Below are positions 1-32,060 of a stretch of 32,060 nucleotides of DNA, piece by piece. A model generated the notes under the pieces. The model had not been told where the DNA came from and did no database searches. It saw nothing but the letters and a program-made list of their open reading frames with translations. Positions within the stretch are counted from its first letter, which is position 1; each line of letters starts with the position of its first letter. The stretch spans positions 1 through 32,060 of the forward strand of contig JAIQZU010000072.1 in the NCBI GenBank assembly GCA_021776915.1. Direction: 5' to 3'. The position numbers were made by a program, and so were the translations under genes. Origin of the DNA: Candidatus Scalindua sp. (GTDB taxonomy: Bacteria > Planctomycetota > Brocadiia > Brocadiales > Scalinduaceae).

Positions 1-7
1 AATAAGT

Positions 8-94
8 TTTGGAGTACATCGTCCGTGACGATGTCTACCTCAATAAATCTGCCTGTGGCATGTGACAGCATTGACACGGTCAATGCACTCCATA
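8..94. repeat. GGAG-type BIME (paired REP hairpins)
   Basis: Two inverted REP-like units face each other. The first has GGAG followed by the hairpin ATCGTC-CGT-GACGAT. The second, on the other strand, has GGAG followed by ATTGAC-CGT-GTCAAT. It lies downstream of the pilQ terminator. The interior spacer carries an added CTGCC/GGCA segment. About fourteen related copies occur in this window. Confidence 0.8.
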
Positions 95-101
95 GTGGCG
101 A

Positions 102-137
102 AAAAAGTCGTTGGGTTTTTGTCTTTTAAAACCCAAC
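102..137 (-). terminator. Rho-independent terminator after pilQ
   Basis: Read on the minus strand, a 10-bp stem (GTTGGGTTTT with AAAACCCAAC) closes an 8-nt loop and is followed by GACTTTTTT. It sits about 40 bp past the pilQ stop codon. It is the expected end of the pilus gene run. Confidence 0.6.
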
Positions 138-177
138 CTAACTTGTTTACAATTCATGTAATGTCATTTATTTTCAC

Positions 178-1746
178 CTATTTCTTTTTCTTCTTAAATT
201 CAGAAGTAACAGAAGATTTATCAATAATTTCTTGAGGGATTTTTTCACCCGGTTTTATTATCTTAGCAGTGATAAAGATTAAAAGGTCTACTTTCTCAGT
301 GTCATATGTATTTCTTCTAAAAAAACGACCGACTAGAGGGAGTTTCCTTAAAAAAGGAATACCTATTTCCTGCTTTGTCACTACATCCTTTAGCAAGCCG
401 CCCATAACAATTGTGTCGCCATCTTTTACCATAGTCTGGGTTTCTGCTTCTCGAGAGGTTAACAATGGGAAAGTAGCAAGAACAGTGCCTGCCTGATCTG
501 TAACGTTAACATTCTGTGAACTGCTTGTTACAGCAGGATGAATAATCATATTTATAAATTCATCATTTTCTCCAACAATCTGAGGAATAACGTTAAGCTG
601 AACACCTATATCCTGATAGTAATCCAATTCACCTCCAATGATTTGATTACTTTCTGTACTTGTCGTAGTTCTCACTATAGGAAATTTTTGTCCTACCAGT
701 ATTGATGCCTCCTGATTATTTAGAGTAAGAATCGCAGGGGCAGAAAGTGTATTGGTTCTCACATCCTCTTCTAAAGCATGAAGAAGCACTTCAAATTCAA
801 AACCGGTTAATTTCCTATAACCCAACTTCAATCCTGCATTACCTGTAGTTAAGGCAGTAGTTTTAGGATCAAACCCGGATGGCGTAATCTGATTACCAAG
901 GCTTTTGCCAGCTACTGCTCTCTTGTTCTTTTCATCCAGTTTTGTAAAAGACAAGGCTGAACTTGATGCTCCCGTACTTCCTGTTCCCCAATCAAAACCA
1001 ATATCTTTGAGAAAATCTCTATTTACCTCCATAATCCTTGTTTTTATTAATACCTGCATAGGCATAACATCAATCTCTTCAAGGAGAGCATCTATTTCAT
1101 TTAATTTTTTTGCTATATCTGAAACAAGTAAAACCTTTGTTCGAGAAGATTTTTTTTCTTTAACCCTCTCTCTCTTTGTAATATCTGTTCCAAACTCCCA
1201 ACCTGTTTGACCGGTAATTTCCAGCACAGAAGCTCTTCCTGCCGGAGAAAGTATAGGTTCAATTGCTTTTTTGGCGTCATTAGCATCAAGGAATCTTAAC
1301 TTAAAGACTTTAGTCCTGGGAACTTCCACTTCCTGTCTTTTCTTTTCTTGAGCCTCTCGCTCTTTTATCTCCTCTAACGTTGAGACTAAAATTATATTAT
1401 CCTCGATCCATTCATATCCGTAATTATTGGCATCCGTGATAACTTTCAATGCTTTCTCCCAGCCGACATTTTCTAAATAAATACTGACTAATCCTTTCAC
1501 AGAAGGCCTGGTTACGATGTTTACTTTCTTTCCATTCTTAATCGCCTTTTGTGCTATTGACTGTATTACCAGGTTAATATCTGCATCTTTAAATCTAATT
1601 GCAGGTATTGATTTTTCTTGAGCATAGATAGATAAAGGGAACAAAAGAAGATAAATAGACAAAAATATAAATAATAATTTTCGACTTGTTCCGTCAAAGA
1701 GAAATATACCCTTAGCTAAAACTTTAAACTTTTGACTAATTTTCAT
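178..1746 (-). CDS. pilQ: PilQ-type secretin, outer-membrane pore
   Basis: Secretin of the type IV pilus/type II secretion family, which forms the multimeric outer-membrane channel for the pilus. Residues 24-42 form a hydrophobic signal segment ending in an Ala-Gln site. Residues about 47-105 resemble an STN/N0 domain. Residues about 145-225 are an N1 (NolW-like) domain, starting KVFKLRFLDANDA. The C-terminal secretin domain runs from about 230 and includes VGQKFPIV and VQLNVIPQI. At 522 aa it is shorter than proteobacterial PilQ because the N-terminal AMIN domains are missing. An AAAGGA site 8 nt upstream supports the ATG. It is the last gene of the pilMN-O-P-Q run, but a terminator and repeats separate it from pilP, so it may have its own promoter. 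No pilotin gene is visible. Confidence 0.93.
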   Translation of the reverse strand: MKISQKFKVLAKGIFLFDGTSRKLLFIFLSIYLLLFPLSIYAQEKSIPAIRFKDADINLVIQSIAQKAIKNGKKVNIVTRPSVKGLVSIYLENVGWEKALKVITDANNYGYEWIEDNIILVSTLEEIKEREAQEKKRQEVEVPRTKVFKLRFLDANDAKKAIEPILSPAGRASVLEITGQTGWEFGTDITKRERVKEKKSSRTKVLLVSDIAKKLNEIDALLEEIDVMPMQVLIKTRIMEVNRDFLKDIGFDWGTGSTGASSSALSFTKLDEKNKRAVAGKSLGNQITPSGFDPKTTALTTGNAGLKLGYRKLTGFEFEVLLHALEEDVRTNTLSAPAILTLNNQEASILVGQKFPIVRTTTSTESNQIIGGELDYYQDIGVQLNVIPQIVGENDEFINMIIHPAVTSSSQNVNVTDQAGTVLATFPLLTSREAETQTMVKDGDTIVMGGLLKDVVTKQEIGIPFLRKLPLVGRFFRRNTYDTEKVDLLIFITAKIIKPGEKIPQEIIDKSSVTSEFKKKKK

Positions 1747-1767
1747 TTTTCAGTCCTTTGCCTGTCA

Positions 1768-1908
1768 ATTGTAACCTAAATTGAGCGATTTTTGTAGCCG
1801 CAACCGCTCGGCTGAACTTACGCCGATGTCTTTAGGTTGCACAACTTACATGAAATTGCCATAAACTCATAAGATGATGAAAAACGTTCGCCCAGGCGGA
1901 CGGCTACA
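1768..1908. repeat. MITE-like element (AAATTGAGCGATTT end) upstream of pilQ
   Basis: The pilQ-proximal end reads AACCTAAATTGAGCGATTT. Inside are a GTAGCCGCAACC REP half and a GC-rich CGCCCAGGCGGACG palindrome. The core is inverted relative to the copies before kaiB and cheC, and the distal terminal repeat is not recognisable. Its edge lies 22 nt from the pilQ start codon. Confidence 0.65.
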
Positions 1909-1992
1909 TTAACTGTGGCACCATTCTTTTCATTAATCAATTTGTGCACCTATGTTCATGTATAGGAATTTCAAAGTTGTCAAGATAATAAG

Positions 1993-2055
1993 TTTTGGAG
2001 TACAGTGACCGTGTCACTGTTTTAATAAATGCATTGACATGGTCAATGCACTCCA
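1993..2055. repeat. GGAG-type BIME (short form)
   Basis: GGAGTACAGTGACCGTGTCACT is the first REP unit (AGTGAC-CG-TGTCACT hairpin). The mirrored unit CATTGACATGGTCAATG-CACTCC follows after a TTTAATAA spacer. It shares the flank AATAAGTTTTGGAGTAC with the copy at position 1, so the flanking bases also look duplicated. Confidence 0.8.
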
Positions 2056-2061
2056 TAGCAA

Positions 2062-2087
2062 CAAAAAGTAGCTCGCCTTTGGCGAGC
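2062..2087 (-). terminator. Rho-independent terminator after pilP
   Basis: On the minus strand GCTCGCC-AAA-GGCGAGC forms a 7-bp stem with a 3-nt loop, followed by TACTTTTTG. It starts about 8 nt after the pilP-like stop codon and would end the pilMN-pilO-pilP transcript. Confidence 0.6.
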
Positions 2088-2095
2088 CTGGCTTA

Positions 2096-2518
2096 TTATT
2101 CCAATTTAAGTTCAAAATCATTGACGCCGTCGTTTAAGATAACGCTACTTTCTTTAATATCAACCACCGTATTATCATCAATCTTATCGTCTATTCCTAT
2201 AAAACTATCGTTTATTATTGCAATGGGATTTTTTTCATCCCAGATTATGCCGCTTAAGTTAAGTCTTGTAGACGACCTGGCAGGCTCCTGCGGTAATAAA
2301 AATGGGTCCCTGTCCCAGGAAACATATTCCCTTCTCTTTGCATCTCTCTTCGTTGGAATGACTCCTTTTGCCAATTGAGTTCTTTCTTTCTGTTGAACGT
2401 CTGCCGGCCTTGATATAAGTCCTCGCCTCCCTTTTGGAGGAGTGGTTATTCCATAAATTAGACTAAAGACAGCCGCAATACTCAATATAATCAATATTAT
2501 TAATTTCCTATTTTTCAT
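2096..2518 (-). CDS. pilP: PilP/GspB-like inner-membrane pilus alignment protein
   Basis: A 140-aa protein with a single N-terminal membrane helix (about residues 5-24) and a short linker. It then has a small domain beginning WDRDPFLLP and continuing LNLSGIIWDEKNPIAIIND, the HR-domain pattern of PilP, GspC and GspB. Such proteins link the PilN/PilO inner-membrane ring to the secretin periplasmic domains. Classical PilP is a lipoprotein. This one has no lipobox and is anchored by a helix, so GspB-like naming is equally fair. It starts 3 nt after the pilO stop codon, so the two are probably translationally coupled. Confidence 0.75.
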   Translation of the reverse strand: MKNRKLIILIILSIAAVFSLIYGITTPPKGRRGLISRPADVQQKERTQLAKGVIPTKRDAKRREYVSWDRDPFLLPQEPARSSTRLNLSGIIWDEKNPIAIINDSFIGIDDKIDDNTVVDIKESSVILNDGVNDFELKLE

Positions 2519-2521
2519 TAC

Positions 2522-3037
2522 CTACTCTCCGCTCTCTGTAAGATACATCTCCACAACCAGCCCCGTCTCAAGCATTGATGGGTCATTTTTAAGAGTAACT
2601 ACGTTAAAGCTTCTTATCGTAACCAGACTCTTCTCCAGTGTACTCAATGAACCCAAGAATACGCCCAATTTCTTATATGAAGATTCTATATGCATCTCTA
2701 TTGGGAGAATTTTATATTGGGAATCTTTTGCTTTCTCAATTTCCTTTGGAGTCATGGAAACGAAATTAATGACACATAATCTGCCATATCTGGTTAACTC
2801 GTCTATGGCAAACGGAATATCTTGTTCAGTGATAAGAACACCCTTTGTCTCTCCCGCCTTCACAGATCCTATAATATTTCGCGCATTAAATACATCAGTC
2901 TCACACGTTTTAAATTCTAATTGCTTCGCTCTTAACTCTCTAATCAATGGCGCATATAAAAGAAAATATGTCCCCAGGGCGACAAGCGTAATCGCACCGC
3001 CTATAATTATTATTAACCTCTCCTTCGTCAATTCCAT
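2522..3037 (-). CDS. pilO: PilO-like inner-membrane pilus alignment protein
   Basis: A 171-aa protein with one N-terminal membrane helix (residues about 7-28). A short coiled coil follows (about 30-50), then an alpha/beta periplasmic domain containing LPIEMHIESSYKKLGVFLGSL, the pattern of PilO ferredoxin-like domains. PilO pairs with PilN to form the periplasmic alignment ring under the secretin. Upstream lies AGGGA, about 11 nt from the ATG. The 531-bp repeat-filled gap before it, after pilMN, breaks what is usually a tight operon. Confidence 0.83.
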   Translation of the reverse strand: MELTKERLIIIIGGAITLVALGTYFLLYAPLIRELRAKQLEFKTCETDVFNARNIIGSVKAGETKGVLITEQDIPFAIDELTRYGRLCVINFVSMTPKEIEKAKDSQYKILPIEMHIESSYKKLGVFLGSLSTLEKSLVTIRSFNVVTLKNDPSMLETGLVVEMYLTESGE

Positions 3038-3101
3038 AATATACGCTAATCCCTATAGATAGTAGTTAGTATGGTTGGTCATAAGTCAATTGAAGATTTT
3101 C

Positions 3102-3212
3102 TTTTGGAGTGCAGTGACCGCCTGCCCGCCAATTCTTAGGGAGGGTGTCACTGCTTTAATACGCATCGTCACGCCTGCCCGCCAAGCGTTTGGGCGGGGA
3201 CGGTGCACTCCA
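3102..3212. repeat. GGAG-type BIME with GC-rich tip insertions
   Basis: Outer arms are TTTTGGAGTGCAGTGACC and GGTGCACTCCAAAA. Both hairpin tips are enlarged by GC-rich palindromic pieces, CGCCTGCCCGCCAATTC and CCCGCCAAGCGTTTGGGCGG. It abuts a four-helix-bundle gene start. The whole combination, BIME plus gene start, recurs at 10832-10972. Confidence 0.8.
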
Positions 3213-3268
3213 AAAACACATCTATGAGCAAATTCTTTTGTTCTTTGTTTTAGTTCTTTAGCATCCAT
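3212..3268 (-). pseudogene. 5' remnant of a four-helix-bundle (S23-type) protein gene
   Basis: An ATG with a strong AAAGGAGG site opens MDAKELKQRTKEFAHRC, the characteristic start of the four-helix-bundle family related to the 23S rRNA intervening-sequence protein. These proteins usually run to about 120 residues. Here the frame runs straight into the BIME after about 18 codons and the rest is missing. The same truncated start occurs at 10917-10972 with one substitution (Q to K). Confidence 0.6.
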
Positions 3269-3292
3269 TCTTTTTCCTCCTTTGGAATTTAT

Positions 3293-3483
3293 GATTTTCT
3301 ATTGTTGATTATTGGAATTTGGTGATTATTTGGTCATTGTATCTTGTTTCTTTTTCTTGCTTCCAGTTTCATTGTTTATTATCTCCATCCGTAACTATTA
3401 ATGAACATCTATGACTGTACATGACCTCAAAAGATAAATGACTTAATTCTTCAATCGTCAATCCCAAATCCAATCTTAAATCC
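3293..3483. other. AT-rich word tracts framing the pilMN-pilO gap
   Basis: One edge carries GATTTTCTATTGTTGATT (from about 3293). The other carries degenerate CAATCGTCAATCCCAAATCC words (about 3454-3483). These GATTGTTGATT / CAATCAACAATC tracts recur in mirrored positions in the gaps at 8343-8612, 10720-11090 and 14912-15103. I see no gene between the two edges. Confidence 0.4.
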
Positions 3484-3510
3484 ATGCATTGACACGGTCA
3501 ATGCACTCCA
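3484..3510. repeat. Half GGAG BIME (one REP unit)
   Basis: Only the unit ATGCATTGACACGGTCAATGCACTCC remains. The partner hairpin is missing. It lies about 60 bp past the pilMN stop codon. Confidence 0.65.
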
Positions 3511-3568
3511 AAAAACCGTCGTCCATCATCATTCGTCCCTCGTCCCTCTCTACTCACTCCTCATCACT

Positions 3569-5161
3569 TCAATCAATCCAGCATCTCAGTTCATATTCAT
3601 TTGCCATTTCCCCTTTTATCTCTTTAGTCGTGACCAATTTTACATTCTTAAATGTTCCTTTTTCTAAGGCGAATATAAAATCTGAGAGAGCCTCCTCTCT
3701 CTTTTCTGAAAATATAATTCCTTTCATTTTAAGGGCTTTATTCTCCATACTTAACTCTGTAAGGTAAACACCGACTGGAGTAATATTACTTAGTTCCTTA
3801 AAAACATCTTCCCAGTATGGTTCATCCGCCAATATACTATTTGATAAATTCTGCTCTGCTATCTTCTTAAGTTGTGGCTGCAAATTCGAAAGTTCCATCC
3901 TGGCAGCAACGATTCTTTTCTGGGAATTAGAAAGTTGGATTCTCATTCCTATATACACAAACGTCAGGATAAGAATAACTGATACGGCTATAACTTCGAC
4001 TGTTGTGCGCTTAAGAGTCCGTTTTGTCACATCTTTGATTTCTGGAGGCAAAAGATTTATGCCATTTCCCTTGCTTAAGGCTGCTCCTATTGCTGGCGCT
4101 AATCGATATACCCCGCACTTATGCACAAGTTCGGAGTCATCAATTGCAACAGATTCGATTTTGAGGCCATCTAAAGGATTGCCGGCCTTAACTTCTATCC
4201 CCAATCCTTCAGAAAGGAATTTCGAAATGCCTCGAAGCTCCGCTCCCCCGCCAAGCAATATCAACGAATCGATTCTTCCGCCACCTGTCTCTTCTCTGTA
4301 ATAATCAAAACATCTGTCTATTTCACTTGCCAGTTGTTCCAATGGCACCCTGATCATAGATAAAATTTGAGTTGTTGAAATCTTGTCGTCTATTACTTTA
4401 GACACGTCTTCGGCGGGTATTCCAACCTCACGTTTTATCGTCTCTGCCTCTTCCAGTGAGAGTTCCGTCCTGCCTCTATCTGAAACTAAAATCTCTGTCA
4501 TCGCTTTAGTAAAATCGCCGCCCGCCACAGGAATTTTACGAGAGAATAATAAATTTCTTCCTTTGAAAATAACCAATTCTGTGTAATGGTTTCCTGTCTC
4601 AATAAGACAGTTTGTTTTGTCTTCTTTAGAGTAGAGGGCTTGAGCTAATTTCTGTAAAGTGTAAGGAATGGGAACAAATGAGATTGGTTTTATGCCTGCT
4701 TTTTTTAATAAGGACAAGTATTCGTCAACTGTTTTTCTTGGTGTGGTAGCCACTACCATCTGATATTTCTTAACTCCCTTTTCGACAACATCACCCAATA
4801 TTTCAAAATCTAACAATGCCTCGTCTATCGGGAATGGGAAATAATTTTTTGCCTCTAATCTTATGCCGTCCCGCAACTCCCCTTTAGGCATATAGGGCGC
4901 TGTTACCCTTCTTATCGCCGTTTTTGGACAATTAATGCCTACAATGAAATTAGATTTTTTAATGTCAATTCCTCTAAGCAACTTCTTAAGGATAGCTAAT
5001 ATCTCTTTTTCACGAGAGGCCTCGTCGCCGGTATAGGCAATCTCCTCCAGACAGGCTTTAACTAAATGTAAATTAGAATCCTTCTTTATGAACTGAGCCA
5101 GCTTGATAGAAGAAGAGCCTATATCTAATCCAACAATGTAATCCTTCTTGAAAACTCCCAT
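3569..5161 (-). CDS. PilM-PilN fusion, pilus inner-membrane platform
   Basis: A 530-aa protein joining two normally separate pilus proteins. Residues 1 to about 363 are PilM, an actin-like ATP-binding cytoplasmic protein: GLDIGSSSIKLAQ at the start (phosphate-1 motif) and SLILLGGGAELRG near 305. The next residues include INLLPPEI, starting at residue 368. This is the PilN N-terminal motif that in separate proteins docks into a PilM groove. A membrane helix (about 387-406), a coiled coil and a PilN periplasmic domain complete the protein. The joint is in frame with no stop or plausible internal start, so the fusion looks real. Upstream AAAGGTAG supports the ATG. Confidence 0.9.
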   Translation of the reverse strand: MGVFKKDYIVGLDIGSSSIKLAQFIKKDSNLHLVKACLEEIAYTGDEASREKEILAILKKLLRGIDIKKSNFIVGINCPKTAIRRVTAPYMPKGELRDGIRLEAKNYFPFPIDEALLDFEILGDVVEKGVKKYQMVVATTPRKTVDEYLSLLKKAGIKPISFVPIPYTLQKLAQALYSKEDKTNCLIETGNHYTELVIFKGRNLLFSRKIPVAGGDFTKAMTEILVSDRGRTELSLEEAETIKREVGIPAEDVSKVIDDKISTTQILSMIRVPLEQLASEIDRCFDYYREETGGGRIDSLILLGGGAELRGISKFLSEGLGIEVKAGNPLDGLKIESVAIDDSELVHKCGVYRLAPAIGAALSKGNGINLLPPEIKDVTKRTLKRTTVEVIAVSVILILTFVYIGMRIQLSNSQKRIVAARMELSNLQPQLKKIAEQNLSNSILADEPYWEDVFKELSNITPVGVYLTELSMENKALKMKGIIFSEKREEALSDFIFALEKGTFKNVKLVTTKEIKGEMANEYELRCWID

Positions 5162-5284
5162 AGTTTATCTTTCTACCTTTTATCTCAATACTGTCTGATT
5201 TTTGAAGAGTTTGACCACTTGCGCAGGCTGAAGCCTGCGGCTACCCACTCCCTACCACCTACCGCCTAATAGGTTTCATTTCTC

Positions 5285-5447
5285 GTAACCGTTCATGGAC
5301 AATGTCATAGAAATGAGCGATTTTGTTGCTTATTCTTGCGAATTTGCATCGTATGGCGAGGCTTTAGCCTTGCTTGTGTCCGCATGATGCAAACCTAAAG
5401 ATTTGCCCTACGTCTTAATTCAATTAAATTGTCCGTGAACGGTTACC
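5285..5447. mobile_element. MITE with GTAACCGTTCACGGACAAT ends and a REP core
   Basis: About 163 bp. The terminal inverted repeats are GTAACCGTTCATGGACAAT and ATTGTCCGTGAACGGTTAC, matching at 18 of 19 positions. There is no open reading frame. The centre (5351-5412) is a REP pair beginning GTATGGCGAGGCTTTAGCC (GTAG-type with one change) and ending TTTGCCCTACG. It lies upstream of pilMN in a 547-bp gap that holds no gene. Confidence 0.65.
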
Positions 5448-5479
5448 ATTTCTCTCTTCTCTCTTATATTTGTGTGAAA

Positions 5480-5564
5480 TATGGAGTACATCGTCCCCGC
5501 CCAAACGCTTGGCGGGCAGGCGTGACGATGTGCATTAAGGCATTGACACGGTCAATGTACTCCA
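5480..5564. repeat. GGAG-type BIME with tip insertion
   Basis: The first arm is GGAGTACATCGTC...GACGATG with CCCGCCCAAACGCTTGGCGGG in the hairpin tip. The second unit is ATTGACACGGTCAAT followed by GTACTCC. Confidence 0.75.
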
Positions 5565-5578
5565 AAATCCAAAATCTT

Positions 5579-5664
5579 TGCATTGACGCCTGTCTGCGTG
5601 CCTGCCTGTGCGTAACCAGCAGACAGACGAACCCGCACAGGCGGGTGCGGGCACTGCACTCCAG
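5579..5664. repeat. Degenerate partial BIME with expanded palindromic interior
   Basis: Begins TGCATTGACGCC and ends GGCACTGCACTCC, like a second REP unit. The tip is swollen with CCTGTCTGCGTGCCTGCC and CGCACAGGCGGGTGCGGG palindromes. It follows a complete BIME directly. Confidence 0.6.
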
Positions 5665-5708
5665 AAAAGACCAAAGCAACCCCGCGCAACAATTTGAGAA
5701 TGCTCCCA

Positions 5709-6548
5709 TCAGGTAGCCGGGACAATCTCATTCCAATCAATTTGGTCATAAGCAGTCTCTGTTGCATCATCAACAGCCACGGTCTGTTCAATCTGCCTTT
5801 TCATTACATCAACAGTACCGGTTGAGGTAATCTTTGAGCCTATGGCTTCTACAGTGGAAACTCTCATACCCTCTGACAACGCACCACCCCCAATCTTCCC
5901 TACCCAAAGCCTGAGATAATTCACATTGCTTACAGCCGTAAATTCATTCGTCTCATCCATAGTGCCACTTGCATTGCTGAATACGGTAGTATAATTTACC
6001 CCATCCGTAGATACCTGCCATTCGTACTCTTTGGGTCGTTTCTGATCATCTGGAGCCACATAACGGGCTTTGTTAATGGTGAGTCGATAAGGGAAACTAA
6101 TAGTAATGTTCTCATATGAAGGTGGCAGGGGTTTTGTCAGGGTTTCCCACCAGGTCGTATCATCTCCGTCAATGGCTTTGTCAGCCTCATGATCTACTTC
6201 ACCTGATGAAGCCGAAGCCGTAGCATTATTCGCTGCCAGGGCCCAATCCCATCTTTCAATTACCATGGTATAACTCCCTTCGCCTAAGCTTTCTGTTGTG
6301 CCCGTTGTCGTCCAAATTTCCCCCTGGCCGCCACTACCCGTTGGCGTTTTGAGATTCCATACAGCCTTCTGCTTTCCCGCCTCCGCAAGCCAGAATGCCT
6401 TTGAACTCGCCACATCGTATGCCGACCCTCTAAGATGGGTAGAGGTCATATGTAGAAAACCAACGGTAATGGCCGTAAGTGTCGTCATAATTATGAAGGT
6501 CAGTATCAACACCGACCCTTTTTCCGTATTCCGTATTCTCTGTACCAT
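5709..6548 (-). CDS. PilX-like minor pseudopilin with inserted discoidin-like domain
   Basis: I prefer the ATG at 6548, with GAGG about 11 nt upstream; the open frame extends to a TTG at 6569. The N-terminus (KGSVLILTFIIMTTLTAITV, then AFWLAEAGKQKAVW) is typical of PilX/GspK minor pseudopilins, with a membrane helix that also packs into the pilus. The C-terminal end (TGTVDVMKRQIEQTV) is also PilX-like. Between them, about residues 100-240, lies an F5/8 type C (discoidin)-like domain: SASSGEVDHEADKAIDGD, TTWWET, EYEWQVSTDGVNY. Such domains bind glycans or lipids, so this may be a pilus-tip adhesin (inference). It follows the PilW-like gene after a 300-bp gap with a MITE. Confidence 0.72.
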   Translation of the reverse strand: MVQRIRNTEKGSVLILTFIIMTTLTAITVGFLHMTSTHLRGSAYDVASSKAFWLAEAGKQKAVWNLKTPTGSGGQGEIWTTTGTTESLGEGSYTMVIERWDWALAANNATASASSGEVDHEADKAIDGDDTTWWETLTKPLPPSYENITISFPYRLTINKARYVAPDDQKRPKEYEWQVSTDGVNYTTVFSNASGTMDETNEFTAVSNVNYLRLWVGKIGGGALSEGMRVSTVEAIGSKITSTGTVDVMKRQIEQTVAVDDATETAYDQIDWNEIVPAT

Positions 6549-6700
6549 TATGCAACAAACCTCAACCAAATTAAGTGACTAAAGTGAACTCCTGTCTGCC
6601 GACAGCAATTACAAAATACAATTTACAAATCCCAAATAAATTCCAATTGCCAAAACTCAAAACTTTTTGTTTAGAATGTGGTATTTCGAATTTGTTATTT

Positions 6701-6841
6701 GGTTTTTGCATGCACGGCTTTTTATACCAGATTTGTCAGAAGACACGTAGGGCGAGGCTTTAGCCTTGCGCTAAATGTACGAAAGCAAACCTAAAGGATT
6801 GCCCTACGTGTTGCATGCAAAAACCTAACCGGACACTACTG
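6701..6841. mobile_element. MITE (AGTAGTGTCCGG end), left end truncated, with GTAG REP core
   Basis: The right end GCATGCAAAAACCTAACC-GGACACTACTG matches the intact copy at 23778-23934. The left end starts at GGTTTTTGCATG, so the outer AGTAGTGTCCGGTTA is lost. The core 6747-6808 is a REP pair, GTAGGGCGAGGCTTTAGCC to ATTGCCCTACG. The element stops 8 bp from the stop codon of the PilW-like gene. The AT-rich stretch 6600-6700 beside it holds no gene that I can support. Confidence 0.7.
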
Positions 6842-6849
6842 GGTAATAC

Positions 6850-7371
6850 TTATAAATTCCTTGGCCTTACTTCCGTCCTTGATCTCATTGTCTCATCGCC
6901 TCGTGTTATACTTAAATCAATAGTTATTATATTGCCGCTTAGAGATAAATCAGATGTAGTTGGCGAAACTACATCGTATATTATAAGCCGCCCTGAACCG
7001 TATGTGAATGTTCCGCTAATATCCCCTGAAAGAGCGGCCCTTCTTATTTCGTATGTACTTTGATTAAAACCTGGGGGATAAGAATCGCTTGAATTATAAA
7101 GGTAATATATATAACTATTATCTGTTCCGCTCTCATATAATGTAAATCGTATCTCATCATTATTTACAGATTGAATCGCTTTAGCCTCTCTTAAATCACG
7201 AACTACCTCTTCTATTCCTCTATCAAGGTTTATATCAATCCCTGCCCTTGTTTCTTGACTGGACCAGCTTAATAAAATAGCGCGAAAGACATACGTTGTA
7301 ACGCCTGCTAAAATAGCAAACATTACTATAGTTATCATAAGCTCTATTAACGTCAGTCCTTTCTTGCCCAT
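6850..7371 (-). CDS. PilW/GspJ-like minor pseudopilin
   Basis: A 173-aa type IV pilin-like protein. The class III leader is very short: MGKKG, then LTLIELMITIVMFAILAGVT. Prepilin peptidase would cut after Gly5, leaving Leu+1 and the conserved Glu+5. The rest is a beta-rich globular domain without further membrane helices. Position and length fit PilW or GspJ, one of the minor pilins that prime assembly. Prepilin peptidase (PilD) is not in the window. Confidence 0.82.
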   Translation of the reverse strand: MGKKGLTLIELMITIVMFAILAGVTTYVFRAILLSWSSQETRAGIDINLDRGIEEVVRDLREAKAIQSVNNDEIRFTLYESGTDNSYIYYLYNSSDSYPPGFNQSTYEIRRAALSGDISGTFTYGSGRLIIYDVVSPTTSDLSLSGNIITIDLSITRGDETMRSRTEVRPRNL

Positions 7372-7418
7372 TTTACTCTCTACTCCCTCCTTTTTAGGTA
7401 ATAGTTCAGATACTTTTC

Positions 7419-7914
7419 TGACAGGATAACAGGATAGACAAGATAATTCTTAGATCATGTTTATCAACCTATTCTAAGTCCTTGATTTTACGCTTAATTT
7501 CAACTTTGCTTTCACCAAAATTAAGAATAAGGCCTACTGGTTTCCCTGTGGCGACAAGGTAATTGACTAATTGTACTTCGTGGGCTTTAATAATTCGTCT
7601 TAGTGACTTTAGTTCCAAAATAATTGTATCATTAACAATAATATCAGCTACAAATTCGCCTACAATCTCATTTTCATAATAAACTGTAATGGGTTTTTGT
7701 GATTCTGCATTAAGACTTGCTTTACTCAACTCTATAAGCATACATTTCTCATATACACTCTCAAGAAACCCAAATCCCATTCTATTATAAACACGATAAG
7801 CACATCCGATAATTTTCTCTGTCAATTCTCTATGTTCCATATAACCTCCTTCAGGTTGTGATAGATGTTTTTGATTAACTGGATTTATGTCATTTTTATC
7901 CTGTTATCCTGTCA
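7419..7914. repeat. Inverted 18-bp repeat framing the GxxExxY gene
   Basis: TGACAGGATAACAGGATA at 7419-7436 is the exact reverse complement of TATCCTGTTATCCTGTCA at 7897-7914. Each arm is made of ACAGGATA words. The pair encloses the GxxExxY gene and nothing else, as if it marks a cassette. Confidence 0.7.
7469..7840 (-). CDS. GxxExxY protein (PD-(D/E)XK-like, function unknown)
   Basis: A 123-aa member of the GxxExxY family, named for the motif seen here as GFLESVY (about residues 24-30). A predicted nuclease-like core follows (DIIVNDTIILELKSL), and the end NFGESKVEIKRKI is family-typical. The role of these proteins is not established. A strong AAGGAGG site precedes the ATG. The gene interrupts the minor pilin run, lying between PilW-like and PilV-like genes, and is framed by an 18-bp inverted repeat. 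This suggests a mobile cassette rather than a pilus gene. A second, broken copy lies at 23697-24018. Confidence 0.85.
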   Translation of the reverse strand: MEHRELTEKIIGCAYRVYNRMGFGFLESVYEKCMLIELSKASLNAESQKPITVYYENEIVGEFVADIIVNDTIILELKSLRRIIKAHEVQLVNYLVATGKPVGLILNFGESKVEIKRKIKDLE

Positions 7915-7946
7915 AATATTTCTCCTTTGGTGTACGCTTACCTTTT

Positions 7947-8303
7947 TTAATAGTCCGCCACCAAAGTCGTCAAGGTCATACTGGTCTGTCCGCTCTTTAC
8001 ATTCCATGCCGCCGTTACATCCACCTGCATAGGATTTTGGCCCTCAGCCACATCTACTGTTACATTGAAATTTGAAAAATTAGCATCCGCCGTGGGCCCG
8101 CTGTCAGCTAAGCTGGCAAAGTCAGTATTCTTTATTTCCTCCATCTTTGCCCGGGCAATGCTTAAAGCCAAATCCACATTCTCAACATCTGCGGAAACAA
8201 ATATCCCCGTACTAATTGCCCTGGATATGGCAATTACGCCAACTGTGAGAATAATTAAGGTAATAAGGACTTCCAGTAATGTGAAACCTCGTCTCTTGAA
8301 CAT
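7947..8303 (-). CDS. PilV/GspI-like minor pseudopilin
   Basis: The ATG at 8303 with GGAGAG just upstream is preferred over a GTG at 8327, which would add eight unlikely residues. The 118-aa product begins MFKRRG-FTLLEVLITLIILTVGV, a class III prepilin leader cleaved after Gly6 with Glu at +5. The hydrophobic helix continues to about residue 32, followed by a small domain. The helix sequence and size fit GspI/PilV minor pilins. A GxxExxY gene lies between it and the next pilin gene downstream. Confidence 0.8.
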   Translation of the reverse strand: MFKRRGFTLLEVLITLIILTVGVIAISRAISTGIFVSADVENVDLALSIARAKMEEIKNTDFASLADSGPTADANFSNFNVTVDVAEGQNPMQVDVTAAWNVKSGQTSMTLTTLVADY

Positions 8304-8342
8304 CTCTCTCCACTCTTTTATGACCACTATTCACCGACTTAA

Positions 8343-8612
8343 AAAACAGGTTATAGGCCAATTGAATATTTTCGATTGTATATTGTTGATTTTAGATTTA
8401 TTTTCTTTTTCTGACTTTCAGTGAGTAGGATGGGTCCGCCCTATGGAGTAATACAGTAGCTCTACTCCACAGGGCTTGACCCATCAAGCCCCTACGATTA
8501 ATATTATTGTTGGGTCTGCTTCGCTTGACCCAACCTACGTTTATTTTATTCCTCCGAACTCTCCACTCCGAACTATTAAATCGCCAATCATAAATCTTCA
8601 ATATTCAATTTT
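8343..8612. repeat. Gap with AT-rich word tracts and GTAG REP cluster
   Basis: Outer parts are GATTGTATATTGTTGATT (left) and AATCGCCAATCATAAATC (right). The centre, 8425-8539, holds several GTAG hairpins. On the minus strand these are GTAGGTTGGGTC...GACCCAA and GTAGGGGCTTGA-TGGG-TCAAGCCC. On the plus strand there is GTAGGATGGGTC. A 67-codon open frame across it is made only of these repeats. Confidence 0.6.
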
Positions 8613-9092
8613 CTACGGTTGTGTATCCTGACTCATATTAGAGACATAGATACAGCTTGAACCATTTGTTTCAACAACGGCATCGCTCGTAATAACGGCG
8701 CTCCCGTTTTCACCTGGACCTGCAGAATAAATAATATAGTACTTGCTGTTGGTTCCGCCCATTACATATACATAATCAGCTCCGGTAGTACTGAATGGGT
8801 CTGTAGGCACAGAATCTGTTAAGCTGGGCATAATGCGAGGCACTTGAGCATTTAAGGCAGTCTGAAGGGCGGCGGAACCGGTGGCTGGATATGTGTTGTT
8901 ATTATGAGTGTAGTAACTTTCTACCGCAGTCTGAAGCGTCCTTAAATCACCCTTTGCCTTGGCGATGTTTCCCTCATCCTGCATGCCCTTGAAGCGCGGA
9001 ATCGCTATCCCAATCAAAATAGAAATCACTGCAATTACTATTAAAAGCTCGATCAACGTAAACCCCGTTTGAAACTTCTGTTTTCTATACAT
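8613..9092 (-). CDS. Major type IV pilin / GspG-like pseudopilin
   Basis: A 159-aa prepilin. The leader MYRKQKFQTG is followed by FTLIELLIVIAVISILIGIA, with cleavage after Gly10, Phe+1 and Glu+5. The N-terminal alpha-helix contains GDLRTLQTAVESYYTHNN. Then comes VPTDPF, a segment typical of GspG major pseudopilins and short pilins that often coordinate calcium. The C-terminus has one visible Cys, so there is no disulfide loop as in classical PilA. An AAAGGAGG site lies 9 nt before the ATG, the best site in the pilus cluster, in keeping with high expression. Confidence 0.85.
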   Translation of the reverse strand: MYRKQKFQTGFTLIELLIVIAVISILIGIAIPRFKGMQDEGNIAKAKGDLRTLQTAVESYYTHNNNTYPATGSAALQTALNAQVPRIMPSLTDSVPTDPFSTTGADYVYVMGGTNSKYYIIYSAGPGENGSAVITSDAVVETNGSSCIYVSNMSQDTQP

Positions 9093-9111
9093 AATTACGC
9101 CTCCTTTTTCT

Positions 9112-9200
9112 TCCGTAGGGCAACCCTTTAGAGTTGCTTACCCGCCTGGATGCTGTCGGACGGGTCTGGCAGGTAGCAAGGCTAAAGCCTTACCCTACGT
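9112..9200. repeat. GTAG-type REP pair
   Basis: One end is GTAGGGCAACCCTTTAGAGTTGC on the plus strand. The other is GCAAGGCTAAAGCCTTACCCTAC, whose complement is GTAG plus hairpin. The interior carries a GACGGGTCTGGCAGG insertion. It lies upstream of the major pilin gene. Confidence 0.7.
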
Positions 9201-9261
9201 CAAATTGTTTTCTGCGTTTAATATAGAGCCTTTTCATTTCATTAGCCATAATTAGCGCTCC

Positions 9262-9471
9262 CTACTTCGACATGACAACAAACCACAAAAAGATAGCCAA
9301 TATCAAAAACATAATCCCCATCGGCCTTCGCCATGAATGCACCTTTTCATCCATTCTAAACACTAATTGATTTGCTAATCTAGCAATTTTTTCAAACGTC
9401 TCTGGCGTAAGTAAAAGAATCGAACCAAATACAAGAAATAATATCGTCGCAAAAATCAAAAATATCTCCAT
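9262..9471 (-). CDS. Small protein with two membrane helices, unknown function
   Basis: A 69-aa protein with hydrophobic segments at residues about 2-22 and 50-67. They are separated by a basic amphipathic stretch (PETFEKIARLANQL... WRRPMG). The Shine-Dalgarno site AAAGGAGG is excellent and the spacing is right, so it is very probably translated. It sits between pilC and the major pilin gene in the same direction. I do not recognise a family. A role at the pilus platform is only a guess from position. Confidence 0.65.
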   Translation of the reverse strand: MEIFLIFATILFLVFGSILLLTPETFEKIARLANQLVFRMDEKVHSWRRPMGIMFLILAIFLWFVVMSK

Positions 9472-9494
9472 TTTTACCTCCTTTCTTTTTCAAA

Positions 9495-10709
9495 CTAATG
9501 TCTCAAAATCTTCATCATATCAAAGATGGGTAGTAACATTGACGCCATAATAAAACCTACAAGACCGCCAATTATGACCAGGAATAATGGCTCTATGACA
9601 GACGTTAATTTCTTTATGGCATATCCTGTATACATATCATAAAAATCTGAAATTTTACTTAGCAACTCGCCCAGATTGCCTGTTTCCTCTCCTACCGAGA
9701 TCATCTGAACCGTATCCGGAGGAAACTCCTCGCTTATTTTTAGACTCTCGCTTATCCTTCCCCCCTCCTTGACGGAACTGCGTGTGTTTTCAATAACACG
9801 CGCTAAGACCTCATTCCCCACCACCGCCTTCGCTATATCTAATGATTCCAGGATTAAGACCCCGCTTGCTACAAGACTACTTAACGTCCTTGCAAATCGG
9901 GATATTGCAACTTTTCGAGACAATGGACCGATTATGGGCATTCTCAATTTAAATTTATCAAAGATTAGTCTCCCTCTTTTAGTCTTTAAATAATATCTTA
10001 TACACAGCCAACCTGCCATAATAAGTAATACGGGTAAATACCAGTAATGCTTAATCCCTGTTCCAACACTATAAAGGATTAGCGTAGGCATGGGTAAACT
10101 TATGCCTGTTTTAATAAAAATTTCAGCAAACTGGGGGATGACAAATGTAACTACAAAAATAGTGACCGCTATGCCGGCGAATAAGAGTATAATCGGATAG
10201 AAAATCGCTCCTCTTACCTTTTGTCTCAAATCCTGCTGCTGCTCACAAAAAATGGCGTATCTTGCTAAGATAGTATCTAATTTCCCACTGGCTTCCCCGG
10301 CCTTTACCATGCTTAAAAACAACTTAGGAAATATGCGGGGATGTCTTGCTAATGCCTGCGAAAGACTATCTCCTGCTTCAATATTCCTTGAGACACCGCC
10401 AATAACCTCTTTTAACCTCTTATTTTCAATCTGTTTGTTGAGTGTGCTTAAACTGCTTGAGATGCTTATGCCTGCGTTTATCAAATTAGAAAGTTGAATA
10501 TTAAACATGATCATATCTTCGGCTCTGATTCTTTCAAATCTTTCAAATACCGATTTTATCTTAAGCCCGGGGATGGCTTCCACAACCCTGGTGACCATAT
10601 ATCCCATTCTATGAAGTTTTTCCGTAAGCTCATCTTTGTTAGCAGCATCCATGGCGCCCTTGACTAACTTACCGGTTGCATCACGTGCTTTGTAAATGTA
10701 TGTAGGCAT
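9495..10709 (-). CDS. pilC: PilC/GspF inner-membrane platform protein
   Basis: A 404-aa protein of the T2SSF family, the polytopic base on which pilins are inserted and extracted, working with the PilB ATPase. It begins MPTYIYKARDATGKLVKG, the usual PilC N-terminus. It has two repeated cytoplasmic helical domains (about residues 65-190 and 270-395). Each contains the family pattern around E-A-G/E-E-T-G (VKAGEASGKLD near 135 and ISVGEETGNLGELL near 335) and is followed by membrane helices (about 165-190, 220-238, 375-398). Its length is normal for the family. It follows pilB after a 380-bp repeat-filled gap. Confidence 0.95.
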   Translation of the reverse strand: MPTYIYKARDATGKLVKGAMDAANKDELTEKLHRMGYMVTRVVEAIPGLKIKSVFERFERIRAEDMIMFNIQLSNLINAGISISSSLSTLNKQIENKRLKEVIGGVSRNIEAGDSLSQALARHPRIFPKLFLSMVKAGEASGKLDTILARYAIFCEQQQDLRQKVRGAIFYPIILLFAGIAVTIFVVTFVIPQFAEIFIKTGISLPMPTLILYSVGTGIKHYWYLPVLLIMAGWLCIRYYLKTKRGRLIFDKFKLRMPIIGPLSRKVAISRFARTLSSLVASGVLILESLDIAKAVVGNEVLARVIENTRSSVKEGGRISESLKISEEFPPDTVQMISVGEETGNLGELLSKISDFYDMYTGYAIKKLTSVIEPLFLVIIGGLVGFIMASMLLPIFDMMKILRH

Positions 10710-10831
10710 CTTGTTTAATTAGATATTGTCTATTTTTGATTGTCTATTGTTGATTGTTGATTTTAGATTTATTCAATTTTCTTTTTTGAGTTGTTTTCCT
10801 TGTTGTGATAGATTAATATTTTAGTTCGGAG

Positions 10832-10916
10832 TTTGGAGTGCAGTGAGCGCCTGCCCGCCAATTCTTAGGGAGGGTGTCACTGCTTTAATACACATCGTCA
10901 CGGACGATGCACTCCA
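10832..10916. repeat. GGAG-type BIME joined to a gene remnant
   Basis: TTTGGAGTGCAGTGAGCG starts the first unit, with a CCTGCCCGCCAATTCTTAGG tip insertion identical to the one at 3121-3140. The second unit is CATCGTCACGGACGATG-CACTCC. It is attached at the same base to a four-helix-bundle gene start as in the copy at 3102-3268. Confidence 0.8.
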
Positions 10917-10972
10917 AAAACGCATCTATGAGCAAATTCCTTTGTTCTTTTCTTTAGTTCTTTAGCATCCAT
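10917..10972 (-). pseudogene. Second 5' remnant of a four-helix-bundle protein gene
   Basis: The ATG at 10972, with TGGAG upstream, opens MDAKELKKRTKEFAHRC and then runs into the BIME after about 18 codons. It is nearly identical to the remnant at 3212-3268 and is cut at the same codon. The pair therefore moved as one unit or arose by duplication of a joined gene-BIME segment. Confidence 0.6.
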
Positions 10973-11089
10973 TCTTTCTCCACAATCGATTGAGACTGAT
11001 GATTATCGTTTGAACCCCCCAATAATTAACCCCCCCCCCCAAATACAATCGCCAATCGCCAATCAACAATAATCAATCGTCAATTCTTT

Positions 11090-12898
11090 CTATCCTTCCT
11101 GCGTCACGCGCAGCACCTCCTCAACCGTGGTTAGTCCATCCCTGACCTTTTGAATCCCATCTTCCTTTAAGTTTATCATTCCCGAGATTACGGCCTGCTT
11201 CTTAATTTCTTCCTGAGAAACTTTGGCAATGGTTAAATTACGTGTCTTTTCGTCCGGAATCATCAATTCTAAAATACCAATCCTGCCCTTATAACCGGTA
11301 TTCATACATTTAGAGCAGCCTTTTCCTCTATAAAACTTTATCCCTCTCTCCGAGCCAGAGGTTTCTACTGAGCCGGAGGCGTCCCTCTCTCCGAGCCAGA
11401 GGCTCTTCTGAGCCGGAGGCGTCTCTCTCTCCGAGCCAGAGGCTCTACTGAGCCGGAGGCGTCCTTCATCAAGCAACCCTATATCCTTAAGCTGTTCTTT
11501 TGTAGGTGTGTAACTTTCTTTGCATTCAGCACAAATTGTCCTGACGAGCCTTTGTGCCAGGACCCCGATAACTGATGAGGAGACCAGAAATGGCTCAATC
11601 CCCATGTCAATCATCCTCGTTATTGCGCTTGCGGCATCGTTTGTATGAAGCGTGGAAAAGACCAGGTGTCCGGTTAACGCAGCATGAACTGCAATCTCGG
11701 CGGTCTCAAAATCCCTGATCTCACCAACCATTATGATATCAGGATCCTGCCTCAAGATTGACCGCAACCCATTGGCAAATGTCAGGGTTGCCTTCGGATT
11801 TATCTGAATCTGCCTGATACCTGCAAGCTTATATTCAACAGGGTCTTCAATGGTTATGATATTCTTATCAACCGTATTTATCTTATCCAGGGAAGAGTAT
11901 AGTGTGGTGGTCTTCCCGCTCCCCGTTGGACCGGTAATTAAGATTATGCCATACGGGCGGAAAATAAGTTTCTGATACTTTTTTAAAACCTCCTTAGAAA
12001 ACCCTAATTGGCTGAGCCCTAAAAGAGCGCTTGATACATCTAAGAGACGCAATACAACATTTTCTCCATATATTGTAGGTATGCAGGAAACACGGATATC
12101 AATCTCTCTGCCTTCCATCTTAATGGTTAACCTTCCATCCTGTGGAATCCTTCTTTCGGCAATATCCAAACCTGCCATTATCTTTATCCTGGATATTATT
12201 GCAGATTGAAGATGTTTAGGGAGAGAGGGCGCTTCGCGCAGCATGCCGTCAACTCTGAATCTTGTCTTAAGCGCTTCTTCTTCCGGCTCTATATGTATAT
12301 CGCTCGCCCCTTCGTGAGCAGCCCTCATAACAATTAGATTCACTAATTTTATGACTACAGGCTCTTCAACAATTCCTTCCAGCTTCTTAATGTCTACCTC
12401 TTTTCCTTCTTTTATGCCGAGTTTATCTTCATCAATAGATTTGATTAATTCCTTCATAGTCCCTTTTGCGCCGTAATGTTCATCTAAGGCCTTCTTTATC
12501 TCAGCCTCTGTTGCTACAGCAGGCTCGATAATTAAATTTGTCTTTATCCTTACCTCATCTAAAGCAAATATATTCCATGGGTCAACCATTGCGCAGGTGA
12601 GGCGATTTCCTATTTTTAATACGGGAATAAGCTCGTGTTTTCTGGCTAATCCCTCAGGCACCAGCTCAATTATCCCGGGATCTACCAAATAGTTGCTTAA
12701 TTCAATCCTGGGCAGGCCCAGTTTGCCGCTTAAAAGCGCTACTAAGTCCTCTTCAGCAATCATGCCCATCTTAACAAGAACCTGCCTTAAGCGAAGACCC
12801 TGTCGTCTCCCTTCTGACTCCGCCTGCTCAAGCTGTTCAGAAGTTATAATCCCCTCTTCTATTAAACCTTCACCTAAGGATTTCTTTTGTTTCAACAT
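11090..12898 (-). CDS. pilB: PilB/GspE pilus assembly ATPase
   Basis: A 602-aa hexameric cytoplasmic ATPase that drives pilus extension. Residues about 8-145 are an MshEN/T2SSE N-terminal domain. The motor domain has Walker A GPTGSGKT (323-330), an Asp box near EDPVEY (351-356), Walker B DPDIIMVGEIRD (385-396) and His box STLHTND (415-421). A zinc-type tetracysteine site is formed by C456/C459 and C528/C531. Residues about 477-519, between the two Cys pairs, are an extra low-complexity insertion made from three tandem DNA repeats, each read in a different frame. The family normally has about 25 residues there. The motor looks intact. GGAGG lies upstream of the ATG. Confidence 0.95.
   Translation of the reverse strand: MLKQKKSLGEGLIEEGIITSEQLEQAESEGRRQGLRLRQVLVKMGMIAEEDLVALLSGKLGLPRIELSNYLVDPGIIELVPEGLARKHELIPVLKIGNRLTCAMVDPWNIFALDEVRIKTNLIIEPAVATEAEIKKALDEHYGAKGTMKELIKSIDEDKLGIKEGKEVDIKKLEGIVEEPVVIKLVNLIVMRAAHEGASDIHIEPEEEALKTRFRVDGMLREAPSLPKHLQSAIISRIKIMAGLDIAERRIPQDGRLTIKMEGREIDIRVSCIPTIYGENVVLRLLDVSSALLGLSQLGFSKEVLKKYQKLIFRPYGIILITGPTGSGKTTTLYSSLDKINTVDKNIITIEDPVEYKLAGIRQIQINPKATLTFANGLRSILRQDPDIIMVGEIRDFETAEIAVHAALTGHLVFSTLHTNDAASAITRMIDMGIEPFLVSSSVIGVLAQRLVRTICAECKESYTPTKEQLKDIGLLDEGRLRLSRASGSERETPPAQKSLWLGERDASGSVETSGSERGIKFYRGKGCSKCMNTGYKGRIGILELMIPDEKTRNLTIAKVSQEEIKKQAVISGMINLKEDGIQKVRDGLTTVEEVLRVTQEG
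11342..11470. repeat. Three tandem 40-bp repeats inside pilB, in frame
   Basis: The unit is a CTCTCCGAGCC-AGAGGCTC core, then TACTGAGCCGGAGGCG, repeated three times (lengths about 41, 40 and 40 bp). GAGCC/GGCTC pairs let each unit fold. Because 40 is not a multiple of three, the copies are read in three frames: GRLRLSRASGSERE, TPPAQKSLWLGER and DASGSVETSGSERG. All are open. One copy of the same unit sits in cheA. Confidence 0.85.
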
Positions 12899-12929
12899 TA
12901 TTCCCGTCCTCCGGTCGGGTGTAAGAAAT

Positions 12930-13049
12930 AGCCAATTGAATGTTGTCTATTTTTGATTGCCAGTAGTCATTAGTCATTCGTTTGCCAATAGTACTAATAT
13001 AACTATTTAGTTTCTTGTGAGTTGTTTCCATATTGATGGGGTCAGATTT
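12930..13049. other. AT-rich word tract upstream of pilB
   Basis: GCCAATTGAATGTTGTC and TTTTTGATTGCCAGTAG words, like those before pilC, the PilV-like gene and the CheY-like gene, but without the mirrored partner tract. I see no gene and no convincing promoter. Confidence 0.3.
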
Positions 13050-14516
13050 CTATTCTCCTCCAATACCTTCTGGCAAATAAATCGTGAACGTTGTCCCTTT
13101 TCCTTCTTCACTCTCTAAACTCATTGTTCCACCATGATTTTCAATGATTTCGTATGATGTACTTAAGCCCAGGCCTGTCCCCTTGCCCTCTTTCTTGGTG
13201 GTAAAAAATTGTTTAAATATCCTGTCCCGGTTTTCTTTCGCAATGCCACAGCCCGTATCCTTAAATCTTATTCTTACAAATGAATACTCTTCATTTTGTA
13301 TTACCTGCGTACTGATCGTTAACGTACCACCCTCCGGCATGGCATCTCTCGCATTAGTTATCATATTTAGAAATACCTGTCTTAATTTATCACTATTTGC
13401 CTTAATCCCTGGCAACCCATCTTCAAATCTCTTTAAAAATCCTATGTTTTTTAATCTCATATCAGGTTCGAGTATGGATAATACCTTTTCCAATAAACTA
13501 TTTACATCAACCTCTTCATTTATGCCTTCTACCTTCCTTGAAAATCCCAACAATCCATCTGAAATCTTTGCAATACGCTTAGTCTCCTCTAGTATCGATT
13601 TCAAGTCTTTTTCTGTTTGTGAACCCTTTTCAGCCTTCATCAATAATAATTGCACATGGGATGAAATAATGTTTACCGGATTTAAGACCTCATGATATAT
13701 ACCTGCCGTCAGTCGTCCGAGAGACGCCATTTTATCCGATATCCTTAATTTTTCCTCTGTCTGCTTGCTTTCGGTCACGTCTCTTGCAATATGTACAATA
13801 CCATTTAATTTTCCTGACTTATCAAACTTTGGAAAGCACGACATCGAGAAAATGCGACCCATACAATCTTCCTCTTCCCTTTCAGACTTTAATGACTCCT
13901 TACACCTTACGAATGGACATGTTGGCCAGGGTTCATTACGACTATGAAAGACCTCATAGCATTTCTTCCCGATAATGTCTTCAAGTTTAACATTCAGTTT
14001 ATCGGAAAACGCCTTGTTGCACCTGATGATGTTAAAGTCTGTATCGTGTATAGAAATCGGGTCTGGAATGGAATCAAATGTGCTTTCCCAATCTCTCTTC
14101 GCATCCTCTATTTGTCGAGGCAATTTGAAGTTATCAAGTAGTAATGTTTGTTTTTTCTGGACTCTTTTAATAGTTGCTGTCAAGTTTGACATTTCAAATG
14201 GCTTGAAGAGAAAGAAAAAGGCATTTCCGGTAATCGCCTCTATTACATTTTTAGCTTCTGCATATTCACTAAAAACGATTACCTCTGTATAAGGAGAGAT
14301 ATTTCTAATTTTCTCAAGGGCATTAACTCCTTCCATATCAGGCGCCTTCATGTCTAGCAATACGATATTAAAAGAGGAATCTTTTATCTTCTTTATACCA
14401 TCCTCTGTATTATGAGTTGTCTCTGTTAAAAAGCCTTCTGATTTAAGGGAATCCCTTAAGCCTTCACAAAGGGGCTTGTCATCGCCGATTATGAGTATTT
14501 CTGGTTTATCATTCAT
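13050..14516 (-). CDS. Receiver-PAS-histidine kinase (NtrB-type core)
   Basis: A 488-aa signalling protein with an N-terminal receiver domain (1-120; D55 as phospho-acceptor, K105 in LFKPFE). The switch Thr is replaced by Ser in VIVFSEY. A PAS domain follows (about 140-250), containing a Cys-rich PTCPFVRC stretch. Then comes a HisKA domain with H275 in AGIYHEVLNPVN (the NtrB/ZraS style) and a HATPase_c domain with N-box MITNARDAM, DTGCGIA and GKGTGLGLS. No membrane segment is present, so it is cytoplasmic. The receiver is on the input side, so another kinase may control it. It overlaps the preceding CheY-like gene by ATGA (4 bp), which implies translational coupling. pilB lies downstream. Confidence 0.9.
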   Translation of the reverse strand: MNDKPEILIIGDDKPLCEGLRDSLKSEGFLTETTHNTEDGIKKIKDSSFNIVLLDMKAPDMEGVNALEKIRNISPYTEVIVFSEYAEAKNVIEAITGNAFFFLFKPFEMSNLTATIKRVQKKQTLLLDNFKLPRQIEDAKRDWESTFDSIPDPISIHDTDFNIIRCNKAFSDKLNVKLEDIIGKKCYEVFHSRNEPWPTCPFVRCKESLKSEREEEDCMGRIFSMSCFPKFDKSGKLNGIVHIARDVTESKQTEEKLRISDKMASLGRLTAGIYHEVLNPVNIISSHVQLLLMKAEKGSQTEKDLKSILEETKRIAKISDGLLGFSRKVEGINEEVDVNSLLEKVLSILEPDMRLKNIGFLKRFEDGLPGIKANSDKLRQVFLNMITNARDAMPEGGTLTISTQVIQNEEYSFVRIRFKDTGCGIAKENRDRIFKQFFTTKKEGKGTGLGLSTSYEIIENHGGTMSLESEEGKGTTFTIYLPEGIGGE

Positions 14517-14890
14517 TTTTCAATCTCCAAAAATTCTTTAATCTTTGAAAGCAGGGCTTGTGATTCAAATGGCTTCGTAATATATGCATCGGCGCCTACT
14601 TCCTTACCTAAAGTAATATCAGCTTCCTGGGCTTTAGCCGTAAACAAAATTATAGGAATTTTGTTATACCGTACATCGGCCTTGAGCAATCCGCAAACCT
14701 TGTATCCATCCATCCTGGGAAGCATAAGGTCTAAAATAATTAGATCCGGATTTTCTCTCCTGGCTGCTTCAAACGCTTCCTGGCCATCATAGGCAGCGAT
14801 AACTTCATAGCCATTTGCTTCTAACCTCATCTTCACCATATCAACCAATTGTTTCTCATCATCGACAACTAATATCCTCTTTTTTGTCAT
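14513..14890 (-). CDS. Stand-alone CheY-like response regulator
   Basis: A 125-aa single receiver domain. The acidic pocket is D10/D11/E12, the phospho-acceptor D54 (LDLMLPRMDG), the switch Thr84 and the conserved K106 (TKPFES). There is no output domain, so it must act by protein contact or as a phospho-relay step. The 4-bp overlap with the receiver-PAS-kinase gene suggests the two are a pair. GGGGGA lies 8 nt before the ATG. The upstream gap is filled with AT-rich word tracts. Confidence 0.9.
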   Translation of the reverse strand: MTKKRILVVDDEKQLVDMVKMRLEANGYEVIAAYDGQEAFEAARRENPDLIILDLMLPRMDGYKVCGLLKADVRYNKIPIILFTAKAQEADITLGKEVGADAYITKPFESQALLSKIKEFLEIEK

Positions 14891-14911
14891 TGAACATTCC
14901 CCCTCGTAAGG

Positions 14912-15103
14912 TCAATTGAATATTGTATATTTTCGATTGTCTATTGTTGATTTATGATTGTTGATTGTATATTGTCGATTGTTCTTCCCTCAAGCATCGA
15001 GTATTCAGCATCCAGCATCCAGCATCTTCTTCAAGCTTCTTGCTAAACCCTCGTTCATTTAATTCCTTTTTCAATATTCAATCGCCAATCAACAATCTTA
15101 AAT
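14912..15103. other. Mirrored AT-rich word tracts
   Basis: GATTGTCTATTGTTGATT repeats (about 14935-14985) face CAATCGCCAATCAACAATC (about 15078-15097), and the intervening 90 bp includes GCATCCAGCATCCAGCATC. The arrangement matches the pilB-pilC and pilin gaps. No gene is present. Confidence 0.4.
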
Positions 15104-15105
15104 CT

Positions 15106-15156
15106 ATACATTGACACCCTCCCTAAGGATTGGCGGGCAGGCGGTCACTGCACTCC
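15106..15156. repeat. Half GGAG BIME with tip insertion
   Basis: ATACATTGACACCCTCCC, then TTGGCGGGCAGGCGGTCACTG and CACTCC: a single REP unit whose tip carries the CCTCCCTAAGGATTGGCGGG palindrome seen in other copies. Confidence 0.65.
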
Positions 15157-15172
15157 AAAAAACTATCTTCCC

Positions 15173-16912
15173 TCACCCCTCCCCATTTGTCTCTCTGGGA
15201 AGCGTAAAGAAAAACCTGCTCCCTTTACCAAACTTACTCTCAACCCAAATCTTACCTTGATGCATTTCTACAATTCCCTTGGCAATAGATAGTCCTAACC
15301 CTGTTCCTTTTTCACCTGCTCCTTCAACGCGGCTGAACTGTTGAAACTTGCTGAATACCTTGGGAATATCATCTTTTGAGATGCCTATTCCCGTATCAGC
15401 AACAGAGCATTCAACCTCTTTTTCTTTCTTTCTGATTGAAACCTCTATAATCCCCTCTTTAGTAAACTTCAACGCATTGTTAATCAGATTGGTAAGTACC
15501 TGAACTATCCTATCCGCATCCGCATAGACATCTATTCTTTCTTCAGGAAGACTCATCCTCAGTTCTAAACCTCTCTTTTCTGCCATAGACGCAAAAGATG
15601 AGACAATCTTTTTTACGAGGCTCGTTATATTATTCAAACTCCTTTTAAGCTCTGCTTTGCCTGCCTCAATCTTGGATATGTCAAGGAGATTATTTATAAT
15701 TCGCGCCAACCGGTCTATATTTTCCATTGCTGTAGCAAGAATCTCCTTTTGTTTCTCATTTATCCTGCCGGGTATCTCATCCTGAACAAGGCTTATTCCC
15801 TCCCTCGTAATAGAAAGCGGAGTGCGTAATTCATGAGAAACCGTGGTGATAAATTCAGTTTTCATACCCTCAACCTCTTTTTCCCTGGTGATATCTCTTA
15901 GATATATACATATACCTAAAAACTTTTCTCCTTTAGATACAGATGTGATTTCGCAATGTAAGATTCTGTTTTCTTCCTGCTGTACAGATATTTCTTTAAC
16001 AACGGGATGATTCTTCAGGCTGGCCAACCGTTCAACAATGTCTATACCCTGTCGCATTATCTGCAGTTTATCAAGGAGCTTTCTGGTTGTAATTTCTGCC
16101 TGCTCTTCAAACGCCAACATACTCCTTGCCTGAGGATTTAAAACGACTATATCACCACGTTCATCAATCATGATTATACCCTCAGCCATACTTTCCACCA
16201 TAGATTCCATCTTAGTCTTCTCAGCATCAACAACCGATCGTAGCCTTTCAATGGCATTGGCCGTCTGAGCGGCAATGGCGTAAACAAGTTTTATCTTTTC
16301 TTCGCTAAAAGCATTCTCTCTACAACTGGAGATGTTAATCATCCCCACTACTTTTGCATTTACAATAAAGGGTACATTGAAGAAAGACCTCAGTTGATCA
16401 AAACATCTTCCCTCCTCCGGCTTGACATTAGAGTCTAAGGGTAGAACAAAAGCGTTTACGCTCCTGCTGTGGAAATTATTACACGCAAGCATGGAGGTAC
16501 AATCGATAAGAGTTTTCTTAAGTTCTTCGATGAATTTGAAGCTTTCAGCATTTGCCGGTTTAAGGATAATATTAACTGCGCAGACATCAAATAAAAGCGA
16601 GGCGCAGATATCATAATCAACGATCTTAAATAATGATTCCATAATAAGCTTCAGTAACTGCTGATAATCCAATGTGTATGAAATAGCATTAGAAACCTCA
16701 TAAAGAACGGATAGCTCAAATGTCCTATTCTTTACCTTTTCCTCTAATCCTGTGGAGAATGCCTCAAGTTCTGCCTTTGCCTTTTCAAGTTCCCCTCTCT
16801 TTCTTTCTAACTTCTGATTTGAATCATCCATATCCTCCAGCAAGCTTATCATCGCCTTGTTTCTTTGCTCAGGAGTGAGTTTCATCATTTCTTCCTGTGT
16901 TTCTTCTTTCAT
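15173..16912 (-). CDS. Cytoplasmic GAF-PAS sensor histidine kinase
   Basis: A 579-aa kinase. A coiled coil (about 28-68) leads into a GAF domain (about 75-225), a second signalling helix, a PAS domain (about 235-345) and a HisKA domain with H360 (TVSHELRTPLS). The HATPase_c domain carries N475/N478/N479, D506 (DTGIGIS) and GEKGTGLGLS (533-542). No membrane helices are present. The GAF chromophore Cys cannot be assigned: several Cys residues are present (C102, C111, C138, C144, C170) but no phytochrome signature. A 200-bp stretch encoding GAF residues about 100-170 is duplicated upstream at 17545-17745. The gene lies just downstream of a receiver/coiled-coil gene that is a likely partner. Confidence 0.92.
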   Translation of the reverse strand: MKEETQEEMMKLTPEQRNKAMISLLEDMDDSNQKLERKRGELEKAKAELEAFSTGLEEKVKNRTFELSVLYEVSNAISYTLDYQQLLKLIMESLFKIVDYDICASLLFDVCAVNIILKPANAESFKFIEELKKTLIDCTSMLACNNFHSRSVNAFVLPLDSNVKPEEGRCFDQLRSFFNVPFIVNAKVVGMINISSCRENAFSEEKIKLVYAIAAQTANAIERLRSVVDAEKTKMESMVESMAEGIIMIDERGDIVVLNPQARSMLAFEEQAEITTRKLLDKLQIMRQGIDIVERLASLKNHPVVKEISVQQEENRILHCEITSVSKGEKFLGICIYLRDITREKEVEGMKTEFITTVSHELRTPLSITREGISLVQDEIPGRINEKQKEILATAMENIDRLARIINNLLDISKIEAGKAELKRSLNNITSLVKKIVSSFASMAEKRGLELRMSLPEERIDVYADADRIVQVLTNLINNALKFTKEGIIEVSIRKKEKEVECSVADTGIGISKDDIPKVFSKFQQFSRVEGAGEKGTGLGLSIAKGIVEMHQGKIWVESKFGKGSRFFFTLPRETNGEG

Positions 16913-16979
16913 TTTAAGTGGTCAAAAATTTCTAAAGTTGGCTAAAAGGATTTTGTTTATTACAATTTGCTTCCGTTAT

Positions 16980-17534
16980 TTATCCTCCATCGTCTCTCAA
17001 CTTCCCCTCCAGCTCCTTCACCCGATCCTTAAGCTCCTTGATTCTTAATTCTCTACCAACAAAAAGATCATTGAAATGCTTAAGTTGCCTGTTCTTTTGT
17101 TCAAGTTTTTCATTTTTTTTCATAAGTTCCGAAGTGAGTTTGCTATTTCTTTGAACAAGGAAATACCTTTCAATAGCATTTGAGATAGACACTTTTAGTT
17201 CTTCAACATTCCAGGGTTTTGTAATGAATTTATATATATGCCCTTCATTTATGGCTGGAATAACTACATGAGTATCGGTATATACTGAAAGTACAATCCT
17301 TACTATTTGAGGCCAGCGTTTGTATACTTGTTTAAGGAATTCAACACCATTCATACCAGGCATTCGATAGTCTGACATAACTACCTGAACCTTTTCTTGT
17401 TCAAGAATATCAAGCCCTTCCTCTCCTGATGTTGCCTGCAGGATTGTATATCCGCAACCTTTAAAGATTCGTGCAAGCATATGAAGGACGTTTTTGTCAT
17501 CGTCTACGCATAAAATTTTAATTTCTTCGTCCAT
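16980..17534 (-). CDS. Response regulator with C-terminal coiled coil
   Basis: A 184-aa protein. Its receiver domain (1-125) has the acidic pocket D11-D13, phospho-acceptor D55 (MSDYRMPG) and K106 (ITKPWN). The ITKPWN form and the IPAINEGHIYKF stretch are typical of RpfG-like receivers that usually carry an HD-GYP domain. Here that output is replaced by a heptad-rich coiled coil (about 130-180: ELMKKNEKLEQKNRQLKHF). It may dock onto the coiled coil at the front of the downstream GAF-PAS kinase (inference). Its start codon lies where a broken sensor reading frame ends. Confidence 0.88.
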   Translation of the reverse strand: MDEEIKILCVDDDKNVLHMLARIFKGCGYTILQATSGEEGLDILEQEKVQVVMSDYRMPGMNGVEFLKQVYKRWPQIVRIVLSVYTDTHVVIPAINEGHIYKFITKPWNVEELKVSISNAIERYFLVQRNSKLTSELMKKNEKLEQKNRQLKHFNDLFVGRELRIKELKDRVKELEGKLRDDGG

Positions 17535-17988
17535 CTTCCATCCTCTGGCTTGACATTAGAGTCTAAGGGTAGAACAAAAGCGTTTAAGCGCCTACGGTGA
17601 ATATTCTCACCCGTAAGCATACAGATACAATTGATAAGATTTGCCTTAAGTTCTTCGACGAATTCGAAGCTTTCAACATTTGTCGGTTTAAGTGTAATAT
17701 TATCCGTGTCGTCATCAAATAAAAGAGTGGCGCAGATATCGCCTTTAGAGGATTAGCAATTTTAACGATTATAAGACCACCTCCTGTTATAAAAACCAGG
17801 ATGTCAACCCCCAGTAACACAAGCAATAAACTATTTAAGAATAAAACCTTTCTGCCGGCTATGTTCACGATAAGCGCATCATGCCTCTGCTGAACCTGAT
17901 AATAATAAATTATCCCTATACAAGCCATGGTAACGGCTAACATCAGAGACAATAAGAGGAGTATCTTTTTGGTAATAGTTATCCGCAT
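17535..17988 (-). pseudogene. Broken membrane sensor: TM/HAMP start joined to a GAF fragment
   Basis: The ATG at 17988 opens ITKKILLLLSLMLAVTMAC (membrane helix), a short periplasmic stretch resembling the PilJ/NIT-type N-terminus (VNIAGRKVLFLNSLLL), and a second helix entering a HAMP start (IVKIANPLKAI). At about 17745 the coding sense moves to another frame, where DICATLLFDDDTDN and FVLPLDSNVKPED match the GAF domain of the kinase at 15173-16912. The junction lies at GCGATATCTGCGCC, close to the same bases in that kinase gene. A full sensor gene was probably deleted and patched by recombination. The first frame ends at 17584. Confidence 0.7.
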
Positions 17989-18009
17989 AGTTTACTCATT
18001 TACGCCTGC

Positions 18010-18069
18010 TATGGAGTACATCGTCCCCGCCCGACCCGTCCAAAGGCATATCCGGGCGGGCGTGACTAT
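18010..18069. repeat. Half GGAG BIME with tip insertion
   Basis: GGAGTACATCGTCCCCGCCCG, with CCGGGCGGGCGTGAC closing the hairpin. The partner unit is absent. It is directly followed by a complete BIME. Confidence 0.6.
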
Positions 18070-18072
18070 TCG

Positions 18073-18160
18073 TTTTTGGAGTACATCGTCCGTGACGATG
18101 CGTATTAATGCATTGACGCCCTCCCTAAGAATTGGCGGGCAGGCGGTCAATGCACTCCAA
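18073..18160. repeat. GGAG-type BIME
   Basis: GGAGTACATCGTC-CGT-GACGATG, then spacer CGTATTAATG, then ATTGACGCC...GGCGGTCAAT-GCACTCC. The second tip holds the CCTCCCTAAGAATTGGCGGG palindrome. Confidence 0.8.
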
Positions 18161-18183
18161 AAGAGCGCTCTAAAACACAACAT

Positions 18184-18936
18184 CTACCGCATCAAAATAT
18201 TAGAAGTCAGCATTCTTACGATATGCAAAAATGCATAAACAAAGTCTCTGAAGGCAATAACGAGTCTTTCAATGTCGACTTCCATTGAATCTCTATCTAC
18301 GCCATCTATAAGAATCTTGCCGTCTGACCACTTGAGTTCCCTCATAAAAGGATAATCTTTACCAATTACTTCACTGGACCGATTGATTATCAACATAATT
18401 ACTGAGTCACCGATGATGGGTTTTATCTTTTCAATAATTAACTTATTGAGAATAACAGGGATGATGAGAAAGAAATCATTACGGCTGAAGTCGCCTGTTA
18501 ACTTGATTAAAAAATTGATATAGTTTAAGTCCAGACTTTTTTCCCCCTTGTTTTTCAGTTCAATTTCTCTGAAGATAGTGCCTATACGCTCTAAAAATGT
18601 GTCTGTTTCGAATGGTTTGAGCGCGAAACTGTCTGCGCCTGACTCAATAGCGCCGGCTATTCTATAACCGTCTTTTTTATAGGTAAGAACAACAATAGGC
18701 AAATCCTGGAAACGCGGTTCTTTTTTTAGTGTGCGGCAAAGTTCAAGAGATGCCTCCGTAATTTCAGGATAATCGAGGTCTATTAAGAGAATATCAAATT
18801 TTCCCCCGGATACGGATGAATGAACCTCCTTAAGATTATCTATTGACTCAACTGCATAGCCTTCTGTCATAAGCCAATTTACAAAAATCTCTGCCTGTTC
18901 CCTGTCTGGTTCAACTAGTAAAACCCTTTTTTGCAT
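18184..18936 (-). CDS. Receiver domain protein with unrecognised C-terminal domain
   Basis: The ATG at 18936 with GGAGCGAT upstream is preferred over a GTG at 18957. The first 120 or so residues are a receiver domain: acidic E9/D11, phospho-acceptor D53 (LLIDLDYPEI), conserved Lys in ALKPFE. The remaining 130 residues (from about SLDLNYINFLIKLTGDF) form a domain I do not recognise. It contains hydrophobic helices (PVILNKLIIEKIKPIIG), a beta pair (WSDGKILIDGVD) and a C-terminal helix (FRDFVYAFLHIVRML). It is not DNA-binding, PilZ, HD-GYP or GGDEF in appearance. Its place between kaiC/RAYT and the kinase cluster makes it a possible output regulator for the Kai timer (inference). Confidence 0.8.
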   Translation of the reverse strand: MQKRVLLVEPDREQAEIFVNWLMTEGYAVESIDNLKEVHSSVSGGKFDILLIDLDYPEITEASLELCRTLKKEPRFQDLPIVVLTYKKDGYRIAGAIESGADSFALKPFETDTFLERIGTIFREIELKNKGEKSLDLNYINFLIKLTGDFSRNDFFLIIPVILNKLIIEKIKPIIGDSVIMLIINRSSEVIGKDYPFMRELKWSDGKILIDGVDRDSMEVDIERLVIAFRDFVYAFLHIVRMLTSNILMR

Positions 18937-19070
18937 TATCGCTATCGCTCCATACACTGACTAACGCTGACTACAGCACTGACATACACTGACGATTATG
19001 AACTGTACCAAAATTATTTTCTCATCAACTAAAAAATCTGGCTGATAAGGTTTGTTCCTTAGAATCCGTA

Positions 19071-19248
19071 GGGCAATCCTTCAGGTTTGCCTCCATCCGA
19101 CAGGCGCAAAGCGGATCTGCCTTTGGCACGACCTTGTCCTACGAATACGACAGCAAGGCTAAAGCCTTGCCCTACGACTGCCACAGCAATCCTTCAGGTT
19201 TGTTCCTTAAAACCGTAGTACAATCCTTCAGGTTTGCCTCATTATTCC
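19071..19248. repeat. GTAG REP cluster 3' of the RAYT gene
   Basis: Alternating units GTAGGGCAATCCTTCAGG (plus strand) and GCAAGGCTAAAGCCTTGCCCTAC (minus-strand GTAG plus an 8-bp hairpin GCAAGGCT/AGCCTTGC). A 92-bp stretch, 19110-19201, is identical to 19908-19999 on the other side of the transposase gene. Both lie in the same orientation. Confidence 0.85.
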
Positions 19249-19740
19249 CTACGGTTCGTTTATATCAAATTCGAAAGAACCAAGGAATTCGTATTGTGTA
19301 AAATCCTCAACAATACCTTTCCTTACCGGATTTGCGAAAATATAATTAGCTACGGTTTTTGTCTCTTCCTCACTTCTCAACACGTGTTCGTAATAGTTAA
19401 TCTGCCATAACCTTGATCCATTTCCTTTTTTATAGTAATATCCAGTCTGTTGCTTATATGACGATATAAATTTTCTCATATCTGAATCAGACTCTTCTCC
19501 TTCAATCAAAAGATGCAGATGGTCGGGCATAAAACAATAAGCCCATATCTTAAAGCCATACGCTTTTGATTGAGTCTTTAAAACATCAAGGAGATAGGCG
19601 ACAACATATTTATCGATAAATACTACTTTTTTATCATGTGTACATATGGTTACAAAGTATCGATAGCAGCCTTTGTATTCAAAGTGTTTCAGGCGTATGC
19701 GTTTCTTATATTTGATATCCATATCATTTTCGTAGGGCAA
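19249..19740 (-). CDS. REP-associated tyrosine transposase (RAYT, TnpA_REP)
   Basis: A 163-aa Y1-type HUH single-strand transposase related to IS200/IS605 TnpA. The HUH pair H74/H76 is in MPDHLHLLIE. The candidate nucleophile Tyr lies in FISSYKQQTGYYYKK (95-103), so the exact residue is not certain. The C-terminal signature LWQINYYEHVLRSEEE and YIFANPVRKG is typical of RAYTs. These enzymes act on REP hairpins with a GTAG or GGAG foot, and here both flanks hold clusters of GTAG hairpins, the expected arrangement. The last codons run into the 3' REP cluster. The length is normal and the gene looks intact. Confidence 0.93.
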   Translation of the reverse strand: MPYENDMDIKYKKRIRLKHFEYKGCYRYFVTICTHDKKVVFIDKYVVAYLLDVLKTQSKAYGFKIWAYCFMPDHLHLLIEGEESDSDMRKFISSYKQQTGYYYKKGNGSRLWQINYYEHVLRSEEETKTVANYIFANPVRKGIVEDFTQYEFLGSFEFDINEP

Positions 19741-20041
19741 TCCCTCCAGAGGCGGACGTAAACGCCTTTAGGTTTGCTTTATCACCCACGGAAGCGAAAT
19801 AAGCAAGGCTGAAGCCTTGCCCTACGTTCCAGTCATCAATTGTTCGTAGGGCGACCCTTCAGGGTTGCCTCTTTATCTACGGGCGCAAGGCTGAAGTCAC
19901 GCCATAGGCGGATCTGCCTTTGGCACGACCTTGTCCTACGAATACGACAGCAAGGCTAAAGCCTTGCCCTACGACTGCCACAGCAATCCTTCAGGTTTGC
20001 CTCCACCCGACAGGCGCAAGGCTGAAGCCTCGCCCTACGAC
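19736..20041. repeat. GTAG REP cluster 5' of the RAYT gene
   Basis: At least five GTAG hairpin units in alternating orientation fill the 312 bp between kaiC and the RAYT gene. They include the 92-bp copy at 19908-19999 and a CAGAGGCGGACGTAAACGCC palindrome inserted in one unit (inverted copy at 22400-22425). No gene is present. The kaiC stop codon is about 10 bp from the cluster edge. Confidence 0.85.
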
Positions 20042-20052
20042 AGGAGGGTGGA

Positions 20053-21567
20053 TTAGCCCAACTTCTTCAATTCGTATTCTTCGGCTAGTATTATGGAACG
20101 GGCCATTCCGGTCATGATCCCTTCAACTCCAGAGAAAGGTTCTTTTATATTTATTCCATTATTACCGATTTCAAACTCGCGTATCTCTTTTTCGTGATTA
20201 CTTCCACGCATCTTTATAACGGTTATCCCCCTTCTCATCTCGCCATGCATTTCAACATATCTTAAGATCACAATAGCATCCGTAAGAGTCGAAATATGGG
20301 CTTCCGTGATAGATTCACCTCCTAAGAGTGTCTTAGAGGTCGATGTAAACAAACCTGCTATCTCTTTTAACTTTGTATAGCTTGTAAGACTAATGACGAA
20401 ATCTCTAAAAGAATTTAAACTAAGTACTCTCTCCATAGCCGAAAGGGAATCTACGACTAATCTGTTTGGTTTAAAATCTTCAAGCTGATCTTTAATAAAC
20501 AAAAGATGATCTTCAGGTCCCATCGTTTCCGGATATCTGCAAACTACTCTTAGCAACCCTTTATTTATGTGCTTCGTTAAGTCTACACCCCAACTTAAAC
20601 CATTTCTTACGAGCTGATTCTGGGATTCTTCATAAGCAAACAAAATGCATCTTTCACCGTTATTACATCCTGAATCTACAAAAGTCGTTGACATAGTGGT
20701 CTTTCCCGTTCCTGTAGGCCCAGAGACCAGAATAATGGAATCCCTGAATAATCCTCCACCGGTCATCCTGTCCAGCTCCTTGTTTCCAAGGGTGATCCTT
20801 TTCATAGAAGAGCGTTGGATTAATTCTAAGCCCGAAAGTGGAAGAATTTTGAAACCTATTTTAGATATTGTAAAAGGGAATTCTCCTTTCTGGTGGACGG
20901 TGCCCCGAAATTTCAGGATTTCAATAGTTCTACGTCTTTTCTCTCCTTCTAAGACATTACGCAGGATGATGACATTATCTGAGACAAATTCTTCAACACC
21001 AAACCGGGCCACCTCGCCATACTCCTCTATTCGTTCGCTCGTTAAGATGGTCGTAATACCTATTCTTTTAAGCGCCGCGGTAAGATTAAATAATTCCCTC
21101 CTGATAAGCCCGGCATCCTGATACTGAGGAAAAAGGGCTGTGATAGAATCAATAGCGACTCGTTTAGCCTTAACTTTCTTTATCGCATAAATGATTCTGG
21201 CTATCAATGCCCCAAAGTCATAACTGCCTGCTAATATTTTATCACCCTCTGTAGGTGAAGCATCCACAAAAGCAAGCTTTCCTGTCTTTTCCATAGTTCT
21301 AAGATCCCAGCCTAAACTTTCCACATTTTTGCAGATATCGCCAGGGGTCTCCTCAAAGGTAACAAAGACTCCATTCTCCTTATATTTATTCATTCCCCGC
21401 CACAGAAATTCAATAGAATAAATGGTTTTTCCTGAACCGGAAGTCCCGGAAATAAGTGTCGCCCGTCCTTTAGGAAGCCCCCCCTCAGAAATGACACTAA
21501 ACCCTTCTATGCCTGTATCGACTTTTCCAAATATCTGGTTTTTTTTCACAACTTTCTTTTTAAGCAT
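20053..21567 (-). CDS. kaiC: KaiC, two-domain clock ATPase/autokinase
   Basis: A 504-aa protein with both RecA-like domains of KaiC. CI has Walker A GTSGSGKT and the catalytic Glu pair in VTFEETPGD. CII has Walker A GPTGTGKT and FAYEESQNQL. The CII autophosphorylation site is conserved: S426-T427 in HISTLTDAI, matching S431/T432 of the Synechococcus protein, with the preceding Thr of ITEA also kept. The C-terminal extension is about 15 residues shorter than cyanobacterial KaiC, so the A-loop/tail that binds KaiA may differ. KaiC hexamers in other organisms hydrolyse ATP and cycle phosphorylation as a clock or hourglass. GGAGGAG lies before the ATG. kaiB is immediately upstream. Confidence 0.95.
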   Translation of the reverse strand: MLKKKVVKKNQIFGKVDTGIEGFSVISEGGLPKGRATLISGTSGSGKTIYSIEFLWRGMNKYKENGVFVTFEETPGDICKNVESLGWDLRTMEKTGKLAFVDASPTEGDKILAGSYDFGALIARIIYAIKKVKAKRVAIDSITALFPQYQDAGLIRRELFNLTAALKRIGITTILTSERIEEYGEVARFGVEEFVSDNVIILRNVLEGEKRRRTIEILKFRGTVHQKGEFPFTISKIGFKILPLSGLELIQRSSMKRITLGNKELDRMTGGGLFRDSIILVSGPTGTGKTTMSTTFVDSGCNNGERCILFAYEESQNQLVRNGLSWGVDLTKHINKGLLRVVCRYPETMGPEDHLLFIKDQLEDFKPNRLVVDSLSAMERVLSLNSFRDFVISLTSYTKLKEIAGLFTSTSKTLLGGESITEAHISTLTDAIVILRYVEMHGEMRRGITVIKMRGSNHEKEIREFEIGNNGINIKEPFSGVEGIMTGMARSIILAEEYELKKLG

Positions 21568-21793
21568 TGTTTTTTCTCCTCCATTTAGTCGTTGAACACA
21601 CGGACTTACTGTTTATAATGTACGAACGTTCACCACACTCCATCGTGACTCACTGAAACGATGGATGACAGATGTTCGCTTTGCTAAGACGATGGACGAT
21701 CCTTCTATCCCTCGTCCTAAATCGTAATTCGTAAATCTCAAATCCCAAATCGTCCGTGTCAATCAGTGTATCAGTGCGCGTTAGTCAGTTTTA

Positions 21794-22078
21794 CTACAAT
21801 AAATCCAAACCCAACAGCACCTTTTCTTTATCACTTAAATCACCAATTATTCTTCTGATTGGCTCTGGGAGGACCCTGGCTAATGTAGGCGTCGCCAGAA
21901 TCTTATGATCTTCTGCTAATTGAGGGTTCTTTATAACATCGATTATTTGTAGCTCATAGATGCCTTTAAGTTCTTCAGCCATTAGTTTCTTCAAGTTGCT
22001 AATTGCACGAATAGCATTAGGTGTTTGGCCAGTTACATAGAGTTTTAAGACATACTTCCTTCCTGCTTTTTTCTTCAT
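21794..22078 (-). CDS. kaiB: KaiB, fold-switching clock protein
   Basis: A 94-aa protein matching KaiB almost end to end: [18 protein letters not shown] at the start, [20 protein letters not shown] in the middle, and [20 protein letters not shown] at the C-terminus. KaiB binds the CI ring of phosphorylated KaiC and, in cyanobacteria, sequesters KaiA. The short length without the acidic tail is common outside cyanobacteria. GGAG lies 8 nt before the ATG. A MITE-like repeat ends 24 nt before the start codon, so transcription may start from or through that element. It runs in the same direction as kaiC, 226 bp upstream. Confidence 0.96.
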
Positions 22079-22101
22079 TTTATAATCTCCATATTTTCTT
22101 T

Positions 22102-22237
22102 TAACCTAAATTGAGCGATTTTATTTTACATGCCGTTGTCGCCGTCCGCCTAGGTGGACGTTTTTCATCACTTGATGGGTTTGCGTAAGTTACGCAACCT
22201 CAAGGTTGCGGCTACGAAATCGCTCAATTTGAGGTTA
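22102..22237. mobile_element. MITE-like element (AAATTGAGCGATTT ends) upstream of kaiB
   Basis: 136 bp with terminal inverted repeats TAACCTAAATTGAGCGATTT and AAATCGCTCAATTTGAGGTTA (one 1-nt indel). The core holds a GTAG REP on the minus strand, GTAGCCGCAACCTTGAGGTTGC, and a CCGTCCGCCTAGGTGGACG palindrome. This is the most complete of three copies. Confidence 0.7.
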
Positions 22238-22280
22238 AAATATTAAATTAGGCCTTCGGCAACTTCAATTGTCACAAATA

Positions 22281-22440
22281 ATGTAGGGCGAGAGGCTTTC
22301 TGCCTGTGCGTGTCGCCTGTCTGCGTGCGGACACGCACAGGCAGGCACGCAGACAGGTAGCCTTGCTCCACGGCTCAATACGAGTGGAACAGCAACCCTA
22401 AAGGCGTTTACGTCCGCCTCTGGAGGGGTTGCCCTACGAT
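22281..22440. repeat. GTAG REP pair with very large palindromic insertions
   Basis: The outer units are TAGGGCGAGAGGC...AGCCTTGC and GGGTTGCCCTAC. One hairpin tip holds nested CTGCCTGTGCGTG / CACGCACAGGCAG arms. The other half holds AAAGGCGTTTACGTCCGCC, the inverted copy of the one at 19755. The remaining 22441-22576 contains a GC-rich CCTGCCTGCCGGTAGGCAGG palindrome and no gene. Confidence 0.65.
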
Positions 22441-22576
22441 CTAAACTTTGACAACATTGAATTTCCTATACATTAAATTGACGCCCTCCGGGCGGGCTAC
22501 GATTGTCAACTGTAGCGCCTGCCTGCCGGTAGGCAGGGAGGTCTTTAGACCTACACACCACGGGAATAAATCCAAT

Positions 22577-22820
22577 TTAAACATTCATATAACCATCTTT
22601 GATAACTATCCTCCCTTCTTCTTCTAAACGGTTGACGATCCATGGTTTCCTTTTTCTTTTAATACTATATTCTTTTACATTCCCTATCTTCGCGAGATCA
22701 ATACCCAAACTTAACCCGTTGCGGTATAGCTGGTCTCTTGATTCTTCATAAGCAAATAGCATTGATTTCTTTTTATATTTAAAACCGGCAGACTGGCATG
22801 ATTGAACCAGCATGACGGAA
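22577..22820 (-). pseudogene. kaiC remnant (CII fragment)
   Basis: An open frame here contains MLFAYEESRDQLYRNG and LSLGIDLAK, aligned residue by residue with FAYEESQNQLVRNG and LSWGVDL of the intact KaiC second domain. The conserved piece spans about 22690-22800. Upstream it is cut by a GGAG BIME at 22821. Downstream it changes to an unrelated basic tail (KRKRKPWIVNRLEEEG). No Walker motif or phosphorylation site survives. It lies on the opposite side of kaiB from the intact kaiC, so the locus once had two kaiC genes or suffered a duplication. Confidence 0.7.
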
Positions 22821-22905
22821 TATGGAGTGCATCGACCATGTCGATGTTCGCCACAGCGAATCTGCCTTTGGCCGTGACAGGCAGTGATACGATCACTGCA
22901 CTCCA
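22821..22905. repeat. GGAG-type BIME truncating the kaiC remnant
   Basis: GGAGTGCATCGACCATGTCGATG and CAGTGATACGATCACTG-CACTCC. The interior holds GCGAATCTGCCTTTGGC, a segment also present in the GTAG REP clusters. Confidence 0.75.
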
Positions 22906-23094
22906 AAAAAACATCCTCCCTCGCCTTGCTTCTTATACGTTTCAATCCACAATCTCCAATCATCAATCGTAAATCCAAAATCATCCTTGTTATTACTCCG
23001 GCAATTAAATACGTGAACTATTTTTCGTTTATTTATAAATATTTAGATCTTTAAGCTCTGATAGGTTGAGCCTATTTAATTGCCATGTTAACAG

Positions 23095-23640
23095 TTAGTG
23101 TCGCTCCCTCAGGAGCGAAGCATATCTTGTCATAACCATTAGTAACACCATCCTGACTGCAGAAACCTTTCTTTGTGCGTCTTCTCGATTTATATCATCG
23201 GCTACCTTCTTAACTGAGGCTATATGTAATTCTACAATCGTTTTCGGCAGCGTATCATTTGAAATAAAATTTTTGCATAATTCATCGACTAAAACATCGC
23301 TTCTTTTTCGATCATTTTTGATATAAAGGTCTAAAAGGTTATCATACTTTAGTAGAATTTTTTTCGATATCTTTTCCACGCCTTTCCTTCCCTCTTTCTT
23401 GTCTTTTGCAGATGATGCTATTTCAGACTGACCAATCATACGTTTTTGTTCCGCAAGGATTCTCTCATTTTCTTGCCTGAGCTTTTGAGCGCTTTCCTGT
23501 AATCTGCGGTTGCTATCGATTACTACCTGTCTCAACTCTTTATGTCTGGATTCAAATTTCTCCAGCTCTGTTATCCGTTTTTTAAAAGCTTTAATATCCT
23601 TAAGAAGTTGCTCCCTGGTTTTTTCTTTATTTTTCATCAT
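23095..23640 (-). CDS. Coiled-coil protein with KaiA/RsbU-like C-terminal domain
   Basis: A 181-aa protein. Residues about 5-80 are a charged coiled coil (KKRITELEKFESRHKEL...). Residues about 91-181 are all-helical: LLKYDNLLDLYIKN, VDELCKNFISN, TIVELHIASVKKVADD, MVLLMVMTRYASLLRER. By eye, this order and spacing follow the KaiA C-terminal domain (LL..YF, VDEF..RAF, VLEIH, LCEMYRRSI, from memory) and the related RsbU N-terminal fold. KaiA uses this domain to bind the KaiC tail and stimulate phosphorylation. RsbU uses it to bind RsbT-like partners. Its place three features upstream of kaiB and kaiC, same strand, favours a Kai role. Only weak Shine-Dalgarno bases precede the ATG. There is no pseudo-receiver domain as in cyanobacterial KaiA. 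Confidence 0.6.
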   Translation of the reverse strand: MMKNKEKTREQLLKDIKAFKKRITELEKFESRHKELRQVVIDSNRRLQESAQKLRQENERILAEQKRMIGQSEIASSAKDKKEGRKGVEKISKKILLKYDNLLDLYIKNDRKRSDVLVDELCKNFISNDTLPKTIVELHIASVKKVADDINREDAQRKVSAVRMVLLMVMTRYASLLRERH

Positions 23641-23696
23641 CGCTTTCGCTTCTCATCACAGATTAGCACAGATTGTTTCACAGATACGCACAGATA

Positions 23697-24018
23697 TTAT
23701 GTATAAATTCTTCGTTTTACAGTTAATTTACTTGTTCCAAAATTAACTAATAAAACCAACTTATAATTAGTTCCCTTCAGTAGTGTCCGGTTAGGTTTTT
23801 GCATGTAAGGGTTTTTATACCCGATTTGTCAGAAGATACGTAGGGCGAGGCTTTAGCCTTGCGCTAAATATACGAAAGCAAACCTAAAGGATTGCCCTAC
23901 GTGTTACATGCAAAAACCTAACCGGACACTACTGAGTTCACTTAATGTAATAATAGATCTGATCAAACATTTCTTTTGTAATCGTTGGTACAGCTTTTAA
24001 TTCTAAAATAACCCATCC
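23697..24018 (-). pseudogene. GxxExxY remnant interrupted by a MITE
   Basis: On the minus strand VILELKAVPTITKEMFDQI (from 24018) is the core of a GxxExxY protein. After the MITE, TNYKLVLLVNFGTSKLTVKR continues to a stop at 23697, the family C-terminus. The N-terminal half with the GxxExxY motif is missing, and a TGA follows YYYIK at the MITE edge. Confidence 0.75.
23778..23934. mobile_element. Intact MITE with CAGTAGTGTCCGG ends and GTAG REP core
   Basis: 157 bp. The ends CAGTAGTGTCCGGTTAGG and CCTAACCGGACACTACTG are perfectly inverted and extend through TTTTTGCATG. The core 23840-23901 is a GTAG REP pair (GTAGGGCGAGGCTTTAGCC ... ATTGCCCTACG). There is no open frame, so a transposase elsewhere must move it. 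It is inserted in a GxxExxY gene. No clear target duplication is visible. Confidence 0.8.
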
Positions 24019-24073
24019 TGATCTGTGCTCATCTGTGATTATTCATCTGTGCAAATCTGCGCATCCCCGTGCA

Positions 24074-24622
24074 TTAAAATTTCACCTTCACTGACACAAT
24101 TCCCGAGGAAACCGAGAACTCAACCGAACGGCCCTGTGAGCCGCCCACACATTCCCCAACAATACTTATATCTTTCTCTTTAAGGTTTTCTTTCGCGCTT
24201 AAAACATTTTCCCTGCCGATATCTGACACAAAAGAGGTAAACATGTTTGCCCCGCCCACGATCTTAGCCTCTAATCTCCCCCTTTTTGAGCCCTGAGCCT
24301 CCAATCTTTTCAGCATCTCATCTATGGCGGTATCAGTGTATTTGGTATCTCCCGCCTCCGCTGAATTACTTGCGCGTTCAGATTCCTCCTTCGCCAAATT
24401 GTTTTCACGTTTGGCTTTGGAGGAGAGGTCGTCTGACAGGCTTCCTTTGTCTTTCGTCCTTCGTCTCCGGTCTCTCGACGGCAGCATAACATGCGCCATT
24501 GCTCCTGTTTTAAGTTCGGGGTCGAAGAGCGTAATGATCAAACAGGAACCGACCCCGGATGCCGTCAGGGTCTCTCCACATCTACCTCCTTTTATTTCCC
24601 CCATCTTTACTTCTATATCCAT
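24074..24622 (-). CDS. cheD: CheD chemoreceptor deamidase
   Basis: A 182-aa CheD, which deamidates glutamines in chemoreceptors and partners CheC. The catalytic Cys27 (GVGSCLIITLFD) and His44 (GAMAHVMLP) are present at the same numbers as in Thermotoga CheD. The position matching Thr21 there is Ala here by ungapped count, with Thr20 next to it. KIVGGANMF, IGRENV and GGSQGRSVEFSVSSG complete the fold. Residues about 51-91 are an extra charged insertion after MLPSR, where the family has a short loop. The DNA there is palindromic. The gene follows cheC, as is usual for a CheC-CheD pair. Confidence 0.92.
   Translation of the reverse strand: MDIEVKMGEIKGGRCGETLTASGVGSCLIITLFDPELKTGAMAHVMLPSRDRRRRTKDKGSLSDDLSSKAKRENNLAKEESERASNSAEAGDTKYTDTAIDEMLKRLEAQGSKRGRLEAKIVGGANMFTSFVSDIGRENVLSAKENLKEKDISIVGECVGGSQGRSVEFSVSSGIVSVKVKF
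24350..24472. repeat. Palindromic in-frame insertion within cheD
   Basis: TCCTCC...GCCAAA at 24384-24398 pairs with TTTGGC...GGAGGA at 24410-24424, an 11-nt-loop hairpin encoding SSKAKRENNLAKEE. The flank holds CTTTCGTCCTTCG, shared with the cheB insertion. The enclosing loop adds about 40 residues to CheD. Confidence 0.65.
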
Positions 24623-24651
24623 GTGTCTATCAGCGCTAACCGTTTTGGAGC

Positions 24652-24714
24652 TATGGAGTACATCGTCCCTGCCCGACAGACAGACTGAAGTGGCAGGCGG
24701 TCAATGCACTCCAA
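24652..24714. repeat. GGAG BIME with fused middle
   Basis: ATGGAGTACATCGTCCCTGCC at one end and GGCGGTCAATGCACTCCA at the other, but the internal halves of both hairpins are replaced by GACAGACAGACTGAAGTGG. It looks like a deletion between two units. It lies just before cheD. Confidence 0.65.
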
Positions 24715-24750
24715 ATCGTAAATCTCCAATCATAAATCTCAAATTCCTGC

Positions 24751-25329
24751 CTAACTTTCCAGCGGCCCCATGATTGCTTCCAGTTTTTCCATCTCCAATA
24801 GTAATAGAAAATATCCTCTAAAGGTTTTTGGTTTAAAGTAAAATTCTACTTCTATAATTATTACCCTTTCTTCCTCTTGAGCAAATTTAGAAACAATCTG
24901 GCCCAGTATTGCCCCAAACATGTCAAAACTGAAAATGGGAATATGCTCGGTTATTTTGACATGCAGGGTATTTGCAAGAACTGTAAAATAACTACCGGAA
25001 ATAATGTTTCCCACTTCTTTTAAAGCGGACTCATCAAGTTCCGTTAACTTGCGAGTTGTCCCCGGCTCTCTTTTAACCAGTAAATCACAAAAGGTAAAAG
25101 CAGTTTCCTTGGGGAATATCAACAATGCTGCTCCTTTTACTTCGCCTGTAACAGGGAGATATATCCCGGCAACTATCTCCTCAGGGCTGATAACTGGACT
25201 AAGTTGTTCCACTTTTTTTATTTCCACATTGGAAATTTCTATGTCAACAGGGCTGTCAGTTAGTTTTGATAAGGCAGTAGAAGCATTCAAAGCGGCTTGT
25301 GTGTTTATTTCATTTAGCTTGTTTTGCAA
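24751..25329 (-). CDS. cheC: CheC-family CheY-P phosphatase
   Basis: A 192-aa protein with the pseudo-symmetric CheC fold. The second active-site helix is canonical: ESALKEVGNIISGSYF with Glu and Asn in E-x2-N, and a Pro in TEHIP. The first (LNEINTQAALNAST) lacks the matching E-x2-N, so only one site is likely active. CheC removes phosphate from CheY-P and is modulated by CheD, encoded next. The start is a TTG at 25329 with GGAGG 6 nt upstream and no nearby ATG. A MITE-like element ends 20 nt before this start codon. Confidence 0.85.
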   Translation of the reverse strand: MQNKLNEINTQAALNASTALSKLTDSPVDIEISNVEIKKVEQLSPVISPEEIVAGIYLPVTGEVKGAALLIFPKETAFTFCDLLVKREPGTTRKLTELDESALKEVGNIISGSYFTVLANTLHVKITEHIPIFSFDMFGAILGQIVSKFAQEEERVIIIEVEFYFKPKTFRGYFLLLLEMEKLEAIMGPLES

Positions 25330-25348
25330 TTTTATCCTCCTTTTCCAT

Positions 25349-25446
25349 ACCTAGATTGAGCGATTTTATATTACATACAGCCTGCGTTTTACCTCAACTG
25401 ATGGGTATACGTAAGTTACGCAACCTCAAGGTTGCGGCTACGAAAT
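25349..25446. repeat. MITE-like element upstream of cheC
   Basis: The proximal end ACCTAGATTGAGCGATTT and the core CAACCTCAAGGTTGCGGCTACGAAATCG match the kaiB copy, with the core in the same orientation. The far terminal repeat is cut after CGAAATCG. The element starts 20 nt from the TTG start codon of cheC. Confidence 0.65.
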
Positions 25447-25466
25447 CGGGTTAGGCCATAGCATGA

Positions 25467-27209
25467 TTAAATGCGGCCATTCGTGTTAGATTCTCGTACA
25501 TTCGCGTCCCATTGGCGTTTAGTCAAAACCAGATTGTCCACATCCAGAAGCAGGACAACATCTCCGGAACCGATTATAGTAGAGCCGGCTAAATATCTAT
25601 TCTCCCTTACTATTTTATTTAGTGGTTTAACCACTATCTCTTGAGTGTCCATAAAGGCATCAGCCGCCAAACCAAGTTTTTCTCCCCCTTTTCTAATAAT
25701 TACTATCGGCAGCCTGTCAAATCCCCCTCCCTGCCCGACAGATGACAGGCGGGTTTCCCCCCTTTTCAAAGGGGGATCATGAGGATTTTTCTTCTTTTCC
25801 AAAGGGGGATTAAGTAATACATTCAGTCTTGTTATAGGAATTTCCTCTTCGTTCAAAACAATGGCTTCATAATTCACCATTCCTTTTATATCGGATTTAC
25901 TTACATTAACTAATCTTTCAATGCTTGCTAAAGGGATTGCATATATTATGCCTCCAACCTCAACGAACATAGCTTTTATAATAGCCAGGGTTAGTGGTAT
26001 CTCTATGGCAAATGTTGCTCCTTTTTTTGATTCTGACTCTACTTTAATAGCGCCTCCGAGATATTCGATTTTATTTTTGACTATATTTAAACCGAAACCC
26101 CTTCCAGAAACTGCCGTAACCTGTTTAGTAGTGCTCACGCCGGAAAAGATTGAATTCACCACTTCTTCTTTCGTTGCTTGTGGGGTTATAATTCCCCGTT
26201 CTGCAGCCGTATTCCTTACGTGGTCAAAATCCAGGCCGGCTCCGTCATCGGCAACCTCAATAACGGCAAAACCTTTTGTCCTTGCGGCAGTTAGCTTTAT
26301 CGTTCCCTCAGGAGGCTTGCCTGACTTTACTCTCTCTTCCGCCCTCTCGATACCATGATCTATGGCGTTTCTTAAAAGATGTACCAGGGATTCTCCAATT
26401 TCGTCTATCACCGTTCTATCCAACTCTATATCGCTTCCTTCCATTTGCAGATTTACTTCTTTATTCTGTTGTTTGGCAAGGTCCCTGACCATTCTGGGGA
26501 ATCTATTAAAAACAAATCCTATAGGCACCAGCCTTGACTGCATAACATTGTATTGCACATCGGTTATGAGCCTTCCCAGCGCATCTACGGCAACGGTTAA
26601 TTCAGGGTGTTGAAGGTTTTCCTTGATCCCATCAAGTCTCATCTTGTTAATTAATAGCTCTTCTGCCAGATTCATAAGCAAATCAAGCCTTTTTACTTTT
26701 ACCTCTATACTCGTAATCTTCTCTACGGTAAGCGTTGTCGGTCGCTTGCTCCCTTCTGTCGACTCTCGTCCCTCATCCATCTTCCCTCTCTCCGAGCCAG
26801 AGGCTCTACTGAGCCGGAGGCGTCCCTCGTCTATCGTGGATAAGACGCGCAGTTTCTCAACCAGTGTAGTGGTATCCGGTTCTTCACTGCCTTTATCAAG
26901 TTCTTTCAGGGTTAGCTCCAGAATATCAAAACATTCAAACAATAAATCAAAACACATGTCCGGTCTTATCTTCTTCTTTTTTATCGCATCTAACACATCT
27001 TCCATCGCATGGCACAAACGAGATACGTTATCGTATTTCATGGCGGCGGCCATGCTCTTTAAGGTGTGCGCATCGCGGAATATATCATTTACAAATTCTT
27101 CCTTATGCGGAGTCTTTTCCAGATTAAGCAGAGAACGGTTCATCGAATCTACGTGATCCCTCGCCTCGCTTAAAAAAATGTCTTTGTATTTGTTAATATC
27201 TTCAGGCAT
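25467..27209 (-). CDS. cheA: CheA chemotaxis histidine kinase (no P2 domain)
   Basis: A 580-aa kinase that phosphorylates CheY and CheB in response to the MCP-CheW array. The P1 Hpt domain (about 1-115) has H48 in DAHTLKSMAAAM. P3 dimerisation is at about 165-230. P4 ATPase (about 235-405) has HLLRNAIDHGIE, DDGAGLD and GRGFGLNIV. P5, which is CheW-like, spans about 407-565. There is no P2 CheY-docking domain: the P1-P3 linker is only about 45 residues and is partly repeat-derived (DEGRLRLSRASGSERG). A second extra segment at about 468-500 lies inside P5 and is also repeat DNA. All catalytic motifs are intact. AGGGG lies upstream of the ATG. Confidence 0.95.
   Translation of the reverse strand: MPEDINKYKDIFLSEARDHVDSMNRSLLNLEKTPHKEEFVNDIFRDAHTLKSMAAAMKYDNVSRLCHAMEDVLDAIKKKKIRPDMCFDLLFECFDILELTLKELDKGSEEPDTTTLVEKLRVLSTIDEGRLRLSRASGSERGKMDEGRESTEGSKRPTTLTVEKITSIEVKVKRLDLLMNLAEELLINKMRLDGIKENLQHPELTVAVDALGRLITDVQYNVMQSRLVPIGFVFNRFPRMVRDLAKQQNKEVNLQMEGSDIELDRTVIDEIGESLVHLLRNAIDHGIERAEERVKSGKPPEGTIKLTAARTKGFAVIEVADDGAGLDFDHVRNTAAERGIITPQATKEEVVNSIFSGVSTTKQVTAVSGRGFGLNIVKNKIEYLGGAIKVESESKKGATFAIEIPLTLAIIKAMFVEVGGIIYAIPLASIERLVNVSKSDIKGMVNYEAIVLNEEEIPITRLNVLLNPPLEKKKNPHDPPLKRGETRLSSVGQGGGFDRLPIVIIRKGGEKLGLAADAFMDTQEIVVKPLNKIVRENRYLAGSTIIGSGDVVLLLDVDNLVLTKRQWDANVRESNTNGRI
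25710..25810. repeat. AAATCCCCC/AAAGGGGGAT repeat in frame within cheA P5
   Basis: Contains AAATCCCCCTCC, a CTGCCCGACAG-ATGA-CAGGCGGG palindrome, and CCCCCCTTTTCAAAGGGGG, then a further TCCAAAGGGGGATTA. It encodes about 33 residues (KKKNPHDPPLKRGETRLSS...) absent from typical P5 domains. It is a repeat with another palindrome set inside it. Confidence 0.7.
26783..26822. repeat. Single 40-bp repeat in frame within cheA linker
   Basis: TCCCTCTCTCCGAGCC-AGAGGCTC-TACTGAGCC-GGAGGCG is the same unit as the triple repeat in pilB, nearly identical. It encodes GRLRLSRASGSERG between the P1 and P3 domains. Confidence 0.85.
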
Positions 27210-27219
27210 TATTTACCCC

Positions 27220-27503
27220 TGCGGCGGACGTCAGCCGAATGCTTTGGTTTTCAGGCCATGATTAGCACCTTTATAAAAATATTTTGACCAATTTTGCCTG
27301 CCTGTGCGCTGCACGCAGATAGGGCAAAAAATAAATTCGAATAAAGAAATCCGAAACAAATCTAAAATCCAAATGATCAAATTTTTAAACATACAGTACT
27401 GGACATATATTGTTGTTTAGAACATTTGTTTTTTTGACATTCAAGTTTGTATCGAATTTCGCGCTTCGGATTTCTGATTTTCCAGCTTGTCTGGGTCAGG
27501 AGA
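27220..27503. other. AT-rich gap upstream of cheA
   Basis: Holds a CCTGCCTGTGCG/CGCACAGG-like palindrome remnant (about 27295-27325). It also holds mirrored AT-rich tracts, AAGAAATCCGAAACAAATC (about 27343) and GAATTTCGCGCTTCGGATTTC (about 27455). No gene or clear promoter. Confidence 0.35.
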
Positions 27504-27610
27504 TATGGAGTACATCGTCTCTGCCTGCGGCAGACAGGCGTGACGATGTGTATTAAAGCATTGACGCCTGTCTGCGTGCTACGCACAGGCAGACGGTCAA
27601 TGCGCTCCAG
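27504..27610. repeat. GGAG-type BIME with two tip insertions
   Basis: GGAGTACATCGTC-TCTGCCTGCGGCAGACAGGCGT-GACGATG forms the first unit. The second, ATTGACGCC...GACGGTCAATG-CGCTCC, holds CTGTCTGCGTG/CGCACAGGCAGAC. The spacer TGTATTAAAG is conserved. Confidence 0.75.
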
Positions 27611-27636
27611 AAAACCTCGTCCCTCATAATTTTTCT

Positions 27637-28722
27637 TCACCTCTCTACTATACCAATAATTTCCCCTGCTATCTCTGACGCAGGGAGCGTCTTATCTGCG
27701 TACCCATCATCAATAACTACCTTAGGCATACCATATATCAATGAGGATTTATCCTGAGCAATCGTACTGCCGCCAGATTCCTTAATTGCCCTCATCCCTT
27801 CCCGTCCATCATCGCCCATGCCTGACAGGATAATTCCAATGGCATTCCCATTGAAAAATTCGGCCACTGATTTCATTGTCATATCTATGGAAGGACTCAG
27901 GGCAATGGACGATGGATGATCGTTCGCTACGCTTACCAGGACGATAGACGCCTCGTCCCTCATCCCTCGTCCATCTTCTTTCGTCCTTCGCAGCTTGAGG
28001 GTTGTATGGAATCCGCCAGGCGCAAGATATACGGTTCCAGCTTGAATAACCTCATTATTCTCCGGCACCTTTACTTTTAATTCGCAAATTTCATTTAAAT
28101 GCTCAGCAAGGCTCTCGGAAAAAAAACTGCTTGGCATATGTTGAGCAATAATAATGGGGGCGGGGAAATCATAGGGAAGGGATGGTAAAATTGATTCCAA
28201 AGTCTGCGGACCTCCAGTGGAGGCTCCGATGACAACGATTTTTCTTTTGAGGAGTATTTTGCGTTTCGGCATGGTTAACTTTTCAGCGACGGGTATTTTG
28301 ATTTTTCCAATACTAACCTTTGAGGCTGCTTTTACTTCATCCAGGAGTTGGGTTTTGATCTTTTTTATATCCAGTGATAATTCACCTGACGGCTTAAGAA
28401 CAAATCCGACCGCTCCGGCATCAAGGCACTTTATAGTAATATCAGCGCCTTCCTTACTGTGGGCGGAAAGAATTACTACCGGAGTGGGATATTCAGCCAT
28501 AATATGGTTTAAGGTAGTCAAGCCGTTCCATCCAGGCATTACTAAATCCAGCGTGATACAATCAGGTCTTTTTTGGGGTATTTTTTTCAAGGCTTCCGCT
28601 CCGTCCTTGGCAGTATCTATCACTTCTATTTCAGGGTCAGAATTGAGCATATCTGATACCAGAGCTCTCATAAACAGGGAGTCGTCAACTACTAATATGC
28701 GAATTTTCTCGGATTTTTCCAT
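27637..28722 (-). CDS. cheB: CheB receptor methylesterase/deamidase
   Basis: A 361-aa two-domain protein. The receiver (1-125) has D13/D14, phospho-acceptor D59 (TLDLVMPGWNG) and K110 (FVLKPSG). The methylesterase domain (about 160-360) has the catalytic triad S168 (GASTGGPQ), H195 (AQHMPSSF) and D305 (GMGDDG). It removes methyl groups from MCPs when phosphorylated by CheA. Residues about 245-275, between GGFHTTLKL and SPSIDMTMKSV, are longer than usual and come from palindromic repeat DNA. The matching methyltransferase CheR is not in the window and may lie beyond the MCP. Confidence 0.95.
   Translation of the reverse strand: MEKSEKIRILVVDDSLFMRALVSDMLNSDPEIEVIDTAKDGAEALKKIPQKRPDCITLDLVMPGWNGLTTLNHIMAEYPTPVVILSAHSKEGADITIKCLDAGAVGFVLKPSGELSLDIKKIKTQLLDEVKAASKVSIGKIKIPVAEKLTMPKRKILLKRKIVVIGASTGGPQTLESILPSLPYDFPAPIIIAQHMPSSFFSESLAEHLNEICELKVKVPENNEVIQAGTVYLAPGGFHTTLKLRRTKEDGRGMRDEASIVLVSVANDHPSSIALSPSIDMTMKSVAEFFNGNAIGIILSGMGDDGREGMRAIKESGGSTIAQDKSSLIYGMPKVVIDDGYADKTLPASEIAGEIIGIVER
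27892..27990. repeat. Palindromic in-frame insertion within cheB
   Basis: GGACGATGGATGA (27907-27919) and TCATCCCTCGTCC (27960-27972) are inverted with one mismatch. A CTTTCGTCCTTCG flank is shared with the cheD insertion. Similar GTCCCTCGTCC strings lie in the gaps near 3520 and 21700. It adds about 25-30 residues. Confidence 0.6.
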
Positions 28723-28759
28723 TCGTTCTCTTCCTGCCTTTCGGCAGACAATACATTTT

Positions 28760-28820
28760 TTTTGGAGTGCAGTGACCGTGTTACTGCTTTAATACGCATC
28801 GTCACGGACGATGCACTCCA
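28760..28820. repeat. GGAG-type BIME (short form)
   Basis: GGAGTGCAGTGACCGTGTTACT, spacer TTAATACG, then CATCGTCACGGACGATG-CACTCC. Both tips are simple, so this is close to the ancestral form. Confidence 0.8.
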
Positions 28821-28835
28821 TATTACCTTTCTGCT

Positions 28836-29102
28836 GGTTCAATCTGCCTGTCAGAATTGGTACAGGCAGATTGAACCAAAATGTTTTGATTCAGGCTTGT
28901 AGCCTGAACCAGCATGAAAATTGACATAATACGGCGCGTAAGAAATGCACCCTACAAACATTATGATTTCGCACGTAGGTCGGGTTTCTTACCCGACATT
29001 ATTCTTTCTAAAATGCCTAAAGTGAAAAAATCAAAAAGCTTGACTTTTTACCACTAACTTATCGTGAAACTTGTTTCATGCGCTCACTTCACACTTTAGG
29101 CA
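28836..29102. repeat. cheY-cheB gap: three further inverted repeats, no gene
   Basis: 28836-28877 is a perfect 16-bp stem, GGTTCAATCTGCCTGT, with a 10-nt loop. 28978-28996 is GTCGGGT-TTCTT-ACCCGAC. 29014-29024 TGCCTAAAGTG is mirrored at 29092-29102 CACTTTAGGCA. None has a clear T-tract on the minus strand, so I do not call a terminator. No open frame here looks real. Confidence 0.6.
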
Positions 29103-29128
29103 ATCTAGGCACTTTCTACTTTAGTTAG

Positions 29129-29497
29129 TTAACCAAGATGTTTTTCCACAGTTTCAATGACCTGCTTCTCATCAAAGGGTTTGACGATATAATCTACGGC
29201 TCCGAGTTCTTTACATTCCTTTATCATCGAATTCTGCCCTACAGCCGTAATCATTACAACTTTCACTTTTGGATCAAACTTAATAATTTCTCTAAGAACC
29301 CTCAATCCCTCTTGCTCACCCTCAGGCATAATAATGTCTAATAAGATTACGTCAGGGCTTTCCTTTCTAAATTGCTTTAAGGCATTGGCTCCTGTGTCGG
29401 CCTTTATCAATTTATGTTCAGGCAATTTCTGTGATAAAATATCCTTCAACACCGTTTGCATAAAGATTGAGTCATCAACGATTAGAATCTTTTTCAT
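29129..29497 (-). CDS. cheY: CheY response regulator
   Basis: A 122-aa single receiver domain: D8/D9, phospho-acceptor D54 (LLDIIMPEGEQEG), Thr in MITAVGQ, K107 in VKPFDEKQ. In the chemosensory block it is the natural phospho-target of CheA and of the CheC phosphatase. Which motor it controls is not shown. No flagellar genes are present, but a pilus machine is encoded downstream. It starts within the cheW stop codon (ATGA overlap), so translation is coupled. The following 400-bp gap to cheB is full of palindromic repeats. Confidence 0.92.
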   Translation of the reverse strand: MKKILIVDDSIFMQTVLKDILSQKLPEHKLIKADTGANALKQFRKESPDVILLDIIMPEGEQEGLRVLREIIKFDPKVKVVMITAVGQNSMIKECKELGAVDYIVKPFDEKQVIETVEKHLG

Positions 29498-30075
29498 GGC
29501 AATCCCTCTTTTTCTTCCGCCTTAGTTATTTGGCCTTCAGCCTCTGGTCTTTGTTCAATAGCTGTGCCGTGTTTTAGTTGGATTTTAGACAATTTGATAA
29601 GTTCTTCTTCGGAGAGCACCTTGTTTAAATCGAGTAAGATTATGAGGCGGTTATCAGTGGTTATCTCGCCACTAATATAAGTTCTATCAATTCCGGTTAC
29701 CAGTTTCGGAGTAGGCTTAATCTCTGTATGGGGAATTCTCAAGACCTCGGTAACCTCGTCAACCATAAGGCCAAAAAGGTCTTTTTCCTGCTCTGTTATT
29801 ACTATATGCTTACATTCCACTCCCTTTTTTGCGGGCAAATAAAAACGCTCTTTGAGGTCTATGGCAACTGTAATCTGGCCTCTTACATTGGTTACACCTT
29901 TAATAAAATCAGGAGATTCCGGTATTGGGGTAATAATAGACCCTATCCTGATAATTTCTCTTACCTGACTTATATCAGCGGCAAATTCCTCCTCTCCCAA
30001 ACGAAAAACTATTAACTCAATAATCGTTGCCTCTTCTTCATTTTCTGGTTTTTTCCTCATTTCTTGTATCTTCAT
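29494..30075 (-). CDS. cheW: CheW receptor-kinase coupling protein
   Basis: The ATG at 30075 has AAGGAG 5 nt upstream. A GTG two codons earlier is less likely. The product is about 193 aa with the CheW fold: ELIVFRLGEEEFAADISQVREIIR, then ITPIPESPDFIKGVTNVRG, and a final RLIILLDLNKVLSEEE. These are the receptor- and CheA-contact regions. A 20-residue polar tail follows. It couples the upstream MCP to CheA. The 4-bp overlap with cheY and the 60-bp gap to the MCP gene suggest one transcript. Confidence 0.94.
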   Translation of the reverse strand: MKIQEMRKKPENEEEATIIELIVFRLGEEEFAADISQVREIIRIGSIITPIPESPDFIKGVTNVRGQITVAIDLKERFYLPAKKGVECKHIVITEQEKDLFGLMVDEVTEVLRIPHTEIKPTPKLVTGIDRTYISGEITTDNRLIILLDLNKVLSEEELIKLSKIQLKHGTAIEQRPEAEGQITKAEEKEGLP

Positions 30076-30141
30076 TTTCACTCCTTTTAAGGTCGAATTT
30101 TTGAGTCTGGCAGGTGAATTTTACTTTTTAACATATCTTTG

Positions 30142-32060
30142 TTATTCACCTTCTTTTTCTTCTTCTTTGGCAGTTACTTTGAATTTTTTCAGCGCTGTTT
30201 TCAGGTCATCTGCTAAAGTAGATAAGTTCTGAGCGGATGCGGCCATATTCTGCATAGATGCTGTCTGCTGCTGAATAGATGTTGACATCTGCCCTGATCC
30301 CACGGCTGCCTGCTCGCTTATGTCAGCTATTTCTTCTATTGTCTTTGCAACCTGTTGGGCGCCTCCTGCCTGTTCAGTAGTCGCAGATGAGATATCCTGC
30401 GCCTTAGCCGTGATCTCCTGGGCGCCAATGCTGATCTGGTCTAATATGGAGAGAGCCTGATTGATGATATCAATACTTTCGGTAACCTGCTGAGTTCCGG
30501 TAGTCATGCTGCTGACTACCGCGCCTGTTGATTCTCCTACAGTGGTGACCATAGTTTCAATTTGCATAGCGGCATTCTTGGTTCCTTCGGCTAGTTTCCT
30601 TATTTCGTCTGCTACAACAGCGAAGCCTCTTCCAGCTTCTCCTGCGTGAGCAGCTTCGATTGCGGCGTTTAGAGCAAGCAGATTTGTCTGGTCGGCAATA
30701 TCCTTGGTTGTTCCAACTATTACGGTTATCTCCCTGGCCCTCTTATCCAGTTCTTTCACTGTCGCAGTGTTGCCCTTTACAATATCATCTATGGTTTTTA
30801 ATCTATCTGCCGCCTGCTTTCCGGATTCGGTCCCTTTTTTAGCAAGTTTGGCCGCTTCCTGGGTAATATCCGCCGCCGCCTTTGCATTGGCTGAGCCTTG
30901 TTGTATAGACGCAGAAAGAGCGGCTACAATCTTCGTGCTGCCCTCTAATTTCTTGGATTGATCTCTTGCCCCGGCGGCGACCTGCTGTGTGGTCTTTGCC
31001 GCCTGGACAAGAGCGTTGTTTACCTGTCTTGATGTGCTGGCTACTTGAGATGACCCTGCAGCTACTTTTGCGGAGCCATCCACTGACAGTCTGATAAGAG
31101 CGCTGAGATCATCAAATGATTTATTAAGAGCGTCTGCCAGGATTTTAAAATCTCCTTGCGCTTCAACGATCATTCTCTGCGTTATATCTCCCTTGGATAA
31201 AGCGACGGCAAGCCTTGTTACTTCCTGGATAGGAGTGGCTACTGCGTCAATTAAGGAATTAAGCGTATCTACAATGTCTTTCCAGCTCCCTGTAACCCCT
31301 TTAACCGTTGCGCGCTCACTTAGTTTCCCTTCCACGCCCGCTACTTGAGCGACCCTTGCGACTTCATCGGCTAATCTATTAAGACTGTCCACCATCTTAT
31401 TAACGGTCTCTTTTATCTGTAAAATCTCGCCCTGCGCCTCTACCGTTATCTTCTGGGTCAGGTCGCCATTGGTAATTGCAGTCGCCACTGTGCCTATGTT
31501 TCTGACCTGACTCGTCAGGTTATTTGCCAGTGTGTTGACATTATCAGTCAGGTCTTTCCATGTGCCTGCTACGCCCGGCACCACTGCCTGGCCTCCGAGT
31601 TTTCCCTCTGTTCCCACCTCTCTGGCAACCCTGGTAACCTCGCCTCCGAATAGATTGAGGTTGTCCACCATTTTGTTAACGATCTCTTTTATCTGTAAAA
31701 TCTCGCCCTGTGCATCAACCGTTATCTTCTGGGTCAGGTCGCCGTTGGCAATGGCAGTCGCTACTGTGCCTATGTTTCTGACCTGATTCGTCAGGTTATT
31801 TGCCAGTGTGTTGACATTATCAGTCAGGTCTTTCCATGTGCCTGCTACGCCCGGCACCACTGCCTGGCCTCCGAGTTTTCCCTCTGTTCCCACCTCTCTG
31901 GCAACCCTGGTAACCTCATCCCCGAATAGATTGAGGTTGTCCACCATCTTGTTAACGGTCTCTTTTATCTGTAAAATCTCGCCCTGCGCCTCTACCGTTA
32001 TCTTCTGGGTCAGGTCGCCGTTTGCAATGGCAGTAGCCACTGTGCCTATGTTGCGCACCT
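30142..32060 (-). CDS. Methyl-accepting chemotaxis protein with tandem HAMP array (5' end outside)
   Basis: At least 638 residues; the start lies beyond the window. The visible N-terminal part is a row of 92-residue repeats, nearly identical at DNA level with a 276-bp period ([20 protein letters not shown] ... [13 protein letters not shown]). The pattern is that of poly-HAMP arrays known from NIK1-type kinases. A divergent HAMP ([18 protein letters not shown]) leads into the MCP signalling domain with the conserved hairpin [19 protein letters not shown]. The C-terminus is [12 protein letters not shown], with no CheR-tethering pentapeptide. No membrane helix is visible in this part, so it could be cytoplasmic or membrane-anchored. 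cheW follows after 60 bp. Confidence 0.93.

Follow-up and report, generated by a model that had tools for sequence, protein, structure and literature searches.

The window, the whole 32,060-nucleotide stretch of Candidatus Scalindua sp. DNA (Planctomycetota, Brocadiales) analyzed here, carries on its minus strand an MCP gene, left open by the edge of the window, and genes for CheW, a CheY-like regulator, CheB, CheA (25467..27209; Pfam Hpt, HATPase and CheW), a CheX/CheC-like protein (24751..25329; Pfam CheC-like), CheD (24074..24622; Pfam CheD), a KaiA-like protein (23095..23640), KaiB (21794..22078; Pfam KaiB with E = 1.5e-29, and NCBIfam KaiB) and KaiC (20053..21567), in that order. Judged by this gene order, the kai cluster is the end of a complete chemotaxis gene run. 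The genome also carries hydrazine synthase alpha, and the organism is therefore very probably an anammox bacterium. Between cheD and the KaiA-like gene, repeat analysis identified a MITE-like insert with perfect 32-bp inverted ends (23777..23935). The spacer between the KaiA-like gene and kaiB (22079..23094) is enlarged by dispersed repeats, as seen in a palindromic or MITE-like element of ~150 bases at ~22090-22251, with ~40 further copies in the genome. An ORF in the same spacer (22577-22984) contains a remnant of the KaiC CII domain (22688..22855, minus strand), found by tblastn with the window KaiC (E = 6e-9); this decayed piece points to an earlier duplication or rearrangement of kaiC. 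Beyond an IS200-like transposase on the downstream side of kaiC lies a response regulator (18184-18957, minus strand) with a C-terminal part of ~120 residues that has no assigned family. When this protein was modelled in search of a second KaiA-like domain, the mean pLDDT was 53, a model too poor to use.

The KaiA-like gene is an open frame of 181 codons, opposite a plus strand full of stops. It ends 1,016 bases before kaiB, as the preliminary description had it in placing an ORF about 1 kb upstream of kaiB and on the same strand as kaiB and kaiC. The product combines an N-terminal helical leader with a C-terminal KaiA-C/RsbU_N domain (residues 93-181; 23098..23364, minus strand), which matches Pfam RsbU_N over residues 98-173 (23122-23349) with E = 1.6e-6 and 28.6 bits (curated cut-off 25.5). 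Pfam KaiA (PF07688) gave no match to this protein, nor to anything else in its own genome. The ortholog in Candidatus Scalindua sp. OFTM180, of the same genus, is 238 aa long and 58% identical, the window protein being without ~50 residues of helix; it scores 23.6 bits against Pfam KaiA, above the cut-off of 22.2, and 24.4 bits against RsbU_N, just under the cut-off. A phmmer search of the PDB with the window protein returned coiled-coil matches only, e.g. XRCC4. By comparison of the two orthologs the KaiA-like gene is kept under purifying selection (dN ~0.30 and dS ~1.7, the latter near saturation). Of the 392 genomes of the phylum, no more than 5 have an RsbU_N match above the cut-off, and the match here is the sole one in its genome, which makes its placement beside kaiB very unlikely to be due to chance. 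In an alignment, the window domain shared with KaiA and the KaiA3-like proteins the His of a VVEIH-like motif and a pair of Arg residues in the last helix, while the first of these Arg was absent throughout the RsbU_N set (four sequences).

An AlphaFold (AF2) model, built from two sequences only (the window protein and its OFTM180 ortholog), had a mean pLDDT of 79 and a pTM of 0.46, with residues 73-88 poorly defined. It consists of a single long helix over residues 3-75, followed by helices at 79-107, 111-127, 132-147 and 152-180, the first model helix of the C-terminal domain starting from ~79. By searching the PDB with Foldseek, we found KaiA C-terminal structures (1v2z, 1q6a, 5jwr, 1r8j, 5n8y, 5c5e and 1r5q) to be the sole convincing group of natural proteins; 1v2z was matched with a probability of 1.00, an rmsd of 2.2 A over 95 columns and a TM-score of 0.73, and 1r5q with a TM-score of 0.80. 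RsbU (2j6y) was a poor match (probability 0.35, rmsd 6.1 A). The E-values were non-significant, as is usual for small helical bundles, with 0.23 for the best KaiA and a designed helical trimer in first place, and fold, sequence and context therefore have to be read together. With these non-significant E-values, the C-terminal domain is, in the model, a four-helix KaiA-C fold. The preliminary description had seen the KaiA-C/RsbU_N fold in the last ~90 residues and had proposed structure prediction as a check; the Pfam RsbU_N match, the KaiA match of the ortholog and the single-chain model all agree with it, the model showing four helices in the KaiA/RsbU fold, for which KaiA-C structures are the best natural matches in the PDB.

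The leader (residues 3-75; 23416..23634, minus strand) is modelled as a continuous helix, with pLDDT ~92-95 over residues 11-60, and is a probable coiled coil. Its score in a crude heptad test was no better than that of shuffled sequences, so we speak of a coiled coil on the strength of the predicted continuous helix and of homology with the leaders of other signaling proteins. No receiver or pseudo-receiver is found at the N-terminus of the model, which has one long helix instead. A second, paralogous che operon in OFTM180 encodes an MCP, CheW, CheY, CheB, CheA, CheX and CheD, followed by a PAS-GGDEF-EAL protein that fills the slot of the KaiA-like gene. The leader of this protein is 52% identical to the window leader over 63 residues (E = 2e-15). 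In its simplest reading, this similarity suggests that a KaiA-C-like domain was fused to a PAS-GGDEF-EAL-type leader in the same operon slot. The PAS-GGDEF-EAL protein was also considered as a histidine kinase, which its Pfam domains ruled out. When contigs were searched with an alignment of the window and OFTM180 proteins, the only full match was in OFTM180; three Atribacteria loci matched in the leader only, without the KaiA-C-like domain, and there the leaders precede what read as PAS-type sequence. Our guess is that the leader probably dimerizes or senses.

The neighboring KaiC has 504 aa and two ATPase domains, and reaches 668 bits against NCBIfam circ_KaiC (cut-off 546). It scores 610-649 bits to cyanobacterial-type KaiC in the PDB, compared with 331 bits to the Rhodobacter-type KaiC 8dba. 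Both Walker A motifs and the phosphosite motif ITEAHIST are intact. The double ATPase domain, the Ser-Thr phosphosite pair and a short A-loop tail without a coiled-coil extension fit the KaiC1/KaiC3 type. Aligned with the tails of cyanobacterial-type KaiC, the A-loop region and the short C-terminal tail (GVEGIMTGMARSIILAEEYELKKLG; 20056..20130, minus strand) form a putative, and probable, docking site, which is conserved in OFTM180; the S. elongatus tail is longer by ~10 residues.

In OFTM180 (G008, locus L073) the genes cheA, cheX, cheD, the KaiA-like gene, kaiB and kaiC follow one another, with 33 bases from the KaiA-like gene to kaiB; the window keeps this gene order, stretched by insertions. 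Among 17 genomes of the family, kaiB was found in two, which are also the only ones to have the KaiA-like gene, while CheX-like genes were found in 12. The gene thus appears to travel with kaiB and not with chemotaxis. Above the cut-off, kaiB is present in 28 of 392 genomes of the phylum, and in five other planctomycetes (G074, G036, G263, G168 and G229) the gene standing immediately ahead of kaiB has a KaiA-C-like domain at its end, which is joined to a receiver in four and to a dCache-HAMP-PAS sensor in G036. Homologs that never occur near kaiBC would have spoken against the preliminary description; what we found was a homolog 33 bases before kaiB and related domains directly before kaiB in these five. 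An HMM made from the window and OFTM180 domains alone had a single other match, the G168 gene (E = 0.0013), and one made from KaiA3-like domains alone detected the window protein at E = 6.5e-7 among 1,298 ORFs. KaiA-like genes accompanied KaiC at seven out of eight short-tail loci, counting G229, where KaiC is cut by the contig end, and at none of the remaining KaiC loci; the exception was the short-tail KaiC of G403. With tail classes that were drawn after the data had been seen, Fisher's test gave p = 4e-4 for nine loci in the second class (ten are listed) and 0.002 under a stricter class assignment.

The sequence of the domain falls between KaiA and RsbU_N, and the domain can therefore be assigned by sequence alone to neither. 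In a profile-profile comparison it was about equally near RsbU_N and the KaiA3-like domains. In a tree of 25 domains the window clade came out on the RsbU side with weak support (70/80); placing it with the KaiA3-like clade (p-AU 0.13) or with KaiA plus KaiA3 (p-AU 0.08) was not rejected. By the best evidence the protein would work like KaiA, and the tree fits descent from KaiA/KaiA3 as well as from RsbU_N stock. The latter might have happened by recruitment of an RsbU_N-type domain into the kaiBC operon, independently of cyanobacterial KaiA/KaiA3, through fusion to the leader of a c-di-GMP protein, a scenario that we put forward tentatively and regard as rather unlikely. If it were true, one fold superfamily would have supplied KaiC repeatedly with activators that bind its tail.

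Taken with the gene neighborhood, these results make it reasonably probable that the product of this gene plays the part of KaiA in an anammox planctomycete with a cluster of the kaiA-kaiB-kaiC type, being predicted to bind the KaiC tail and activate KaiC, with the leader in place of the receiver; the KaiBC system here probably has its own KaiA-like regulator. By analogy with the established biology of KaiA, we infer that the C-terminal four-helix domain probably forms a dimer that holds on to the short tail at the C-terminus of the neighboring KaiC. Such binding would expose the A-loop and favor autophosphorylation of CII at the conserved Ser/Thr pair, an effect that KaiB would reverse; the system might either oscillate or run as an hourglass. 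The long N-terminal helix would replace the receiver of KaiA/KaiA3 and probably serve in dimerization or link the clock with a partner in sensing or chemotaxis.

Another protein of this fold, the N-terminal domain of RsbU (PF08673; B. subtilis 1W53/2J6Y), belongs to the same superfamily and is the best Pfam match of the window protein. The gene could accordingly encode a partner-binding module of the RsbU_N type that acts in partner switching or chemotaxis, its adjacency to kaiBC being incidental. The weak tree placement on the RsbU side would suit such a module, as would the position after cheX-cheD and the related C-terminal domains elsewhere in planctomycetes that adjoin a STAS-like gene or occur by themselves, with no kaiBC. 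Yet RsbU carries its domain at the N-terminus of a PP2C phosphatase, whereas the window protein is without a PP2C domain and ends with its RsbU_N domain, which shares with KaiA a last-helix Arg that the RsbU set lacks. Nor was a stand-alone RsbT-like kinase found in the genome, where all matches to the RsbT/RsbW-type ATPase (PF13581) were below the cut-off and in kinase-sized frames of at least 360 aa. Since, furthermore, the structural match is KaiA and not RsbU, and the gene follows kaiB instead of the more widespread CheX-like genes, we consider a partner-switching module quite unlikely.

The protein might also bind KaiC, or KaiB-KaiC, as an adaptor for input from or output to chemotaxis or c-di-GMP signaling, and not as an activator of the kinase. 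A leader in common with the PAS-GGDEF-EAL protein of the paralogous operon speaks for this, and so does the kai cluster closing a complete chemotaxis gene run; against it, the domain is the very part of KaiA and KaiA3 that activates KaiC, and the A-B-C gene order is the same as that of known activators (PMC11372060). An adaptor in place of an activator is thus unlikely. Decay of the locus, with repeats and a kaiC fragment splitting the operon and the gene no longer working, would account for the ~1 kb of repeats and kaiC scrap before kaiB, the perfect MITE-like element ahead of the KaiA-like gene and the helix missing relative to the ortholog, but none of the three frames is broken, KaiC retains its conserved motifs and the KaiA-like gene shows purifying selection, so that we find a defunct gene highly improbable.

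Seen beside the known systems, the probable KaiA-role protein and its cluster resemble KaiA3 (the Sll0485 type of Synechocystis and some non-cyanobacteria, PMC11372060) in the C-terminal KaiA-C-like domain, in the gene lying directly upstream of kaiB and kaiC and in a KaiC1/KaiC3-like KaiC with conserved Ser-Thr phosphosites; they differ in having the helical leader instead of a receiver and in that the domain falls outside the planctomycete KaiA3-like clade in the tree, although the test did not reject its inclusion there. With cyanobacterial KaiA (S. elongatus 1R8J, Nostoc single-domain 1R5Q) the protein has in common the four-helix fold, the VVEIH-like His motif, the two last-helix Arg and the A-B-C gene order, here with a repeat-filled spacer of 1 kb; unlike it, the window protein is without a pseudo-receiver and below the Pfam KaiA threshold, with 14-16% identity in structural alignments. 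The KaiBC-only hourglass of Rhodobacter (KaiC2 type) likewise has kaiB and kaiC outside Cyanobacteria, but its KaiC has a long coiled-coil tail, seen as a forerunner of KaiA, and works without KaiA (PMC10076222), in contrast to the short-tail KaiC with a KaiA-like neighbor found here. The preliminary description set the gene against the view that KaiA is largely cyanobacterial and that other bacteria run KaiBC hourglasses. The gene does lie outside Cyanobacteria; such genes have already been published, namely kaiA3-kaiB3-kaiC3 clusters outside Cyanobacteria (Koebler et al. 2024, PMC11372060) and a KaiA from a member of the Planctomycetaceae (Dvornyk and Mei 2021, PMC8113500), and the pairing of a KaiA-like gene with kaiBC is consequently not new. 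Similarly, of the supposedly new coiled-coil architecture without the pseudo-receiver, the helical leader is new, whereas KaiA without the pseudo-receiver was known from single-domain proteins in Nostocales (PMC8113500). What appears to be new is the architecture with a helical leader, along with the sensor-linked G036 version, the occurrence in an anammox host and the setting in a chemotaxis operon; in the open literature we found no relevant paper that names kaiC and anammox together. This would place a full kai cluster of the A-B-C type in an anaerobic non-phototroph, adjoining a chemotaxis operon. Together with the receiver- and Cache/HAMP/PAS-linked versions in other planctomycetes, this suggests that the working part of KaiA is a portable KaiC-activating module with varied inputs. 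The protein is small and expressible, and could be used to ask whether non-cyanobacterial KaiBC systems are driven by KaiA; it also bears on the kinship of KaiA and the partner-switching domain of RsbU.

Some further planctomycete loci deserve mention. The G036 gene (L054:6696-8639, minus strand), with its dCache-HAMP-PAS and KaiA-C-like domains just ahead of kaiB, seemingly receives its input from a transmembrane sensory part. At L106, L107, L108 and L111, a family of ~330-370 aa proteins has a receiver-like N-terminal part that a linker joins to a KaiA-C-like domain at the C-terminus; neither kaiB nor kaiC was seen close to these loci. The proteins at L109:4400-5251 and L110:4856-5731 (receiver-like plus KaiA-C/RsbU_N-like) come right after a gene whose product looks like a STAS-domain protein, which hints at partner switching. 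Searching plasmids with a KaiA3-like protein from a planctomycete or with S. elongatus KaiA-C gave matches in the receiver part only, or none. Lastly, in the Brocadiales genomes G026 and G034 (L058 and L059), two kaiB genes lie close together on the downstream side of a long-tail kaiC, and a sensor-like gene comes after them.
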